NCBI RefSeq assembly: GCF_003477705.1
Contig: NZ_QUDV01000001.1
Location: 1-64,000 of the forward strand
Direction: 5' to 3'
Source: Dorea sp. AF36-15AT
GTDB taxonomy: Bacteria > Bacillota > Clostridia > Lachnospirales > Lachnospiraceae
Length of the DNA stretch: 64,000 nucleotides
Shown: positions 1 to 64,000 of the stretch, piece after piece
Layout: every line of letters begins with the position of its first letter
Numbering within the stretch: the first letter of the stretch is position 1
Program-made: the position numbers and the translations under genes
Notes under the pieces: model-generated
What the model saw: the letters and a program-made list of their open reading frames with translations, nothing else
What the model was told of the DNA's origin: nothing
The model's database searches: none

Positions 1-405
1 TTATTAATATTAGGATATGGATTGATGGCGTTGATCACGTTGTTGTCATTAACCAATATTTTCCAAAGCATATCGACTTCTATGCGTATGCGAAGAAAAG
101 AGTTCGCAGCTTATCAGTCGATAGGAATGTCTCGGAAAGATCTGAAAAGGATGTTATCCATAGAGGCAGGTTTTTATGGGATTATCGGGTGTGTGATTGG
201 AATACCGATAAGTTTTCTTGGATTATTAGGCGTGTATGATACCTATCACGAAGTTTTTTATAATATTACATGGAAAATACCGTGGGATATGGTGCCGATA
301 CAGATTGTAGTTGCAGTGTTATTGCTGATCGTACCCGTGAGATATGCAATGTCACAATTGAAACATCTGAATATTATCGAATCTATTCGTAACGATAACC
401 AGTAA
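1..405 (+). CDS. FtsX-like ABC transporter permease, C-terminal part (cut by left edge)
   Basis: The reading frame is open from base 1, so this is the last 134 residues of a longer protein. It shows three hydrophobic segments typical of the end of an FtsX/MacB-type permease: one at the left edge (LLILGYGLMALITLLSL), one after the motif RRKEFAAYQSIGMSRKDL, and one near the end (IQIVVAVLLLIVPV). The cytoplasmic stretch that reads like 'RRKEFAxxxSIGMSxK' between the first two is characteristic of these permeases in Firmicutes. The ATPase gene follows 13 bases later, so the two form one transporter. Such pairs export peptides or lipoproteins or give antimicrobial-peptide resistance; the substrate here is unknown. 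The true start lies outside the window. Confidence 0.88.
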   Translation, partial: LLILGYGLMALITLLSLTNIFQSISTSMRMRRKEFAAYQSIGMSRKDLKRMLSIEAGFYGIIGCVIGIPISFLGLLGVYDTYHEVFYNITWKIPWDMVPIQIVVAVLLLIVPVRYAMSQLKHLNIIESIRNDNQ

Positions 406-418
406 GGGAGGCGCGAAG

Positions 419-1096
419 ATGGAAGTATTGAGAACGGAAGATCTTACAAGAGAATATGGCTTTGGAGATAATAAGGTTGTTGCACTTAACCATGTTTCCT
501 TTTCGGTGGAAGAAGGAGAGTTTGTCACGATTTTAGGTCCGTCGGGTTCAGGAAAGTCAACGCTTCTTCATCTCCTGGGAGGTGTTGACAAACCGACATC
601 CGGCAAGGTATATATTGGCGGACAGTCCATTTATGAAATGAAAGAACGTGAGCTGACTGCTTTTCGAAGGAGAGAGATTGGTCAGATTTATCAATTTTAT
701 AATCTGATTCCGGTACTGAACGTGGAAGAGAATATATGTCTGCCGATGCTCCTGGATCACAGACAGGCAGAACGAAAAGATTTGGATGAATTACTGGATT
801 TACTCGGCCTCACAGAGCGTGTGAATCATCTTCCGAGCGAATTGTCCGGCGGTCAACAGCAGCGAGTTGCAATTGGAAGAGCACTGATCAGTAAACCGAA
901 ATTGATTTTGGCAGATGAGCCTACAGGAAATCTGGACCAGAAGAACAGCCGCGAGATTATCAAGCTTTTTCGCGAACTGAATGAAAAATATGGACAGACG
1001 ATTCTCTTGATTACCCATGATGAGAAGATCGCAGAACATGCAGAGAGGATTCTTGTGATTGAAGATGGACGAATAGTAAAGGATAGTCGGAGGTGA
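419..1096 (+). CDS. ABC transporter ATP-binding protein (MacB/LolD type)
   Basis: A 225-residue nucleotide-binding subunit. Walker A is GPSGSGKST near residues 41-49, the Q-loop follows in QIYQFYNLIP, the signature is LSGGQQQR near 141-148, Walker B is LILADEP and the H-loop is LLITHD. These place it in the LolD/MacB group that pairs with FtsX-type permeases, and the permease gene ends 13 bases upstream. The start ATG follows GGGAGG at a proper distance. It would power export or extraction of a hydrophobic or peptide substrate at the cytoplasmic membrane. The order is permease first, ATPase second. The neighbouring small secreted proteins downstream could be linked to it, but a structured gap of about 95 bases separates them. 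Confidence 0.93.
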   Translation: MEVLRTEDLTREYGFGDNKVVALNHVSFSVEEGEFVTILGPSGSGKSTLLHLLGGVDKPTSGKVYIGGQSIYEMKERELTAFRRREIGQIYQFYNLIPVLNVEENICLPMLLDHRQAERKDLDELLDLLGLTERVNHLPSELSGGQQQRVAIGRALISKPKLILADEPTGNLDQKNSREIIKLFRELNEKYGQTILLITHDEKIAEHAERILVIEDGRIVKDSRR

Positions 1097-1123
1097 GAAA
1101 CTTGCTTTTAGAAAAGAAAAAAT

Positions 1124-1160
1124 GCCGTATTTATGCGGCGCACGGCGTTTCGCAAACGCC
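1124..1160 (+). other. Two adjacent GC-rich hairpins between transporter and small-protein cluster
   Basis: Bases 1124-1139 fold as GCCGT/GCGGC and 1144-1160 as GGCGTTT-CGC-AAACGCC. There is no T-run after either, so a classical terminator is unlikely. They may be an interspersed structured repeat or a processing site; I saw no second full copy in this window. Confidence 0.4.
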
Positions 1161-1192
1161 TATGAGGTAATTAAAGTGAGGAGTAATGGAAA

Positions 1193-1780
1193 ATGAAAAA
1201 AGAGTGGAAAGTTACGATTCTTGTAATATTAGTGGAAGTGTTGTTTGTCTGGATTTGTTATACAGCACCAGGAACCGGAAGACGAAGTCCACTGCTTTTA
1301 GAAGAAAAAGGCAGAGTAACAGATATTGATTTAAGTAAGCAACAAATAACTGTTCAACTTGAAAGTCTAAATAGTTATTATGATGGGTTAAAAGTACAGC
1401 CATATGATAGTGATAAAGTTGTTTTAAATTGTAGATGGATGGAAAAAAGTGCTTCAACTTTAAAAGAAATAAAGCTAAATGATGAAGTGATATATATGCA
1501 TTACGATAATAAGCCCAATAGAGTTGAAAAATTAGAACTTTTATATGAAGAGAAAGCAGTTGTAACAGGTGTATTTTTATATCGTAATGAAATTAAAGTA
1601 AAACTTAAACAGAATAATTCTATATGTAATTTCTATGAAAAAGAAGAAGTGTCATTGGATTGTAGTCATTTATATCAAGGAAATGATGTACTGGATTCGT
1701 TAGAAATATCTGATGAAATTATATTTTCTCATTTTTACGATGAGCCATATGAAATAAAAAGCATAAAACGGGAGGATTAA
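1193..1780 (+). CDS. Secreted or membrane-anchored protein with two copies of an unnamed ~75-residue domain
   Basis: A 195-residue protein with no function I recognise. Residues 5-24 form a hydrophobic anchor or signal (KVTILVILVEVLFVWICYTA). Two related blocks follow, about residues 39-117 and 118-195. Each has the pattern 'V-x-x-I/V ... I-x-V-x-L ... L-x/D-C ... L-x-x-I/L-x-(L/I)-x-D-E-(V/I)-I-x-x-H-(F/Y)-x-(D/N)-(E/K)-P'. The same block occurs once in each of the next two genes, so four copies lie within 1.3 kb. RBS GAGGAG lies 9 bases before the ATG at 1193. The region is clearly more AT-rich than its neighbours, which suggests acquisition. The fold looks like a small all-beta domain, but this is only an inference. 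Confidence 0.7.
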   Translation: MKKEWKVTILVILVEVLFVWICYTAPGTGRRSPLLLEEKGRVTDIDLSKQQITVQLESLNSYYDGLKVQPYDSDKVVLNCRWMEKSASTLKEIKLNDEVIYMHYDNKPNRVEKLELLYEEKAVVTGVFLYRNEIKVKLKQNNSICNFYEKEEVSLDCSHLYQGNDVLDSLEISDEIIFSHFYDEPYEIKSIKRED

Positions 1781-1785
1781 GTTCT

Positions 1786-2132
1786 ATGAAAAAATCATCA
1801 TTTTAATAGTAAGCATAATTATTATTTTTGGTGGATATCGATACTATAAGGCAAAGAATTCTAATGTATCATTTAATTATGGAATTCATCCGTTTGAGGA
1901 AAATGCAGTTGTTGAAGAGATTAATTCGGATAACCGGGAGATTACAGTATTTATAAAAGATAGCGATACTTACCTGGAATCTGAAAAAAATCCATATGAA
2001 GATAAAGAGATTAAATTAAATTGCAGTAAGATGGAGAAAGAGAAATTGGAACAACTGGAAATATTTGATGAAATAGTATTTACACATGTGCATGATGATC
2101 CATATACTGTGCTAGAGGTTAAAAAATTGTAA
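1786..2132 (+). pseudogene. Middle member of the repeated-domain family, frameshifted in an A6 tract at codon 2-3
   Basis: An RBS (GGAGG, 1771-1775) and an ATG (1786) are followed by six A residues (1789-1794), after which the ATG frame stops within seven codons. With one more A the frame runs to the TAA at 2130-2132 and gives about 115 residues: MKKIIILIVSIIIIFGG as membrane anchor, then one copy of the domain ending 'LEQLEIFDEIVFTHVHDDPY'. The rest of the body is intact and closely matches the next gene, with no other stop. This is either a recent one-base deletion, a phase-variable homopolymer, slippage during translation, or a sequencing error. No alternative ATG, GTG or TTG start exists in the long frame near its beginning. 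Confidence 0.75.
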
Positions 2133-2174
2133 GAAATAGTGGATGCGCTTTTCAATAAATGGGGGAATCTAATA

Positions 2175-2519
2175 ATGAAGAAAGCGGTATGTGTAATATT
2201 AGGATTAATTATTGTATTTGGTGCACGCCCATTATATGGGTTAGTAAATAATGAAGTAAGTTTTAATACAGGAATGTACTTATATGAAGAGACAGCAGTT
2301 GTTAAAGATATTGATTTGAATAACGAGAAAATTACCGTGTCTATAGAAAACAGTGATACTTACTGGAGAGCCGATTCAGATCCATATGAAGATAAAGATA
2401 TTTGTTTGGATTGCAGTAAGGTGAAGGAAGCAGTATTGGAACAATTGGAAATATCCGATGAAATAGTATTTACACATATATATGTTGAACCATATATCGC
2501 AGCAGAAATAAAAAAATAA
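2175..2519 (+). CDS. Membrane-anchored small protein, third member of the repeated-domain family
   Basis: A 114-residue protein. The frame is open from 2139, but the ATG at 2175 follows a GGGGGA ribosome site and starts a proper anchor, MKKAVCVILGLIIVFGARPL. One domain copy follows: 'YEETAVVKDIDLNNEKITV', a conserved Cys in LDCSKV, then 'LEQLEISDEIVFTHIY-x-EPY'. It is very similar to the frameshifted gene just upstream (both contain NPYEDK/DPYEDK, then CSK and LEQLEI), so one arose by tandem duplication from the other. A strong terminator follows 5 bases after the stop, ending the cluster. I do not recognise the family; distant similarity to small OB-like secreted proteins of Bacillus is possible but untested. 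Confidence 0.68.
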   Translation: MKKAVCVILGLIIVFGARPLYGLVNNEVSFNTGMYLYEETAVVKDIDLNNEKITVSIENSDTYWRADSDPYEDKDICLDCSKVKEAVLEQLEISDEIVFTHIYVEPYIAAEIKK

Positions 2520-2523
2520 AGCA

Positions 2524-2560
2524 GACCTGCCGCACTCTTTACGAATGCGGCAGGTCTTTT
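2524..2560 (+). terminator. Rho-independent terminator after the small-protein cluster
   Basis: A perfect 11-bp stem (GACCTGCCGCA at 2524-2534, TGCGGCAGGTC at 2546-2556) is followed by TTTT. It ends the plus-strand cluster and stands between it and the convergent gap gene. Confidence 0.93.
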
Positions 2561-2658
2561 GTCGTTCGGTTCATAATCGTAATAACGAATGCATATGTCC
2601 CTTACAGAAAGTATATTACATATCAATCAGAAACGAGCTCGGTCCTATTCAGAACTAT

Positions 2659-3681
2659 TTAGCGATTATGGTCGACCTGATCCATGTACTGGATAAGACG
2701 CATTACCTGACTGGTATAGCCCCATTCATTGTCATAGAAACAGATCACCTTGAAAAAGTGGGAATTCACCTGAATGCCCTGTCGTGCGTCGAAGATGGAA
2801 GCATGAGAATCTCCGATGAAATCAGAAGATACTACTTCATCATCCACATAATCCAGAATACCGGACAAATATGTCATAGAGGCTTTCTGAACTTTTTTGC
2901 AGATTTCTTCGTAAGATGCCGATTTCTTCAAAGCTACGTTTAAGTCAACAACAGATACATCTGAAGTAGGTACGCGATAAGAGATGCCACTCATTTTGTC
3001 CTTCAATGAAGGAATTACGAGGGAGATTGCTTTAGCTGCTCCGGTGGTAGATGGGATTAGATTGCCAAATGCAGAACGGCCGGTTCTCCAGTCCTTCTGA
3101 GAACGGCTGTCAACAACCTTCTGCTTAGCAGTAGCTGCGTGGATCGTGGACATGAGTCCGTATTCAATACCGTAATTGTCTTCTAGAATCTTGCAGATCG
3201 GTGCCAGACAGTTCGTCGTGCAGGATGCATTGGAAACTACGGGCATATCACTGTTGTATTCGGTATGGTTTACACCCATGATAAAAGTAGGTGTCTCTTC
3301 ATCTTTTGCAGGAGCAGATATAATAACCTTTTTAGCCCCGCCTTGCAGATGATCCATAGCTTTCTGCGTTGTGCAGTAGGCGCCGGTTGCATCAATGATA
3401 TATTCAGCACCACAGCTGTCCCATGGGATCAGAGAAGCGTCCGATTCAGAAAATACAGGAATCTTCTGACCATTGATGATCAGACCCTGCTCATATGTGT
3501 CAAGCTCCCCCTGGAAACGTCCGAAGGTTGAATCATAGCGGACCATATATTTCATGTAGTCCAGATCAGCATTACGCACGTTGATCCCACAAAGTTTAAA
3601 AGTATCTGGTTGACTGATGGCAATACGGAGAGCGACGCGTCCGATGCGTCCAAATCCGTTGATGCCAATTGAAATTGCCAT
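2659..3681 (-). CDS. gap: Glyceraldehyde-3-phosphate dehydrogenase, type I
   Basis: A 340-residue protein, the usual length. It has the N-terminal Rossmann motif INGFGRIGR, the active-site stretch SNASCTTNCLAP with the catalytic Cys, the downstream substrate-binding helix region STTGAAKA, and the C-terminal NEWGYTSQVM. It converts glyceraldehyde 3-phosphate, phosphate and NAD+ to 1,3-bisphosphoglycerate in glycolysis in the cytoplasm. The start ATG at 3681 has AGGAGGT 9 bases upstream. It stands alone on the minus strand and is not followed by pgk, so it may be a second copy or simply unlinked from the other glycolytic genes. An inverted repeat, GCACCCA/TGGGTGC (about 3721-3744), lies in its probable 5' leader. 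Confidence 0.97.
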   Translation of the reverse strand: MAISIGINGFGRIGRVALRIAISQPDTFKLCGINVRNADLDYMKYMVRYDSTFGRFQGELDTYEQGLIINGQKIPVFSESDASLIPWDSCGAEYIIDATGAYCTTQKAMDHLQGGAKKVIISAPAKDEETPTFIMGVNHTEYNSDMPVVSNASCTTNCLAPICKILEDNYGIEYGLMSTIHAATAKQKVVDSRSQKDWRTGRSAFGNLIPSTTGAAKAISLVIPSLKDKMSGISYRVPTSDVSVVDLNVALKKSASYEEICKKVQKASMTYLSGILDYVDDEVVSSDFIGDSHASIFDARQGIQVNSHFFKVICFYDNEWGYTSQVMRLIQYMDQVDHNR

Positions 3682-3884
3682 TTTACAATTACCTCCTATA
3701 AGTCATATTAAATGCATAGAGCACCCACAGATATCCTGGGTGCGGTTATTCTGACCGAGCAATGTAACTGGCTTTTTCTGATTTGATGTAATTTACTGTC
3801 AGTGTAACATGGAATAATGAAAAATACTATATATGGAAGAGTAATTAAAATATTAACGAAAATGCATACAAGATAACTGACTGA

Positions 3885-3913
3885 TTGAAAACTTTGTGAA
3901 GAAATGTTATGAT
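3885..3913 (+). promoter_or_regulatory. Sigma-A type promoter for the 77-residue protein gene
   Basis: TTGAAA (3885-3890) and TATGAT (3908-3913) with a 17-base spacer, 32 bases before the start codon at 3946. Confidence 0.72.
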
Positions 3914-3945
3914 TTTAAGCGGAAATATCCATATAGGAGGCAATT

Positions 3946-4179
3946 ATGAGAGAGGAACGTTTTAAGATGGAGCGCCCGGGGTTGGTAGAAGAAGGACAGG
4001 AAGTTGTGATCAGCGAACGAAGTCCGAGCACCGGGAGATATACTTATCTGGTAGAACCATCTATTGCCATGTCGGGAATATACCGCACAGCGGAGCGGAT
4101 CCGGGACAGGAAAGGCGTCATCAGGAAGATTGAGGAGACTGACCGGGGATTTTATCTGATTGTTGAGATAGAGCAGTAA
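3946..4179 (+). CDS. Small conserved basic/acidic protein, function unknown
   Basis: A 77-residue cytoplasmic protein without signal or membrane segment, starting at an ATG with AGGAGG 7 bases upstream. It has the run 'VISERSPSTGRYTYLVEPSI' and ends 'ETDRGFYLIVEIE', which suggests a small beta-barrel-like domain. It has its own promoter and terminator, so it is a single-gene unit between gap and the hydrogenase operon. I recognise it only as the kind of short protein found in Lachnospiraceae genomes and know no function. Confidence 0.72.
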   Translation: MREERFKMERPGLVEEGQEVVISERSPSTGRYTYLVEPSIAMSGIYRTAERIRDRKGVIRKIEETDRGFYLIVEIEQ

Positions 4180-4181
4180 TA

Positions 4182-4227
4182 AGAGAGCTTTTGCAGGGAG
4201 AATATACTTGCAAAAGTTCTCTTTTTT
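4182..4227 (+). terminator. Rho-independent terminator
   Basis: A 14-bp stem (4182-4195 with 4209-4222, one G-U pair) is followed by TTTTTT. It isolates the small gene from the hydrogenase operon downstream. Confidence 0.92.
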
Positions 4228-4341
4228 ATAATTTGTGATTTGATAAAAAATGCACAAGTTAATTGATAATAATTCAAACAAACTATAAATAGCGACGAAA
4301 AAATAGAAAATTAATGAGAAAAATTATAGATATTAGACAAT

Positions 4342-4372
4342 TTGTGTGCTAATATAATAAATAACTTGTGTG
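4342..4372 (+). promoter_or_regulatory. Probable hydrogenase promoter region with direct TTGTGTG repeats
   Basis: A TATAAT at 4353-4358 is a good -10 element 46 bases before hydC; the -35 is poor (ATATTA at 17 bases, or TTAGACA closer in). Two TTGTGTG repeats (4342-4348 and 4366-4372, 24 bases apart) flank the -10. The weak -35 and the flanking repeats suggest regulated expression. The repeats do not match the usual redox repressor Rex palindrome. Confidence 0.42.
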
Positions 4373-4403
4373 AAAATCGATAAATTCAAATGGAGGTAAA
4401 GCT

Positions 4404-4898
4404 ATGCTTTCAAAAAAATCTGCAGTTCCGTTTAGAGGAACGAAGGAGCAGGAAGAAGAACTGCTTAAGGTGATCGAAGAATTGAAAGATGAAAAAGGCG
4501 CTTTGATGCCGATTATGCAGAGAGCGCAGGACATCTATGGATATCTGCCGATCGAGGTCCAGAAAATTATCTCAGACCAGACGGGAATCCCGTTGGAGAA
4601 GATTTATGGAGTGGCAACATTTTATGCACAGTTTAATCTGAGTCCGAAGGGACGATATCAGATATCTGTCTGTCTTGGCACGGCATGCTATGTAAAGGGA
4701 TCCGGCGATATTTATAACAAGCTGATGGAAAAGCTTGGTATCGTGGGCGGAGAGTGTACGCCGGACGGAAGATTTTCGCTGGATGCGTGCCGTTGTATCG
4801 GGGCCTGTGGACTGGCACCGGTCATGACGATCAATGAAGAAGTATACGGACGCCTGAAGGTGGAGGATATAGATGATATCCTTGCGAAATACGAGTAG
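4404..4898 (+). CDS. hydC: NADH-dependent [FeFe]-hydrogenase, NuoE-like [2Fe-2S] subunit
   Basis: A 164-residue thioredoxin-like ferredoxin of the NuoE/HndA family. The four expected [2Fe-2S] ligands are Cys90, Cys95 (CLGTAC) and Cys131, Cys135 (CIGAC). The N-terminal helical part has the usual QRAQDIYGYLP and GVATFYAQF motifs. It is the small subunit of the trimeric HydABC enzyme and passes electrons between the flavin subunit and the hydrogenase. The start ATG has GGAGGT 8 bases upstream. It is first in the order hydC-hydB-hydA, with gaps of only 31 and 15 bases, so the three form one transcript. Confidence 0.95.
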   Translation: MLSKKSAVPFRGTKEQEEELLKVIEELKDEKGALMPIMQRAQDIYGYLPIEVQKIISDQTGIPLEKIYGVATFYAQFNLSPKGRYQISVCLGTACYVKGSGDIYNKLMEKLGIVGGECTPDGRFSLDACRCIGACGLAPVMTINEEVYGRLKVEDIDDILAKYE

Positions 4899-4929
4899 TG
4901 GTTAACTTGATTAGAAGTGGAGGGACAGA

Positions 4930-6825
4930 ATGAAATCTCTGGAAGAATTACGGGTAATTAGAGAGCGTATGCAGGGAACAGTGGCATACCGCTCAGAACA
5001 CGAATCTCTGGAAGAGGCTGTAGCTTCTGAGCACGGCAAGTACCGCACTCATGTGCTGGTATGCGGAGGAACAGGATGTACATCATCCGGCAGCCAGAAG
5101 ATCAGAGAACGTCTGGATGAAGAGATCCGGAAGAACGGACTGGAAGAGGAAGTATGTGTGATCAAGACAGGTTGTTTTGGTCTGTGTGCGCTGGGACCGA
5201 TCATGATTGTGTATCCGGAGGGCGCGTTTTATTCTATGGTCAAGGAAGAAGACATTCCTGAGATTGTAGAAGAGCATCTGGCAAAGGGCAATGTAGTGAA
5301 GAGACTGCTCTATGATGAGACGGTGAAGGGAGAAGATGTACTTCCGCTGCAGGAGACGAATTTCTATAAGAAGCAGCACCGTGTGGCACTGCGTAACTGT
5401 GGCGTGATCAGTCCGGAGAATATTGACGAATACATAGGTACAAGAGGATATGAGGCGTTAGGTAAGGTGCTGACCGAGATGACACCTGCAGAAGTTATTC
5501 AGGTGATGCTTGACAGCGGACTCAGAGGAAGAGGCGGTGCAGGTTTCCCAACCGGTATGAAATGGAAATTCGCGGCAGCGAATGAAGCAGATCAGAAATA
5601 TGTCTGTTGTAACGCCGATGAGGGTGACCCGGGTGCATTTATGGACAGATCCGTACTGGAAGGTGATCCGCACGTTGTACTGGAAGCCATGGCGATCGCA
5701 GGCTATGCCATTGGGGCGTCACAGGGATATATCTACGTGCGTGCAGAGTATCCAATCGCAGTAGAACGTCTGAATATTGCGATTAAGCAGGCAAGAGAAT
5801 ACGGACTGCTTGGCGAAGATATATTTGGATCGGGATTTGATTTTGATATTGAGCTTCGTCTGGGAGCAGGAGCATTTGTCTGCGGAGAAGAGACCGCACT
5901 GATGACTTCGATCGAGGGTAACCGAGGAGAACCGAGACCGCGTCCGCCATTCCCGGCATTAAAGGGACTGTTCCAGAAGCCGACAATTCTGAATAACGTA
6001 GAGACACTGGCGAATATCCCACAGATTATCCTGAACGGTCCGGAATGGTTTGCATCGATGGGAACAGAAAAGTCCAAAGGAACCAAGGTATTTGCTCTGG
6101 GAGGCAAGGTCAATAATACCGGTCTGGTAGAGATTCCGATGGGAACGACTCTGCGGGAGATTGTAGAAGAGATCGGCGGAGGCATTCCGAAGGGCAAGAA
6201 GTTCAAGGCTGCGCAGACCGGAGGTCCGTCCGGCGGATGTATTCCGACAGAGAATTTTGATGTACCGATCGACTATGATAACCTGATCGCGATCGGTTCC
6301 ATGATGGGTTCCGGTGGTCTGATTGTTATGGATGAAGATACCTGTATGGTAGATATTGCCAAATTCTTCCTCGAATTTACTGTGGATGAATCCTGTGGCA
6401 AATGTGCACCGTGCCGTATTGGTACCAGACGTATGCTGGAGATCTTAGAGAAGATTACCAAGGGACAGGGAACGATGGAAGATCTGGACCGTCTGGAAGA
6501 ACTGGCAGCGCATCTGAAGTCGAATTCACTGTGTGCGCTTGGTCAGACAGCACCGAATCCGGTACTCTCTACCCTGCGTTACTTTAAAGATGAATACATT
6601 GCCCATATTGTGGATAAGAAATGTCCGGCAGGTGTTTGTAAGGATCTGCTGCAGTACAAGATCAATGCGGACAAATGTAAGGGTTGTACGCTTTGTGCAC
6701 GTATCTGTCCGAATGGTGCGATCAGCGGTAAAGTAAAAGAACCACATGCGATCAATCCGGAGAAATGTTTGAAATGTGGTGCATGTATGGAAAAATGTCG
6801 CTTCGGTGCGATTTATAAGGAATAA
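4930..6825 (+). CDS. hydB: NADH-dependent [FeFe]-hydrogenase, NuoF-like FMN/NADH subunit
   Basis: A 631-residue flavoprotein. Domains in order: an N-terminal thioredoxin-like [2Fe-2S] domain with Cys45, Cys50, Cys82 and Cys86; the FMN/NADH core with GLRGRGGAGFPTG (197-209) and NADEGDPGAFMDR (228-240); a SLBB-type segment; the four-Cys [4Fe-4S] site ESCGKCAPC with a later Cys in NSLCALG; and a C-terminal two-cluster ferredoxin (CKGCTLCARICP, CLKCGACMEKC). The extra terminal FeS domains relative to complex I NuoF are typical of HydB/HndC subunits of trimeric hydrogenases. It is the probable site of electron bifurcation between NADH and ferredoxin. It sits between hydC and hydA. Confidence 0.96.
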   Translation: MKSLEELRVIRERMQGTVAYRSEHESLEEAVASEHGKYRTHVLVCGGTGCTSSGSQKIRERLDEEIRKNGLEEEVCVIKTGCFGLCALGPIMIVYPEGAFYSMVKEEDIPEIVEEHLAKGNVVKRLLYDETVKGEDVLPLQETNFYKKQHRVALRNCGVISPENIDEYIGTRGYEALGKVLTEMTPAEVIQVMLDSGLRGRGGAGFPTGMKWKFAAANEADQKYVCCNADEGDPGAFMDRSVLEGDPHVVLEAMAIAGYAIGASQGYIYVRAEYPIAVERLNIAIKQAREYGLLGEDIFGSGFDFDIELRLGAGAFVCGEETALMTSIEGNRGEPRPRPPFPALKGLFQKPTILNNVETLANIPQIILNGPEWFASMGTEKSKGTKVFALGGKVNNTGLVEIPMGTTLREIVEEIGGGIPKGKKFKAAQTGGPSGGCIPTENFDVPIDYDNLIAIGSMMGSGGLIVMDEDTCMVDIAKFFLEFTVDESCGKCAPCRIGTRRMLEILEKITKGQGTMEDLDRLEELAAHLKSNSLCALGQTAPNPVLSTLRYFKDEYIAHIVDKKCPAGVCKDLLQYKINADKCKGCTLCARICPNGAISGKVKEPHAINPEKCLKCGACMEKCRFGAIYKE

Positions 6826-6840
6826 GGGAGGATAGAGAAT

Positions 6841-8583
6841 ATGGAAACGGTTAATCTTACAATCAATGGACTGAAAGTATCTGCACCGGCCGGCTCTACG
6901 ATCCTTGAGGCAGCACATGCAGCCGGAATCAGAATTCCTACTCTCTGCTATTTGAAGGAGATCAATGAGATCGGTGCATGTCGTATGTGTGTAGTAGAAG
7001 TAAAAGGAGCCCGTAATCTGGTAGCTGCCTGTGTACATCCGGTCAGTGAAGGGATGGAAGTGTATACGAATACACCGAAGCTGATTTCATCCAGAAAGAA
7101 GACACTGCAGCTCTTGTTGTCGAACCATGATAAGAAATGTCTGTCCTGTGTGCGCAGCGGTAACTGTGAATTACAGCAGCTCTGCAGGGAATATGGCGTG
7201 GATGATGAGAATTATTTTGCAGGTGAGAGTAATCACTATGAGTTGGATGATTCCGCAGCGCATATGATCCGTGACAATAACAAATGTATCTTGTGCCGCA
7301 GATGCGTGGCTGTCTGTGAGAAAGTTCAGGGAGTCGGCGTGATCGGAACCAATAACCGTGGATTTGCGACCTTTATCGGTTCTGCATTTGACATGGGACT
7401 TGGAGAGACCAGTTGTGTATCCTGTGGACAGTGTATCGCAGTCTGTCCGACCGGTGCATTATATGAAAAAGATTATACAGATAAGATTATAGAAGCAATC
7501 GCTGATCCGGAGAAATACGTGGTCGTTCAGACTGCACCATCTGTCAGAGCCGCGCTTGGCGAAGAATTCGGTTATCCGATGGGAACGGATGTGGAAGGCA
7601 AGATGGTAGCAGCGCTCAGAAGAATCGGATTTGACCGTGTATTTGATACGGACTGGGCAGCAGACCTGACGATTATGGAAGAGGCACATGAGCTTCTGGA
7701 ACGTGTACAGAATGGTGGAAAGCTTCCGCTGATCACATCCTGCTCGCCTGGATGGATCAAATACTGCGAGCACTATTTCCCGGATATGACAGAGAATCTG
7801 TCCAGCTGCAAATCACCGCAGCAGATGTTTGGTGCGATGGTGAAGACTTACTTTGCCGAGAAGCAGGGTATCGATCCGAAGAATATCGTATCGGTCAGCG
7901 TGATGCCATGTACGGCCAAGAAGTTCGAGATCGGAAGAGATCATCAGAATGCAGCCGGAGTACCGGATGTGGATATTGCCATCACTACCAGGGAACTGGC
8001 ACGATTGATCCGTCGTTGTGGTATTGAATTTACTGCACTTCCGGATGAAGGCTTTGATGATCCGATGGGTGAGTCTACGGGAGCGGCAGTAATCTTTGGA
8101 GCGACCGGCGGTGTTATGGAAGCAGCTCTTCGTACTGCGGTGGAGACATTGACGGGAGAAGAACTTGCTAATCTGGAATTTACAGATGTGCGTGGCACAA
8201 AGGGCATCAAAGAGGCTGAATATCAGGTGGCAGGCATGGATATTCGTGTGGCAGTTGCTTCGGGACTTGGCAATGCAAGAGAACTTCTGGAGCAGGTAAA
8301 ATCTGGTGAGAAACAGTATCACTTTATCGAGATCATGGGATGTCCGGGCGGATGTGTCAACGGAGGCGGCCAGCCGCAGGTATCCGGTGATGTGCGTAAT
8401 TTCACTGATGTACGTGGTATTCGTGCAAGCGTACTGTATCGCAATGATCAGGCGAAGGTAATCCGTAAATCGCATGAGAATCCGGCAATCAAGAAACTGT
8501 ATGAAGAGTATCTGGGAGAACCGGGAAGCAAGAAAGCACATGAGACATTGCATACAACCTATGTAAAACGCACAGTTAATTAA
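6841..8583 (+). CDS. hydA: [FeFe]-hydrogenase catalytic subunit (group A, HydA/HndD type)
   Basis: A 580-residue enzyme that reduces protons to H2 or oxidises H2. It has an N-terminal [2Fe-2S] domain (Cys36, 47, 50, 64), a His/Cys cluster (His96, Cys100, 103, 109), two [4Fe-4S] sites (Cys149-159 and Cys192-202), and the H-cluster domain. L1 reads TSCSPGW (299-305), L2 is MPCTAKKFE (Cys357) and L3 is MGCPGGCVNGGG (Cys501, Cys505). In a gapless comparison with the Clostridium pasteurianum enzyme as I remember it, the second Cys of its TSCCPGW is Ser302 here. The same TSCSPGW form is, as I recall, usual in HndD-type subunits, so it need not mean loss of activity. It completes the hydCBA operon. 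Confidence 0.96.
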   Translation: METVNLTINGLKVSAPAGSTILEAAHAAGIRIPTLCYLKEINEIGACRMCVVEVKGARNLVAACVHPVSEGMEVYTNTPKLISSRKKTLQLLLSNHDKKCLSCVRSGNCELQQLCREYGVDDENYFAGESNHYELDDSAAHMIRDNNKCILCRRCVAVCEKVQGVGVIGTNNRGFATFIGSAFDMGLGETSCVSCGQCIAVCPTGALYEKDYTDKIIEAIADPEKYVVVQTAPSVRAALGEEFGYPMGTDVEGKMVAALRRIGFDRVFDTDWAADLTIMEEAHELLERVQNGGKLPLITSCSPGWIKYCEHYFPDMTENLSSCKSPQQMFGAMVKTYFAEKQGIDPKNIVSVSVMPCTAKKFEIGRDHQNAAGVPDVDIAITTRELARLIRRCGIEFTALPDEGFDDPMGESTGAAVIFGATGGVMEAALRTAVETLTGEELANLEFTDVRGTKGIKEAEYQVAGMDIRVAVASGLGNARELLEQVKSGEKQYHFIEIMGCPGGCVNGGGQPQVSGDVRNFTDVRGIRASVLYRNDQAKVIRKSHENPAIKKLYEEYLGEPGSKKAHETLHTTYVKRTVN

Positions 8584-8605
8584 GGATAGTCCATAATATT
8601 TTAGA

Positions 8606-8637
8606 AGGGTGGAAATGCATTGCATTTCTGCCCTTTC
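8606..8637 (+). terminator. Possible terminator after hydCBA
   Basis: A long imperfect stem (about 8606-8619 with 8621-8636, AAGGGTGGAAATGCA against TGCATTTCTGCCCTT) is followed by a short pyrimidine run TCTTCT. It would at least partly separate hydCBA from the genes below. Confidence 0.55.
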
Positions 8638-8694
8638 TTCTATACAATAAAAGCAGAATATCTTTGATGTCTGACATCAATGAGGGAGGCTGTA

Positions 8695-9339
8695 ATGGGA
8701 AACTATCAATATTATTTATTCGATCTGGATGGTACGCTGACGGATTCAGGAGAAGGAATTATGAATTCAATCCGTCATGCTTTGCATAAATTTGGAATTA
8801 CAGAGTATGAGGAAACGACACTGCGTAAGTTTATCGGACCACCGCTTGCAGAGTGCTTTCAGAAGTATTTTGATCTGTCACCGGAGGAAGCACGCAAGGG
8901 AATCGATTATTACCGGGAATATTATACTGATGGGGGAATGTTTGAAAATGAGGTCTATCATGGCGTAAAAGAGCTGTTAGAGGGTTTGAATGCGAAAGGA
9001 AAGACATTGATTGTTGCTACGTCAAAGCCTGAGTTATTTGCGGAGCAGATTCTGGAACATTTTGATCTGGCGAAGTATTTTGCCTGTATTGCCGGAGCGT
9101 CTATGGACGAGACCAGAGTGCATAAAGATGATGTGATTGCTTATGCATTGCAGAAGTATAAAGGAATTGATCATAAAAAAGCGGTGATGATCGGCGATCG
9201 TTCGCATGATATTATGGGCGGTAAAGCGAATGGCATGGATACGATCGGAGTGCTTTATGGATTTGGAAACCGGGAAGAATTAGAAGAAGCCGGAGCTGAT
9301 ATTATTGTGGAGACACCAGAAGAAATATTGAGATATTAA
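8695..9339 (+). CDS. HAD-superfamily phosphatase, phosphoglycolate-phosphatase like (Gph/PpaX type)
   Basis: A 214-residue HAD hydrolase. Motif I is DLDGTLTDSG near the N-terminus, motif II is VATSKPE, and motifs III/IV lie in K-(A)-VMIGDRSHDIMGGKANGM. The cap is the alpha-helical type of the phosphoglycolate or pyrophosphatase branch. The frame is open from 8680, but a GGGAGG site lies between that ATG and the one at 8695, so 8695 is the start. The substrate cannot be read from sequence. It lies between hydA and the sensory hydrogenase, 21 bases before the latter, and is probably transcribed with it; a metabolic link is not obvious. Confidence 0.88.
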   Translation: MGNYQYYLFDLDGTLTDSGEGIMNSIRHALHKFGITEYEETTLRKFIGPPLAECFQKYFDLSPEEARKGIDYYREYYTDGGMFENEVYHGVKELLEGLNAKGKTLIVATSKPELFAEQILEHFDLAKYFACIAGASMDETRVHKDDVIAYALQKYKGIDHKKAVMIGDRSHDIMGGKANGMDTIGVLYGFGNREELEEAGADIIVETPEEILRY

Positions 9340-9360
9340 GGTATGTGAGGAGGGCTTTGC

Positions 9361-11073
9361 ATGAAGGTCATTGATTTTAAGGATGCCAAATGCAGACATT
9401 GTTACAAATGTGTCCGTTATTGTGAGGTAAAGGCAATTTCAGTACAGAATGAACAGGCGCATATTATGGAGGATCACTGTATTCACTGTGGACAGTGCCT
9501 GGAAGTCTGTCCGCAGAATGCCAAGACATTTGCCAGCGATATGGAACGGGTGAAGGGATATCTTCAGAGAGGTGTGCGTACGGTGCTTTCACTTGCACCG
9601 TCATATCTCAGTGTACTTGACTTTGATCAGCCCGGACAGGTGGTAGATGCACTTATGAGGCTTGGGTTTGATGAAGTGCGGGAAACAGCAGAAGGTGCAG
9701 CATTAGTCACAGAAGAGTATCAAAAGCTACTTAAAAGTGGACAGATGACGAACATCATCTCTACTTGTTGTCCAAGTATTAATGATTTGATCGAGAAATA
9801 TTATCCAACATTAGTCCCGATGATGGCTCCTGTTGTATCTCCGATGATTGCACATGGACGTCTGATTAAGCAGATGTATGGACCAGATGTGAAAGTCGTC
9901 TTTCTGGGACCTTGTATTGCTAAAAAAGCAGAAGCAGTTGGAGATGAGCGGGTAGAGGGAGCAATTAATGCCATTTTGACATTTGAAGAGATTATCCGTT
10001 GGTGGAGAGAAGAAGGTATCAGGGTAGAGGAATGCGAAGACAAGCCGATGGGTAATCCGGATCCGGGGGTGAACCGGTTGTATCCAATAGGCGGAGGTGT
10101 GATTACATCCGTACTGACAGGAGGACTGGAAGATCATTATGAGAAATTTCATGCAGAGGGAATTAAGACATGTATGGAATTACTGGATGAACTGATACGT
10201 GGAGAGGTAAAAGGCGGATTTTTTGAACTAAATGTATGTAAAGGTGGATGTGTAAAAGGACCGGCTGCTGAACGATGGAAACGTTCTATGCTAAAAGCAA
10301 GGCTGGATCTGGAACATCAGGTGAAATATACGGAAGAAGCTGTGCATATAGAACATGAGCCAATTCTTCTGGATAAGGTATTTGAAGATCGTTACATCCA
10401 GGATGATCAGCCAACAGAACGAGAGCTTACAGAAGTGCTTCGCGCTATGGGAAAATATGCAAGACAGGATGAACTGAATTGCGGAGCGTGTGGATATGCT
10501 ACCTGCAGAGCCAAAGCAGAAGCTGTATATCAGGGAAAGGCAGAGATCAGCATGTGTCTGCCACACGCAGTGGCACAGGCTGAGTCTATGTCAAATCTGG
10601 TAATGGATGCAACACCGAACATGGTCTTGATTGTCGATCGGGATATGCATATAAGGGAATGCAATAAAAGAATGCTGGATAAGCTGGGAATTTCCCGAGA
10701 AGAGGCACTGGAGCGATATATTTTTGAATTTATTGAGGTTGAAGATATTGAACAGGTGCTGGAAGATAAAAAATCCATTTTAAGGAAACGAATTCAGTTA
10801 GAAACACTTGATGTTATTGCTAAAGAAACGATTGTGTATATAGAGTCGGTGGATTCGGCATTGGTTGTCTATCAGGATGTGAGCAAAGAGGAAAAGGCGA
10901 GAGAACAGCACATGAATCTGAAGATGGAGACGATTGATATCGCGCAGAAGGTCATTGATAAGCAGATGATGGTAGCACAGGAAATTGCCGGACTGCTGGG
11001 AGAGACTACAGCAGAGACCAAAGTGACGCTTTCTAAGTTGAGAGATTCGATTCTGGATGACGGAGAGGATTAA
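9361..11073 (+). CDS. hydS: Putative H2-sensing [FeFe]-hydrogenase with PAS domain (HydS, group C)
   Basis: A 570-residue protein built as: two-cluster ferredoxin (Cys11, 14, 17, 21 and Cys40, 43, 46, 50); an H-cluster domain with STCCPS (Cys136, Cys137), GPCIAKKAE (Cys185) and VCKGGCVKG (Cys293, Cys297); a Fes-type [4Fe-4S] domain CGACGYATC ... MC (Cys374, 377, 382, 399); a PAS domain at about 412-510; and a short helical tail. It lacks the [2Fe-2S] and His-cluster domains of HydA. This architecture matches the group C hydrogenases proposed to sense H2 or redox state and signal through PAS. The L1 and L3 loops differ from catalytic enzymes, but all cluster cysteines remain. The phosphatase gene starts one base after its stop codon. 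Confidence 0.92.
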   Translation: MKVIDFKDAKCRHCYKCVRYCEVKAISVQNEQAHIMEDHCIHCGQCLEVCPQNAKTFASDMERVKGYLQRGVRTVLSLAPSYLSVLDFDQPGQVVDALMRLGFDEVRETAEGAALVTEEYQKLLKSGQMTNIISTCCPSINDLIEKYYPTLVPMMAPVVSPMIAHGRLIKQMYGPDVKVVFLGPCIAKKAEAVGDERVEGAINAILTFEEIIRWWREEGIRVEECEDKPMGNPDPGVNRLYPIGGGVITSVLTGGLEDHYEKFHAEGIKTCMELLDELIRGEVKGGFFELNVCKGGCVKGPAAERWKRSMLKARLDLEHQVKYTEEAVHIEHEPILLDKVFEDRYIQDDQPTERELTEVLRAMGKYARQDELNCGACGYATCRAKAEAVYQGKAEISMCLPHAVAQAESMSNLVMDATPNMVLIVDRDMHIRECNKRMLDKLGISREEALERYIFEFIEVEDIEQVLEDKKSILRKRIQLETLDVIAKETIVYIESVDSALVVYQDVSKEEKAREQHMNLKMETIDIAQKVIDKQMMVAQEIAGLLGETTAETKVTLSKLRDSILDDGED

Positions 11074-11074
11074 G

Positions 11075-12247
11075 ATGAGTGTAAGTGTAGATATTTGCTG
11101 GAAAAGTTTTAACAAGAATCGTGAAGAATTGTGTGGAGATAAAGTCGAAGTACTGAAAACAGAAGATTCCAGTATTATTATTCTTGCAGATGGTATGGGA
11201 AGTGGAGTAAAAGCGAATATTCTTGCAACACTGACATCAAAGATTTTGGGCACGATGTTTCGGGAGGGCGCAGAGATTGATGCATGTGTTGAGACGATTG
11301 CCCGTACACTGCCTATCTGTAAAGAACGGGAAGTAGCATATGCGACATTCAGTATCTTGCAGATTTTTCGAGATGGAGAAGCCTATCTGGTAGAATATGA
11401 TAATCCAAAATGCGTGTTTATACGCAACAAAGAAATAATAAACTATCCTTATCAGGAGCGAGTCATTGAAGGAAAGAAGATTCGTGAGTATCGATTTCAT
11501 GTAGAACTCAATGATTGTTTTGTACTGATGAGTGATGGGGCAATCTGGGCCGGCGAAGAAGAAACTATGAACTATAACTGGGAGTGGGATGATATGGCAG
11601 CTTATACGCTAAAATGTACGAACGAGACATTGTCGGCAGCAAGACTGGCAGCTATGCTCAGCCAGGTGTGTTACGACCTGTATGGACAGAAGCCGGGAGA
11701 TGATACAACCGTTGCAGTAACCAGAGTTATCCGCAGACAGGTGGTCAATATCTTCACAGGTCCACCGTCCAGAAAGGAAGATGATGAGCGGGTTGTACAT
11801 GATTTTATGAAGCAGGAAGGCAAGAAAGTTATTTGTGGCGGTACCAGTGCCAATGTGGCATCTCGTGTATTAAAACGGGAGATCGTAACGCTGGTCAAGC
11901 ATGCAGATCCAAAGATTCCGCCAATGGCAACAATGGAAGGTCTGGATCTGGTAACGGAAGGCGTATTGACCATCGGAAGTGCGCTGGATCTCCTGCACCG
12001 CTATGAAAATGATGATTTTGATGAAGCATTTTTTGATGCACTGGATGCAGAGAACGGTGCAGCCAAACTTGCAAGGCTGTTGATCGAAGAGTGTACGGAT
12101 CTGAATCTTTTTGTAGGAAGAGCACTGAATCCTGCACACCAGAATTCTAATCTGCCATTCGATCTCAGCGTGCGTATGAATCTGGTAGAACAGCTGAAGG
12201 ATTGTGCAGAGCGGATGGGTAAACATGTGACAGTGAAGTATTATTAG
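11075..12247 (+). CDS. SpoIIE/PP2C-type serine phosphatase linked to the sensory hydrogenase
   Basis: A 390-residue protein. The N-terminal ~215 residues are a PPM/PP2C phosphatase with the metal-binding motifs ILADGMGSG, LMSDGAIWAG and GDDTTVAV. The following ~170 residues are a separate domain that begins VVNIFTGPPSRKEDDERVV, contains KKVICGGTSANVASR, and is not known to me. It would remove phosphate from Ser/Thr of a partner protein. The ATG at 11075 has GGAGAGG 6 bases upstream; an in-frame ATG at 11057 lies before that site and is less likely. The gene is translationally coupled to the sensory hydrogenase, matching the described phosphatase-linked type of group C. No kinase or anti-sigma partner is visible in the window. 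Confidence 0.9.
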   Translation: MSVSVDICWKSFNKNREELCGDKVEVLKTEDSSIIILADGMGSGVKANILATLTSKILGTMFREGAEIDACVETIARTLPICKEREVAYATFSILQIFRDGEAYLVEYDNPKCVFIRNKEIINYPYQERVIEGKKIREYRFHVELNDCFVLMSDGAIWAGEEETMNYNWEWDDMAAYTLKCTNETLSAARLAAMLSQVCYDLYGQKPGDDTTVAVTRVIRRQVVNIFTGPPSRKEDDERVVHDFMKQEGKKVICGGTSANVASRVLKREIVTLVKHADPKIPPMATMEGLDLVTEGVLTIGSALDLLHRYENDDFDEAFFDALDAENGAAKLARLLIEECTDLNLFVGRALNPAHQNSNLPFDLSVRMNLVEQLKDCAERMGKHVTVKYY

Positions 12248-12296
12248 ACTGTATTGAAAAAGAATTATTAAAAGTAGTAAAATGGCAGGTGATATT

Positions 12297-12566
12297 ATGA
12301 AGGTCGAAGAAGTTATAAGTGAGGTTGCAAAACTTTGCAGAAACTTTCATGCTAAAGAAGTGATTTTATATGGATCAAGAGCAAAAGGGACTGCGAGAGA
12401 GCGAAGTGATATAGATATCGCGGTCACGGGAGTAAAGAATTTTGATATACTTGAGGAAAAGATAGAAGAATTGCCGACATTGTATAGTGTTGATTTGTTG
12501 AATATGGATACTTGTAGAAATGATTTGTTAAAGGAGGATATCAGACAGTATGGACGAGAAATTTAA
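12297..12566 (+). CDS. MNT-type nucleotidyltransferase (antitoxin-like, MntA/HI0073 family)
   Basis: An 89-residue minimal nucleotidyltransferase with the core motif ILYGSRAKG and the metal-binding SDIDIAV that follows. Two ATGs are possible (12282 and 12297); the second follows AGGTGA at a suitable distance. Such proteins pair with HEPN or substrate-binding partners; in the known toxin-antitoxin system the MNT enzyme adds AMP to the HEPN toxin. Its partner gene overlaps its 3' end by 17 bases here but is truncated, so this copy may have lost its function or be free-standing. Cytoplasmic. Confidence 0.86.
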   Translation: MKVEEVISEVAKLCRNFHAKEVILYGSRAKGTARERSDIDIAVTGVKNFDILEEKIEELPTLYSVDLLNMDTCRNDLLKEDIRQYGREI

Positions 12567-12723
12567 CAGACGTTTTGTGTCTTTTACTAAATCCCTGGAT
12601 GCATTGGCAGAAGCCAGGGAAAGAGACCTTTCAGACTCTTTTGTGCTGAGCGGGACCAGTGCTAAATTCAGTATAACATTTGATCTGGCATGGAAAGTAA
12701 TGAAAGATATATTAATACATTGA
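12550..12723 (+). pseudogene. Truncated HEPN/substrate-binding partner of the MNT protein (HI0074-like)
   Basis: A 57-codon frame starting MDEKFNRRFVSFTKSLDALAEA, containing DSFVLSGTSAKFSITFDLAWK, and stopping at TGA 12721. This is the N-terminal half of the nucleotidyltransferase substrate-binding (HEPN-like) family, which normally runs to about 130 residues. The C-terminal half, with the catalytic R-x4-6-H region, is absent, and I found no continuation in the other frames downstream. The start overlaps the MNT gene by 17 bases, the usual arrangement of an active pair. It is a decayed toxin gene. Confidence 0.72.
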
Positions 12724-12785
12724 TTTATTCTATGATTTCAAAAATGTGGTAAATGAATTAATGTTATAAAATAGAGGGAATGAGT

Positions 12786-13025
12786 ATGATAGCTTTTGGT
12801 TATGAAAAAGATAATGATGAAGAAAAACTGATGAAATTGAGTGAAACTACGTTACAATGCAACAACGAAGAACTGGATAGAATTATAGATTTTCTAAATC
12901 GGATTAAGAATACAAATTATGAAGCAGGAGATCATTATCACTACAGAGATTTTAATAAGAAGTGGACTTCAGAAGAATCGGATTTTATTATTTTTTTGGA
13001 AGAAGATGTAGAAAGTTCGAGATAA
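12786..13025 (+). CDS. Small acidic protein, function unknown
   Basis: A 79-residue soluble protein (MIAFGYEKDNDEEKLMKLSE). It has a helix-like centre (NEELDRIIDFLNRIKNTNY) and an acidic end (DFIIFLEEDVESS). The in-frame ATG at 12780 is almost on top of the GAGGG site, so the ATG at 12786, 7 bases after it, is preferred. It is one of several short orphan genes next to the decayed MNT pair. I recognise no family; the mix of aromatic residues and the ordered pattern make it look like a real protein. Confidence 0.55.
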   Translation: MIAFGYEKDNDEEKLMKLSETTLQCNNEELDRIIDFLNRIKNTNYEAGDHYHYRDFNKKWTSEESDFIIFLEEDVESSR

Positions 13026-13149
13026 ACATATTTAATAGTAGATATGTTATATTTGACATTTTACTCTGACTTTGCTAAAATACTCACCTGTGAACAAAAA
13101 TTCTAAGAACTTAATATGATAGAGCGTTGATTTTCAATGCTACGGTTGG

Positions 13150-13186
13150 ACATCCATAATCCATAATTCGGGTTATGGATGTTTTG
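13150..13186 (+). terminator. Rho-independent terminator
   Basis: ACATCCATAA (13150-13159) pairs with TTATGGATGT (13173-13182) and is followed by TTTT. It would end transcription from the orphan gene upstream, before the MATE gene. Confidence 0.75.
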
Positions 13187-13233
13187 ATGTATGGTGGAAT
13201 AATATTGACAGTGGAAAATCGGAAAGGAGAAGT

Positions 13234-14571
13234 ATGGAGAACGAATTATTTGAACAGACATCAGTGCCGAAAGCTTATATGAAGCTTGCGTTTCCCGTGG
13301 TAATGAGTATGATGGTTTCGCTGGTTTATAATATGGTGGATACATATTTTATCGCATTGACAGGAGTGCAGGAACTGGTGGCGGGAGTGTCGTTGGCGGC
13401 ACCGATATTTACGATGATGATTGCGTTTGGAGATATCTTTGGACTTGGTGGAAGTTCGGTAATCTCCCGGCTGTTTGGACAGAAGAGAAATATGGATGCG
13501 AAGAGAGTCAGTGCATTCTGTGTCTGGGGATCGATTGTATTTGGCATCTGTGTGACGATCATACTGTTATTGTTCCGGCCGCAGATTCTTCGGGTATTGG
13601 GAGCAAATGATGTGACAATGCAGTATGCCAGTGGATATTATACATGGATTGCGATAGGAGCAGTGTTTATCATATTTGGACTTGTGCCGACCAATATTCT
13701 CCGCACGGAAGGACTGGCTGCACAGGCAATGCTTGGTTCTATTATCGGTTCTATCGTGAATATTATTCTTGATCCGGTATTTATCTTTGGATTGAAACAA
13801 GGGGCGGCAGGAGCTGCAATCGCAACGGTGCTTGGCAATATGGCAGCGGATCTTTATTATATGTATGCGATGATGAAAAAGGCAAACCGTTTGTCAGTGG
13901 CAATTACGGAGACCAGAATTTCCGGGCATATGATAGGTAACATTCTGTTAATTGGCATTCCGGCATCAATCACAAATCTCATGCAGAGCTTTATGGTCAT
14001 GCTGACGAATCATTTCCTGCTGGAGTACGGAACGGACAAAGTCGCAGCCATGGGAATTGCATTAAAAGCCAATATGCTCACGGCTCTGATACTGGTCGGA
14101 TTTGCATTTGGCGGTCAGCCGCTTGTAGGATATAATTATGGCGCAAAAAACGAAAAAAGATTAAAAGAAATATTAAAGTTTGCATATTTGTTTGAGATGG
14201 GAACCGGACTTGGATTTGCAGTACTTGTCAGTATCTTTGCACCTACAGTTATCCGAGTATTTATGAATGATCCGGGGATTGTAAATAATGGAGCTATGAT
14301 GCTTCGGTATCAGCAGTTCGGTATGATGTTCATGGCAGTAACGCTGGTATCAACCTGTGTCTGCCAGTCTGTGGGAAATGCGTCGGGAGCACTTGTGCTG
14401 TCGATCAGCAGACAGGGCGTAGTTTATGCCATGACGATTGTTGTTCTGTCCAAAATATTTGGATATACAGGAGTGCTGGCGGCACAGGCATGTGCAGATG
14501 TGCTGACGGCGGTGATGGCCGGACTTATTATCAGGCATATCTTTTTCCGACATAAAGATCATAACGTATAA
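13234..14571 (+). CDS. MATE-family multidrug/Na+ efflux transporter
   Basis: A 445-residue integral membrane protein with about twelve hydrophobic segments, the usual MATE size. It starts in the typical way (FEQTSVPKAYMKLAFPVVMSMMVSLVYNMVDTYFI) and has the paired half-repeat structure, with FGLGGSSVISRLFGQ in the first half and FGGQPLVGYNYGAKN in the second. It would export drugs or metabolites by Na+ or H+ antiport. AAAGGAG precedes the ATG. A second, different MATE gene lies at 32154-33521; the two are only distantly alike. It is a single-gene unit facing the DUF3169/Xre pair. Confidence 0.94.
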   Translation: MENELFEQTSVPKAYMKLAFPVVMSMMVSLVYNMVDTYFIALTGVQELVAGVSLAAPIFTMMIAFGDIFGLGGSSVISRLFGQKRNMDAKRVSAFCVWGSIVFGICVTIILLLFRPQILRVLGANDVTMQYASGYYTWIAIGAVFIIFGLVPTNILRTEGLAAQAMLGSIIGSIVNIILDPVFIFGLKQGAAGAAIATVLGNMAADLYYMYAMMKKANRLSVAITETRISGHMIGNILLIGIPASITNLMQSFMVMLTNHFLLEYGTDKVAAMGIALKANMLTALILVGFAFGGQPLVGYNYGAKNEKRLKEILKFAYLFEMGTGLGFAVLVSIFAPTVIRVFMNDPGIVNNGAMMLRYQQFGMMFMAVTLVSTCVCQSVGNASGALVLSISRQGVVYAMTIVVLSKIFGYTGVLAAQACADVLTAVMAGLIIRHIFFRHKDHNV

Positions 14572-14573
14572 TA

Positions 14574-14617
14574 CAAAAATCATGCCTGTCACAGCAGAGA
14601 AGCTGGCAGGCATGATT
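14574..14617 (-). terminator. Rho-independent terminator of the Xre-DUF3169 operon
   Basis: On the minus strand AATCATGCCTG pairs with CAGGCATGATT (14607-14617 with 14578-14588) and is followed by a T-run (14575-14579). The hairpin also sits just after the MATE stop codon, so it may work in both directions. Confidence 0.83.
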
Positions 14618-14647
14618 GAAGATGCGATCGCAGGCAGGCTGGATTAA

Positions 14648-15433
14648 TTAGCGTTCGACTTTTACTTTTTTTAATTCTACGCAGGATTTGTTATAGGTCA
14701 GTGCCAGGATTATCTGAGTGATTCCGACTACGAGGATTGCCAGGACACCTGTGTGGAAGAACAGATGTGACAGCATGGTGAGAAGAAGCAGGAAACTAAG
14801 ACATTTACTTGTAAATGAAAATGCTTTATACGCGCTCTGGTAAATGACTTCTTTTTCAGCTTCGTCACAGCTTTCCAACCATTGCTGCTGGAATTTCATA
14901 GAAGATACATCCCCTTTCTTTTCTGGATGTGTCTTCTGCAGCAGCTTTATATAGCGCGCCTGCATAATACCGTCATAGAAGACGCAGATTAAAAATGTGA
15001 GGCAGGCACCGAGTGCGATGCTGTGGTGCAGATAATCCATAGAATAACCAAATGCTAATAGTACGATGCCGCCTATATATGACAGCAGGTTGCTGGTCAT
15101 CAGCATGGCACCGGTCTTTTCTTCTTTATAATCTAATTCGTCAAATTCTTCGTCATCAGCATCCGCGAGACTGTTGCAGATGTTCTTTAATCTGGAATAA
15201 TAGATCTCCTGCAATATAATTGAAAGTACAGTGATCAGAAGCAGTCCCGGAAAGATCATATTCTGAATACCCGAGATTAATTTCTGCGCAGCCTGATTGA
15301 ACGAATTCCCATTGTTAATCGAGAGCAATACAGCTGCTGAAGCACCCAATATAGCACCGACGATGGCACCGGCAGCCATTTTTAATGTCAGTTTGCTAAG
15401 ACTGGTTGTTTTTAGGTTATCTTTATTTTTCAT
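14648..15433 (-). CDS. DUF3169-family membrane protein
   Basis: A 261-residue membrane protein of the DUF3169 type. Five or six hydrophobic segments are visible: residues about 22-41, 59-76, 118-135, 140-160 and a pair near 215-250. Between segments lies an acidic cytoplasmic loop (ADADDEEFDELDYKEEKTGAM). The frame could start further upstream, but GAGGAGG lies 10 bases before the ATG at 15433, inside the end of the regulator gene, so the two genes overlap by 11 bases and are translationally coupled. DUF3169 proteins are commonly found beside a short Xre regulator; function is unknown, and the pairing suggests a membrane stress or transport role. Confidence 0.8.
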   Translation of the reverse strand: MKNKDNLKTTSLSKLTLKMAAGAIVGAILGASAAVLLSINNGNSFNQAAQKLISGIQNMIFPGLLLITVLSIILQEIYYSRLKNICNSLADADDEEFDELDYKEEKTGAMLMTSNLLSYIGGIVLLAFGYSMDYLHHSIALGACLTFLICVFYDGIMQARYIKLLQKTHPEKKGDVSSMKFQQQWLESCDEAEKEVIYQSAYKAFSFTSKCLSFLLLLTMLSHLFFHTGVLAILVVGITQIILALTYNKSCVELKKVKVER

Positions 15434-15641
15434 GGTTTTCATCCTCCTCATATTCAAATATATCTTCAACTTTTACATTACAGATCATTGCAAGCTTTAA
15501 TGCCAGTGTTACAGAGGGCGAGTAGTCTCCGCGTTCGATTAGACTGATGGTCTGTCTGGATACTCCGGCAAGTTTTCCAAGCTCTGTCTGGTTCATGCCT
15601 AATTTGGATCTGTGTTCTTTTAAGCGGTTCAGTAACGGCAA
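15423..15641 (-). CDS. Short Xre-family HTH repressor
   Basis: A 72-residue regulator that is almost entirely one helix-turn-helix: 'LKEHRSKLGMNQTELGKLAGVSRQTISLIERGDYSPS' followed by VTLALKLAMICNVKVEDIFEYEEDE. This is the compact YgzD/PF01381 type typical of Firmicutes. The start is TTG at 15641 with GGAGG 8 bases upstream. It is expressed from a strong promoter that is overlapped by three palindromes, so it probably represses its own operon with DUF3169, and perhaps also the divergent gene at 15829. It acts on DNA as a dimer. Confidence 0.9.
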   Translation of the reverse strand: MPLLNRLKEHRSKLGMNQTELGKLAGVSRQTISLIERGDYSPSVTLALKLAMICNVKVEDIFEYEEDENHEK

Positions 15642-15666
15642 TCTAAGATCCTCCTTTATGATAAAA

Positions 15667-15744
15667 TGACAATTTTATTTGTCAAAAATAGGATAGCATT
15701 GACAACTATCTTTGTCAATATGTTTTGACAACTTTTCTTGTCAT
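15667..15744. promoter_or_regulatory. Three palindromic operators TTGACAA-N6-TTGTCAA
   Basis: Three near-identical palindromes lie at 15667-15684, 15699-15718 and 15725-15743, each with a 6-base centre; centres are 33 and 26 bases apart. The middle one contains the -35 element of the minus-strand regulator promoter, and the other two flank that promoter. They are the natural binding sites for the adjacent Xre repressor. Confidence 0.82.
15690..15718 (-). promoter_or_regulatory. Promoter of the Xre-DUF3169 operon
   Basis: On the minus strand TTGACA (15718-15713) and TATCCT (15695-15690) are separated by 17 bases. The -35 lies inside the middle operator, so a bound repressor would block polymerase. 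Confidence 0.78.
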
Positions 15745-15763
15745 TATAAACTATGCATATTAT

Positions 15764-15791
15764 TTGATATGTGTGAAAACTATGTTATACT
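15764..15791 (+). promoter_or_regulatory. Promoter of the gene at 15829
   Basis: TTGATA (15764-15769) and TATACT (15786-15791) with a 16-base spacer, 37 bases before the start codon. The nearest operator copy is 20 bases upstream. Confidence 0.6.
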
Positions 15792-15828
15792 TATCAAAAC
15801 AATACTTTGAAATCAAGGAGGTGCAGCC

Positions 15829-16215
15829 ATGAGGTTTGAGGATGAGAAGGATTATATCATGCGTATGATCAAAGAAATGGTCAGTGTGCTGTTTTCTATT
15901 TTGCTCGGCAAGCAATATGTATCCGTGGATGAAGAGAGGAAGAATGGATATGAAGTGTCGGGGACAGATTTGAATGATCTGCTGGATATGATCGACAATG
16001 GACAGATTAATGAGGCGGAGAATCTCATGCTGGATGACATTGATTACAGTGATAAAAAGGAACTGGCGGCAGCGTTGCTATTCTATCAATATCTCTCTGA
16101 AAAGAAGAAAGATTTTCTGTGGGATCATGATTATTCGGACGAAGAAATCCTGGATGGTGCGAAACAGATATTGCAAAAAGCGGGATATGGGAATATCGTA
16201 AAGATTATGGAATAG
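15829..16215 (+). CDS. DUF6483-like cytoplasmic protein
   Basis: A 128-residue helical protein starting MRFEDEKDYIMRMIKEMVSVLFSILLGKQY, a beginning I associate with the DUF6483 family of Clostridia. The rest is a predicted helical repeat, with LNDLLDMIDNGQINEAENLMLDDID resembling a TPR-like helix pair, and a segment AAALLFYQYLSEKKKDFLWDHDYSDEEI. AAGGAGG precedes the ATG. It is divergent from the Xre operon and close to its operators, so shared regulation is possible. Function unknown. The peptidase gene follows about 25 bases later. Confidence 0.65.
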   Translation: MRFEDEKDYIMRMIKEMVSVLFSILLGKQYVSVDEERKNGYEVSGTDLNDLLDMIDNGQINEAENLMLDDIDYSDKKELAAALLFYQYLSEKKKDFLWDHDYSDEEILDGAKQILQKAGYGNIVKIME

Positions 16216-16239
16216 AATTATATATGATTGAGAGGCAGT

Positions 16240-18372
16240 ATGATGAACGAAAGAAATTACAGTAAAGTACCAGTATTTGAGAATGGAATGGCGCAGCCGG
16301 TATTTCCATTTACGGATGGGAAGACAGGTGCAGATTATAATCCGGAGACTTCGAGTATTGTGAGATATGCGGTATATGTGGAGTCTGATTATGATATGGA
16401 CGGAGATGGAAAGCGAGACCTGGTCAAAGCAGTTGTACAGGTTCCAAGAAGTGCGGTGGAGGGAAATTACAAAGCTGCAACATTATTTGAAGCCCGTCCG
16501 TACTGTGCAGGTGTGAATGAAGATGGATATCCTCATATGAAAGAAGTGGCAGAAAAGGAATACCGCTATTTTGATTTTGCAGACCTTGAGCGAGAGGTTC
16601 CGGCACGTGTTCCAACTGGAAGTATCAGTGCGATGGAGCTTGCCCTTCAAGCTGATCCGTCAGACTGGTATTATCCGGATAAAGGTAATAACGATAGCAT
16701 GGTCTATAGCAATCTGGACACTTTTAATTATTACCTTGTTCGTGGCTTTGCAGTTGTGCTGTGTGGTGGATTTGGTACGCTTGGCTCAGATGGATTCAAC
16801 TATGTGGGATCCGATTATGAGAGAGATGCATTCAAATTCGTAGTAGAATGGCTGCATGGAGACCGCGTGGCATATGCGGACCGTGAGGGAACGATCCAGA
16901 CGAAAGCAGACTGGTCGAATGGCAATGTTGCAATGACCGGAAGATCTTATGCGGGAACTATGCCATTTGCGGTGGCAACAACAGGAGTAGAAGGCTTGAA
17001 GACGATCATTCCAATCGCAGGAATTGCAGACTGGTATTCCCAGCAGAATATGCAGGGAGCACAGCGTTACTGGCCGAAAGAAGTATTGAATAGTTTTCTC
17101 GCTTACTACTGTTCCAGCCGTTATCATGACGAATCATTATCTGAAAAACAGTTGGATGATATGGCAGCATTTCACCATGAACTTAGTCTTCGGCAGTTAA
17201 AGTGTGGATTTGACTACGATGAGGAATTCTGGGGAAGCGGTAATTACTGCCTGAATGCAGATAAGATCCGATGCACCGCATTGATCGTGCATGGACTGAA
17301 TGATGAAAATGTGTCTACCAAGCAGTTTGAAATGATGTACAAGTCCTTTGAAAAGGCAGGTCGGAATGTGAAGCTGTTACTGCATCAGGGTGCGCATATT
17401 ACACCGACCATGTCAAACAGGGAATATGGAATCCTGGTGGATGGACAATTTTATGATGACATTGTTAACAAATGGATTTCTTATTATCTGTATGATGTGG
17501 ATAATCATGCAGAGGATATGCCGGCAGTATTGGTACAGACGAATTACGATCAGAAGAAATGGGAGACGGCAGAGTCCTGGGAGACGGCATATGCCATGAA
17601 TCTTGCATGTGAAGAGACGGGAACGACTGTCATCGATACAGATTGGGAAGCAGCAGGTGTCAGTGCCGAGAACTTTGATGAGCGGATGGCACTGCAGTCT
17701 GGTAATATGAACAGACGATATATGACTTCTGCTTTTGAGGAGGCAGTAACCATACAGGGAACCGTGTGCGTGAAGCTTAAAGCGGCATTAAAAGACGGCG
17801 ACGCAGAGCATGACTTCCATCCGGAGAATAGAAATGATGTGGATACATTGACCATGAAGCTTGGCGATTCCAGCATTTCCGGAAAGATGGACGATGTGGA
17901 GGTTGCATTGCTGCTCTGTGATGTATGTGATGAGAAGTTTGACAGCATCCAGAGTGTGGATCCGGAAAGAAATACAATTCCGGTAGAAAAAGTGAAAGCA
18001 GGTGGCGTGATTAACGGCGGAGATCTTCCGGCATTTGATGAAGTTGAATTTGCTACCGTACATAAGAACTACCGTGTGATTACCCGTGCATTTGCAGATC
18101 TCTGCAATCCGGAAGCCGGTTATGATCCGGTAACGGCAACGAACAGTATCGAGCTGAAAAAGGGCGAATATCATGACTATCACATTTATATGAATGCGAC
18201 CAGATACACAGTCGAGCCAGGACACAGACTTGCGCTTGTAATTGCAACCGAAGATCCGGTGAATTGTCTGATCCATAAGACCTATGCGGTTGAGATAGAG
18301 AATGCTTCAGTAGAAGCGAAAGTACCGGTGACAAAGGATACAGATGATAGGCTGATCAAAGCAGACGAATAA
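16240..18372 (+). CDS. Xaa-Pro dipeptidyl-peptidase (S15/CocE-NonD family)
   Basis: A 710-residue serine peptidase of the alpha/beta-hydrolase fold. The nucleophile elbow is GRSYAG (Ser236), with Asp355 in GLNDENVS and His386 in HQGAHITPT as the probable triad. The last ~200 residues form the jelly-roll C-terminal domain usual for this family. These enzymes release X-Pro dipeptides from peptides; there is no signal peptide, so it is probably cytoplasmic and serves peptide catabolism. Two adjacent ATGs (16240 and 16243) follow GAGAGG; an upstream TTG at 16228 is before that site and is not used here. A strong terminator follows the stop. Substrate preference is inferred from the family only. 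Confidence 0.88.
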   Translation: MMNERNYSKVPVFENGMAQPVFPFTDGKTGADYNPETSSIVRYAVYVESDYDMDGDGKRDLVKAVVQVPRSAVEGNYKAATLFEARPYCAGVNEDGYPHMKEVAEKEYRYFDFADLEREVPARVPTGSISAMELALQADPSDWYYPDKGNNDSMVYSNLDTFNYYLVRGFAVVLCGGFGTLGSDGFNYVGSDYERDAFKFVVEWLHGDRVAYADREGTIQTKADWSNGNVAMTGRSYAGTMPFAVATTGVEGLKTIIPIAGIADWYSQQNMQGAQRYWPKEVLNSFLAYYCSSRYHDESLSEKQLDDMAAFHHELSLRQLKCGFDYDEEFWGSGNYCLNADKIRCTALIVHGLNDENVSTKQFEMMYKSFEKAGRNVKLLLHQGAHITPTMSNREYGILVDGQFYDDIVNKWISYYLYDVDNHAEDMPAVLVQTNYDQKKWETAESWETAYAMNLACEETGTTVIDTDWEAAGVSAENFDERMALQSGNMNRRYMTSAFEEAVTIQGTVCVKLKAALKDGDAEHDFHPENRNDVDTLTMKLGDSSISGKMDDVEVALLLCDVCDEKFDSIQSVDPERNTIPVEKVKAGGVINGGDLPAFDEVEFATVHKNYRVITRAFADLCNPEAGYDPVTATNSIELKKGEYHDYHIYMNATRYTVEPGHRLALVIATEDPVNCLIHKTYAVEIENASVEAKVPVTKDTDDRLIKADE

Positions 18373-18385
18373 AGAGAAAGATAAG

Positions 18386-18425
18386 GGCGTGTAAAAATGA
18401 AGAATCATTTTTACACGCCTTTTTA
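18386..18425. terminator. Bidirectional rho-independent terminator
   Basis: A perfect 15-bp stem (18386-18400 with 18405-18419, arms GGCGTGTAAAAATGA/TCATTTTTACACGCC) is followed by TTTTTATT. It serves the plus-strand peptidase and probably also the convergent aroA. Confidence 0.93.
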
Positions 18426-18431
18426 TTACGG

Positions 18432-19733
18432 TTATCTCAACTGTGCAATTGTCTCGAAGAATGCCGGATAAGACACATCCACACACTGGCTGTCTCCGAT
18501 CACGGTATCCCCTTCAGCAACCAGTCCTGCAATGGCAAATGCCATAGCGATTCGGTGGTCCAGATGACTGTTGATATGTGCACCCTTTAACGCACCGGTA
18601 CCTTCGATGATCATGCCATCATCAGTCGGAGTGACGTTGCCACCCATTGCCCGGAGGTTTTGGGCTACGGTGTCGATACGGTTGGTCTCTTTGACTTTCA
18701 ACTCAGCAGCATCCCGGATGATGGTAGTGCCTTCGGCAAAGGCAGCCATGATGGCGATCATTGGGATTTCATCGATCAGTGTCGGGATGATGCTTCCTTC
18801 TACGACGGTTGCCTTGAGCGGTGAATAACGCACGAGAAGGTCAGCGGTCGGTTCGCCGCCGGCAGAAGTCTCGTTTAGATAAGTAATATCAGCCCCCATA
18901 GCTTCGCAGACCTTTAAGATACCGGCGCGGGTAGGATTGATACCTACATTTTTGACCAGGATCTCGGAATCCGGTACCAGAAGTCCGGCTGCGATAAAGT
19001 ATGCGGCGGATGAAATGTCACCCGGAACCTGGATCTTCTGCGCATAAAGCTCTTCGCATGGGGTGATGGATGCAGTGGCAGTTCCGTCTGCGTGTGTCTC
19101 GGATGCAATATTGGCACCGAAGCCTGTTAACATCAGCTCTGTGTGATTACGCGACAGTACCGGTTCTGTGACAGCGGTTATGCCATCTGTGTATAATCCA
19201 GCCAACAGGATCGCGGATTTGACCTGCGCAGAAGCAACTTTGGAATGATAATGGATACTGTGAAGAGTGCCCGGTTCGATGCGGAGCGGTGCACAGTTAT
19301 TTCCATTGATACTTGTAATCTTTGCCCCCATGGAATTCAGCGGATCCATGATACGTGCCATCGGTCTGGAATTTAAGGAGTCATCACCAGAAAGGATGCT
19401 GGTGAAATCCTGTCCTGCCAGAATACCGGAGATCAGTCGGGTGGTCGTACCGCTGTTGCCGGTGTTCAGTGTGGAATCCGGTGCAGACAGACCGTGCAGA
19501 CCTTTGCCGTGTACAAGGATCCGTTCCGGTGTATTCTCAATCTCGATGCCCATTTTGCGGAAACAGCTGATCGTTGACAGACAGTCTGCTCCCTGCAAGA
19601 AATTCGTAATCTCTGTGGTGCCTTTGGCAAGTGCTCCGAACATCACAGAACGGTGGGAGATGGATTTGTCTCCCGGTAGGATAACGCTCCCTTTTAATCC
19701 GGTTGAAGGAGCAGTAATCGTTGCTTCTTTCAT
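18432..19733 (-). CDS. aroA: 3-phosphoshikimate 1-carboxyvinyltransferase (EPSP synthase)
   Basis: A 433-residue enzyme of the shikimate pathway that joins phosphoenolpyruvate to shikimate 3-phosphate. Visible motifs are LPGDKSISHRSVM near the N-terminus, LNTGNSGTTTRL with the substrate-binding loop, LSGDDSLNSRPM, and the C-terminal HLDHRIAMAFAIAGL. The NSGTTTRL loop has Thr where many class I enzymes have Ala, suggesting the class II, glyphosate-tolerant type; this is an inference from the motif. It lies 40 bases after tyrA on the same strand with GGATAG before its ATG, so the two are one aromatic amino-acid operon. Confidence 0.96.
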   Translation of the reverse strand: MKEATITAPSTGLKGSVILPGDKSISHRSVMFGALAKGTTEITNFLQGADCLSTISCFRKMGIEIENTPERILVHGKGLHGLSAPDSTLNTGNSGTTTRLISGILAGQDFTSILSGDDSLNSRPMARIMDPLNSMGAKITSINGNNCAPLRIEPGTLHSIHYHSKVASAQVKSAILLAGLYTDGITAVTEPVLSRNHTELMLTGFGANIASETHADGTATASITPCEELYAQKIQVPGDISSAAYFIAAGLLVPDSEILVKNVGINPTRAGILKVCEAMGADITYLNETSAGGEPTADLLVRYSPLKATVVEGSIIPTLIDEIPMIAIMAAFAEGTTIIRDAAELKVKETNRIDTVAQNLRAMGGNVTPTDDGMIIEGTGALKGAHINSHLDHRIAMAFAIAGLVAEGDTVIGDSQCVDVSYPAFFETIAQLR

Positions 19734-19773
19734 AGTATGCTATCCTTTCTGCTGAGTATATATGATCTGTGCC

Positions 19774-20868
19774 TTAACGTACGTATACCACATAACGGTG
19801 CTTCTGAAGCAGTGCGGCTGCCCGTGAAGAGGAATCCTCATCGTAGAATTCGATGCGAAGTACGCCTTCTTCAAACTCCCTGTTATGGATGATTCCGATA
19901 TTTTTAATACTGATATTGTTGGATGCAAGGATGGTTGCGATCGTAGCGATTCCACCGGCTTCATCAATAATATCACAGTATACGGCAAATACTTTTTTAA
20001 TCGGACCGGATGAGCGGTTCGGAATCGAATTGCGGTAATTTCTGGAGCTGTCAAACCACTGGTAAATGCCCTGCTCGTCTTCGTCTTCTATTATAGAAGC
20101 AATCTGTTTCAGCTCATCCATATATGCGTCCAGGATATTGAGAATATTGTCTTTGTTCTTCAGGCAGATATGCTGCCACATAGTCGGTGAGGAAGAAGCG
20201 ATGCGAGTGATGTCCTTGAATCCTCCAGCGGCCAGCAGCTTCATCAGTTCGTCTTTCGTGTCTGCCTGCTTCACGTAGTTGACCAGAGAGGATGCGATGA
20301 TATGTGGAAGGTGACTGATCGTACCTGTTACATAGTCATGCGTCTCGCAGTCCAGCTCAATTGGCAGTGCTTTCAGACTTTCAATGAGAGTAGTGTATGC
20401 ATCCACTTTTTCACGGCTGACTTCTTTTGTCGGAGTCAGCACAAAGTAAGCATTCTCCAGTAACATTGCCTTGGAATTTGGGTAGCCGCTTTTTTCGGAG
20501 CCAGCCATCGGGTGTCCACCGATAAAGTTCGCATCCATGCCAAGGCGGTGTACTTCTTTGTGAATGCCGGTTTTCACGCTTCCTACATCAGTAAGAATCG
20601 TATCTTTATCAAGAAATGGCTTCACCTGAGGCAGGTAAGCATTATTATAAGAGACAGGTGCACACAGGAAAATGTATCCGCAATTCCGAAAATTCTCATC
20701 AATGGTAGTCGCGGCTACATCAATCAGAGATTCCTGAGTAGCCAGTGCCAGAGTCTCCTTATTCTTGTCAAATGCAACAATCTGATAATCCGGATAGTAC
20801 TGGCGTATTGCCTTTGCGAGTGAGCCTCCGATCAGGCCAAGTCCGATAAATCCAATCTTTTTCTTCAT
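19774..20868 (-). CDS. tyrA: Prephenate dehydrogenase with C-terminal ACT domain
   Basis: A 364-residue enzyme that oxidises and decarboxylates prephenate to 4-hydroxyphenylpyruvate in tyrosine synthesis. It begins with the NAD(P)-binding motif IGLGLIGGSLAKAIR and has the typical GGHPMAGSEKSG. The helical dimerisation part ends near residue 285. From about 290 to the end is an ACT domain (KVFAVYCDIIDEAGGIATIA), which normally gives feedback control by tyrosine. GGAGGT precedes the ATG. It is upstream of aroA, and no aroF or pheA is visible here. Confidence 0.95.
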   Translation of the reverse strand: MKKKIGFIGLGLIGGSLAKAIRQYYPDYQIVAFDKNKETLALATQESLIDVAATTIDENFRNCGYIFLCAPVSYNNAYLPQVKPFLDKDTILTDVGSVKTGIHKEVHRLGMDANFIGGHPMAGSEKSGYPNSKAMLLENAYFVLTPTKEVSREKVDAYTTLIESLKALPIELDCETHDYVTGTISHLPHIIASSLVNYVKQADTKDELMKLLAAGGFKDITRIASSSPTMWQHICLKNKDNILNILDAYMDELKQIASIIEDEDEQGIYQWFDSSRNYRNSIPNRSSGPIKKVFAVYCDIIDEAGGIATIATILASNNISIKNIGIIHNREFEEGVLRIEFYDEDSSSRAAALLQKHRYVVYVR

Positions 20869-20988
20869 ATGTCATACCTCCGAATTCGTCACGATAATGA
20901 CATTTTACTACCGTAGAACTTTTTTTGTCAATGATTTTACGCTTTAAAGCGAAAAAGTATAATTGATTGTAAAAATTGTATATAAGTG

Positions 20989-21017
20989 TTGAAAATATCT
21001 GAAAATTTTAGTACAAT
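20989..21017 (+). promoter_or_regulatory. Promoter of the EF-G paralogue
   Basis: TTGAAA (20989-20994) and TACAAT (21012-21017) with a 17-base spacer, about 54 bases before the ATG. A strong sigma-A type match. Confidence 0.78.
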
Positions 21018-21070
21018 ATAACCATACTCAATCGAGTGTAAGATTTTACAAATTAAGGAGGCAGCGAAAT

Positions 21071-23146
21071 ATGAAGGTTTACAGAACAGACGAGATCAGG
21101 AACGTGGTCCTGTTGGGACACGGAGGCAGTGGAAAAACCAGTCTAGTTGAGGCCATGGCTTATGTATCAGGCGCTACGAATCGTATGGGTAAAGTTTCAG
21201 ACAGCAATACGATCAGCGATTTTGATAAAGAGGAACAGAAACGCGGATTTTCAATTGGTACAACACTTGTTCCGATTGAATGGGAGAAAGCAAAGATTAA
21301 CGTATTGGATACGCCGGGATATTTCGACTTCGTAGGTGAAGTAGAAGAAGCAGTCAGTGCAGCAGATGCAGCAGTTATCGTAGTATCTGGTAAAGCCGGT
21401 GTAGAAGTTGGAACAGAGAAGGCATGGGAACTCTGCGATAAGTATAATCTGCCTCGTATGATCTATGTAACTGAGATGGATGTGGATGACGCCAGCTTCC
21501 GTCAGATTGTAGAAGATCTTACCGAAAAGTATGGAAAAGTGATCGCACCGCATTTTTCACCGATTCGTGAGAATGAAAAGCTGGTGGGATATGTCAATAT
21601 CATCAAGAATGCAGGAAGAAGATACACCGGTATCAGCCAGAGAGAAGAGTGTGAGATTCCGGATTACTGCATGGAATACGTAGAGAAGTATCGTGAGAAG
21701 CTACTTGAGTCTGTAGCAGAGACAAGTGATGAATTTATGGAGAGATATTTCGCAGGAGAAGAATTCTCTGTTGAAGAAATTCGTGCAGCCATGCGTACAG
21801 AAGTTATGGAAGGTACAATCGTACCGGTGGCTATGGGATCTAATATTCAGGCGCAGGGTGTTGCGAATCTCCTGTCTGATATCGTAAGATTCTTCCCGAG
21901 TCCGGATTACAGAGAGTGTATCGGTGTGAATCGCACGACCAACGAGATGTTTGAAGGTCATTATAACTTCGCTTCTCCAAAGACAGCGTATGTGTTTAAG
22001 ACAATGGTAGATCCGTTTATCGGTAAATATTCTTTCATAAAAGTATGCTCTGGTGTGTTAAAGGGCGATGATGTCATGTACAATGCATCTTCAGAGACGG
22101 AAGAGAAGCTTGGTAAGATCTATACCATGTGTGGTAATAAGCCGATGGAAGTCAGCGAGATGTTTGCAGGAGATATTGGTGCCATTGCCAAGCTGTCTCC
22201 GAATACGAAGACCGGTGATACACTTTCGACCAAGAATAATCAGATACTCTATGGCAAGACGGATTACTCTAAGCCTTATACATATATGAAGTATGTATGC
22301 AAGAACAAAGGCGATGAGGATAAGGTATCTCAGGCTCTGCAGAAGATGATGGCAGAGGATGTAACTGTAAAGGTAGTGAACGACAGCGAGAATCGTCAGA
22401 CACTACTGTATGGTATGGGAGACCAGCATCTGGAAGTACTTGCAAGCAAGCTGGCTGCCAGATACAAATGTGAGATCACACTGGAGACACCAAAGGTTGC
22501 ATTCCGTGAGACTATTAAGAAGAAATCTGACGTAGATACCAAGTATAAGAAACAGTCCGGAGGACATGGACAGTATGGACATGTTAAGATGCGTTTTGAG
22601 CCATCCGGAGATCTGGAGACACCATATGTGTTCGAAGAAGAAGTAGTTGGCGGAGCAGTTCCGAAGAATTACTTCCCGGCAGTAGAGAAAGGACTTCAGG
22701 AATCTGTTCTGAAGGGACCTCTTGCAGGATATCCGGTAGTTGGAGTAAAGGCTGTTCTTTATGATGGATCTTATCATCCGGTAGACTCATCTGAGATGGC
22801 ATTCAAGACTGCTACGATTCAGGCGTTCAAGAAAGGCGTGATGGAAGCAGGTCCGGTACTTCTGGAGCCAATCGCGTCTGTTAAGGTTACCGTACCGGAT
22901 GATTATACCGGTGATGTTATGGGAGATCTGAATAAGCGCCGCGGTCGTGTACTTGGCATGAATCCGGTTGGAAGCGGCAAGACCGTGATTGAGGCAGATG
23001 TGCCGATGACAGGTCTGTTTGGATATTGTACCGTACTTCGTTCTATGACAGGCGGAAGAGGAACTTACGAATACGAATTTGCACGCTACGAACAGGCTCC
23101 GTCTGATGTGCAGGAAGCTGAGATCGCAAAACGCGCAGAGGAATAG
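21071..23146 (+). CDS. Elongation factor G-like GTPase (EF-G paralogue)
   Basis: A 691-residue protein with the full EF-G layout: GTPase domain, domain II, III, IV and V, the last with TGLFGYCTVLRSMTGGRGTYEYEF. The GTPase motifs differ from canonical EF-G: G1 is GHGGSGKT (16-23), G2 is in RGFSIGTT, G3 is DTPGYFDF (80-87) in place of DTPGHVDF, and G4 is TEMD (134-137) in place of NKxD. This is therefore not the translocase FusA but the EF-G-like family common in Clostridia, whose role is uncertain. It has its own promoter, an AAGGAGG site and a terminator. The changed G3 His and G4 Asn would be expected to alter GTP hydrolysis and guanine recognition. Confidence 0.9.
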   Translation: MKVYRTDEIRNVVLLGHGGSGKTSLVEAMAYVSGATNRMGKVSDSNTISDFDKEEQKRGFSIGTTLVPIEWEKAKINVLDTPGYFDFVGEVEEAVSAADAAVIVVSGKAGVEVGTEKAWELCDKYNLPRMIYVTEMDVDDASFRQIVEDLTEKYGKVIAPHFSPIRENEKLVGYVNIIKNAGRRYTGISQREECEIPDYCMEYVEKYREKLLESVAETSDEFMERYFAGEEFSVEEIRAAMRTEVMEGTIVPVAMGSNIQAQGVANLLSDIVRFFPSPDYRECIGVNRTTNEMFEGHYNFASPKTAYVFKTMVDPFIGKYSFIKVCSGVLKGDDVMYNASSETEEKLGKIYTMCGNKPMEVSEMFAGDIGAIAKLSPNTKTGDTLSTKNNQILYGKTDYSKPYTYMKYVCKNKGDEDKVSQALQKMMAEDVTVKVVNDSENRQTLLYGMGDQHLEVLASKLAARYKCEITLETPKVAFRETIKKKSDVDTKYKKQSGGHGQYGHVKMRFEPSGDLETPYVFEEEVVGGAVPKNYFPAVEKGLQESVLKGPLAGYPVVGVKAVLYDGSYHPVDSSEMAFKTATIQAFKKGVMEAGPVLLEPIASVKVTVPDDYTGDVMGDLNKRRGRVLGMNPVGSGKTVIEADVPMTGLFGYCTVLRSMTGGRGTYEYEFARYEQAPSDVQEAEIAKRAEE

Positions 23147-23165
23147 TTGGAATAAATATGATAAG

Positions 23166-23196
23166 GGATATGCTCTTTTGAGGGCATATCCTTTTT
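23166..23196 (+). terminator. Rho-independent terminator after the EF-G paralogue
   Basis: GGATATGC (23166-23173) pairs with GCATATCC (23184-23191) and is followed by TTTTT. Confidence 0.88.
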
Positions 23197-23253
23197 AAAT
23201 GCCGGTCTTCATGTTATAATGTGTTCATTGCAAAGAGAAAGGAAATTATCTAT

Positions 23254-24849
23254 ATGAAGAAATCAAGAAAAACAGCGATAGTAATTGGTGTGATCCTGCT
23301 GATCGGCATTTATTACTACGTGACCCTTCCGGCTATCAATATCCATTCCACGGACACATGGTTTTATATAGCAGGACTGATCGTATTTATTCTGGTGTTT
23401 TACATTATCAGAAAGCGGATGCGCCCGACAGAGATCCGGGAATCCAAACCGGCGAAGGCGATGCTTACGGTGCTTCTTGCAGTAGGCGTTGTGTATCTGA
23501 TCGGCTCAATCCTGTCTTCTCCAATTGTAAACGCGAAGAAATATCAGAAGCTGCTGAAAGTAGAAAAGGGCAATTTTACAGAGGACGTAGAAGAGGTGTC
23601 ATTTGACCGCGTACCACTTCTGGATAAGGATACTGCTGAGATCCTTGGAGACCGTAAGATGGGAAGCATGGTAGATATGGTATCGCAGTTTGAAGCGGAT
23701 GACATTTATACACAGATCAACTACAAAGAGCGTCCGGTGCGTGTGACTCCGCTGAAATACGCAAGCTTTATCAAATGGATTACCAACCAGTCAGAAGGTA
23801 TCCCGGCGTATATCCGGATTGACATGGCAAGCCAGAATACAGAGCTTGTAAAGTTAGATCAGGGCATTAAGTATTCTACAAGTGAATATCTGAACCGAAA
23901 TATTTACCGTCATTTGCGTTTCCGCTATCCGACGGCGATCTTTGATGAACTGAGTTTTGAGATTGATGATAAGGGAGTCCCATACTGGGTAGCACCGGTA
24001 AAGAAGTTTAATATCGGACTCTTTGGCGGTGAAACGGTTGGAAGTGTCGTACTGTGTAATGCGGTGACCGGAGAGTGCAAGTCATACAAGATTGAGGATG
24101 TACCGCAGTGGGTAGACCGGGCATATTCCGCAGATCTGCTGGTAGAATTATTTGATTATTACGGCACATTGAAACATGGATTTCTAAACAGTGTGCTTGG
24201 ACAGAAGGACTGCCTGAAGTCTACAGATGGATATAATTATCTGGCAATGGATGACGATGTATGGATGTACACGGGTGTGACTTCGGTAAATGGTGACCAG
24301 TCCAATGTGGGATTCGTACTGGCAAATCAGAGAACTATGGAGACCAGATATTATGAAGTGGAGGGCGCGACTGAGGCTGCTGCTATGGAATCGGCGGAAG
24401 GACAGGTGCAGAACCTGAAGTATACAGCGACATTTCCACTGCTTCTGAACCTGCAGGGTGAGCCGACGTATTTCATTGCCCTGAAGGATGATGCGGGGCT
24501 GGTGAAGAAGTATGCACTGGTTAATGTTCAGAAGTATCAGATCGTAGCCATCGGAGATACGGTCAGTCAGTGTGAGGATAACTATCTGGATCTGCTTTAT
24601 ACAAATGGTGTTAAAGAGACGGAAAAAGATACCAGAGAGGTGAAGACAATTGCAGGCAAGATTACAAAAATCGCCCAAGCAGTTGTGGATGGCAATTCGC
24701 ATTATTATCTGATGCTTGAAGGTTCTGATGAGATCTTCGATGTATCGGTTGCAGATTATATCAATGTAATCCGGTATGATGTGGGGCAGGAAGTAAGTCT
24801 GGAATACAAAGAAGGGGATACAACGAATACAGTATTATCTGTAAAGTAA
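23254..24849 (+). CDS. Membrane protein of unknown function with large extracytoplasmic domain
   Basis: A 531-residue protein. Three hydrophobic segments lie at residues 8-26, 36-53 and 68-88; the remaining ~440 residues are soluble and probably outside. The soluble part has segments such as RYPTAIFDELSFEIDDKGVPYWVAPVK and FGGETVGSVVLCNAVTGE, which resemble PepSY-like or CvpA-neighbour proteins of Lachnospiraceae, but I do not recognise the family with certainty. It ends with a small OB-like segment (IAGKITKIAQAVVDGNSHYYLMLEGSDEIFDVS). The frame is open from 23221, but AAAGGA precedes the ATG at 23254. It is a single-gene unit between two terminators. Confidence 0.75.
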   Translation: MKKSRKTAIVIGVILLIGIYYYVTLPAINIHSTDTWFYIAGLIVFILVFYIIRKRMRPTEIRESKPAKAMLTVLLAVGVVYLIGSILSSPIVNAKKYQKLLKVEKGNFTEDVEEVSFDRVPLLDKDTAEILGDRKMGSMVDMVSQFEADDIYTQINYKERPVRVTPLKYASFIKWITNQSEGIPAYIRIDMASQNTELVKLDQGIKYSTSEYLNRNIYRHLRFRYPTAIFDELSFEIDDKGVPYWVAPVKKFNIGLFGGETVGSVVLCNAVTGECKSYKIEDVPQWVDRAYSADLLVELFDYYGTLKHGFLNSVLGQKDCLKSTDGYNYLAMDDDVWMYTGVTSVNGDQSNVGFVLANQRTMETRYYEVEGATEAAAMESAEGQVQNLKYTATFPLLLNLQGEPTYFIALKDDAGLVKKYALVNVQKYQIVAIGDTVSQCEDNYLDLLYTNGVKETEKDTREVKTIAGKITKIAQAVVDGNSHYYLMLEGSDEIFDVSVADYINVIRYDVGQEVSLEYKEGDTTNTVLSVK

Positions 24850-24864
24850 ATATAGCAATCTTAG

Positions 24865-24904
24865 AGCCGCTCTGACAGAAGATCATTCTGTTGGAACGGC
24901 TTTA
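24865..24904 (+). terminator. Rho-independent terminator
   Basis: An imperfect 16-bp stem (24865-24880 with 24885-24901, starting AGCCG and ending CGGCT, with wobble pairs inside) is followed by TTTATT. Confidence 0.75.
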
Positions 24905-25022
24905 TTGATAAAATATATCAACAGAATAAGTTAGGCTTGAGCAACAACCAGAACGTGGAGTAAGGTAAGTTGTAAGCAAAAGTCATTTATTTAAAATATA
25001 TTTTACACAGGAGGTTTTTACT

Positions 25023-25304
25023 ATGGCAGACATTAAGAAAATTGGTTTATTTGCAGGTGGAGTTTTATTTGGATCAGCTGGAATCAAAGCACTTTCAAGC
25101 AAGGATGCTAAAAAGGTATACACACAGGGAACAGCAGCTGTGCTCCGTGTTAAAGATTGCCTGATGAAGACTGCGACTAATGTACAGGAGAATGCAGAAG
25201 ACATTCTTGCAGAGGCTAAGCAGATCAATAAAGACAGAGAAGAAAGCGAAGCAGAAGAAGTTCTCGAGGCAGAAGCATTCGAAGAGACTCTGGCAGAAGA
25301 ATAG
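25023..25304 (+). CDS. DUF6110-like small protein linked to a P-type ATPase
   Basis: A 93-residue protein starting MADIKKIGLFAGGVLFGSAGIKALSSKDAKKVYTQG, a pattern I associate with DUF6110. It has one hydrophobic segment at about residues 7-25, then a helix with a single Cys in RVKDCLMKTATNVQENAEDI, and a strongly acidic tail (ESEAEEVLEAEAFEETLAEE). AGGAGG lies 10 bases before the ATG. It is 17 bases upstream of the P-type ATPase gene and is surely cotranscribed. The glycine-rich hydrophobic segment with an acidic tail suggests an ATPase accessory or metal-delivery peptide, but that is inference. Confidence 0.78.
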   Translation: MADIKKIGLFAGGVLFGSAGIKALSSKDAKKVYTQGTAAVLRVKDCLMKTATNVQENAEDILAEAKQINKDREESEAEEVLEAEAFEETLAEE

Positions 25305-25321
25305 AATAGAGGCGTTTAAAT

Positions 25322-27403
25322 ATGAGGTTCATAATTAAGCATGAGATAAAGGGAAGAATTCGTGTCCATGCTGTGCAGCGGAAGATGACGATGCAGGAAG
25401 CTGACATTCTTTGTTATTATCTGGAACAGACGCCGGGTGTGACAAAGGTGAAGGTATATGAACAGACAGGAGACGCCACAGTTGAGTATCAGGGCGGTCG
25501 GGAAGAGATTCTTGACCGCTTTCGAGCATTCTCCTACGATGTATCGGTGCCGGACAGTGTACTGGAAAGTTCCGGACGTGCACTGAATGCAGAGTATAAG
25601 GAGAAACTGATTTACAGCGTGACAAGACGTGCTGTAATGAAATGGCTGGTTCCGTGTTCGATTACCAATGTTATTACTACTGTAAAGTCGGTCAAATACC
25701 TGGCAGCAGGTATCAGATGCCTGGCAAAAGGCAAGCTGGAAGTGCCGGTACTGGATGCAACAGCAATCGGGGTATCTGTATTACGTAGAGATTTCGGTAC
25801 GGCCGGATCCGTTATGTTCCTGTTGGGAATCGGAGAGATTCTGGAAGAATGGACACATAAGAAATCAGTCGGAGACCTGGTGCGGAGCATGTCTCTGAAT
25901 ATTACCAAGGTATGGCTGAAGACGGAAGATGGAAAAGAAGTACTGGTGGATGCAGAGACCATCCGGCAGGGAGATCAGATTGTAGTACATATGGGTAACC
26001 AGATCCCGTTTGATGGAGTGGTAGTATCCGGAGAAGCGATGGTAAATCAGGCATCACTTACAGGAGAACCGCTTCCGGTCCAGAAAAATGCAGAGAAATA
26101 TGTCTATGCAGGAACGGTACTGGAAGAGGGAGAACTGGTAATCCGCGTAGCTGCCCAAAGCGGTGCAACCCGTTATGAGAAGATTGTTACCATGATCGAA
26201 GAATCTGAGAAAATGAAGTCTGCGATCGAGAGCAAGGCCTCCCATCTGGCGGACAGACTGGTGCCGTATACATTCCTGGGAACAGGTCTGGTATGGCTGT
26301 TTACGCGGAATGTTACCAAGACATTATCGGTGCTGATGGTAGATTTTTCATGTGCGCTGAATCTTGCAATGCCAGTTACGGTATTATCCGCAATGCGAGA
26401 GTCCAGTGACCATCATATTACCGTCAAAGGCGGTAAGTATCTGGAAGCACTTTCAGAAGCTAAGACGATTGTGTTTGACAAGACCGGTACACTGACGAAG
26501 GCACAGCCGGTATTCCGAGAGGTAATTCCGTTTGGCGGAAAAGATGAAGAAGAGATGCTGCGTATCGCCGCCTGCCTGGAAGAGCATTTTCCACATTCTA
26601 TGGCCAAGGCTGTAGTACAGGCTGCAAAAGACAGGAATCTGACGCATGAGGAAATGCATTCCAAGGTGGATTATATTGTGGCACATGGTATCGCATCACA
26701 CATCGGTGAGAAGAAGGTCGTACTGGGAAGTTATCATTTTGTATTTGAGGATGAGCAGTGCGTTCTGCCTGAAAATGAACAGGAATGTTTCGACCAGATA
26801 TCTGCAGAATGCTCCAGACTGTATCTGGCAATTGATCATCAGCTGGCGGCAGTGCTGTGTATTGAAGATCCGATCCGACCGGAAGCAGCAGAGGCAATTC
26901 AGAAGCTGCATGAGGCAGGATTTGAAAAGATCGTTATGATGACTGGAGACAGCGAACATACTGCAAAGGCGGTAGCAAAAGCAGTTGGTGTGGATGCTTA
27001 TTATTCGGAAGTTCTTCCGGAAGATAAAGCAGCTTTTGTTCAGAAGGAAAAAGAAGCAGGTAATAAGGTTGTGATGATCGGTGACGGAATCAATGATTCA
27101 CCGGCACTGTCAGCATCTGATGTGGGAATCGCAATTAGTGATGGGGCAGAGATCGCAAGAGAAATCGCAGACATTACGATAGCAGCGGATGATCTGATGG
27201 AATTGGTACAGCTGAAGAAACTGAGTAATTCCATGATGAAGCGTATCAATCGTAATTATCGTCTGATTGTGGGTATCAACGGAAGTTTGATCGGACTTGG
27301 CGTGGCAGGAGTGATCCAACCGGCAATATCAGCGCTTCTCCATAATACTTCAACACTTATGATTGGGGTGGAGAGTATGAGAAATCTGTTGCCAGAAGAG
27401 TAA
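25322..27403 (+). CDS. Heavy-metal-type P1B ATPase with atypical metal-site motif
   Basis: A 693-residue cation pump. It has an N-terminal HMA-like fold (residues 1-70) with no CxxC, hydrophobic segments near 105-170 and 314-355 and at the end, the actuator motif TGEP (248-251), the phosphorylation site DKTGTLT (386-392), and the hinge GDGINDSPALSASDVGIAI. In place of CPC or SPC in the metal-binding helix it has DFSCALNLAMP (about 341-351), so only the second Cys is kept and no Pro precedes it. The transported metal therefore cannot be predicted from rules for CPC, SPC or CPH pumps. It is paired with DUF6110, an association typical of Clostridia. A terminator follows. Confidence 0.9.
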   Translation: MRFIIKHEIKGRIRVHAVQRKMTMQEADILCYYLEQTPGVTKVKVYEQTGDATVEYQGGREEILDRFRAFSYDVSVPDSVLESSGRALNAEYKEKLIYSVTRRAVMKWLVPCSITNVITTVKSVKYLAAGIRCLAKGKLEVPVLDATAIGVSVLRRDFGTAGSVMFLLGIGEILEEWTHKKSVGDLVRSMSLNITKVWLKTEDGKEVLVDAETIRQGDQIVVHMGNQIPFDGVVVSGEAMVNQASLTGEPLPVQKNAEKYVYAGTVLEEGELVIRVAAQSGATRYEKIVTMIEESEKMKSAIESKASHLADRLVPYTFLGTGLVWLFTRNVTKTLSVLMVDFSCALNLAMPVTVLSAMRESSDHHITVKGGKYLEALSEAKTIVFDKTGTLTKAQPVFREVIPFGGKDEEEMLRIAACLEEHFPHSMAKAVVQAAKDRNLTHEEMHSKVDYIVAHGIASHIGEKKVVLGSYHFVFEDEQCVLPENEQECFDQISAECSRLYLAIDHQLAAVLCIEDPIRPEAAEAIQKLHEAGFEKIVMMTGDSEHTAKAVAKAVGVDAYYSEVLPEDKAAFVQKEKEAGNKVVMIGDGINDSPALSASDVGIAISDGAEIAREIADITIAADDLMELVQLKKLSNSMMKRINRNYRLIVGINGSLIGLGVAGVIQPAISALLHNTSTLMIGVESMRNLLPEE

Positions 27404-27410
27404 AATAAAG

Positions 27411-27447
27411 AAGTCACTGTATCGGGAATCCGGTACAGTGACTTTTG
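27411..27447. terminator. Rho-independent terminator, probably bidirectional
   Basis: AAGTCACTGTA (27411-27421) pairs perfectly with TACAGTGACTT (27434-27444) and is followed by TTTTGTT. It separates the ATPase from the convergent P-loop gene. Confidence 0.9.
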
Positions 27448-27474
27448 TTATTCATATCAACATATTCAATTGGA

Positions 27475-27897
27475 TTAATTCAGGAATGTGCATCCTTCAT
27501 AAGCATCACCTGTCAGGCTGTCTTTTTCAGCACTGAGGCTTACATAGAAGTCGATTCCACATTCAGCAGAGAGCTGTTTCAGTCGTGTAATAAATCCAGG
27601 GACATCTTCCAGATTAATTCCGGTGTGCTTCATCAGTCCGTCGATGAATACGCATTCCAGATCAAGATTACTGCTGTACATACCATATAAGAAACCGATG
27701 TATTCGTCAGCATTATTGATAGCCGGATAATCATCCATACATACGACACGGATATCAAATCCAACACCTCTGGTGTCGCGGTGGCTGTTCTTTAAAAATA
27801 CAAGATTACCCTTGCATGCTTTTACCTGCTCGTTAGCGAGCTCCATCATCTTCTGTGTTTTTCCGCTGCCTTTTGGGCCTGCTAATAAATTTACCAT
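27475..27897 (-). CDS. Small P-loop ATP-binding protein, function unknown
   Basis: A 140-residue single-domain NTPase with Walker A GPKGSGKT near the N-terminus and a probable Walker B LECVFIDG. It also has conserved-looking NSHRDTRGVGFDIRVV and ends near a Cys in YEGCTFLN. Annotation pipelines often call such proteins twitching-motility or PilT-like, but only the P-loop is shared. A TTG at 27906 sits directly on the ribosome site, so the ATG at 27897, 9 bases after GGAG, is used here. It is a single-gene unit convergent with the ATPase operon. The role is unknown. Confidence 0.78.
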   Translation of the reverse strand: MVNLLAGPKGSGKTQKMMELANEQVKACKGNLVFLKNSHRDTRGVGFDIRVVCMDDYPAINNADEYIGFLYGMYSSNLDLECVFIDGLMKHTGINLEDVPGFITRLKQLSAECGIDFYVSLSAEKDSLTGDAYEGCTFLN

Positions 27898-28045
27898 GGG
27901 AAACAACTCCTTTATGTAGATATTTTTGAGTCTCGATGTTCGCTCAAATCTTATAAGTTAATTATACACGAAATAGTACTGTCGGACAACCTAAAAAGAC
28001 TAAAAAAAGAATTAATTATCAGTCAATTACAAGGGGTGAAAATTC

Positions 28046-28074
28046 TTGACTTATAGTCTGTTTCTTCTTATAAT
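28046..28074 (+). promoter_or_regulatory. Strong promoter upstream of leuS
   Basis: TTGACT (28046-28051) and TATAAT (28069-28074) with an exact 17-base spacer. It lies about 140 bases before the leuS ATG, so the transcript has a long leader. Bases 27898-28045 upstream hold nothing else I can identify. Confidence 0.85.
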
Positions 28075-28116
28075 TATTTAGTATATGTGAGAAACTGAGT
28101 TGAGGTGCATAAACAG

Positions 28117-28150
28117 GCCTTTTCGTCTCTTTCGGGATGGAAGGGCTTTT
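28117..28150 (+). terminator. Leader terminator or attenuator before leuS
   Basis: GCCTTTTCGTC (28117-28127) pairs with GATGGAAGGGC (28136-28146), with wobble pairs, and is followed by TTTT. It lies about 35 bases after the predicted transcription start and 66 bases before the leuS ATG. It could end a short leader RNA or act as an attenuator. The T-box sequence normally found in front of leuS in Firmicutes is not present. Confidence 0.66.
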
Positions 28151-28215
28151 ATTAAAGAATATATCAGTATTAGCGAATTTGCGCCGATATCTGCGATATG
28201 AAAGGAAGGAAAGTT

Positions 28216-30648
28216 ATGGCACAGAAGATTGTTTACAATCACAAGGCAATCGAGAAGAAATGGAGAGAAAACTGGGAAAAGAATCCGGTTAATGTTCAGT
28301 TTGATGAGAATGGAAATAAAAAACAGAAATATTACTGTCTGGACATGTTCCCGTATCCGTCAGGAAATGGACTTCATGTAGGACACTGGAGAGGATATGT
28401 TATTTCTGATGTATGGAGCCGTTACAAGCTGCAGCAGGGTTATTATATCATTCACCCGATGGGATGGGATGCATTTGGACTTCCGGCTGAGAACTATGCG
28501 ATCAAGATGGGCGTTCATCCGGAGATTTCCACAGCACAGAATGTAAAGAATATTAAGCGTCAGATCAATGAGATCGCTGCATTATATGACTGGGACAGAG
28601 AGGTTAATACTACAGATCCTAACTTCTACAAATGGACACAGTGGATCTTCGTAAAGATGTTCAAAGAAGGTCTTGCATATGAGAAGGAATTCCCAATCAA
28701 CTGGTGTCCTTCATGTAAGACAGGTCTGGCTAACGAAGAAGTAGTAGGTGGCAAATGTGAGCGTTGCGGCGCTGAGGTTACGAAGAAGAATCTGCGTCAG
28801 TGGATGCTCAGAATCACTAAGTACGCTGACAGACTTCTGAACGATCTGGATAAGCTTGACTGGCCGGAGAAGGTTAAGAAGATGCAGACTGACTGGATCG
28901 GTAAGTCATATGGTGCAGAGGTAGACTTCCCGGTAGAAGGAAGAGATGAGAAGATTACAGTATACACAACCCGTCCGGATACACTTTATGGTGCTACATT
29001 TATGGTACTTGCACCGGAGCATGAGCTTGCTAAGAGCCTGGCTACAGACGAGACAAGAGAAGCAGTAGAGCAGTATATCTACGATGCATCTATGAAGTCT
29101 AACGTAGACCGTATGCAGGATAAGGAAAAGACAGGTGTATTTACAGGAAGCTATGCAACCAATCCGCTGAATGGAGCAAAGGTACCGATCTGGCTGTCAG
29201 ACTATGTACTGGCTGATTACGGTACAGGAGCTATCATGTGTGTACCGGCTCACGATGACCGTGACTTTGAATTTGCAACCAAGTTCAACATTCCGATCAT
29301 TCAGGTTATCGCAAAAGACGGTAAAGAGATTGAAAATATGACAGAGGCATACACAGAAGCTGTCGGAACCATGATCAATTCCGGTGAGTGGAATGGTATG
29401 GAATCTTCTGTACTTAAGAAAGAAGCGCCACACATTATCGAAGAGAGAGGTATTGGACGTGCAACTGTGAATTACAAGCTGCGTGATTGGGTATTCTCTC
29501 GTCAGAGATACTGGGGCGAGCCAATTCCGATCGTACACTGTCCGAAATGTGGCAACGTACCGGTACCGGAAGAAGAGTTGCCGCTTCGCCTGCCAGAGGT
29601 AGAGTCTTACGAGCCGACAGGTACCGGAGAGTCACCGCTTGCAGCAATCGATGAGTGGGTGAACTGTAAGTGCCCACAGTGTGGAGCAGACGCTAAGCGT
29701 GAGACCAACACTATGCCACAGTGGGCAGGATCATCATGGTATTTCCTGCGCTATGTGGATAATCATAATGACAAAGAACTGGTATCCAGAGAGAAAGCAG
29801 ATGAGATGCTTCCGGTAGATATGTATATCGGTGGTGTAGAGCATGCCGTACTTCACCTGCTGTATTCACGTTTCTATACCAAGTTCTTATATGATATCGG
29901 AGTAATTGACTTTGATGAGCCATTCCACAAGCTGTTCAACCAGGGAATGATCACAGGTAAGAACGGTATCAAGATGAGTAAGTCAAAAGGCAATGTTGTA
30001 TCACCGGATGATCTGGTAAGAGATTACGGATGCGATTCCCTGAGAATGTACGAACTCTTCGTAGGACCGCCGGAGTTAGACGCAGAGTGGGATGACCGTG
30101 GAATCGACGGAGTTAACCGTTTCCTGAAGCGTGTATGGAATCTGGTGATGGACAGCAAAGATGCAGACGTGAAAGCAAGCAAAGAGATGATCAAAGAGCG
30201 TCACAGACTGATCTACGATGTAACCACACGTCTCGAAAGCTTCAGCCTGAACACAGTAATCTCAGCATTCATGGAGCATAACAACAAGCTCATCGAGATC
30301 GCTAAGAAAGAAGGCGGAATCGACAAAGAGACACTGTCCACCATGGCAGTACTGTTGTCACCGTTCGCACCACATATCGCAGAAGAGCTGTGGGAAGAAC
30401 TGGGACATACAGAGAGCGTATTCAAAGCCGGATGGCCAGTATACGATAAAGAAGCCATGAAAGACGACGAGATCAAAGTACCGGTACAGATCAACGGAAA
30501 GACCAAAGCCGTAATCGAGATCTCAGCTGATGCAACCAAAGAAGAAGCATTAGAAGCCGGAAAAGCTGCAATCGCAGATAAACTCACCGGTAACGTAATC
30601 AAAGAAATCTACGTACCAAAGAAAATCATAAATATTGTAATGAAGTAA
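28216..30648 (+). CDS. leuS: Leucyl-tRNA synthetase
   Basis: An 810-residue class I aminoacyl-tRNA synthetase. It has the HIGH-type motif in GNGLHVGHWRGYV, a zinc-binding pair (CPSCKTG ... CERCGAE, about residues 160-185), the editing CP1 domain with TTRPDTLYGATF and the VPAHDDRDFEFA motif, a second CPxC zinc pair (CPKCGN ... CPQCGA), and KMSKSKGN. It charges tRNA-Leu. The frame is open from ATG 28198, but GGAAGG lies between that ATG and 28216, so translation starts at 28216. The 3' part of the gene is richer in ACA, CCA and AAA codons than the 5' part, a slight change in codon style from about 30150 on. A very strong terminator follows. Confidence 0.97.
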   Translation: MAQKIVYNHKAIEKKWRENWEKNPVNVQFDENGNKKQKYYCLDMFPYPSGNGLHVGHWRGYVISDVWSRYKLQQGYYIIHPMGWDAFGLPAENYAIKMGVHPEISTAQNVKNIKRQINEIAALYDWDREVNTTDPNFYKWTQWIFVKMFKEGLAYEKEFPINWCPSCKTGLANEEVVGGKCERCGAEVTKKNLRQWMLRITKYADRLLNDLDKLDWPEKVKKMQTDWIGKSYGAEVDFPVEGRDEKITVYTTRPDTLYGATFMVLAPEHELAKSLATDETREAVEQYIYDASMKSNVDRMQDKEKTGVFTGSYATNPLNGAKVPIWLSDYVLADYGTGAIMCVPAHDDRDFEFATKFNIPIIQVIAKDGKEIENMTEAYTEAVGTMINSGEWNGMESSVLKKEAPHIIEERGIGRATVNYKLRDWVFSRQRYWGEPIPIVHCPKCGNVPVPEEELPLRLPEVESYEPTGTGESPLAAIDEWVNCKCPQCGADAKRETNTMPQWAGSSWYFLRYVDNHNDKELVSREKADEMLPVDMYIGGVEHAVLHLLYSRFYTKFLYDIGVIDFDEPFHKLFNQGMITGKNGIKMSKSKGNVVSPDDLVRDYGCDSLRMYELFVGPPELDAEWDDRGIDGVNRFLKRVWNLVMDSKDADVKASKEMIKERHRLIYDVTTRLESFSLNTVISAFMEHNNKLIEIAKKEGGIDKETLSTMAVLLSPFAPHIAEELWEELGHTESVFKAGWPVYDKEAMKDDEIKVPVQINGKTKAVIEISADATKEEALEAGKAAIADKLTGNVIKEIYVPKKIINIVMK

Positions 30649-30662
30649 GCCGCGCAAAGCGG

Positions 30663-30708
30663 AAAAGAGGCATATCCCCTTGCTTGCAAGAGGGGATATG
30701 CCTCTTTT
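30663..30708 (+). terminator. Rho-independent terminator after leuS
   Basis: A stem of about 20 bp (30663-30683 with 30686-30708, arms AAAAGAGGCATATCCCCT and AGGGGATATGCCTCTTTT) is followed by TTTT. It has A- and T-runs on both sides, so it can work in both directions. Confidence 0.95.
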
Positions 30709-30717
30709 GCGATTTAT

Positions 30718-30838
30718 GGGGCGACGCCCCACAACTGAGTGAGCTATGCTCACGAGGTTGTTTAGCGGCTTACGGAATAGGCGAGGGCGTATGCCCGCGG
30801 GCTGAGTGAACGAAGTTCACGAGGTTGCCCGGCGGCTT
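30718..30838. repeat. Two tandem structured repeats with a shared tandem-GA internal loop
   Basis: Two units with the same build lie in the gap. Each begins with a GC hairpin (GGGGCGACGCCCC at 30718-30730; GGGCGTATGCCC at about 30785-30796), then a 26-base block (30735-30760 and 30802-30827) and ends in GCGGC. The 26-base blocks are alike but not identical. Both fold as an inner stem GTGA(G/A)C / G(C/T)TCAC with a 3-base loop, flanked by TGA on the left and GAG on the right. One inner pair changes from G-C to A-T between copies, a compensatory change. Probably an interspersed structured repeat of this genus. Confidence 0.6.
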
Positions 30839-30842
30839 TTGT

Positions 30843-31352
30843 CTAATCGGTAATAACGATTTTAGTGACAAGTCCGTCATCATCGTATGTGAACAAGAAG
30901 GTATTGGTGTCTTCAACAGACCCTTTTTTTAAGGTTACTTTTACGGTTTCGGAATTATCCTTCTTTTCTACCAATTCTATATCCTGAACGGAGATTTCAT
31001 AATTATTGATAAAAGCGTCGGAGAAATATTTATCGGCAATTCCCTGGCTATAAAATGCATCAAAAGCCGTATCAGTAAAATATTCTCCGAGTGTATCTTT
31101 TAAATTCTGGTAGGTATCTACAGGCTCGGGCTCGGTTTCTGAACTTTCTGAACTACTATCAGTACCTTCTCCGATAGCAGTTATATCGCTCGTAGAATAG
31201 TATTCTTCGTTCGGACAGTTAGCAATTGTCTGGATAATTTTTTCGGCGGCAGTACTGACAGAGTTATTATTTTCTGATGACTTGCATGCTGATAGAAAAA
31301 TGGTTGCTGTTAGTGCGATAATTAGAAAACGGAACCTTTTTTGGGGCTTCAT
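30843..31352 (-). CDS. Putative lipoprotein, function unknown
   Basis: A 169-residue protein with a lipoprotein signal: basic start MKPQKRFRF, hydrophobic LIIALTATIFLSAC and a lipobox ending at Cys23. A Ser- and Glu-rich linker (GEGTDSSSESSETEPEPVD) is followed by a ~95-residue domain (TYQNLKDTLGEYFTDTAFDAFYSQGIADKYF). The domain ends in alternating beta-like strands (VKVTLKKGSVEDTNTFLFTYDDDGLVTKIV), similar to the NTF2-like DUF4878-type lipoproteins, though I cannot be sure. It would be anchored to the outer face of the membrane. The ATG has GGAGGT 6 bases upstream. It stands alone next to gene remnants. Confidence 0.75.
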   Translation of the reverse strand: MKPQKRFRFLIIALTATIFLSACKSSENNNSVSTAAEKIIQTIANCPNEEYYSTSDITAIGEGTDSSSESSETEPEPVDTYQNLKDTLGEYFTDTAFDAFYSQGIADKYFSDAFINNYEISVQDIELVEKKDNSETVKVTLKKGSVEDTNTFLFTYDDDGLVTKIVITD

Positions 31353-31432
31353 ACGGATACCTCCTTTGAAATGGTTTTTAATTATTGGTACTATTTAGAA
31401 AATATCATAAAAAACAAGAAAAATCCATATGA

Positions 31433-31558
31433 ATAACTCCAAAATACAGTCTTTATGCAACGGATATTGATCGCAATGGAGTAGTAGAATTGCCTGTTAA
31501 AAACGATGGCAATAAAGAGAATGAATACCAAGAATCTGATAAGTTTACTCTTGCCTGA
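31433..31558 (+). pseudogene. Remnant of a larger coding sequence (fragment with DIDRNGVVELP)
   Basis: A short open stretch without a start codon reads TPKYSLYATDIDRNGVVELPV, then KNDGNKENEYQESDKFTLA and a TGA at 31556. The DxDRNGxxE pattern is that of VCBS/FG-GAP-like or EF-hand-like repeat proteins. With no start and no upstream part, it looks like a leftover of a deleted gene. A hydrophobic frame on the opposite strand over the same bases is less convincing. Confidence 0.45.
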
Positions 31559-31628
31559 ATAGCTACAGACGAGTAAAATGTATGAGTATACAAAGGCAAT
31601 TAAACATTCAGACAGGAGGAATACAGAT

Positions 31629-32147
31629 ATGGCGAAGAATTTGATCATCTATTATTCTCGAAAGGGTGAGAATTACGTGAATGGTAATATAGAGAAGCTT
31701 GCAAAGGGAAACACAGAAATCTGTGCAGAATACATCCAGAAAGCGGTGGGAGGAGATCTCTTTGAAATCGAAACCGTAACGGAGTATGGAGAGAGCTATC
31801 GTGCATGTGTGGAAGAAGCAAAGAAAGAATGGCAGGAGAATGCCAGACCGGAATTGAAAACATATTTAAAAGATATTGCTGCATATGACAATATTTATGT
31901 ATGTGGTCCGTGCTGGTGTGGAACTTATCCGATGGCAGTGTTTACACAGCTTGAGAAGCTTGATTTCACAGGCAGGAAAGTAATGGGATTAATGACACAT
32001 GAAGGCAGTGGGCTGGGAAGCAGCGAACAGGGACTTAAAAAGGCGTGCAATGGCGCAATCTTTGGGACAAGTCTTGCGATTCATGGAGCTGAGGCAAAAG
32101 CTTCTGAACAGAAAATTGCAGAATGGGCAGTTAGGAGCATTGGCTAA
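31629..32147 (+). CDS. Flavodoxin-family protein
   Basis: A 172-residue protein of the flavodoxin fold. The N-terminal FMN phosphate loop is IIYYSRKGENYVNG, and the flavin ring-binding loops are GPCWCGTYP and THEGSGLGSSEQGL. Clostridia use such proteins as low-potential electron carriers or as NAD(P)H-quinone-type reductases; here the YSRKGENY version resembles the short flavodoxins often next to transporters. The ATG has AGGAGG 8 bases upstream; the frame is open from 31578, but that part contains the ribosome site. The MATE gene starts 6 bases after its stop, so they form one operon. Confidence 0.92.
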   Translation: MAKNLIIYYSRKGENYVNGNIEKLAKGNTEICAEYIQKAVGGDLFEIETVTEYGESYRACVEEAKKEWQENARPELKTYLKDIAAYDNIYVCGPCWCGTYPMAVFTQLEKLDFTGRKVMGLMTHEGSGLGSSEQGLKKACNGAIFGTSLAIHGAEAKASEQKIAEWAVRSIG

Positions 32148-32153
32148 ACTGAC

Positions 32154-33521
32154 ATGAAAAATAGTCATATAAAGCATAAAAAAGAAATGGACATGCTGAA
32201 TGGAGGTCTTGCAGGAAAATTGATCCTATTTGCAATTCCACTGGCATTCAGCAGTATTTTACAACAGCTATTTAATTCAGCAGACGTGGCAGTGGTTGGA
32301 AGATTTGCAGGTGACAGGGCACTTGCAGCAGTAGGAAGCTGCGTGGCAATCGTAGGAATTTATGTGAATCTGTTGGCAGGACTTGCAGTCGGACCCAATG
32401 CAGTTCTTGCTACACTGATCGGACAAAAGAAAAGAGAACGAATTAACAGTACCTTACATACAGTGATCACGTTTGGAATATTGCTTGGTATTGGGTTGAT
32501 GGCAGTGGGGATGCTGGTTGTCAGAATAGTACTGGAAGCATCTGGAACACCGACGGAAGTCATGGATGAAGCCATGATCTATATTCGGATCTATCTGTTG
32601 GGAGTGCCATTTATGCTGACATATAACTTTGGATCAGCAGTACTTAGAAGTTATGGTGATACGAGAAGACCTATGTATTATCTGCTTATATCAGGTAGCG
32701 TGAATGTGGCATTGAATCTGGTATTTGTGATCGGTTGTCATCTTGGAGTGGCAGGAGTAGCAATTGCAACTGCAATATCGAATGTACTCAGTACCGCTAT
32801 GGTGCTCACTCATTTATATCGACGAGATGATGAATTCCAGTTCCGTTTTCATCGCATGAAAATAGAATGGAAAGTATTGAAAAGAGTATTGGCAATCGGT
32901 ATTCCGGCTGGTGTACAGGGAGCAATCTTTTCTGTGTCTAACGTATTTATACAGACAGGAATTAATTCCTTTGGTGCGGATGCCATTGCCGGATCATCAC
33001 TGGCATTGAACTTTGAGTATTTTACATACGATATATCGGCGGCATTTGGACAGGCAGCAGTGACATTTGTGAGTCAGAATTATGGCGCTGGCAATATAAA
33101 GCGATGCAAAAAGATATTTTGGCTCTGTATGTTGTTTGGTTTTGGATTCACGGAAATCCTGAGTGTTATATTTATGATTTGGGATAACTTTTTCGTCGGA
33201 ATCTATACAACCAGTAGTGCGGTAGCATATTATGCGCTGATACGTATGCATAGAATCTGTTCACTGGAAGGATTGACGGCCACATATGAGGTGGAGAGTG
33301 CTACACTGCGTGGTATGGGTAAATCTGTAGAGCCGTCCATTATTATTATTCTGGGAACCGTCGTGTTCCGTATGATATGGCTGGTTGCAATATTCCGTCA
33401 GATTCATACATTTGCAATGCTGATGGATGTGTATGTAGTATCCTGGATCTTCACAGGCGGTGCGATATTCATTATCTATCTGCATCATATGAAGAAAATC
33501 AGCAAGAATGTTCAGGTATAA
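32154..33521 (+). CDS. MATE-family efflux transporter (second copy)
   Basis: A 455-residue membrane protein with about twelve hydrophobic segments. It starts MKNSHIKHKKEMDMLNGGLAGKLILFAIPLAFSSILQQLFNSADVAVVG, a typical MATE entry, and has the linked half-repeat motifs LTYNFGSAVLRSYGDTRRP and the later FVSQNYGAGNIKR. It exports drugs or metabolites by cation antiport. The gene overlaps nothing but starts 6 bases after the flavodoxin stop, with no strong ribosome site, so it is probably translationally coupled. It is only distantly similar to the MATE protein at 13234. A hairpin lies 28 bases after the stop. Confidence 0.94.
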   Translation: MKNSHIKHKKEMDMLNGGLAGKLILFAIPLAFSSILQQLFNSADVAVVGRFAGDRALAAVGSCVAIVGIYVNLLAGLAVGPNAVLATLIGQKKRERINSTLHTVITFGILLGIGLMAVGMLVVRIVLEASGTPTEVMDEAMIYIRIYLLGVPFMLTYNFGSAVLRSYGDTRRPMYYLLISGSVNVALNLVFVIGCHLGVAGVAIATAISNVLSTAMVLTHLYRRDDEFQFRFHRMKIEWKVLKRVLAIGIPAGVQGAIFSVSNVFIQTGINSFGADAIAGSSLALNFEYFTYDISAAFGQAAVTFVSQNYGAGNIKRCKKIFWLCMLFGFGFTEILSVIFMIWDNFFVGIYTTSSAVAYYALIRMHRICSLEGLTATYEVESATLRGMGKSVEPSIIIILGTVVFRMIWLVAIFRQIHTFAMLMDVYVVSWIFTGGAIFIIYLHHMKKISKNVQV

Positions 33522-33548
33522 TTAGTACAATTAAAGAAAAGTCATCAG

Positions 33549-33575
33549 GGAGCGGTTTAGACAAGCCGCTCCTTA
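33549..33575. terminator. Hairpin between convergent MATE and Uma2 genes
   Basis: GGAGCGG (33549-33555) pairs with CCGCTCC (33566-33572). The stop codon of the minus-strand gene lies inside the loop. The T-run is weak in both directions, so a terminator is only probable. Confidence 0.45.
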
Positions 33576-34198
33576 ATTTCTGCAAAATTGATGACCAGAT
33601 TGTTGTCATAGATCCGTACAGGGATCTTATCATCGAAAGTATAAGAATGAGGCTCGTCACTTTCTTCAAAGAAATAACACAGGACAGATTCTGTTTTAGG
33701 ATCTACGATCCAATATTCACGCACGCCAGCGTTTTGGTATTTCATGCGTTTCTTTTCATAATCCCGTTTGCGGCTTGATGGAGAGACAATCTCAATGCAG
33801 AGATCGGGTGCTCCGTATACACCTTTTTTCACGATGCGGTCACGATGACAGATGATGGAAATGTCAGGTTGAAGCATCGTGCGGTTATCACAGTCCAATT
33901 GCACATCTAACGGTGATGGAAGAATTTTACAAGGATCGTTATTGGTACGTATATACAGCTTGATTTCAAAAAATAATTCACCAATTAATTCCTGATGAAT
34001 AGATGAGGGAGCCTCCAGAAAAATTAGTTCGCCGTCGATTAGTTCAGCACGAATATTGTCTGGAAGAGCATAGTAGTCTTCTAAGGTATAGTCACCCTGT
34101 CTTTTTCGTGGAACGGCATAAGCAGGCATAGCTTCATGAACTTCATTAACACGCTCCGTATTCTGTTCAGATTCGTAATTGATAGATTTGTGATTCAT
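33557..34198 (-). CDS. Uma2-family putative endonuclease (DUF820)
   Basis: A 213-residue protein with the restriction-endonuclease-like fold of Uma2/DUF820. The start of the domain is YTLEDYYALPDNIRAELIDGELIFLEAPS, then PDISIICHRD, and the active-site part CIEIVSPSSRKRDYEKKRMKYQNAGVREYWIVDP, where E, S and K fit the family. Function is not established; many of these are associated with mobile elements. GGAGGG lies 7 bases before the ATG at 34198, so the upstream part of the frame is not used. It is divergent from the Rpn-like gene at 34497, and the gap between them is AT-rich with no other gene. Confidence 0.86.
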   Translation of the reverse strand: MNHKSINYESEQNTERVNEVHEAMPAYAVPRKRQGDYTLEDYYALPDNIRAELIDGELIFLEAPSSIHQELIGELFFEIKLYIRTNNDPCKILPSPLDVQLDCDNRTMLQPDISIICHRDRIVKKGVYGAPDLCIEIVSPSSRKRDYEKKRMKYQNAGVREYWIVDPKTESVLCYFFEESDEPHSYTFDDKIPVRIYDNNLVINFAEIKERLV

Positions 34199-34496
34199 AG
34201 TCGCCCTCCTTTGCTTGTAGAGCAAAAGTTATTTAAAAGGTACGGTGAGTATACCATTTGGAATCAACTATGTCAAGATAATAAGCGAAAATATAAAAAT
34301 ATTATTTACTTAATTCGTTATTGATTCTGGATTGATTTTGTGATAGGATGTGAGAAAATAACTAAAAGACAACATAAAATTAATTCTATAAAATCTGTTT
34401 GACTAAAAACTATAGACTATATAAAATAGTTATATAGCGAAGGCTTTGACGGTCATTTCTGCTTTTATAGATATTCGTGAAAGGAGAGAGGATTGT

Positions 34497-35309
34497 ATGA
34501 AGCCAAATGATAAATTAGTTTCAGATTTGCAGAAAATGCATGAAGCAGATTTGGAACGTATCAAAAAATTCCGCCTGTTAGATGATGACTTTATGAGTAA
34601 AGTATTTGAAGATTCGGAATGTGCAGAAATTCTTTTGAAGATTATTCTGAATCGGGACGATTTGAAAGTTCAGGATGTTCATGTGCAGCATGTCATTCAT
34701 AATCTTCAGGGAAGATCAATTCGGCTGGATATATATGCAGTTGATTTAGAAGGGAAATTATATGATATAGAGATACAGCGGGATGATAAAGGAGCTGGCG
34801 TCAAACGGGCTAGATACAACAGCAGCTTGTTGAGTGCAAATGCTACAGATACGGGCGAAGAATATAATGAATTAAGAGAAACGTATGTAATATTTATCAC
34901 AGAAAATGATGTTTTAAAAGGTAATTTGCCGATATATCATATTGAACGTGTTATTCTGGAAAATGGAGAGTTGTTTTATGATGAAGAGCATATCATATAT
35001 GTGAATTCCAGGATTGCTGACGAAACGACGCTTGGCAGATTGATGCACGATTTCTGGTGTACAGATGCGGGGGATATGTATAATACAGTATTAGCAAATA
35101 GAGTTCGTTATTTCAAGGAAGACGTGAAAGGAGTGGAGATTATGTGTAAGGAAATGGAAAAGATGCGTGATGAAGTGCGAGAAGAAGCCAAGCTTGAAAT
35201 AATATATAAAATGATCAAAAAGAATTATTCAAATGCCGAAATTAAAGAATTTTATGATGTTACAGATGAAGAGATTGAACAGATAAAGGAAAAGATGAAT
35301 GATGATTAG
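34497..35309 (+). CDS. Rpn/PD-(D/E)XK nuclease-transposase family protein
   Basis: A 270-residue protein of the PF12784 type (recombination-promoting nuclease or PD-(D/E)XK nuclease transposase). Its core is DDFMSKVFEDSECAEILLKIIL, then RSIRLDIYAVDLEGKLYDIEIQRDD, where D, E-x-Q fits the catalytic D-x(n)-E-x-Q of this family. The C-terminal ~60 residues are charged and coiled-coil like, ending KKNYSNAEIKEFYDVTDEEIEQI, which is typical. GGAGAGAGG precedes the ATG at 34497; the frame is open from 34446 but without a ribosome site. These are scattered through Clostridia in many copies and are thought to be mobile-element related. It is followed by a broken acetyltransferase start. Confidence 0.88.
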   Translation: MKPNDKLVSDLQKMHEADLERIKKFRLLDDDFMSKVFEDSECAEILLKIILNRDDLKVQDVHVQHVIHNLQGRSIRLDIYAVDLEGKLYDIEIQRDDKGAGVKRARYNSSLLSANATDTGEEYNELRETYVIFITENDVLKGNLPIYHIERVILENGELFYDEEHIIYVNSRIADETTLGRLMHDFWCTDAGDMYNTVLANRVRYFKEDVKGVEIMCKEMEKMRDEVREEAKLEIIYKMIKKNYSNAEIKEFYDVTDEEIEQIKEKMNDD

Positions 35310-35385
35310 AATACGTAAGGCGGAATGGAAGGATATAGATGTGATTGATCAGACACAGGTGGATGTATATGTACTTGGTGAATGA
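35302..35385 (+). pseudogene. Remnant of a GNAT acetyltransferase N-terminus
   Basis: A 27-codon frame begins at an ATG overlapping the end of the Rpn-like gene and reads MIRIRKAEWKDIDVIDQTQ, the usual first strand and helix of a GNAT protein, then diverges into VDVYVLGE and stops. No continuation was found in the other frames downstream. It is probably the leftover of a deleted gene, or a very short peptide by chance. Confidence 0.4.
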
Positions 35386-35431
35386 AAACTATTTATTGTA
35401 ATGCAAGAGAATAACGTATATATGTTAAGTT

Positions 35432-35468
35432 AAAATCCAGCGGACCGGTCAGGTCTGCTGGATTTTCT
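35432..35468. terminator. Bidirectional rho-independent terminator
   Basis: AAAATCCAGCGGACC (35432-35446) pairs with GGTCTGCTGGATTTT (35452-35466) with one mismatch, with A and T runs on the two sides. It separates the accessory stretch from the convergent metF. Confidence 0.88.
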
Positions 35469-35479
35469 TAAGTAACATT

Positions 35480-36349
35480 CTATGCTTTTAATATCTCTGA
35501 CAGATTTGCCTGGATACCTGCAGCAATCTCCGGTTTATTCATAGAGTATACATGGATATGCTTTACTCCATTTGCTAGCAGATCGATGATCTGGTCTGTA
35601 GCGTAAGCAATGCCGGCCTGTTTCATGGCAGCTTCGTTGTCGCCAAAACGGTCTACGATGTTCTTGAAACGCTCCGGTACGTTGCAGCCAGAGAGTTTCA
35701 CAGCATTCTTTACCTGAGCGCGTCTGGTGATCGGCATGATACCCGGGATGATCGGAACGGTGATTCCGGCTTCTCTTACGCGGTACATGAAGTTGAAGAA
35801 GATATTGTTATCGAAGAACATCTGGGTTGTGAGATATTCGCATCCGGCTTCAACTTTTCTTTTTAAACCTTCAAGGTCATCTGCTTTGGTCGGAGAATCC
35901 GGGTGTACTTCCGGGTAGCAGGCTCCGCCGACACAGAAGTCACCGTTTTCTTTGATAAATGCTACCAGTTCGGAAGCGTGGGCAAAGTCAGTAAATACTT
36001 CACCCTCGAAGTTATTTGGCAAGTCGCCTCTGAGTGCAAGGATATTCTCGATGCCTGCGGATTTCATTTCGTTCAGTGCAGCTTTGATGTTTTCTTTGCT
36101 TGCACATACGCAGGTCAGATGTGAGATAGCAGGTACGTTGTATTTCTGCTGAATCTCGCTTGCAAGCTGGATCGTATTGCCCTTTGTGCTTCCACCGGCA
36201 CCGTAAGTAACGCTCATGTAGCTTGGCTGCAGTTTGGCGATGCCGAGAGTGGCAGTTTCTACATTGGCAAAATCAGTATCTTTTTTTGGAGGAAAGACCT
36301 CGAAGGATAAGGAGGTCTGTTCTTGTCTGAGTAATTCTCTTATTTTCAT
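35480..36349 (-). CDS. metF: 5,10-Methylenetetrahydrofolate reductase
   Basis: A 289-residue TIM-barrel flavoenzyme that reduces 5,10-methylene-THF to 5-methyl-THF for methionine synthesis (or, in acetogens, the methyl branch of the Wood-Ljungdahl pathway). Typical motifs are SLSFEVFPPKK at the start, SVTYGAGGSTKGNT, LALRGDLP and TQMFFDN. The length is that of the single-domain bacterial MetF, without the C-terminal domain of the acetogen complex partner. GAGGT precedes the ATG. A terminator for the aminotransferase gene lies just upstream, so metF has its own promoter. No metV or Wood-Ljungdahl genes are in the window. Confidence 0.96.
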   Translation of the reverse strand: MKIRELLRQEQTSLSFEVFPPKKDTDFANVETATLGIAKLQPSYMSVTYGAGGSTKGNTIQLASEIQQKYNVPAISHLTCVCASKENIKAALNEMKSAGIENILALRGDLPNNFEGEVFTDFAHASELVAFIKENGDFCVGGACYPEVHPDSPTKADDLEGLKRKVEAGCEYLTTQMFFDNNIFFNFMYRVREAGITVPIIPGIMPITRRAQVKNAVKLSGCNVPERFKNIVDRFGDNEAAMKQAGIAYATDQIIDLLANGVKHIHVYSMNKPEIAAGIQANLSEILKA

Positions 36350-36371
36350 CGTATGTATACCTCGTTGTCTG

Positions 36372-36400
36372 AAAAACAGCAGACCATTATGATCTGCTGT
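36372..36400 (-). terminator. Rho-independent terminator after the aminotransferase gene
   Basis: On the minus strand ACAGCAGA pairs with TCTGCTGT and is followed by a T-run (36376-36372). It lies about 105 bases after the aminotransferase stop and just before metF. Confidence 0.8.
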
Positions 36401-36503
36401 CTTTCTATGCTTTTAGGTTAGGGTTTATTTGCGTAACTGTTCAGAACCCACTCATGCATTCGCAAAACCGCACGATAACACGTGCTTTCTCACTGCTGCG
36501 TAG

Positions 36504-37790
36504 TTACTTATTTTCAAGCAACTTGTCAATGCTTACCAGTTTCACGCTGAGTACGAAGATTTTAGCAGCTTCCCGGATCTCTTGCAGTGTCGGATAAGAA
36601 GGTGCAATACGGATGTTGGAATCTTTTGGATCCTTGCCGTATGGGAATGTAGCACCTGCACCGGTCATTACAAGACCTGCTTCTTTTGCCTTGGCTACGA
36701 TTGCCTTAGCGCATCCGTCCATGGAATCGAAGGAAATGAAATATCCTCCGCGCGGTGCGATCCAGGAACCAATCTCCAGTCCGCCAAGCTCTGTTTCCAG
36801 AGTATCAAGTACAGCGTCGAACTTCGGACGCATGATGTCTGCGTGTTTCTTCATATGCTGAACCATGCCGTGGATATCTCCAAAGAATCTTGCGTGGCGC
36901 AGCTGATTTAATTTGTCATGACCGATGGTCTGGATTTTCATCTGCTTGCGGATGTCAGCAAGGTTGGCATCTGATGCAGCGATAGCACCGATACCGGAAC
37001 CTGGGAAGCTGATCTTGGAAGTAGAAGCGAATTTGTATACCATGTCAGGGTGTCCTTCTTTCTTACATTCCATCAGGATCTCGATCAGGTAATCCTGCTT
37101 GTCCTCATACAGGTGATGAATACCGTATGCATTGTCCCAGAAGATACGGAAGTCTTCGGCAGCCGGATTCAGTTTGGCGAAACGGTGAACTGTCTCGTCT
37201 GAGTATGTGATTCCCTGCGGGTTGGAGTATTTCGGTACACACCAGATACCCTTTACAGCAGGATCATTATTAACGTATTCTTCGACCATATCCATGTCAG
37301 GACCGGTTGGAGTCATCGGGATATTGATCATTTCTATTCCAAAGTATTCGGTAATGGCAAAGTGACGGTCGTATCCAGGTACCGGACATAAGAACTTAAC
37401 CTTGTCCAGTTTGCACCATGGAGTGCTTCCCATAACACCGTGTGTCATAGAACGTGCAATGGTGTCGTACATAACATTCAGACTGGAATTGCCGAAGATG
37501 ATAATATTGTCTTTTGGGACTTCCATCATATCTGCAAGAAGCTGTTTGGCTTCTTTGATTCCGTCCAAAACACCATAGTTACGGCAGTCAACACCTTCTT
37601 CACACACAAGGTCTGAGTCACTTGTGAGTACATCCATCATACCCATAGACAGATTCAGCTGTTCGGTAGATGGCTTACCACGTGACATATCCAACTTGAT
37701 GCCTTTGGCTTTTACTTTCTTGAATTCTTTCTCCAGATTACTTTTTAAGCTTAACAATTCTTCTTTTGATAAATCCTTATACGCAGTCAC
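36504..37790 (-). CDS. PLP-dependent aminotransferase, aspartate aminotransferase class Ic type
   Basis: A 428-residue fold-type I aminotransferase. It begins LKSNLEKEFKKVKAKGIKLDMSRGKPSTEQLNLS, has IIFGNSSLNVMYD, the substrate-binding WCVPKYSNPQGITYS, the Asp-Asn pair IFWDNAYGIHH, and the PLP Lys in FASTSKISFPGSG. These motifs match the class Ic aspartate aminotransferases (Pfam Asp_aminotransf), not the classical AspC. It would make aspartate or another amino acid from a keto acid with glutamate. The start is GTG at 37790 with GGAGG 10 bases upstream; an ATG just before it is followed at once by a stop in its frame. Confidence 0.9.
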   Translation of the reverse strand: MTAYKDLSKEELLSLKSNLEKEFKKVKAKGIKLDMSRGKPSTEQLNLSMGMMDVLTSDSDLVCEEGVDCRNYGVLDGIKEAKQLLADMMEVPKDNIIIFGNSSLNVMYDTIARSMTHGVMGSTPWCKLDKVKFLCPVPGYDRHFAITEYFGIEMINIPMTPTGPDMDMVEEYVNNDPAVKGIWCVPKYSNPQGITYSDETVHRFAKLNPAAEDFRIFWDNAYGIHHLYEDKQDYLIEILMECKKEGHPDMVYKFASTSKISFPGSGIGAIAASDANLADIRKQMKIQTIGHDKLNQLRHARFFGDIHGMVQHMKKHADIMRPKFDAVLDTLETELGGLEIGSWIAPRGGYFISFDSMDGCAKAIVAKAKEAGLVMTGAGATFPYGKDPKDSNIRIAPSYPTLQEIREAAKIFVLSVKLVSIDKLLENK

Positions 37791-37844
37791 TTCAACACAT
37801 CCTCCAATTACTTATATACTTATGTGATAACATCAACGTGTATA

Positions 37845-37872
37845 ATTTTACCATAAATTGAAAAATCGTCAA
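37845..37872 (-). promoter_or_regulatory. Promoter of the aminotransferase gene
   Basis: On the minus strand TTGACG (37872-37867) and TAAAAT (37850-37845) with a 16-base spacer, about 55 bases before the GTG start. Confidence 0.65.
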
Positions 37873-37950
37873 TTATTTCTTGCAAAATAAATTATAAAAA
37901 CTTCAATTTTGGCGATAAAAATGAATATATGTGAAATGTAAATTCAAATT

Positions 37951-38667
37951 TTATTCATTTTTGCAAGAAATTGTTATGAAAAGATCAAATAAAGCACACA
38001 TATCGGGATTGGTATCGTACATGCATTCCGGATGCCACTGGACACCCAGGGCAAATGTGTGGGCATCAGACTCCAGCGCTTCGATCACACCGTCATCGGT
38101 AAAGGCAGATGGGATCAGATGCGGTGCAGGGGCTTGGATAATCTGATGGTGATAAGAATTAGTGAAGGTATAAGAGCCAAAGAGCCTGTGGAGTATACTG
38201 TTTTTCGTAAATGTTACTTTGTGGGAAGGGTCACTTCGATGGAATGTCTGCTGAAAATGACTGATGCAAGGCTCTTGGGTAAGTGAGATGTCCTGGTAAA
38301 TACTTCCGCCAAGTGCAGCGTTTAAGACTTGCATACCACGGCAGATTGCAAGAAGAGGTCTGTTATAGGAAAGAACTGACCGGATCAGGGCTAGATGAAA
38401 TATATCAGTGGCTAGGTCTGTTGTGCCAATACCCGGCAAAGGATCTTCGCCAAGAAGAGCGGGAGTGATATCGTTACCGCCGCAGAACAGGAAACCGTCA
38501 CAGAAAGACAGCTCATCCATAGAAGGGCAGATATCGGTGATCGGAAGCAGTACAGGGATACCGCCGGAAGCCTCAATGGCATGAATATAAGGTGTGGATA
38601 CAAACTGACGCTGCGCGCCTGGGGATTCTGAGAATCCGCAGACTGCGATACCGATGACTGGTTTCAT
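37951..38667 (-). CDS. Class C26 glutamine-amidotransferase-like hydrolase (gamma-glutamyl-GABA hydrolase family)
   Basis: A 238-residue enzyme of the PuuD/C26 family. The nucleophile Cys is in LLAICRGMQVLNAALGGS, the catalytic His-Glu pair is in GVQWHPE, and FLFCGGNDITP is the usual oxyanion-side motif. Family members hydrolyse gamma-glutamyl amides such as gamma-glutamyl-GABA or related side products. The start at 38667 follows AAAGGAG. The frame stays open upstream through a 3 x 36-bp tandem repeat (38684-38791), which would encode a 12-residue repeat; there is no ribosome site for it, so it is taken as noncoding leader. Confidence 0.88.
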   Translation of the reverse strand: MKPVIGIAVCGFSESPGAQRQFVSTPYIHAIEASGGIPVLLPITDICPSMDELSFCDGFLFCGGNDITPALLGEDPLPGIGTTDLATDIFHLALIRSVLSYNRPLLAICRGMQVLNAALGGSIYQDISLTQEPCISHFQQTFHRSDPSHKVTFTKNSILHRLFGSYTFTNSYHHQIIQAPAPHLIPSAFTDDGVIEALESDAHTFALGVQWHPECMYDTNPDMCALFDLFITISCKNE

Positions 38668-38683
38668 GAAGGCTCCTTTAATG

Positions 38684-38791
38684 ATGTGATTACGGCTAAG
38701 ATGCCACGGATTGCATGCAATGTGATTACAGCTAAGATGCCACGGATTGCATGCGATGTGATTACGGCTAAGATGCCACGGATTGCTTCGT
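38684..38791. repeat. Three tandem 36-bp repeats upstream of the C26 hydrolase
   Basis: Three head-to-tail copies lie at 38684-38719, 38720-38755 and 38756-38791. Copies 1 and 2 differ at only two positions; copy 3 diverges in its last six bases. Each contains ATGTGATTACGG and GCTAAGATGCCACGG. The last copy can pair TAAGATGC with GCATCTTA just downstream. There are no spacers, so this is not a CRISPR array. It lies 17 bases before the hydrolase ATG, in its promoter or leader. Confidence 0.9.
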
Positions 38792-38812
38792 GCTATGCAT
38801 CTTAATATATGC

Positions 38813-38841
38813 AAAAGGAGCACTGCTTATGCAGTGCTCCT
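38813..38841 (-). terminator. Rho-independent terminator of argG
   Basis: On the minus strand AGGAGCACTGC pairs perfectly with GCAGTGCTCCT around an ATAA loop, followed by TTT. It lies about 47 bases after the argG stop. Confidence 0.88.
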
Positions 38842-38887
38842 GATAAAATCATAGTCAGCTTATCAAGCTGCTTCATAGATATGAAGA

Positions 38888-40114
38888 TTAGTTGGTGTGA
38901 TTTTTTGCTTCCTGCATCTTCATAGCACGAACCTTTAACGGCAGACCGAACAGATTGATGAATCCGTCTGCATCGTGGTGGTCATACAGATCACCGGTTG
39001 TGAAGCTTGCAAGAGACTCGCTGTACAGTGAGTATGGAGAAGTAGTACCGGCTTTTGTGATATTACCTTTGTACAGTTTGAATTTTACTTCACCTGTCAC
39101 ATATTCCTGTGTGCTTTCGATGAATGCCTGGATTGCTTCGCGCAGTGGTGTGAACCATTTTCCTTCATATACTACCTGAGACAGCTTATTGCCCATCTCT
39201 TCTTTTACTTCATAAGTAGCACGGTCTAATACCAGTTCTTCCAGCTGCTGATGTGCTTCGTACAGGATGGTTCCGCCAGGTGTCTCGTATACACCACGAG
39301 ATTTCATACCTACAACACGGTTCTCAACGATATCGATGATACCGATACCATGCTTGCCGCCAAGTTCGTTCAGCTTGCGGATGATGTCAGATACCTTCAT
39401 TTCTACGCCGTTAACGCTCTTTGGTACACCTTTTTCAAATGTCATTGTAACGTATTCCGGCTCATCTGGTGCCTTTTCTGGTGTAACACCAAGTACCAGC
39501 AGGTGATCGTAATTAGGTTCGTTAGCCGGATCTTCCAGTTCCAGACCTTCGTGGCTGATATGCCAGATGTTACGGTCGCGGCTGTAGCTGTGGCTTGCGT
39601 CAAATGGAAGGTCGATGCCATGTGCTTTACAGTATTCGATTTCATCTTCGCGTGACTGCATGGTCCATACATCTGTCATTCTCCAAGGAGCAATGATCTT
39701 GATGTCCGGAGCCAGAGCTTTGATACCAAGTTCGAAACGGATCTGGTCATTTCCTTTACCGGTAGCACCGTGGCAGATTGCAACAGCGCCTTCTTTTCTG
39801 GCAATCTCTACCAGTTTCTTAGCGATAGCAGGACGAGCCATAGATGTACCTAACAGATATTTGTCCTCGTATACAGCGTGTGCCTGTACACATGGTACAA
39901 TGTAATTGTCGCAGAAATCGTCTACGATATCTTCAATATATAATTTGGAAGCGCCGGACATTTTAGCACGCTCTTCCAGTCCGTCAAGCTCTTCTGCCTG
40001 TCCACAGTCGATACAGCAGCAGACAACGTCGTAATCAAATGTTTCTTTCAGCCACGGAATGATCGCTGTTGTATCAAGTCCGCCAGAATATGCAAGAACA
40101 ACTTTTTCTTTCAT
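38888..40114 (-). CDS. argG: Argininosuccinate synthase
   Basis: A 408-residue enzyme that joins citrulline and aspartate with ATP in arginine synthesis. It starts with the ATP-binding SGGLDTT loop ([18 protein letters not shown]), has [10 protein letters not shown] and [17 protein letters not shown], and ends normally. GGAGGG lies 8 bases before the ATG. It is divergent from argC, and the 306-base gap between the two carries ArgR-like boxes, so both are probably controlled together by arginine. It is not followed by argH here, which is unusual, since argG and argH are often adjacent. Confidence 0.97.
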
Positions 40115-40250
40115 AATTAAATACCCTCCGATTTGTAAATGTGTGTTAATGTTTAATAAATATAACTGTTCAAAAACCTGGTCAGACAGACCGGATATTT
40201 CGAACGGTTATGCTTGCTTTATCAAATGACAACACCAACTATACACTAAA

Positions 40251-40321
40251 ATTTATAAATATGCAAGGTAAATACTGTAAATAGAGATGAATAATATGCA
40301 TGAAAAATGAATTAATATGCA
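40251..40321. promoter_or_regulatory. ArgR/AhrC-like operator cluster between argG and argC
   Basis: Two clear ARG-box-like sites, TGAATAATATGCA (40288-40300) and TGAATTAATATGCA (40308-40321), are spaced about two helical turns apart, as arginine repressor hexamers prefer. A weaker third, TTTATAAATATGCA, lies at 40252-40265. They fit the known Bacillus consensus (CATGAATAAAAATKCAAK). They lie about 100-130 bases before argC and 165-210 before argG. The rest of the 40115-40420 gap is AT-rich and holds nothing else I can name. Confidence 0.72.
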
Positions 40322-40350
40322 CAAAAAATATAAAAATCAAAGGCAGAGTA

Positions 40351-40379
40351 TTTACAATGGACAAATAGTGGTCTAAACT
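40351..40379 (+). promoter_or_regulatory. Promoter of the argC operon
   Basis: TTTACA (40351-40356) and TAAACT (40374-40379) with a 17-base spacer, 41 bases before the ATG and just downstream of the ArgR-like boxes. Confidence 0.72.
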
Positions 40380-40420
40380 ATGTATTAAAACATCGATATT
40401 GCGAAAGAGAGGGTAACAAT

Positions 40421-41461
40421 ATGATTAAAGTTGGAATTATAGGTTCTACTGGTTATGCTGGAGCAGAGCTTGTAAGAATACTTACAGGACATAAAGAAGC
40501 AGAGATTGTGTGGTATGGTTCGAGAAGTTATGTGGACAAACAGTATGCGGATGTATACCGCAATATGTTCCAGATCGTGGATGCCGCTTGTATGGATGAT
40601 AATATGGATGAACTTGCCAGACAGGTGGATGTGATCTTTACAGCTACACCACAGGGACTGTGCGCCTCTCTGGTGAATGAAGATATATTATCGAAGACAA
40701 AGATCATCGATCTGAGTGCGGACTTTCGTATTAAAGATGTATCGGTCTATGAGAAATGGTACGGCATTGAGCATAAGAGTCCGGAGTTTATCAACGAGGC
40801 GGTATATGGATTGTGCGAGATCAACAGAGATAAGGTAAAGGGAGCAAGACTGGTAGCTAATCCGGGATGCTATACCACATGCTCTATTTTGACTGCATAT
40901 CCATTGGCAAAAGAAGGCATCATTGATATGAGCACATTGATCGTAGATGCCAAGTCCGGTACTTCCGGAGCAGGAAGAGGAGCAAAGCTTCCGAATCTGT
41001 TCTGTGAAGTTAATGAGAATATGAAGCCTTACGGTGTGGCTACGCATAGACATACACCGGAGATCGAGGAGCAGCTTGGATATGCATCCGGTGAAAAAGT
41101 AGTGATCAATTTCACACCGCATCTTGTGCCGATGAACCGTGGTATTCTGGCTACGGAATATGCATCTCTGAAAAAAGATGTTACTTATGAAGATGTAAAA
41201 GCAATTTATGATAAATACTATGCAGATGAGAAGTTTGTCCGTGTGCTGAAGGAGAACGAACTGCCGGAGACCAAATGGGTAGAGGGCAGTAATTATGTGG
41301 ATATTAATTTCAAGATTGATTCGCGTACGAATCGGATTATCATGATGGGAGCCATCGATAATCTGGTAAAAGGAGCAGCAGGACAGGCTGTTCAGAATAT
41401 GAACCTGATGTTTGGACTGGATGAAGCAGAAGGACTGAACCTTGTGCCGATGTTCCCATAG
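40421..41461 (+). CDS. argC: N-acetyl-gamma-glutamyl-phosphate reductase
   Basis: A 346-residue enzyme that reduces N-acetylglutamyl phosphate with NADPH in arginine synthesis. It has the N-terminal Rossmann motif GIIGSTGYAGAELVRIL, the catalytic Cys in ANPGCYTTC, and the substrate loop HTPEIEEQLG. The start ATG has GAGAGGG 8 bases upstream. It is first in the argC-GNAT-argJ-argB operon. The operon lacks argD and argF in the window; argB is followed by an unrelated transporter gene, so the other steps must be elsewhere. Confidence 0.97.
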   Translation: MIKVGIIGSTGYAGAELVRILTGHKEAEIVWYGSRSYVDKQYADVYRNMFQIVDAACMDDNMDELARQVDVIFTATPQGLCASLVNEDILSKTKIIDLSADFRIKDVSVYEKWYGIEHKSPEFINEAVYGLCEINRDKVKGARLVANPGCYTTCSILTAYPLAKEGIIDMSTLIVDAKSGTSGAGRGAKLPNLFCEVNENMKPYGVATHRHTPEIEEQLGYASGEKVVINFTPHLVPMNRGILATEYASLKKDVTYEDVKAIYDKYYADEKFVRVLKENELPETKWVEGSNYVDINFKIDSRTNRIIMMGAIDNLVKGAAGQAVQNMNLMFGLDEAEGLNLVPMFP

Positions 41462-41514
41462 TATCGTGTGATACAGGGCACAGATCCGATTACGGGACAG
41501 AATGGAGAAGAATA

Positions 41515-41964
41515 ATGATAAGGGTAATGACTATCGAAGATTATGATGAAGTATATGCGTTGTGGAAGAAAATCCGCGGATTTGGCATTCGCAGTATCGA
41601 CGATTCCAGGAAAGGCGTGGACCGGTTTCTGAAGCGGAATCCTACGACCAGTGTGGTTGCTGAGAAGGATGGCAGGATTGTCGGAAGCATCCTTTGCGGA
41701 CATGACGGAAGACGGGGCTGTTTCTATCATGTATGCGTGGATGAGAATTATCGTAGACATGGAATTGGCAAGGCAATGGTAGTAGCGTCTATGGAAGCAC
41801 TGAAAGCAGAGCATATCAATAAAGTATGCCTGATCGCATTTACCAGTAACGATGGTGGTAATGCATTTTGGAATACGATTGGCTGGACCAGAAGACTGGA
41901 TCTGAATTACTATGATTTTACACTGAATGCAGAGAATATTACCGCATTTAATCAGGGTGTATAA
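41515..41964 (+). CDS. GNAT acetyltransferase embedded in the arg operon (YpeA-like)
   Basis: A 149-residue GNAT protein. It has the first strand/helix IRVMTIEDYDEVYALW, the acetyl-CoA loop ENYRRHGIGKAMV (Q/RxxGxG/A type), and a C-terminal FWNTIGWTRR. It resembles the YpeA family. It sits between argC and argJ, 53 and 29 bases from each, so it is coexpressed with arginine synthesis. It could be an N-acetylglutamate synthase that primes the cycle opened by argJ, or a different acetyltransferase that rides along. The substrate is not proven by sequence. GGAGAAG precedes the ATG at 41515. Confidence 0.88.
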   Translation: MIRVMTIEDYDEVYALWKKIRGFGIRSIDDSRKGVDRFLKRNPTTSVVAEKDGRIVGSILCGHDGRRGCFYHVCVDENYRRHGIGKAMVVASMEALKAEHINKVCLIAFTSNDGGNAFWNTIGWTRRLDLNYYDFTLNAENITAFNQGV

Positions 41965-41993
41965 ACGAACAGATAATAAGAAAGGGAAAGAAC

Positions 41994-43217
41994 ATGGAGA
42001 AAATCAAAGGTGGAGTTACCGCAGCAAAAGGATTTGAAGCAGCAAGTACAGCAGCAGGTATTAAATATAAAGACAGAACAGATATGGCACTGATCTACAG
42101 TCAGGTACCATGCGAGGCGGCAGGAACATTTACTACTAATGTGGTAAAAGCAGCGCCTGTGAAATGGGATCGCCAGGTCGTAGACAGCGGCAAGAAAGCG
42201 CAGGCAGTGATCGTGAACTCAGGCATAGCTAATGCATGTACCGGAGCAGAGGGTTTTGGATATTGCAAGGATACAGCAGAAGCAGCAGCTAAATATCTGT
42301 CCGTAGATGCAGAAGGAGTTCTGATCGGTTCTACCGGCGTCATCGGTAAGCAGATGCCAATCGATAGGCTGACAGCAGGCATCGAAGTACTGGCTGGTAA
42401 GAAGAATGACAGTATTGAGAATGGTACAGAGGCTGCCAAAGCTATTATGACTACAGACACTCATGAGAAAGAACTGGCAGTGACTATTCAGGTGGGTGGT
42501 AAGACCGTAACTATCGGAGGTATGGCGAAAGGTTCCGGTATGATCCATCCAAATATGTGCACTATGCTTGCATTTGTTACAACAGATGCTGTTATTACAA
42601 AGGAAGCACTGCAGAAAGCACTGAGTGAAGATGTTGTAGATACTTATAATATGATCTCTGTAGATGGAGATACCTCAACCAATGATACGGCACTTGTGCT
42701 GGCAAATGGTATGGCCGAGAACCCTGTGATCGAGTATGGTACAGAAGATTATCAGACATTCAAGGCTGCGCTTCACGAGATCAATGAATATCTTGCAAAG
42801 CAGATTGCAGGAGATGGTGAAGGTGCAACAGCACTTTTTGAAGTCAAAGTAAAGGGTGCTGAGAGTGTGGAAGCAGCTAAAGTGCTTGCCAAGTCAATCG
42901 CATGTTCTAACCTTACCAAGACAGCTATTGCAGGTCACGATGCCAACTGGGGAAGAATCGTATGTGCGATGGGTTATTCCGGAGCACAGTTTGATCCTGA
43001 GAAAGTAGATCTGTTCTTCGAGAGCAAAGCAGGCAAGATCCAGATTGCAGAAGATGGCGTAGCACTTGATTTCAGCGAAGAGAAAGCAACTGAGATTCTT
43101 TCACAGCCGGAAGTAACAGCAATTGCTGATGTGAAAATGGGTGATGCAGAGGCAACGGCATGGGGATGTGATCTGACACATGGCTATATTGAGATCAATG
43201 CAGATTACAGAAGTTAG
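41994..43217 (+). CDS. argJ: Ornithine acetyltransferase / amino-acid N-acetyltransferase
   Basis: A 407-residue N-terminal-nucleophile enzyme that moves the acetyl group from N-acetylornithine to glutamate; bifunctional forms also use acetyl-CoA. The self-cleavage site is in [16 protein letters not shown], where the peptide is cut before the Thr nucleophile; Cys replaces the more usual Ala before the Thr. The oxyanion loop is [12 protein letters not shown]. The early part has the usual KGF-A and GTFTTN motifs. GGGAAAG precedes the ATG. It makes the pathway cyclic, so the GNAT upstream would only be needed for priming. Confidence 0.96.
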
Positions 43218-43228
43218 GAGACAGGAAA

Positions 43229-44125
43229 ATGGATAAAAATATGAAGCAGTATCTGGATAAGGCAGAGGTGTTGATCGAGGCGTTGCCATATATCCAGAAG
43301 TTTAACCGTAAGGTTATCGTTGTAAAATACGGCGGAAGTGCGATGGTAGATGAGAATCTGAAAAAGCGTGTCATCGAAGATGTGACACTGCTGAAGCTGG
43401 TTGGATTTAAACCGATCATTGTACATGGCGGTGGTAAGGAGGTCAGCCGCTGGGTAAGCAAGGTTGGCATGGAACCGAAATTCATCAACGGTCTTCGCGT
43501 TACAGATGAACCTACCATGGAACTGGCTGAGATGGTACTGGGAAAGGTCAACAAAGAGCTGGTACAGATGGTAGAGAGTCTGGGCGTACGCGCCATCGGT
43601 CTCAGTGGCAAGGATGGTGGACTTTTGAATGTTACGAAGAAATATTCCAATGGCGAAGATATCGGATACGTAGGGGAGGTACAGAAGGTAAATGCAGATA
43701 TTCTGTGGGATCTTCTGGACAAAGATTTTCTTCCGATCGTATGTCCGATCGGTCTGGATGACAGCTTCCATACCTATAATATCAATGCAGATGATGCGGC
43801 ATGTGCCATTGCCCGTGCAATGAATGCAGAGAAGCTTGCATTTCTGACAGATATCGAAGGCGTGTACAAAGATCCAAACGATCCGTCTACGCTGATCTCA
43901 GAACTTCAGATTTCTGAGGCAAAGGAATTTATCGAAAAAGGTTATATCGGAGGCGGTATGCTGCCGAAGCTGAATAACTGCATTGACGCCATTGAGAATG
44001 GCGTATCCAGAGTACATATCCTGGATGGAAGAATTCCGCACTGTCTGCTGCTGGAGATCTTTACGAACAAAGGAATCGGAACCGCTATCCTGAAAGATGG
44101 CGATGAAATGTATTCTAACAAATAG
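43229..44125 (+). CDS. argB: Acetylglutamate kinase
   Basis: A 298-residue amino-acid kinase with [12 protein letters not shown] near the N-terminus, [11 protein letters not shown] for substrate binding, and the C-terminal [18 protein letters not shown] with [19 protein letters not shown]. The size fits the arginine-sensitive hexameric type because of its longer N-terminal helix ([23 protein letters not shown]). It phosphorylates N-acetylglutamate. It follows argJ by 11 bases with AGGAGAC as ribosome site, and closes the arg operon. Confidence 0.97.
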
Positions 44126-44133
44126 AGTCGTCT

Positions 44134-44198
44134 AAAAAACCAATCAGTGGATATACTAACTGTAGGATAACAGGAGGTAGATCTATGATTGGTTTTTT
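44134..44198 (+). repeat. 13-bp inverted repeat that covers the start codon of the DMT gene
   Basis: AAAAAACCAATCA (44134-44146) is the exact complement of TGATTGGTTTTTT (44186-44198). The second arm contains the last two bases of the ATG at 44185-44187 and the first codons of the next gene, and its AGGAGGT ribosome site lies in the 39-base loop. The T6 end also resembles a terminator arm. It may block translation or end the arg transcript. Confidence 0.6.
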
Positions 44199-44616
44199 GA
44201 TTGCGCTTCTTTCGGGTGCTCTGATGAGCGTTCAAGGGGTATTTAACACACAGGTGACGAAGACGACAGGTATGTGGGTAAGCAACGGCTGGGTACAGTT
44301 CAGTGCTTTTCTCGTGTGTGCAGTAGCATGGCTAATCGCAGGACGGGATGAGATCCGTACGATCGCAGAAGTCGAACCCAAATATATGCTGCTAGGAGGT
44401 GCCATCGGTGCGGGGATTACTTGGACAGTTATTAAGAGCATGGATCAGCTGGGACCTGCAAAAGCAGCACTTCTGATCGTTATTTCACAGCTCATTGTGG
44501 CTTACGTAATTGAACTTCTGGGACTCTTTGGCATAGAGAAAGAACCATTGGAATGGAGGAAGGTAGGCGGTATGGTGCTGGCGCTGATTGGAGTTGCAAT
44601 TTTCCAGTGGAAATAG
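44185..44616 (+). CDS. Small DMT-superfamily transporter (DUF606-like)
   Basis: A 143-residue membrane protein of the DMT/YdcZ (DUF606) type. Five hydrophobic segments are visible: residues 2-20, 34-52, 70-88, 94-115 and 127-142. It begins MIGFLIALLSGALMSVQGVFNT, which is very typical, with GAIGAGITWTVIKSMDQLGPAKA in the middle. These proteins transport small molecules as dimers; the substrate is not known. AGGAGGT precedes the ATG, but both are framed by an inverted repeat that could hide the start. It lies 60 bases after argB. Confidence 0.9.
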   Translation: MIGFLIALLSGALMSVQGVFNTQVTKTTGMWVSNGWVQFSAFLVCAVAWLIAGRDEIRTIAEVEPKYMLLGGAIGAGITWTVIKSMDQLGPAKAALLIVISQLIVAYVIELLGLFGIEKEPLEWRKVGGMVLALIGVAIFQWK

Positions 44617-44650
44617 TAGAATATTCTTACCTGAGCATAGAAAGAGGGTA

Positions 44651-44673
44651 TTTACAGTGTCGACAGCTGTAAA
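44651..44673. promoter_or_regulatory. 23-bp palindrome before the ComEA-like gene
   Basis: TTTACAG (44651-44657) and CTGTAAA (44667-44673) flank the self-complementary TGTCGACA. The second arm runs directly into the GGAG ribosome site (44674-44677). It may be an operator or a translation-control hairpin. Confidence 0.5.
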
Positions 44674-44682
44674 GGAGCAAAT

Positions 44683-45351
44683 ATGCGGGACAGGAAAAAG
44701 AGAATAACAGTAGTCATAATGATTTGCATTCTGCTTGTGGTGGTGTCGGGATGCAGTAAAGAGAAGAGTTCAGATACGCTGGAAGAAGTGCAGCAGAGAG
44801 AGAAAACCGAGTCTGTAGAAGTGTCAGATGAGACGGAAAACAAGGCAGATGAGACGGAGCAGACGGTAGATACAGAACCTGTGAAGAAAGCAGGGAGCGA
44901 AGGTGTGATCTATGTATTTGTATGCGGGCAGGTGGCAAGTCCCGGGGTCTATGAGCTCCCGGAAGGAAGCAGAATCTGTCAGGCAATCGATGCAGCAGGC
45001 GGGATGCTTGACACAGCATCAACGGACTGGGTGAATCAGGCTGAGACTGCAGAGGATGGGCAGAAGATTTATGTACCATCGACAGAAGAAGCGGAGACAA
45101 TGCCAGAAGGTCAGCAGACAGGTCAGATGCAGGAAAGATCATCGGCAGAGGGAACCGATGAAAAAGTGCATCTGAATGTGGCATCCAGGGAAGAACTTAT
45201 GACTCTGACCGGAATCGGAGAGAAGAAAGCAGACGCCATTATCCGATACCGGGAATCTAATGGCGGTTTCCATTCTGTAGATGAACTGATGCAGGTGGAA
45301 GGAATTAAAGAAGGAACTTATAATAAGATCAAAGATAGTATTGTGATATAG
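44683..45351 (+). CDS. comEA: ComEA-like DNA-binding lipoprotein (SLBB + helix-hairpin-helix)
   Basis: A 222-residue protein. It has a lipoprotein signal (RKKRITVVIMICILLVVVSGC, lipid Cys24), an acidic low-complexity linker to about residue 70, a SLBB domain (76-135, IYVFVCGQVASPGVYELPEG), a second linker, and a ComEA-type helix-hairpin-helix pair (160-222, VHLNVASREELMTLTGIGEKKADAIIRYR). ComEA binds incoming double-stranded DNA in natural transformation. The classical Bacillus protein has a plain membrane anchor; here it is a lipobox. GGAG precedes the ATG. comEC lies 2.7 kb downstream with a two-component system between. Confidence 0.9.
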   Translation: MRDRKKRITVVIMICILLVVVSGCSKEKSSDTLEEVQQREKTESVEVSDETENKADETEQTVDTEPVKKAGSEGVIYVFVCGQVASPGVYELPEGSRICQAIDAAGGMLDTASTDWVNQAETAEDGQKIYVPSTEEAETMPEGQQTGQMQERSSAEGTDEKVHLNVASREELMTLTGIGEKKADAIIRYRESNGGFHSVDELMQVEGIKEGTYNKIKDSIVI

Positions 45352-45365
45352 AGGGTGAGAGTAAC

Positions 45366-46055
45366 ATGATGAATAAAAGAGTGCTGGTTGTAGACGATGA
45401 GAAGCTGATCGTAAAGGGAATCCGCTTCAGTCTGGAACAGGATGATATGAAGGTAGATTGTGCGTATGACGGCGAGGAGGCGCTGAAGCTTGCCAGAGAG
45501 AATACGTATGATATGATCCTGCTGGATATTATGCTTCCGAAACTTGACGGATTCGAAGTGTGCAGACAGATCCGGGAGTTTTCGGATGTGCCGATTATCA
45601 TGCTGACAGCAAAAGGGGATGACATGGATAAGATCCTGGGACTGGATTACGGTGCAGATGATTACATTACCAAGCCGTTTAATATTCTGGAAGTGAAAGC
45701 AAGGATCAAGGCGATTTTCAGGAGAATCGGACGAAAAGATGCATCAGAAGATGAGAAGCTGCTGGTTCACAGGGATATGAAGATTGATTGTGAGAGCCGG
45801 AGAGTGTTTATCGCTGACAGGGAAGTGAATCTGACGGCCAAGGAATTCGATCTTTTGGAGCTTCTGGCAAAGAATCCGAATAAAGTATACAGCAGAGAGA
45901 ATCTGTTGAATATGGTCTGGGGCTACGAATATCCGGGGGACGCAAGAACAGTGGATGTACATATCCGGAGACTGAGAGAGAAGATTGAGACACATCCAAG
46001 CGATCCAAAGTATGTGTATACAAAGTGGGGAGTTGGTTATTATTTCAAGGCTTAA
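45366..46055 (+). CDS. OmpR/PhoB-family response regulator
   Basis: A 229-residue regulator. The receiver domain has the acidic pair DDEK at residues 10-13, the phosphorylation site Asp54 in LLDIMLPKLDGF, the conserved Thr in IIMLTAKGDD and the Lys in DDYITKPF. The C-terminal half is a winged helix (LTAKEFDLLELLAKNPNKVYSRENLLNMVWGYEYPGDARTVDVHIRRLREK). It follows the ComEA-like gene by 14 bases with GAGGGTGAG as ribosome site. The kinase gene overlaps its end. Its genes of control are not evident; the neighbours suggest envelope or DNA uptake. Confidence 0.95.
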   Translation: MMNKRVLVVDDEKLIVKGIRFSLEQDDMKVDCAYDGEEALKLARENTYDMILLDIMLPKLDGFEVCRQIREFSDVPIIMLTAKGDDMDKILGLDYGADDYITKPFNILEVKARIKAIFRRIGRKDASEDEKLLVHRDMKIDCESRRVFIADREVNLTAKEFDLLELLAKNPNKVYSRENLLNMVWGYEYPGDARTVDVHIRRLREKIETHPSDPKYVYTKWGVGYYFKA

Positions 46056-47478
46056 ACGTTATATCAGAATCAGAGTATTCAAGAGCCTGCGCCTGTATAT
46101 TACGGTGCTTTTGATGCTTGTCGGCATCATTCCGTGCCTGGTGCTTAAGGGGCTGGTTCTTAAAAGCTATGAGACCAGAGCAGTCGAAGTGCGTACTGCC
46201 GAAATCCAGAATCAGTGCACGATTCTGTGCAGTCAGCTCAGCAATTCTAATTATCAGGACAATGGCATTTCAGACATTATTCAATCAGAGCTTACACAGC
46301 TTGCAAATGTATATCATGGGCGGATTATGGTCATTGACAATGATTTCTGCATCATGAGTGACACGGATGATAAGGACGTGGGACGGAAGATGGTGGCAGA
46401 ATCTGTAGTGAAATGTTTCCGCGGGGACAAGGCTTTTTGCTATGACAGGGATAACCGTTTTATCGAAGTGACTGCGCCCATCCGAGTGTCAGAAGACAGT
46501 GAGATCACAGGAGTGGTGCTTGTCAGTGTATCAACCGATACGATTGCAGCGACCAAAGCACTGCTGGCAAAGAAAGCGAATATTGCAGAGCTTGCGATTA
46601 TTCTGATCGTAGTGATCGCAGCAATTTTCCTGGGAACGATCATGGTGCGTCCGTTTGCAAGGATTACCAGATCCATTGGAGATCTTCAGGATGGATATGA
46701 TGCGGATTATCTGCACGTGTATACCTATAAAGAGACTACTCTGATCTCAGATGCATTTAACCAGATGCTTGGAAGATTGAAGAAGCTGGATGATTCCCGT
46801 CAGGAATTTGTGTCCAACGTGTCTCATGAGCTGAAGACACCATTGACATCTATGAAGGTGCTGTCGGATTCTCTGCTGTCGCAGGAGGAAGTTCCGGTGG
46901 AACTGTACCGCGAATTTATGGGGGATCTGTCAGAAGAGATCGAGCGTGAGAATAAGATTATTAACGATCTGCTGTCTTTGGTGAAAATGGATAAGACGGC
47001 AGCAACCATGAATATCCGGTCAGAGAATATCAATGAACTGATTGAAAAGATTCTGAAGCGTCTGCAACCGCTCGCATCGGAGGCAAATGTGGAAGTTGTA
47101 TACGAAAGCTTTCGTCCGGTAACGGCAGAGGTGGATGAAGTAAAGCTGTCGCTTGCAATTTCCAATCTGGTAGAGAATGCGATCAAGTATAACTGGGAGA
47201 ATGGCTGGGTACATGTCTCTTTAAATGCAGATCATAAGTATGTCTATATAGAAGTGGCAGATTCTGGCATCGGTATTCCGGAGACAGAGACGGAGCATAT
47301 ATTTGAACGATTCTATCGGGTGGATAAGTCGCATTCCAGAGAAATCGGCGGTAGCGGACTTGGACTTTCCATTGCGCGCAATGCAGTAGTTATGCACCGT
47401 GGCGCAATCAAGGTGTTCAGCCAGCCGGGGGAAGGTACGACATTTTCCGTAAGAATCCCGATCAATTATGCAGGTTAG
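46012..47478 (+). CDS. Sensor histidine kinase (HAMP, HisKA, HATPase)
   Basis: A protein of up to 488 residues. A first membrane segment lies in LYITVLLMLVGIIPCLVLKGLVL, an extracytoplasmic sensor of ~130 residues follows, then a second segment AELAIILIVVIAAIFLGTIMV. After this come HAMP, the HisKA motif VSNVSHELKTPLTSMKVL with the phospho-His, and the ATPase motifs NLVENAIKYN, DSGIGIPETE and GGSGLGLSIA. The start is uncertain: the ATG at 46012 has no clear ribosome site, and a TTG at 46033 is also possible; either overlaps the regulator gene, which shows coupling. The kinase would phosphorylate that regulator. Confidence 0.92.
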   Translation: MCIQSGELVIISRLKRYIRIRVFKSLRLYITVLLMLVGIIPCLVLKGLVLKSYETRAVEVRTAEIQNQCTILCSQLSNSNYQDNGISDIIQSELTQLANVYHGRIMVIDNDFCIMSDTDDKDVGRKMVAESVVKCFRGDKAFCYDRDNRFIEVTAPIRVSEDSEITGVVLVSVSTDTIAATKALLAKKANIAELAIILIVVIAAIFLGTIMVRPFARITRSIGDLQDGYDADYLHVYTYKETTLISDAFNQMLGRLKKLDDSRQEFVSNVSHELKTPLTSMKVLSDSLLSQEEVPVELYREFMGDLSEEIERENKIINDLLSLVKMDKTAATMNIRSENINELIEKILKRLQPLASEANVEVVYESFRPVTAEVDEVKLSLAISNLVENAIKYNWENGWVHVSLNADHKYVYIEVADSGIGIPETETEHIFERFYRVDKSHSREIGGSGLGLSIARNAVVMHRGAIKVFSQPGEGTTFSVRIPINYAG

Positions 47479-47487
47479 GAGGCAGGT

Positions 47488-47961
47488 ATGAAAAAGAGTG
47501 GATGGATGATCACATTGCTTATGTTCGGTTGTCTTCTGACAGTGGGATGCCATAAGGAAGAATCTTATGATATGCAGATCTATTATCTCAATTCAGAAGA
47601 AACAGCATTGAATACCGAGGGATATAATCTGAACTCTGATAAAGCAGAAGATCAGGTAGAGGAAGTACTGAAGAAGATGCAGAATCCAAAGGATTCGGTA
47701 GAATGCGTGCCTGCAATTCCGACAGACCTGATGATCACAGACATTCGTCTGGAAGACGGAAGGCTTGATCTGTATTTCAGCGAGGAGTATGAGATTCTGG
47801 ATGCAGCATCAGAGGCACTGCTGCAGGCAGCGGTAGTACGGACTGTGACACAGCTTGACGGAGTGGAGCGAGTACAGTTCCATGTAGCCGACGAGGTGCT
47901 GAAAGATCATCATGGCAATGAGGTAGGTTATCTGCGCAGTGAGGACTTTGTGCAGAAATAA
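47488..47961 (+). CDS. GerMN-domain lipoprotein
   Basis: A 157-residue lipoprotein. The signal is KKSGWMITLLMFGCLLTVGC with the lipid Cys at residue 21. The rest is a GerMN (sporulation and spore germination) domain: YDMQIYYLNSEETALNTEGY, the helix EDQVEEVLKKMQNPKD, and VVRTVTQLDGVERVQFHV. GerMN lipoproteins are often next to a two-component system, as here, 9 bases after the kinase stop, and may tune its sensor (compare LpqB with MtrAB in actinobacteria). Its job in this organism is an inference. AGGAGG precedes the ATG. Confidence 0.88.
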   Translation: MKKSGWMITLLMFGCLLTVGCHKEESYDMQIYYLNSEETALNTEGYNLNSDKAEDQVEEVLKKMQNPKDSVECVPAIPTDLMITDIRLEDGRLDLYFSEEYEILDAASEALLQAAVVRTVTQLDGVERVQFHVADEVLKDHHGNEVGYLRSEDFVQK

Positions 47962-48044
47962 GAGAACTGATAGAAAAGATTATACGAAAAATCATTAATA
48001 AGATAAAAGATAAAATAAATAAAAGAAAACTATTTGCTCTATGT

Positions 48045-50282
48045 GTGCTGTATCTGGTCATTATGCTGGTTATGGTAAGTCGTGAAATGATGACTGGTGC
48101 AGGAATATTTGTTACATTTCCGGTGGATACAGTGGAAAACGGAAGATTGGTGACGGTAACGGGTGAGGTGTTTCGGATAGACGAAACGGAAGAGTATCAG
48201 ACATTGTATCTGAAAAGGGTTGGAATCAGTGATGGCAGACAGAACATACAGGAGCGATATTTTCTTGCATATGTCAAAGAAAATCATTCCTTTGCACTTG
48301 GCAATAAGATAAAGGCGTCCGGATCTCTGGAATTCTTTGAGAATGAAAGAAATCCCGGCGCTTTTTCCAGAAAGAAGTATTATCGGACACAAGGAATCCC
48401 TGCCTGTATCTGGGCAGAAGAAGCAGAACTTGTGAATAGGAATACTAATCTGTTTAGGGAAAGACTGAGGCTCTTAAGAAAGAGATGGTCGGAAGCCGTC
48501 CTGCAGATCCTGGGAGCGAAAAAAGGCGGGATACTGAATGCTATGCTTCTGGGAGATAAACAGCAGATGGATGATGAGATAAAAGAGCAGTATCAGGTAA
48601 ATGGGATTGCCCATATTCTGGCAATATCCGGACTTCATCTTTCTTTTGTCGGACTTGGCTTTTATCGTTTTGTGCGCAGAACAAGTGGCTCGTATCTGGC
48701 GGGAGGCTTGGCAGGGATTACATTTCTGTTAATGTATATCGTGATGATCGGTTGTACGGTATCAGCAGTCCGGGCGGTAATTATGTTCTGTATGCAGGTG
48801 GGAGCTGATATGACGGGCAGAGTGAATGACAGACTGACTGCGTATACACTTGCTATGGCAACTGTGATCTGGTGGAGACCGCTGGCATTTTTTGATGCAG
48901 GCTTTCAGTTGTCCTTCGGTGCAGTAGGAGCAGTGCTGTTTCTTTATCCGCTGATCACGTCAGGGAAGAATACGTTTGGGAAACTGGCAGAGAGTCTGTT
49001 GGTCAGTCTTAGTATTGAACTGATTACAGTTCCGGTGATCCTGTATCATTATTACGAACTGCCGACCTGGTCGGTGTTATTGAATTTGATCGTGATTCCA
49101 CTTATGAGTCTGGTGCTGTTACTTGGGTTTCTGGGCAGTATGGGACTTATGCTGATACGTCCGGCAGGAATCAGTATGCTGTATGGATGTGGATATATCC
49201 TGGATTTTTTTGAGTTATTGTGCAAAGGGACGGAACAGCTTCCCGGAAGAAGATTCACAACCGGAAGACCGGGAGTAGTCGGAATCATTTTGTATTATGT
49301 GATATTAGCAATCGTTGTGTTCTGGTATCGCAAGCAGAAAGAAGTGTGTGAAGAAGTGAAGGACGTGCACCTCATGCCGGGGACAGGCTTGCGGCTCATT
49401 TTACTGGCAGCAGGCATTTTTGCATTGGTGATGAATTGTCCTGCGTTCCGTCACACGGGGCTGGAAATCACATTTCTGGACGTAGGACAGGGAGACTGTG
49501 CCTTTGTGCGGACGGAAGATGGGAGAACCTGTCTGATCGATGGAGGCAGTAGTGATACCAAGAAGGTGGGGCGATATCAGATTGAGCCATTTCTCAAATG
49601 CAGAGGAGTGGGAAGGCTTGACTATGTATTTGTCAGTCACGGAGATATGGATCATATCAATGGTCTGGAAGAGCTGCTTGAGCGGCAGCAGGAAGGTATA
49701 GCCATTGGTTGTATGGTACTGCCGGAGCAGAAGTTATGGGATGACAAGCTGAAACAGCTTTACGAGCTGGCGACATCCAATGGAATCCGTGTTGTAACAA
49801 TACAGAAAGGTCAGGAGATTTCATGGGAAGATGTGACGCTTACCTGTCTGGAACCGTGTGCAGAGAGGTTTAAAGAAGTAAGTGGTGAGATATCGGGTAA
49901 TGCAGCTTCTATGGTGCTGGAATTACAGTATGGAGAGTTGAAGGTGCTGTTTACCGGAGATGTAGAAGGTGAGGGAGAGGACATACTGACAGAAGATATG
50001 AAGGAAGACTGTACGGTATTAAAAGTGGCTCATCATGGATCAAGAAATTCTACTTCAGAAGCATTTCTTAAGAAATCGGAACCGAGGCTTGCCATTATTT
50101 CAGCAGGACGGGAGAATCGGTATGGGCATCCACATGTGGAGACGATGGAACGGTTAACGGCAGAAGGATGCAGTATTTTGAATACGGCAGAATGCGGTGC
50201 GATTACTCTCAGACAGACTGGAAAAGAGGTGGCAAATTTGCGGATTATCCAGTATAATAGGTTCTATGAAAAGTTTGAATGA
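48045..50282 (+). CDS. comEC: ComEC/Rec2-type DNA-uptake channel
   Basis: A 745-residue protein. It has an N-terminal DUF4131/OB-like domain (residues ~20-120), the competence membrane domain with about eight to ten hydrophobic segments and the family motif NGIAHILAISGLHLSF, and a C-terminal metallo-beta-lactamase domain with TFLDVGQGDCAF, SHGDMDHINGL and VAHHGSRNSTSE. It would carry single-stranded DNA through the membrane, with the C-terminal domain as a possible nuclease. The start is not clear: GTG 48045 has only a weak ribosome site, and the frame is open for 28 basic codons upstream to the stop of the GerMN gene. It overlaps holA by 17 bases. Confidence 0.92.
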   Translation: MLYLVIMLVMVSREMMTGAGIFVTFPVDTVENGRLVTVTGEVFRIDETEEYQTLYLKRVGISDGRQNIQERYFLAYVKENHSFALGNKIKASGSLEFFENERNPGAFSRKKYYRTQGIPACIWAEEAELVNRNTNLFRERLRLLRKRWSEAVLQILGAKKGGILNAMLLGDKQQMDDEIKEQYQVNGIAHILAISGLHLSFVGLGFYRFVRRTSGSYLAGGLAGITFLLMYIVMIGCTVSAVRAVIMFCMQVGADMTGRVNDRLTAYTLAMATVIWWRPLAFFDAGFQLSFGAVGAVLFLYPLITSGKNTFGKLAESLLVSLSIELITVPVILYHYYELPTWSVLLNLIVIPLMSLVLLLGFLGSMGLMLIRPAGISMLYGCGYILDFFELLCKGTEQLPGRRFTTGRPGVVGIILYYVILAIVVFWYRKQKEVCEEVKDVHLMPGTGLRLILLAAGIFALVMNCPAFRHTGLEITFLDVGQGDCAFVRTEDGRTCLIDGGSSDTKKVGRYQIEPFLKCRGVGRLDYVFVSHGDMDHINGLEELLERQQEGIAIGCMVLPEQKLWDDKLKQLYELATSNGIRVVTIQKGQEISWEDVTLTCLEPCAERFKEVSGEISGNAASMVLELQYGELKVLFTGDVEGEGEDILTEDMKEDCTVLKVAHHGSRNSTSEAFLKKSEPRLAIISAGRENRYGHPHVETMERLTAEGCSILNTAECGAITLRQTGKEVANLRIIQYNRFYEKFE

Positions 50283-51261
50283 AGATATTAAGCAGGGACA
50301 ATTTAAGAATATATATCTGCTGTACGGGGAAGAGGATTATCTGAAAAAGCAGTACAGGGACCGTCTGGTAAAAGCGATGCTGCCGGAGGGCGATACTGTG
50401 AATTATGCCCATTATGAAGGTAAGGGGCTTCCTGTCGGAGAGATCATTGATCTGGCTGAGACGATGCCGTTTTTTGCAGAACGCAGACTGATCGTGATCG
50501 AGGATTCCGGGCTGTTTAAGAGCAGTGCGGCGGAGTTTGCGGATTATATAAAGAATCTGCCGGAGACTACCTGTTTTCTGTTTGTGGAGAATGAAATCGA
50601 CAAGCGGAACAAGTTATACAAAACAGTGAAGGACAAAGGGCGCGTGGTAGAGATGGCGCGTCAGGATGAGAAGACGTTGACAATCTGGCTGATGGGACTG
50701 ATCCGTAAGGAAGGCAAGCAGATCCGAGAGTCCACGATCCGGCACATCCTGGATCGGACAGGCACGGATATGAAGAATCTTGAGACAGAGATGGAGAAGC
50801 TTTTCACTTATACGATCGATCAGGATGAGATTACAGACGAGGATGTGGATGCGGTGTGTACCGCACAGATTGAAGGACACATTTTTGAGATGGTAGATGC
50901 AGTAGCGGTTGGGGATAAGAAGAAAGCCCTGGATTATTATTATGATCTGCTGGCACTTAAGGAGCCACCGATGCGTATCTTATACATGCTGACCAAGCAG
51001 TTCCGGTCACTTCTGGTGGTACAGTCACTGATGCGGCGGGGCATGGCACAGAAGCAGGTTGCTTCTGAAGCGGGGCTTCATCCATTTGTAGCAGGCAAAT
51101 GCATGCGACAATGCCGAAGTTTCAGCCAGGATCAGCTAAGGGATATTCTGGAACTTGGAGTAGAATTGGAAACAGACGTTAAGACAGGGCGTATGAAGGA
51201 TACGACCTGTGTGGAATTATTTATACTGTCTCCGCAGATCGGTGGACAGCAGAGAGCTTAG
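50266..51261 (+). CDS. holA: DNA polymerase III, delta subunit
   Basis: A 331-residue clamp-loader subunit. It begins [34 protein letters not shown], which is the typical YLLYGEExYL of HolA, has the hydrophobic core [17 protein letters not shown] and the C-terminal helical collar with [18 protein letters not shown]. It works in loading the sliding clamp onto DNA. The ATG at 50266 lies within the end of comEC, so the two are translationally coupled. comEC-holA is a usual order in Clostridia, normally followed by rpsT, which is missing here. Confidence 0.93.
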
Positions 51262-51323
51262 AACAGTCTGGCGAAGATAGAGCAGAAGAATTTAGAAGAA
51301 GATGGAAGGAAGATAAGAAAAAC

Positions 51324-53138
51324 ATGGCAGGAACAGACCAGAGCAAAATTCGTAACTTTTGTATTATAGCGCATATTGACCACGGGAAATCTACCCTGGC
51401 AGACCGTATTATTGAGATGACAGGACTTCTGACCAGCCGGGAGATGCAGGCGCAGGTACTGGATAATATGGATCTTGAGCGAGAACGTGGTATCACAATC
51501 AAGTCTCAGGCAGTGCGTACAGTGTATAAGGCGAAAGATGGAGAAGAGTATATCTTTAACCTGATCGACACTCCGGGACATGTAGACTTTAATTACGAGG
51601 TATCCAGAAGTCTGGCAGCCTGTGATGGCGCAATCCTCGTCGTAGATGCGGCGCAGGGCGTGGAAGCACAGACCCTCGCCAATGTATATCTGGCACTGGA
51701 TCACGATCTGGATGTGATGCCTGTGATCAATAAGATTGATCTTCCGAGTGCAGAGCCGGAGCGTGTAATTGAAGAAATTGAAGATGTGATCGGTATTGAA
51801 GCAGAGGATGCACCACGTATTTCTGCCAAGACCGGACTGAATATAGAGGAAGTACTGGAGCAGATCGTAGAGAAGATCCCGGCTCCGGGCGGAGATCCGA
51901 AGGCACCGCTGCAGGCACTGATCTTTGACTCTTTATATGATGCATATAAGGGAGTTATCGTATTCTGCCGTTTGATGGAAGGTACGATAAAGAAGGGGAC
52001 GCCGATCCGCATGATGGCGACCGGAGCAGAGGCAGAGGTTGTTGAAGTGGGATATTTCGGAGCAGGACAATTTATTCCATGTGACGAACTGAGTGCAGGT
52101 ATGGTAGGCTATGTGACCGCCAGTCTGAAGAATGTAAAGGACACCCGTGTGGGTGATACGATCACGAATGCGCAGGATCCTTGCGTAGAGCCATTGCCGG
52201 GATATAAGAAGGTGAATCCGATGGTATATTGCGGACTCTATCCGGCGGACGGAGCCAAGTATCCGGACCTTCGTGACGCACTGGAAAAGTTACAGTTAAA
52301 TGATGCATCGCTGCAGTTTGAGCCGGAGACATCAATTGCATTGGGATTTGGATTCCGCTGCGGCTTCCTGGGACTTTTGCATTTAGAGATCATTCAGGAG
52401 CGTCTGGAGAGAGAATATAATCTGGATCTGGTAACAACAGCACCGGGCGTTATTTACAAGGTGCATAAGACCAATGGAGAGGTCATGGATCTGACGAATC
52501 CGTCGAACCTGCCAGACCCATCTGAGATTGAATACATGGAAGAGCCAATGGTAAAAGCAGAGATCATGGTGACTTCAGAATATATCGGAACGATCATGGA
52601 TCTGTGTCAGGAGCGCAGAGGTATCTATCAGGGCATGGAATATATCGAAGAGACCAGAGCAGTACTACACTATCATCTGCCGCTGAATGAGATCATTTAC
52701 GATTTCTTTGATGCGCTGAAATCCCGTTCCAGAGGTTATGCATCGTTCGATTATGAGATGCTTGGCTATCAGCAGTCGAACCTTGTGAAACTGGATATTC
52801 TGATTAATAAAGAAACAGTGGATGCATTATCATTTATTGTATTCGAAGGCAGTGCCTATGAGCGCGGAAGAAAGATGTGTGAGAAGCTGAAAGAAGAGAT
52901 TCCGAGACATCTCTTTGAGATTCCGATCCAGGCAGCAGTGGGAAGCAAGATCATTGCCAGAGAGACGGTAAAAGCGATGCGTAAGGACGTACTTGCCAAG
53001 TGCTATGGCGGTGATATTTCGCGTAAGCGTAAGCTGCTGGAGAAACAGAAGGAAGGTAAGAAGCGTATGCGTCAGGTGGGCAATGTAGAGATCCCGCAGG
53101 AAGCATTTATGAGTGTATTGAAGCTGGATGAGAATTAA
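51324..53138 (+). CDS. lepA: Elongation factor 4 (LepA), back-translocating GTPase
   Basis: A 604-residue translational GTPase with the canonical motifs: G1 AHIDHGKS, G2 RGITI, G3 DTPGHVDF, G4 NKID, and G5 in ISAKTG. The C-terminal domain typical of LepA has the conserved [34 protein letters not shown]. It binds the ribosome and is thought to help initiation or stalled ribosomes. GGAAGG lies before the ATG. It overlaps hemW by one base, the common lepA-hemW arrangement. The canonical G3 His and G4 Asn here contrast with the altered EF-G paralogue at 21071. Confidence 0.97.
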
Positions 53139-54286
53139 TGAAAAAAGAATTAGAATTATATCTGCATATTCCCTTTTGTGTAAGCAAATGTAAGTACTGT
53201 GACTTTCTGTCGGCACCATCTGGTGAAGAGCAACGGCAGATCTATGTCGAACGGTTATGCCGCAGGATCCGTTACTGGTCGGATGTGATACACAATTATG
53301 GATATGAGATCGTCAGTATATTTGTGGGCGGGGGAACTCCGTCCATTCTGACAGAAGCGCAGATCACGCAAGTTTTTGAAGCAGTTCATGAGAGCTTCCC
53401 AATCAGGGAAGACGCAGAGATCACGCTGGAAATGAATCCGGGAACCGATGTGAAAGATAAGCTCCCGGTGTATCGTGAGCTTGGAATCAATCGGCTGAGC
53501 ATGGGGCTTCAGTCAGCAGATAATGAAGAATTGAAGTGTCTGGGACGAATCCACACCTACGAGGATTTCAGGCAGGTATATCAGTGGGCGAGAGAGGCTG
53601 GATTTACCAATATCAATGTGGATCTCATGTCGGCAATTCCGGGACAGACGCTAGAGAGTTATGAAGATACACTTCGAAAGGTAGCAGATCTCGAACCAGA
53701 ACACATTTCTGCATACAGTCTGATCATTGAGGAAGGTACGCCGTTTTATGAGCGGTATGGGGAAGGCAGACACGCAGAAGAACTGCCGAATGAGGATATA
53801 GAACGGCAGATGTATGTGCGCACCGGAGAGATTCTGGAAGACTATGGTTATCATCGCTATGAGATCTCTAATTATGCGAAAGATGGTTATGAATGCAGGC
53901 ACAATCTGGGTTATTGGGACAGGAAAGAATATCTGGGGCTTGGAGCAGGAGCTTCGTCACTGATGGATCATATCCGATGGAAGGAACCGGATCATATCGG
54001 ACCGAGTACGGGACTGGTGTTGGAAGAGCGGGAAGACTTTACCAGACTCAGAAGGAAGGATGAGATGGAAGAATTCATGTTTCTGGGACTGCGTAAGATC
54101 AATGGAGTGTCGGAATATGATTTTTATAAGTCATTCAGAGTGTCGATGGACGAGATTTATAAAGAAAGTATAGAAAATTTGATAAAAGAGGGACTGCTAG
54201 TAAGAGAAGAGGATCGGATCCGACTGACAGACCGGGGAATTGATCTCAGTAATTATGCACTGAGTCAGTTCCTGTTAGGGGAATAA
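53138..54286 (+). CDS. hemW: HemW-type radical SAM protein (heme chaperone, coproporphyrinogen oxidase-like)
   Basis: A 382-residue radical SAM protein. The [4Fe-4S] motif CVSKCKYC (CxxxCxxC, Cys14, 18 and 21) is followed by a Phe-Leu (YCDFLS). Other motifs are FVGGGTPSIL, the SAM-binding GINRLSMGLQSA, and VDLMSAIPGQTLESYE. It lacks the N-terminal extension and extra Cys of true HemN, so it is the HemW type, thought to deliver heme. Its ATG lies in the TAATG overlap with the lepA stop. The terminator after it is strong. Confidence 0.94.
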   Translation: MKKELELYLHIPFCVSKCKYCDFLSAPSGEEQRQIYVERLCRRIRYWSDVIHNYGYEIVSIFVGGGTPSILTEAQITQVFEAVHESFPIREDAEITLEMNPGTDVKDKLPVYRELGINRLSMGLQSADNEELKCLGRIHTYEDFRQVYQWAREAGFTNINVDLMSAIPGQTLESYEDTLRKVADLEPEHISAYSLIIEEGTPFYERYGEGRHAEELPNEDIERQMYVRTGEILEDYGYHRYEISNYAKDGYECRHNLGYWDRKEYLGLGAGASSLMDHIRWKEPDHIGPSTGLVLEEREDFTRLRRKDEMEEFMFLGLRKINGVSEYDFYKSFRVSMDEIYKESIENLIKEGLLVREEDRIRLTDRGIDLSNYALSQFLLGE

Positions 54287-54324
54287 AAAACACAGCCACT
54301 GGAACTTCCATGGCTGTGTTTTTT
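54286..54324. terminator. Rho-independent terminator after hemW
   Basis: AAAAACACAGCCA (54286-54298) pairs with TGGCTGTGTTTTT (54311-54323) and is followed by T. A-runs and T-runs on both sides make it usable in both directions. Confidence 0.92.
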
Positions 54325-54445
54325 ACTTTACAGGAAATTGCTTTCCTGTAAAGTAAAAACCGCTCCGCGAGGATGCGCACTGCGGCGGATAAGGTAGATG
54401 TCGCAAGCGACCGCCGCAGGCGCGAGAATGTGCCAAGGCACATTC
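54321..54445. repeat. Cluster of three hairpins between hemW and pyrG
   Basis: Three hairpins follow each other: a perfect 17-bp stem with TTGC loop (54321-54337 with 54342-54358), a GC-rich stem CTGCGGCGG/CCGCCGCAG (54380-54388 with 54411-54419) holding an inner TCGC-AA-GCGA, and GAATGTGCC-AA-GGCACATTC (54426-54445). The gene density is zero here. The GC content of the middle part is much higher than that of the neighbouring genes. It lies after the pyrG stop on the minus strand and may be an interspersed repeat. Confidence 0.68.
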
Positions 54446-54459
54446 TTTGTTCTTGTATA

Positions 54460-56070
54460 TTATCGTTCGTCTTTGTGAGCCAGAGCTGCCTCTACGAATC
54501 CGCGGAATAACGGATGCGGGCGGTTTGGTCTGGACTTCAGTTCCGGATGTGCCTGAGTGGCGATAAACCACGGATGTTCCGGAATCTCTACCATCTCTAC
54601 GATACGTCCGTCCGGTGACAGCCCGGAGAGCATCATGCCTGCTTTTTCCAGCTGGTCACGGTAGTCATTATTAACTTCGTAACGATGACGATGACGTTCC
54701 TCGATATTTTCTGAACCATAGAGCTGATATGCCTTTGACTCTTTGTTCAGTACACATGGATAAGAACCAAGTCTCAATGTACCACCGATGTCTTCGATGC
54801 CGATCTGATCCGGCATGATGTGAATGACAGGGTTCGTTGTCTGAGGATCAAGTTCTACGCTGTGTGCGTCTTTCAGTCCGACTACATCTCTTGCAAATTC
54901 TACGATGGAAAGCTGCATACCAAGACACAGTCCCAGGAATGGGAGACCGTGGGTTCTTGCATAGCGGATTGCTTCGATCTTACCGTCGATACCGCGGTCG
55001 CCGAAGCCTCCCGGTACCAGAATACCATCTACATCACTGAACAGCTCGTCCGCATTCTCAGGAGTCACTGTTTCAGAGTCAATCCATTTGATGTGTACCG
55101 TAGCACGGCTAAAGATACCACCGTGTTTCAATGCCTCTACAACACTGATATAAGCATCGTGAAGCTGGATATATTTGCCGACCAGGGCAACAGTTACATC
55201 AGTATTCGGATGCTTCAGGTAGTCCACCATCTCTGTCCAGTCTTTCAGATCCGGTTCCGGGCATTCCAGGTGCAGACATTCGCAGACAGCACCGGCCAGA
55301 TTCTCCTTTTCCATGGCGAGTGGTGCTTCATACAGATATTCTACGTCCAGATTCTGTAGTACGTGATTAGACGGTACATTACAGAACAGTGCGATTTTAT
55401 CCTTGATGCCGTCAGTCAGCGGGTGTTCAGAACGGCAGACAAGGATGTCTGGCTGGATACCCATTCCCTGGAGATCTTTTACGCTGGCCTGGGTAGGCTT
55501 GGTTTTCATTTCCTGAGATGCACGCAGATAAGGAATCAATGTAACATGGATCAGGATGACATTCTCATGTCCTTTATCGTGTTGGAACTGACGGATTGCC
55601 TCCAGGAAAGGCTGGCTTTCGATATCGCCTACCGTGCCGCCGACTTCGATGATGGCAATCTCTGTATCCTTAGCAGCAGGATTCCGATGGAATCTGCTCT
55701 TGATTTCATTTGTAATATGAGGAATTACCTGTACGGTACCTCCGCCGTAATCACCGCGGCGTTCTTTGTGAAGTACAGACCAGTAGATCTTTCCAGTGGT
55801 AACATTGGAATTCTTGGTCAGGCTTTCATCGATAAAACGTTCATAATGTCCCAGGTCCAGGTCAGTCTCAGCTCCGTCATCGGTAACAAATACCTCGCCG
55901 TGCTGTACCGGGTTCATTGTGCCTGGGTCAATGTTAATATAAGGATCGAATTTCTGCATGGTTACTTTGTAACCGCGTGCTTTTAAAAGACGTCCCAGAG
56001 AAGCAGCTGTGATTCCTTTACCGAGTCCGGATACCACTCCGCCTGTAACAAATACGTATTTTACTGCCAT
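54460..56070 (-). CDS. pyrG: CTP synthase (glutamine-hydrolysing)
   Basis: A 536-residue enzyme that makes CTP from UTP, ATP and glutamine. The N-terminal synthase domain has [17 protein letters not shown] and the [13 protein letters not shown] motif; the C-terminal glutamine amidotransferase domain has the nucleophile in [10 protein letters not shown] and the His/Glu near THPEL-K ([11 protein letters not shown]). It starts at ATG 56070 with AAGGAGG 6 bases upstream; the five residues before that in the open frame are not used. It is downstream of the DUF1846 gene on the minus strand, with a small hairpin ATGCAGG/CCTGCAT (56096-56109) between. Confidence 0.97.
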
Positions 56071-56134
56071 GTGTTCCTCCTTCATATATATGCAGGGGAT
56101 ACCTGCATGTTATCTGATACTATAATACACCGGA

Positions 56135-57616
56135 TTATTTGGCAAATACAGGATTTTTTTCAAATTTGGCTTCATAAGTTGCCTGGATAGACAACTTTTT
56201 AAACATTCTGCTGTCTACGTTGCTGACCATGACAGAAGTGTGCGCCTGACATCCTTTCAGCTTCGGAAGCTGTTTCAGAACTTCCTGGGCAGTAGGGTCT
56301 GTGGCAGCACTTACGGACAGTGCGATCAATATTTCGTCGGTGTGAAGCCTTGGATTCTTGCTTCCAAGATAATTAACTTTTAATCTCTGGATAGGCTCAA
56401 TCGCCTCCGGTGAAATAACTTTCCTCTCGTGATCAATACCGGCAAGTTCTTTTAATGCATTCAGAAGAAGTGCAGCTGATGCTCCCAGCAGATCGGATGT
56501 CTTACCTGTGACGATACGTCCGTCTGGCAGTTCCAGTGCTGAGGCTGGTGCGCCGGTCTCTTCTGCGCGTTTCAATGCGGCATCCACAACATGGCGGTCG
56601 TGAACGGTGATTCCGGTCTGATTCATCAGCATCTCGATCTTGTATACTTCATTCTCCGTACATGCGCCTAACAGAAATCTGCGGCGGGAATCGTAGTAGC
56701 GGCGGATGATCTCCTGACGGGATGCTTCTCTGCAGGCTTCGTCATCACTGATGCAGAAACCTGCCATATTAACGCCCATGTCAGTCGGTGACTTGTATGG
56801 GCTTTCACCATAAATGCGTTCAAATGTGGCACACAGTACTGGGAAGATCTCTACGTCACGATTGTAGTTAACGGTAGTCTCTCCATAAGCCTCCAGATGG
56901 AACGGATCGATCATGTTGATATCGTTCAGGTCTGCGGTAGCTGCTTCATATGCCAGGTTGACCGGATGATTCAATGGGATATTCCAAATCGGGAATGTCT
57001 CGAATTTGGCGTAGCCGGCTCTTACCCCACGTTTGTGTTCATGATAGAGCTGTGAAAGGCAGGTCGCCATCTTTCCGCTTCCAGGTCCCGGTGCTGTGAC
57101 AATGACTAAAGGATGCGTGGTCTCGATGTAATCATTCTTACCATATCCCTCGTCGCTGACGATCAGTGGGACATTAGCCGGATATCCCGGTATTAAATAA
57201 TGAATATACACTTTGATGCCAAGACGCTCCAGACGCTGCTTGAAGAGATCAGCGGCAGTCTGTCCGGCATATTGGGTAATGACAACACTTCCCACATAAA
57301 GACCTGAATTCATATAAGCTTCACGAAGGCGGATTACATCGGTATCGTAGGTTATCCCCAGATCTCCACGTACCTTATTCTTTTCAATGTCTCCGGCACT
57401 GATGACGATGACGATCTCAGCCTGGTCGGCCAGTTCTTTTAACATGCGCAGTTTGCTGTCCGGCTGAAAGCCTGGCAGTACTCTGGATGCATGGTAGTCA
57501 TCAAAAAGCTTGCCTCCGAATTCCAGATACAGTTTGTTGTCAAAGTGGCTGATACGCTCACGGATGTGAGCAGACTGCATTTCCAGATACTTGTCGTTGT
57601 CAAATCCTAATTTCAT
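56135..57616 (-). CDS. DUF1846-family protein (putative ATP-dependent metal-binding)
   Basis: A 493-residue cytoplasmic protein of the DUF1846 family. It starts MKLGFDNDKYLEMQSAHIRERISHFDNKLYLEFGGKLFDDYHASRVLPGF, which is diagnostic. Later motifs are VVTAPGPGSGKMATCLSQLYHE, a nucleotide-type loop, and a C-terminal INTALK-like core. Structures of this family exist but, as far as I know, no function is agreed. The ATG at 57616 with GAGGAA is used; the open frame before it lacks a ribosome site. It shares the minus strand with pyrG and is divergent from ftsH, 171 bases away. Confidence 0.92.
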   Translation of the reverse strand: MKLGFDNDKYLEMQSAHIRERISHFDNKLYLEFGGKLFDDYHASRVLPGFQPDSKLRMLKELADQAEIVIVISAGDIEKNKVRGDLGITYDTDVIRLREAYMNSGLYVGSVVITQYAGQTAADLFKQRLERLGIKVYIHYLIPGYPANVPLIVSDEGYGKNDYIETTHPLVIVTAPGPGSGKMATCLSQLYHEHKRGVRAGYAKFETFPIWNIPLNHPVNLAYEAATADLNDINMIDPFHLEAYGETTVNYNRDVEIFPVLCATFERIYGESPYKSPTDMGVNMAGFCISDDEACREASRQEIIRRYYDSRRRFLLGACTENEVYKIEMLMNQTGITVHDRHVVDAALKRAEETGAPASALELPDGRIVTGKTSDLLGASAALLLNALKELAGIDHERKVISPEAIEPIQRLKVNYLGSKNPRLHTDEILIALSVSAATDPTAQEVLKQLPKLKGCQAHTSVMVSNVDSRMFKKLSIQATYEAKFEKNPVFAK

Positions 57617-57725
57617 TTGTATATTCCTCTTCCCCAATGTTATTGCTTTATCCTGCTGATAAAAACTCCAAATCCAAGTATACTACAAATTATATCCTGT
57701 TTACAATATTTTCATAAATTATTTG

Positions 57726-57754
57726 TTGATTTTAAATGGGTCGATATTTATAAT
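57726..57754 (+). promoter_or_regulatory. Promoter of ftsH
   Basis: TTGATT (57726-57731) and TATAAT (57749-57754) with a 17-base spacer, 33 bases before the ATG at 57788. Confidence 0.8.
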
Positions 57755-57787
57755 TAGAACTGATAAACACAGGAGGACCACTATACT

Positions 57788-59818
57788 ATGGATAATCAGA
57801 ATAACAGAAATAGTAATAGAAATAATCAGAATGATAATAAGAATAACAAACCGGACAGACAGGGTGTCTCCTTTGTCCTGCTGATCGCGTTGATTACTAC
57901 ATTTCTGGTGCTGTCACTCTATCAGTTCCAGAAGACATCATCTGCAGAAGAGATTACGTATGACAAGTTTCTGAACATGATCAAGCATCACAAGGTGCAG
58001 GAAGTTACGATTTCCAGTGACAAGATCATGATCAAGGCCAAGAAGGAAAAAGGCGAGACTACAGCGAAGGAATATTATACCGGAGTTGTGGATGATAATA
58101 CCCTTTCCGAACGACTGTATGAGGCAGGTATTAAATATGAACAGGAGATACCGGATACGACTTCGATGATGGTATTGAATGTGATTGCGACCTTCCTGCC
58201 GGTCGTACTGATCGTGGCGATGTTCTACTGGAGCTTCAAGCGGATGTCTAAGGGTGGAGGCATGATGGGTATTGGCAAGAGCAATGCCAAGATGTATGTA
58301 GAAAAAGAGACCGGCGTTACGTTTAAGGATGTAGCGGGACAAGACGAAGCGAAGGAATCTTTGCAGGAAGTCGTAGATTTCCTGCATAACCCTGGCAAAT
58401 ACACCGGTGTGGGAGCGAAGCTTCCGAAGGGAGCCCTGTTAGTAGGACCTCCGGGAACCGGTAAGACACTGCTTGCAAAAGCAGTAGCGGGAGAGGCGAA
58501 GGTGCCGTTTTTTTCGCTGTCAGGATCAGCATTTGTGGAAATGTACGTAGGTGTAGGTGCATCCAGAGTGCGCGACCTGTTTAAGCAGGCACAGCAGATG
58601 GCACCATGTATTATTTTTATCGACGAGATCGATGCTATCGGTAAGAGCCGTGATAATCAGTTGGGTGGCAATGATGAACGCGAGCAGACACTGAACCAGT
58701 TACTGGCTGAGATGGACGGATTTGATACGAACAAGGGACTGTTGCTTCTGGCAGCAACGAACCGTCCGGAGATTCTGGATCCGGCTCTTCTGAGACCGGG
58801 ACGTTTCGACCGTCGTATCATCGTAGAACGTCCGGATCTGAAGGGACGTGTAGAGGTACTGAAAGTACATGCCAAGGATGTGCGTATGGATGAGACAGTG
58901 GATCTGGAAGAGATCGCACTGGCAACTTCCGGAGCAGTTGGTTCAGACCTTGCCAATATGATCAACGAGGCTGCGATCAATGCAGTTAAACATGGAAGGA
59001 ATGCAGTATCGCAGAAAGACCTCTTTGAGGCTGTCGAAGTGGTACTGGTTGGTAAAGAAAAGAAAGACCGCATTATGAGTCAGGAAGAGCGACGTATCGT
59101 ATCTTACCACGAGGTAGGACATGCACTGGTAAGTGCTCTCCAGAAGGATTCAGAGCCTGTACAAAAGATTACTATCGTACCGAGAACCATGGGTGCTCTC
59201 GGATATGTAATGCAGACACCGGAGGAAGAGAAGTTCCTGAATACCAAGAAAGAGCTGGAAGCAATGCTTGTCGGAATGCTTGGTGGACGTGCTGCGGAAG
59301 AGATTGTGTTTGATACGGTTACTACAGGTGCTTCGAATGATATTGAGAAGGCAACCAAGATTGCACGTTCCATGATCACACAGTATGGTATGAGCGAAAA
59401 GTTCGGACTGATCGGACTGGAATCTATTCAGAACCGTTATCTGGACGGAAGAGCCGTTATGAACTGTGGAGAGGCTACAGCAGCTGAGATCGATCAGGAA
59501 GTAATGGAGATGCTGAAGAAAGCATACGATGAAGCGAAACGTCTTCTTACAGAGCATAGAGAGGCTCTGGATAAGATCGCAGCATTCTTGATTGAGAAAG
59601 AGACTATTACCGGTAAGGAATTCATGAAGATTTTCCATGAAGTGGAAGGCATTGATCCGGATGCGCCGAAGAAGACCGAAGAGCGTATTGGTATGAAAAC
59701 AGTACCGGGACGTGAGAAAGCAGTTGAAGCAGATCTGGCAGCAGAGAAGACAGTGGCAGAAGATACACCGGAAGAAAAGACGGTGCCTGAGACGTCGTCA
59801 TCAGCCGATGTAGAATAA
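57788..59818 (+). CDS. ftsH: ATP-dependent zinc metalloprotease FtsH
   Basis: A 676-residue membrane protease. An Asn-rich polar start (residues 1-25) is followed by membrane segment 1 (28-46), an extracytoplasmic domain, membrane segment 2 (127-150), the AAA+ domain with Walker A GPPGTGKT (220-227) and Walker [12 protein letters not shown], the SRH region with RPGRFDRR, and the zinc site HEVGH (441-445). The C-terminal tail is acidic and Thr/Pro/Glu-rich (about 620-676). It degrades misfolded membrane proteins and some regulators. AGGAGG precedes the ATG. The start is rich in Asn codons, as in other Clostridia FtsH proteins. A terminator follows. Confidence 0.97.
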
Positions 59819-59833
59819 GATAAAAGGTATATG

Positions 59834-59861
59834 GGGAGAAAGCATTTGCTTTCTCCCTTTT
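59834..59861 (+). terminator. Rho-independent terminator after ftsH
   Basis: GGGAGAAAGCA (59834-59844) pairs with TGCTTTCTCCC (59847-59857), followed by TTTT. It has a very tight 2-base loop (longer if the A-T pairs open). Confidence 0.9.
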
Positions 59862-59921
59862 CAGTATATGGGAAGATGATGTAGAATAGAGAATATGGAG
59901 AGGGGAAAGAGAGGCAGACAG

Positions 59922-61769
59922 ATGTTTGATATACAGGAAGAATTGAAAAAGCTTCCGGGAAAACCGGGCGTATATCTGATGCATGGCGAGAAAGACGAGA
60001 TTATCTATGTGGGTAAAGCAATCAGTCTGAAGAACCGGGTGCGGCAGTATTTTCAATCCAGCAGGAATAAAGGACCGAAGATTGAACAGATGGTAACGCA
60101 TATTACCAGATTTGAATATATCATCACAGATTCGGAGCTGGAAGCTCTGGTGCTGGAGTGTAATCTGATCAAGGAGCACAGACCGAAATATAATACTATG
60201 CTGATGGATGACAAGAGTTATCCATTTATTAAAGTGACGGTGCAGGAGCCATTTCCGAGGATCATGATGGCAAGACAGATGAAGAAGGATAAGGCGAAGT
60301 ACTTTGGACCGTATACCAATGTAGGAGCAGTGAGAGATACGATTGAGCTGATCCGGAAACTGTATAAGATCCGCAGCTGCAATCGGAGACTTCCGCGTGA
60401 TATCGGGCTGGAGAGACCATGCCTGAATTATCATATCCATCAGTGTGGTGCACCTTGTCAGGGGTATGTGGATCAGCAGGAATACCGGGAATCCATCGAT
60501 CAGGTACTGCAGTTTCTGAACGGCAATTATGATCTGATCCTGGGAGACCTGCAGCGTAAGATGGAAGAGGCGTCGGAGGCAATGGAATATGAACGGGCGA
60601 TTGAATACCGGGATCTCCTGCAGAGTGTACAGAAAATCGCGCAGAAGCAGAAGATTACGGATACGGCCGGGGATGACAGAGATATTGTGGCAATGGCGAA
60701 GGATCTGGAGGATGCAGTCGTGCAGGTATTCTTTGTGCGTAATGGCAGACTGATCGGCAGAGATCACTTCTTCCTGCGACTGACAGGAGAGGAGACCAAG
60801 AGCGAGATCCTGTCCAGCTTTATCAAACAGTTCTATGCAGGTACACCGTATCTGCCGGCGGAACTGATGATGCAGGAAGAGCCGGGAGATATGGAGTTGC
60901 TGGAAGAATGGCTGACAGAAAAACGGGGGCATAAGGTACACATCCGGGTGCCGAAGAAAGGATCCAAGGAAAAGTTGGTCGAACTGGCACAGAGGAATGC
61001 GGCGTTGATCCTGACGAAGGATAAGGAACGCTTGAAGCGGGAAGAGGGTCGAACAATCGGTGCGGTTAAGGAGATTGAAAATCTGCTTGGAATGAAAGAG
61101 ATTGTGCGTATGGAAGCCTATGACATTTCCAATATCAGCGGCTATGCATCGGTAGGATCCATGGTTGTGTATGAGAAAGGACGGCCGAAGCGCAGTGACT
61201 ATCGTAAGTTCCGGATTAAGAGCGTGCAGGGACCGGATGATTATGCCAGCATGGAAGAGGTGCTGACACGCCGGTTTGAACATGGCAGAAGGGAACGTGA
61301 AGAAGGAAGCATGGAGAACAGCTTTACTGCATTTCCAGATCTGATCCTGATGGACGGCGGACGCGGTCAGGTAAATATTGCATTGGAAGTATTAGATAAA
61401 TTACGGATCCATATTCCGGTATGCGGTATGGTAAAGGACGATAATCACAGAACGAGAGGGCTGTATTATAATAATGTGGAGATTCCGATCGACCGTAATT
61501 CGGAAGGATTTAAGCTGATCACGAGGATTCAGGATGAAGCACATCGCTTTGCAATTGAGTATCACAGGAAGCTTAGAGGACAGGGACAGGTGCATTCTGT
61601 ACTGGATGATATACCAGGTATCGGACCTGCCAGAAGAAAGGATCTGATGCGGAGATTTCCGGGACTGGAAGCCATCCGCAATGCGGATGTGGAGACACTG
61701 AAAGAACTGCCGTCTATGAACGAAGCAGCGGCCGAATCTGTCTACAATTTTTTCCATCCCAAGGTGTAA
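59922..61769 (+). CDS. uvrC: Excinuclease ABC subunit C
   Basis: A 615-residue nuclease of nucleotide-excision repair. The N-terminal GIY-YIG domain has [20 protein letters not shown], then a UVR domain (~200-235), the RNase H-like domain with [18 protein letters not shown], and a C-terminal double helix-hairpin-helix ([18 protein letters not shown]). It makes the incisions around damage marked by UvrAB. The frame opens at ATG 59895, but GAGAGGCAG lies 8 bases before ATG 59922, so this is preferred. hprK follows about 100 bases later. The large open frame on the opposite strand is a shadow. Confidence 0.96.
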
Positions 61770-61783
61770 GACGGAGGGAAGTA

Positions 61784-61803
61784 TGATATAATAAACGTTA
61801 ACG
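61784..61803 (+). promoter_or_regulatory. Extended -10 promoter of hprK with a cre-like site
   Basis: TGATATAAT at 61784-61792 is an extended -10 element (TG-N-TATAAT). It overlaps AATAAACGTTAACG (61790-61803), which matches the core of catabolite-response elements (xxTAANCGTTAACx). The cre match lacks the first TG, so it is only suggestive. Confidence 0.45.
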
Positions 61804-61868
61804 AGCGCAAATCTTTTTGTGCCATTCTATTATGGAACGAACATCAAAAGATACAGGAGGAAATAATT

Positions 61869-62798
61869 ATGCCCAGAATAGAAATGTCTAAGCTTGTGGA
61901 GAAGATGGATCTTAAGAATCTGACACCGGATGTGGATCTGTCAGGTATTTATCTGGAAGAACCAGAAGTGAACCGTCCGGCATTACAGCTGACCGGCTAT
62001 TTTGATCATTTTGACAATCAGCGTATCCAGATCATCGGATATGTAGAGTATACATTTCTGGAACGGATGGACCCGGAAGAAAAGGAGCGGATCTATGATC
62101 AGCTTCTTGCATGCCGTATTCCGTGTCTGATCTTCTGCAGAAATATGAGGCCGGATAAGATACTGGTGGAGAAAGCAGAAAAAGCTGATATTCCGGTATT
62201 TATTACAGAAAAGGTAACCTCCGCATTCATGGCAGAAGTAATACGCTGGCTGAATGTACAGCTTGCACCGTGTATTTCCATTCATGGTGTGTTGGTGGAT
62301 GTATATGGTGTCGGTGTGCTGATTACAGGAGAAAGTGGTATTGGTAAAAGTGAGGCAGCTCTGGAGCTGATCAAGCGAGGTCATCGTCTGGTCAGTGATG
62401 ATGTGGTAGAAATCCGCAGAGTCAGCGATGATACTCTGGTGGGTACAGCACCGGATATCACAAGGCATTTCATCGAGTTGCGGGGTATTGGTATTGTAGA
62501 TGTTAAGACATTGTTTGGTGTCTTAAGTGTACGCGAGACACAGAATATTGATCTTGTAATCCGTCTGGAAGACTGGAACCGTGAAAAAGCATACGAACGC
62601 CTGGGACTGGAAGAGGAGTACACAGAGTTCCTTGGCAATAAAGTCGTATGTCATCAGCTTCCGATCCGTCCGGGACGTAATCTGGCGATTATCGTAGAGA
62701 CCGCTGCAATTAACCACAGACAGAAGCAGATGGGGTATAATGCTGCTCAGGAGCTGTACAAGCGTGTAGAGGAAAGTATGACTAAGAAAGGAAAATAA
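61869..62798 (+). CDS. hprK: HPr kinase/phosphorylase
   Basis: A 309-residue bifunctional enzyme that phosphorylates and dephosphorylates Ser46 of HPr and so controls carbon catabolite repression. The N-terminal domain is the usual MurF-like fold (1-130). The kinase domain has His139 in HGVLVDVYG, Walker A GESGIGKSE (154-162), Asp pair SDDVVEI, and the family signature ELRGIGIVDVKTLFG (203-217). AGGAGG precedes the ATG. A cre-like site in its promoter suggests feedback. The sugar kinase follows 4 bases later, coupling the regulator to glucose entry. Confidence 0.97.
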   Translation: MPRIEMSKLVEKMDLKNLTPDVDLSGIYLEEPEVNRPALQLTGYFDHFDNQRIQIIGYVEYTFLERMDPEEKERIYDQLLACRIPCLIFCRNMRPDKILVEKAEKADIPVFITEKVTSAFMAEVIRWLNVQLAPCISIHGVLVDVYGVGVLITGESGIGKSEAALELIKRGHRLVSDDVVEIRRVSDDTLVGTAPDITRHFIELRGIGIVDVKTLFGVLSVRETQNIDLVIRLEDWNREKAYERLGLEEEYTEFLGNKVVCHQLPIRPGRNLAIIVETAAINHRQKQMGYNAAQELYKRVEESMTKKGK

Positions 62799-62802
62799 AA
62801 GG

Positions 62803-63735
62803 ATGAGATATTGTATGGGTGTGGATGTCGGGGGCACCAGTGTGAAGCTTGGTCTCTTCGAGACAGAGGGCAAACTGCTGGACAAGTGGGAAATTCCGAC
62901 CAGGAAGGAGAATCATGGGGAACAGATTCTTCCGGATGTGGCAGCATCGATTCTGAAGAAATTAGAGGAGAGGAAGATCCGGAGAGAAGATGTGGCCGGA
63001 GTAGGAATGGGAATCCCTGCACCGGTTGATTCAGAAGGTGTTGTACAGCAGACAGCGAATGTCGGCTGGGGATATAAGGAAGTTACAAGAGAACTCAGCG
63101 AACTGCTTGACGGTATGCGGGTAGAAGCCGGGAATGACGCCAATGTAGCTGCTATGGGCGAGATGTGGCTGGGGGCCGGAAGAGGCGAGAAAAATGTTGT
63201 CATGGTAACCCTTGGCACAGGTGTTGGCGGTGGTGTGATCGTGAATGGTCATATGATTGTCGGGCAACATGGCGCGGGCGGCGAGATCGGACATATCTGT
63301 GTGAACCGTGAGGAAGAGGATGCCTGTGGATGTGGACTGCATGGATGTCTGGAACAGTACGCATCTGCAACTGGAATTGCAAAGCTGGCAAGAAAGGCCT
63401 TGAGTGGGGAACATGAAGAGACTGTGCTTCATGGAGAACCAAGTGCCAAAGATGTGTTTGATGCAGTAAAAGCGGGAGATGCACTTGCAACTCGCATTGC
63501 GGATGAATTCGGACGATATCTTGGAGCGGCATTGGCGAGTCTTGCTGTAGTGGTGGATCCGGCAGTGTTTGTGATCGGTGGCGGTGTGTCAAAAGCAGGT
63601 CCGGTATTGATTCCGTTTGTGGAAAAGGAATTCCAGAAGAGAGCATTCTTTGCGAATAAAGATACGAAGATTGTATTAGCTGAACTTGGCAATGATGCAG
63701 GTATCTGTGGAGCTGCAAGGTTGATTTTGAATTAA
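62803..63735 (+). CDS. glkA: ROK-family glucokinase
   Basis: A 310-residue ROK kinase. It begins GVDVGGTSVKLGLF, has GVGMGIPAPVD, VEAGNDANVAAMGE with the catalytic Asp, and the metal site with CGCGLHGC, whose three Cys and an upstream His (GHICVN) bind zinc in this family. The C-terminal nucleotide loop is VIGGGVSKAGPVL. It would phosphorylate glucose with ATP in the cytoplasm. Its substrate is assigned by similarity to Firmicutes glucokinases; other hexoses are possible. It follows hprK by 4 bases, without a strong ribosome site of its own, and is the last gene of that operon. Confidence 0.92.
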   Translation: MRYCMGVDVGGTSVKLGLFETEGKLLDKWEIPTRKENHGEQILPDVAASILKKLEERKIRREDVAGVGMGIPAPVDSEGVVQQTANVGWGYKEVTRELSELLDGMRVEAGNDANVAAMGEMWLGAGRGEKNVVMVTLGTGVGGGVIVNGHMIVGQHGAGGEIGHICVNREEEDACGCGLHGCLEQYASATGIAKLARKALSGEHEETVLHGEPSAKDVFDAVKAGDALATRIADEFGRYLGAALASLAVVVDPAVFVIGGGVSKAGPVLIPFVEKEFQKRAFFANKDTKIVLAELGNDAGICGAARLILN

Positions 63736-63748
63736 ATACACGATACAT

Positions 63749-63785
63749 AAAAGGAGTGAAGTTCCAATTGAACTTCACTCCTTTT
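63749..63785. terminator. Bidirectional rho-independent terminator
   Basis: A perfect 16-bp stem (63749-63764 with 63770-63785, arms AAAAGGAGTGAAGTTC/GAACTTCACTCCTTTT) stands between the glucokinase and the convergent repeat-protein gene. Confidence 0.95.
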
Positions 63786-63788
63786 GAG

Positions 63789-64000
63789 TTAACTTTTAAA
63801 TTTGTAGATACCTCTCAGATTCGGTAAGAGCAGTCTCGCAGAAGGCTGTTCCGGAGTTGGTGTCTCTCCACCTCCAGTTTCGCCGCCACCAGTATTACCA
63901 CCGGTATTGCCGCCAGTGTTTCCACCAGAATTGCCACCGGTATTACCGCCAGTGTTACCACCAGAATTACCGCCAGTGTTACCACTGTTATCAGTGTTAC
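63789..64000 (-). CDS. C-terminus of a repeat protein with (Asn-Thr/Ser-Gly-Gly)n tail, cut by right edge
   Basis: On the minus strand the frame is open from the right edge to the TAA at 63791-63789. It encodes about ten copies of a four-residue unit NTGG or NSGG, then GGGETGGGETPTPEQPSARLLLPNLRGIYKFKS. The 12-base repeat is fairly regular at DNA level, so the copy number may vary between strains. A Gly/Thr/Asn-rich linker of this kind is typical of surface or secreted proteins, but the visible part has no anchor motif such as LPXTG. The function cannot be known without the missing N-terminal part. It is on the minus strand and ends at the terminator shared with the glucokinase gene. Confidence 0.72.
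   Translation of the reverse strand, partial: NTDNSGNTGGNSGGNTGGNTGGNSGGNTGGNTGGNTGGGETGGGETPTPEQPSARLLLPNLRGIYKFKS

What the first reader, a model, noticed from the sequence alone, without database searches (positions are those of the whole stretch)
4404..12247. Bifurcating hydrogenase operon beside a putative H2-sensing hydrogenase and a PP2C phosphatase
hydCBA is followed within 8 kb by a HAD phosphatase, a PAS-containing group C type [FeFe]-hydrogenase (9361-11073) and a SpoIIE/PP2C phosphatase whose gene starts one base after the hydrogenase stop. Coupling of the last two genes means they are made together. The sensor keeps all H-cluster and FeS cysteines but lacks the [2Fe-2S] and His-cluster domains of the catalytic subunit. 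This would form a complete circuit: the enzyme makes H2, the sensor reads it, and the phosphatase changes a partner protein. The phosphatase target is unknown, and no kinase is nearby. The family is established (group C, phosphatase-linked); the circuit is inference.
Basis: partly seen in the sequence, partly recalled or inferred. Interest (0 to 1): 0.72.

Follow-up and report, generated by a model that had tools for sequence, protein, structure and literature searches.

The report
Hydrogen-sensor and phosphatase gene pair
A gut-type bacterium carries, next to its hydrogen-making enzyme, a known but poorly understood pair of genes thought to sense hydrogen gas and switch a protein phosphatase; comparing relatives shows that the two nearly always occur together and points to a short tail on the sensor as the likely contact, while what the phosphatase acts on is still unknown.

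Summary
The genes are real and at the stated coordinates: hydCBA (HydA: NCBIfam group A6), a HAD phosphatase, a PAS-containing sensory-type [FeFe] hydrogenase (HydS) and a SpoIIE/PP2C phosphatase (P). It is a new member of a published class: HydDB group C3, 'phosphatase-linked (putative)'; compare the HydS/phosphatase of Ruminococcus albus and HfsB/HfsC of Thermoanaerobacterium. Two features stood out that I did not see in the passages I read: a 46-residue HydS tail, better conserved than the PAS domain, which co-occurs with P (105 genomes with both, 7 with one, 279 with neither, of 391); and a C-terminal domain of P of about 169 residues with no Pfam match in the window's copy. I propose a split RsbP-like switch: H2 state, PAS, tail, phosphatase in trans. 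The closed hydCBA circuit is not shown: a terminator-like hairpin follows hydA, linkage to hydCBA is partial, and the target is unknown.

The parts
4404..4898 (+). hydC, thioredoxin-like [2Fe-2S] subunit of the bifurcating-type hydrogenase
   Evidence: PF01257 E 7e-51
4930..6825 (+). hydB, NuoF-like flavin subunit
   Evidence: Complex1_51K, NADH_4Fe-4S, SLBB; TIGR01959 510 bits, below its cut-off of 559
6841..8583 (+). hydA, catalytic subunit, NADH-dependent group A6
   Evidence: NF040763 927.7 bits against a cut-off of 765; best solved relative 7q4v_A, Iron hydrogenase HydA1
8604..8636 (+). terminator-like RNA hairpin between hydA and the HAD gene
   Evidence: 15-bp stem; z -3.86 for the 96-nt intergenic stretch; not listed by the simple terminator scan
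8680..9339 (+). HAD-family phosphatase; neighbour, not a conserved part of the module
   Evidence: PF13419 E 8e-36; near HydS in few relatives
9361..11073 (+). hydS, putative H2-sensing [FeFe] hydrogenase, group C type
   Evidence: C3 type by phosphatase linkage
9580..10263 (+). HydS H-cluster domain (residues 74-301)
   Evidence: PF02906 E 1.5e-53; Cys 137, 185, 293, 297 invariant in 157 of 157
10474..10563 (+). HydS Cys4 FeS domain between H-domain and PAS
   Evidence: PF04060 E 1.9e-13; 4 Cys invariant in 157 of 157
10600..10845 (+). HydS PAS domain
   Evidence: PF00989 E 1.3e-6
10918..11055 (+). HydS C-terminal tail (residues 520-565), proposed phosphatase contact
   Evidence: median 61% identity to the window across 77 wider HydS against 25% for PAS; co-occurs with P
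11075..11737 (+). phosphatase P, PP2C/SpoIIE catalytic domain
11738..12247 (+). phosphatase P, uncharacterised C-terminal alpha/beta domain (CTD) plus stop

Best explanation
HydS and P are a two-protein H2-sensing switch of the published phosphatase-linked (C3) type. Shown here: the two genes are a conserved, tightly spaced pair; HydS keeps all H-cluster and accessory-cluster cysteines; HydS carries a highly conserved tail that co-occurs with P; P is a PP2C domain with no N-terminal sensor or linker plus a conserved extra C-terminal domain. Inferred: H2 (or the redox state that H2 sets) alters the H-cluster, the change passes through the Cys4 cluster and PAS domain to the tail, and the tail acts in trans as the helical linker that in RsbU/RsbP sits on the phosphatase chain itself, changing P activity. 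The CTD then binds a partner or a small ligand. The output is probably fermentation and hydrogenase expression through an unidentified phosphoprotein; in the window lineage this need not be an RsbW-STAS switch. Direct control of hydCBA is possible but not shown.
For: Linkage 80/80 (HydS-selected) and 76/80 (P-selected); 131 of 157 measured pairs have a gap of -30 to +30 nt, P start placed by homology. Cysteines invariant 157/157. Tail conservation and tail-P co-occurrence: 105 both, 5 P only, 2 tail only, 279 neither; both tail-only cases end at a contig edge, one with a P fragment. The three fetched HydS beside the lowest-scoring P (L218-L220) also have divergent tails. The CTD lies in an open frame near 390 aa in nearly all hits. 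RsbU/RsbP coiled-coil linker precedent (abstract, one section). Published genetics: the ethanol rise seen on hfsA or hfsB deletion is not seen on hfsC, hfsD, hfsCD or whole-operon deletion; adhE transcripts rise on hfsA or hfsB deletion and not on hfsC or hfsD deletion (passages).
Against: No direct evidence of H2 sensing or of a HydS-P contact; HydS was not modelled. In T. thermosaccharolyticum hfsD overexpression in the whole-hfs deletion already gives the ethanol phenotype, so the genetics can be read without HfsC. Genome G155 keeps a c30-P pair with no tail-bearing HydS found. The tail's 61% is matched by the FeS domain (61%), so it may simply be slow to change. Tail-P co-occurrence is inflated by adjacency and shared descent; the test does not correct for phylogeny. 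The C299-position Cys is kept here, unlike most sensory enzymes (17% keep it).
Confidence: 0.6

Rival explanations
1. Closed local circuit: HydS-P directly regulates hydCBA transcription as H2 feedback.
For: hydCBA lies just upstream in the window and an A-type HydA within 6 kb upstream in 30 of 80 HydS-selected loci; the literature proposes H2 feedback in R. albus.
Against: Hairpin after hydA; many HydS-P pairs sit beside a group-B-like hydrogenase or no hydrogenase in the stretch held; the R. albus bifurcating hydrogenase was expressed at similarly high levels in both conditions while the group A1/adhE/HydS cluster changed 111-fold.
Confidence: 0.15
2. Partner switching: P dephosphorylates a STAS protein opposed by an RsbW-type kinase, freeing a sigma factor; in the window's nearest kin held the only STAS match sits next to a HATPase gene (SpoIIAA/SpoIIAB-like), so H2 would feed into sporulation.
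For: P is a SpoIIE/RsbU-type PP2C; an RsbW-like gene together with a group D-like hydrogenase sits upstream in 18 of 80 HydS-selected loci and in one gene run with P in L159 (P, DRTGG-like, RsbW-like); G001 and G002 have one STAS match each, next to a HATPase gene.
Against: The RsbW-like orthologue was not found in 18 of 34 chosen HydS-P genomes incl. G001 and G002. No STAS or RsbW-type ORF was found in the window. Of 80 P-bearing genomes searched, 5 have no STAS match and 2 have STAS only inside long frames; G234, G278 and G389 also have no HATPase_c_2 match over the cut-off. Completeness of these genomes is unknown, and 75 of the 80 do have a STAS match.
Confidence: 0.12
3. HydS is not a sensor but a slow metabolic hydrogenase or electron-transfer subunit, and P is merely co-transcribed.
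For: The proton-transfer cysteine (C299 position) is kept in all 80 HydS-selected and 54 of 77 wider HydS, unlike the 17% reported for sensory hydrogenases; a small [2Fe-2S] protein precedes HydS in 62 of 80 P-selected loci. One paper suggests that remaining HfsABC could form a hydrogenase (passage).
Against: M353 and M497 positions are altered (G and N; mapping by motif) as in sensory enzymes; PAS and tail; hfsB deletion raised in-vitro hydrogenase activity, although H2 production fell.
Confidence: 0.1

Closest known systems
[FeFe] hydrogenase group C3, 'Phosphatase-linked (putative)' (HydDB, PMC5037454; passages seen)
   Same: Putative sensory [FeFe] hydrogenase tied to a serine/threonine phosphatase
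   Different: Nothing found that removes it from the class; HydDB itself could not be run here
HydS and its phosphatase in Ruminococcus albus (PMC6776011; passages seen)
   Same: H-cluster plus PAS sensor with putative Ser/Thr phosphatase; H2-dependent regulation proposed
   Different: There in an eight-gene cluster with a group A1 hydrogenase and an alcohol/aldehyde dehydrogenase; in the window beside hydCBA
hfsABCD of Thermoanaerobacterium (PMC5707799, PMC11837493; passages seen)
   Same: HfsB is an [FeFe] hydrogenase with PAS, HfsC a serine-phosphatase homologue; the order resembles c30-HydS-P-group-B hydrogenase of 27 of 80 P-selected loci
   Different: The window has neither the small upstream gene nor the downstream hydrogenase; sequence identity to HfsA-D was not measured, and that c30 equals HfsA is a guess from order
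RsbU / RsbP / SpoIIE PPM phosphatases (PMC12143880; abstract and one section seen)
   Same: Same PP2C fold; PAS-helix-phosphatase logic of RsbP
   Different: Here sensor and phosphatase are separate chains; P has an extra C-terminal domain and no N-terminal linker
Group D sensory hydrogenase TamHydS (PMC8163306; passages seen)
   Same: Cys4 FeS domain after the H-domain; [quoted passage not shown]
   Different: No PAS domain; the window has no such gene

Membership tests
[FeFe] hydrogenase group C3 (phosphatase-linked) | H-domain with all H-cluster ligand cysteines | tested here: met
   PF02906; 157 of 157 relatives with all four Cys, placed by motif
[FeFe] hydrogenase group C3 (phosphatase-linked) | C-terminal Cys4 FeS domain followed by PAS | tested here: met
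   PF04060 372-401, PAS 414-495
[FeFe] hydrogenase group C3 (phosphatase-linked) | Encoded with a Ser/Thr phosphatase | tested here: met
[FeFe] hydrogenase group C3 (phosphatase-linked) | Altered second-sphere residues (C299, M353, M497) | tested here: inconclusive
   M353 position G and M497 position N, but C299 position Cys (mapped by motif); 17% of sensory sequences keep Cys
[FeFe] hydrogenase group C3 (phosphatase-linked) | Placement in the C3 sequence cluster by HydDB | not testable with these tools
   HydDB not available
[FeFe] hydrogenase group C3 (phosphatase-linked) | H2 sensing | not testable with these tools
   needs protein and H2
SpoIIE/RsbU PPM phosphatase | PP2C domain with the conserved Asp residues | tested here: met
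   PF07228 54.4 bits, cut-off 25; D22, D39, D154, D209/210 invariant in 31 rows
RsbU/RsbP partner-switching module | Cognate STAS substrate and RsbW-type kinase nearby | tested here: not met
   No window ORF matched RsbW-like (E 1e-3) or three STAS and three further RsbW-type queries (E 0.1). The window's own genome is not held, so elsewhere in it is untested
hfsABCD operon | Order HfsA-like, HydS, phosphatase, ferredoxin hydrogenase | tested here: not met
   In the window no c30-type gene lies before HydS and no group-B-type hydrogenase after P
Electron-bifurcating HydABC | HydA group A6, HydB and HydC genes together | tested here: met
   bifurcation itself not testable

The most novel reading that the evidence does not exclude
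Group C3 H2 sensing is a 'split RsbP': the HydS C-terminal tail is an in-trans linker that switches a PP2C phosphatase made as a separate chain, and the phosphatase CTD is a new domain that reads a second input or recruits a non-STAS phosphoprotein controlling fermentation. HydS and P would thus be a sensor pair in which a metalloenzyme speaks to a phosphatase through a short conserved peptide.
Probability: 0.4. Interest if true: 0.65.

Novelty: new member of a known kind. Interest (0 to 1): 0.4.

Why it matters
H2 level decides how gut and rumen fermenters divide electrons between H2, acetate and ethanol, and phosphatase-linked sensory hydrogenases are proposed to sense it, but how the signal leaves the sensor is unknown. 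The conserved tail and its co-occurrence with the phosphatase name a short peptide that can be deleted, mutated or tested for binding. Finding P in a few genomes without a detected STAS or RsbW-type protein suggests that a search for its target should not be confined to sigma-factor switches. The window itself adds one more member and no new class.

Tried and rejected

Limits and rows dropped. The HydS scan kept the best 80 of 233 confirmed places and is biased to close relatives. The STAS search used 80 of the 110 P-bearing genomes because of the handle cap. Neighbourhoods were fetched for 80 P places from 79 of those 110 genomes. Spacing counts use 157 of 160 loci; L157, L159 and L179 lack a HydS hit over 200 bits; a first spacing count with a narrower motif was superseded. 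Clustering gave 78 of 80 for P in the HydS-selected set; L001 and L070 have P hits. Genes were called as longest ORFs, so starts are approximate.
Full report
What is there. The window holds, on one strand, hydC, hydB, hydA, a HAD-family phosphatase, a PAS-containing [FeFe] hydrogenase (HydS) and a SpoIIE-type phosphatase (P) at the coordinates given. HydA passes the NCBIfam cut-off for the NADH-dependent group A6 enzyme. HydS has N-terminal 4Fe-4S motifs, the H-domain, a Cys4 FeS domain and a PAS domain, and no match to the extra FeS families of HydA. P starts at 11075, one base after the HydS stop, or at 11057 with a 17-nt overlap.

A correction to the layout. Between hydA and the HAD gene lies a 15-bp hairpin (8604-8636); the 96-nt stretch folds at -26.9 kcal/mol, z -3.9, with 0 of 200 shuffles as good. 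It looks like a terminator, though the simple scan did not list it. hydCBA and HAD-hydS-P may therefore be separate transcripts; this is inference from sequence.

Linkage in relatives. A genome scan with HydS returned 80 loci, the best 80 of 233 confirmed places; titles name Dorea, Mediterraneibacter, Faecalicatena and other Lachnospiraceae-type or unclassified clostridial organisms. P lies downstream of HydS on the same strand in all 80: 62 spaced -30 to +30 nt, 17 spaced 31 to 130 nt, and L048 at 332 nt (P start placed by homology). In the other direction, the P CTD was found in 110 of 391 genomes drawn from the class of a relative (G007), nearly always in an open frame near 390 aa. Of 80 neighbourhoods fetched around it, HydS precedes P directly in 76. 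The four others are L157 (no HydS found), L159 (a tail-bearing HydS about 16 kb away on the same contig), L179 (contig edge; that genome has a tail-bearing HydS on another contig) and L211 (a short ORF between and a truncated HydS). A small thioredoxin-like [2Fe-2S] gene (called c30 here) precedes HydS in 62 of 80 of these and in 6 of 80 HydS-selected loci, but not in the window.

The sensor tail. In 77 wider HydS the C-terminal tail (residues 520-565) has a median of 61% identity to the window (range 4-80%), equal to the FeS domain (61%) and above the N-terminal ferredoxin (53%), H-domain (38%) and PAS (25%). A motif of the tail occurs in 152 of 158 HydS and in no other ORF of those 160 loci. 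The six without it are two near variants (L148, L195), one truncated ORF (L211) and three divergent HydS (L218-L220) whose P are the lowest-scoring of the set. A 48-residue tail query matched 107 of 391 genomes; 105 of these are among the 110 with P. Both tail-only genomes end at a contig edge there, one with a fragment of P. Of the five P-only genomes, four have a P whose CTD is 29-31% identical to the window and in G155 P follows c30 with no HydS found. Because the genes are adjacent and inherited together, this shows association, not contact.

Search for the kinase and target. The window has no ORF matching the RsbW-like or APH-like queries at E 0.001, nor three STAS and three further RsbW-type queries at E 0.1. 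In 18 of 80 HydS-selected loci an RsbW-like gene and a PAS-less, group D-like hydrogenase lie upstream, many with PHP genes and DRTGG-like genes (the one tested is just below the Pfam cut-off), and in L159 P leads such a run. The RsbW-like orthologue was, however, not found in 18 of 34 chosen HydS-P genomes, including those of the two best-matching loci, G001 and G002. In 13 chosen genomes 9 have one STAS match only; in G001 and G002 it sits next to a HATPase gene. Of 20 top-scoring STAS regions inspected by eye in other P-bearing genomes, 18 show a HATPase gene beside the STAS gene, mostly followed by a sigma factor, a SpoIIA-like layout; L253 ends at a contig edge and L261 was not resolved. 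Of 80 P-bearing genomes, 75 have a STAS match, five have none and two only in long frames; three of these seven (G234, G278, G389) also lack a HATPase_c_2 match over the cut-off. Genome completeness is not known, so this argues against, but does not exclude, partner switching.

Comparison with what is known. HydDB already lists group C3 as phosphatase-linked, role undetermined (passages). R. albus has such a pair in a cluster down 111-fold in co-culture, with direct H2 sensing proposed (passages). In T. saccharolyticum, deletion of hfsA or hfsB raises ethanol yield and adhE transcripts, while deletion of hfsC or hfsD does neither and whole-operon deletion does not raise ethanol (passages). HfsC is described as a serine-phosphatase homologue (passages). 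This would fit HydS restraining P. But hfsD overexpression alone gives the ethanol phenotype in the hfs deletion of T. thermosaccharolyticum, so the order of action is open. RsbU is switched by a helical linker that dimerises the phosphatase, and RsbP is predicted to work alike (abstract, one section); I propose that the HydS tail does this in trans. The paper searches on DRTGG and hydrogenase, C3 and phosphatase and sensory hydrogenase/phosphatase/hfs terms showed no paper on the tail or the CTD as far as their listings and the passages I read go; I did not search for the motif as text, and two central older papers are not held.

Verdict. It is a new member of a known kind. The closed hydCBA circuit is inference with weak support. 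The useful addition is a testable sensor-to-phosphatase contact.

Noticed in passing
window 8604-8636: Strong terminator-like hairpin between hydA and the HAD gene.
   Followed up: partly
window 4930-6825: HydB resembles the free-standing 126-aa 'd' protein of relatives (E 2.6e-13). 'd' is seen in 19 loci; 18 of them also hold the RsbW-like/group D-like pair and the other (L008) is cut at hydC. The window has none of these genes, perhaps by loss.
   Followed up: partly
L003, L020, L023, L036, L069, L078 upstream of hydC: Divergent cluster of group D-like hydrogenase, RsbW-like, DRTGG-like and PHP genes.
   Followed up: partly
L191:5870-6619 and relatives: APH/RIO-fold kinase-like gene directly after adhE in 19 of 20 fetched regions, in some genomes continuing into c30-HydS-P.
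   Followed up: partly
L157:9296-10748: P directly after the small [2Fe-2S] gene with no HydS in between.
   Followed up: no
L004, L006, L007, L009-L014, L017 downstream of P: FIST-domain and methyl-accepting signalling-domain genes follow P in 10 loci, hinting at another input or output.
   Followed up: no
L195; L202 and L203 (G406): Two HydS genes in tandem (L195), and two separate HydS-P pairs in one genome (G406).
   Followed up: no
window 12282-12566 and 12780-13025: Small nucleotidyltransferase resembling MntA antitoxins, below the NCBIfam cut-off, followed by an 81-aa ORF with an Imm32 immunity-protein match.
   Followed up: no
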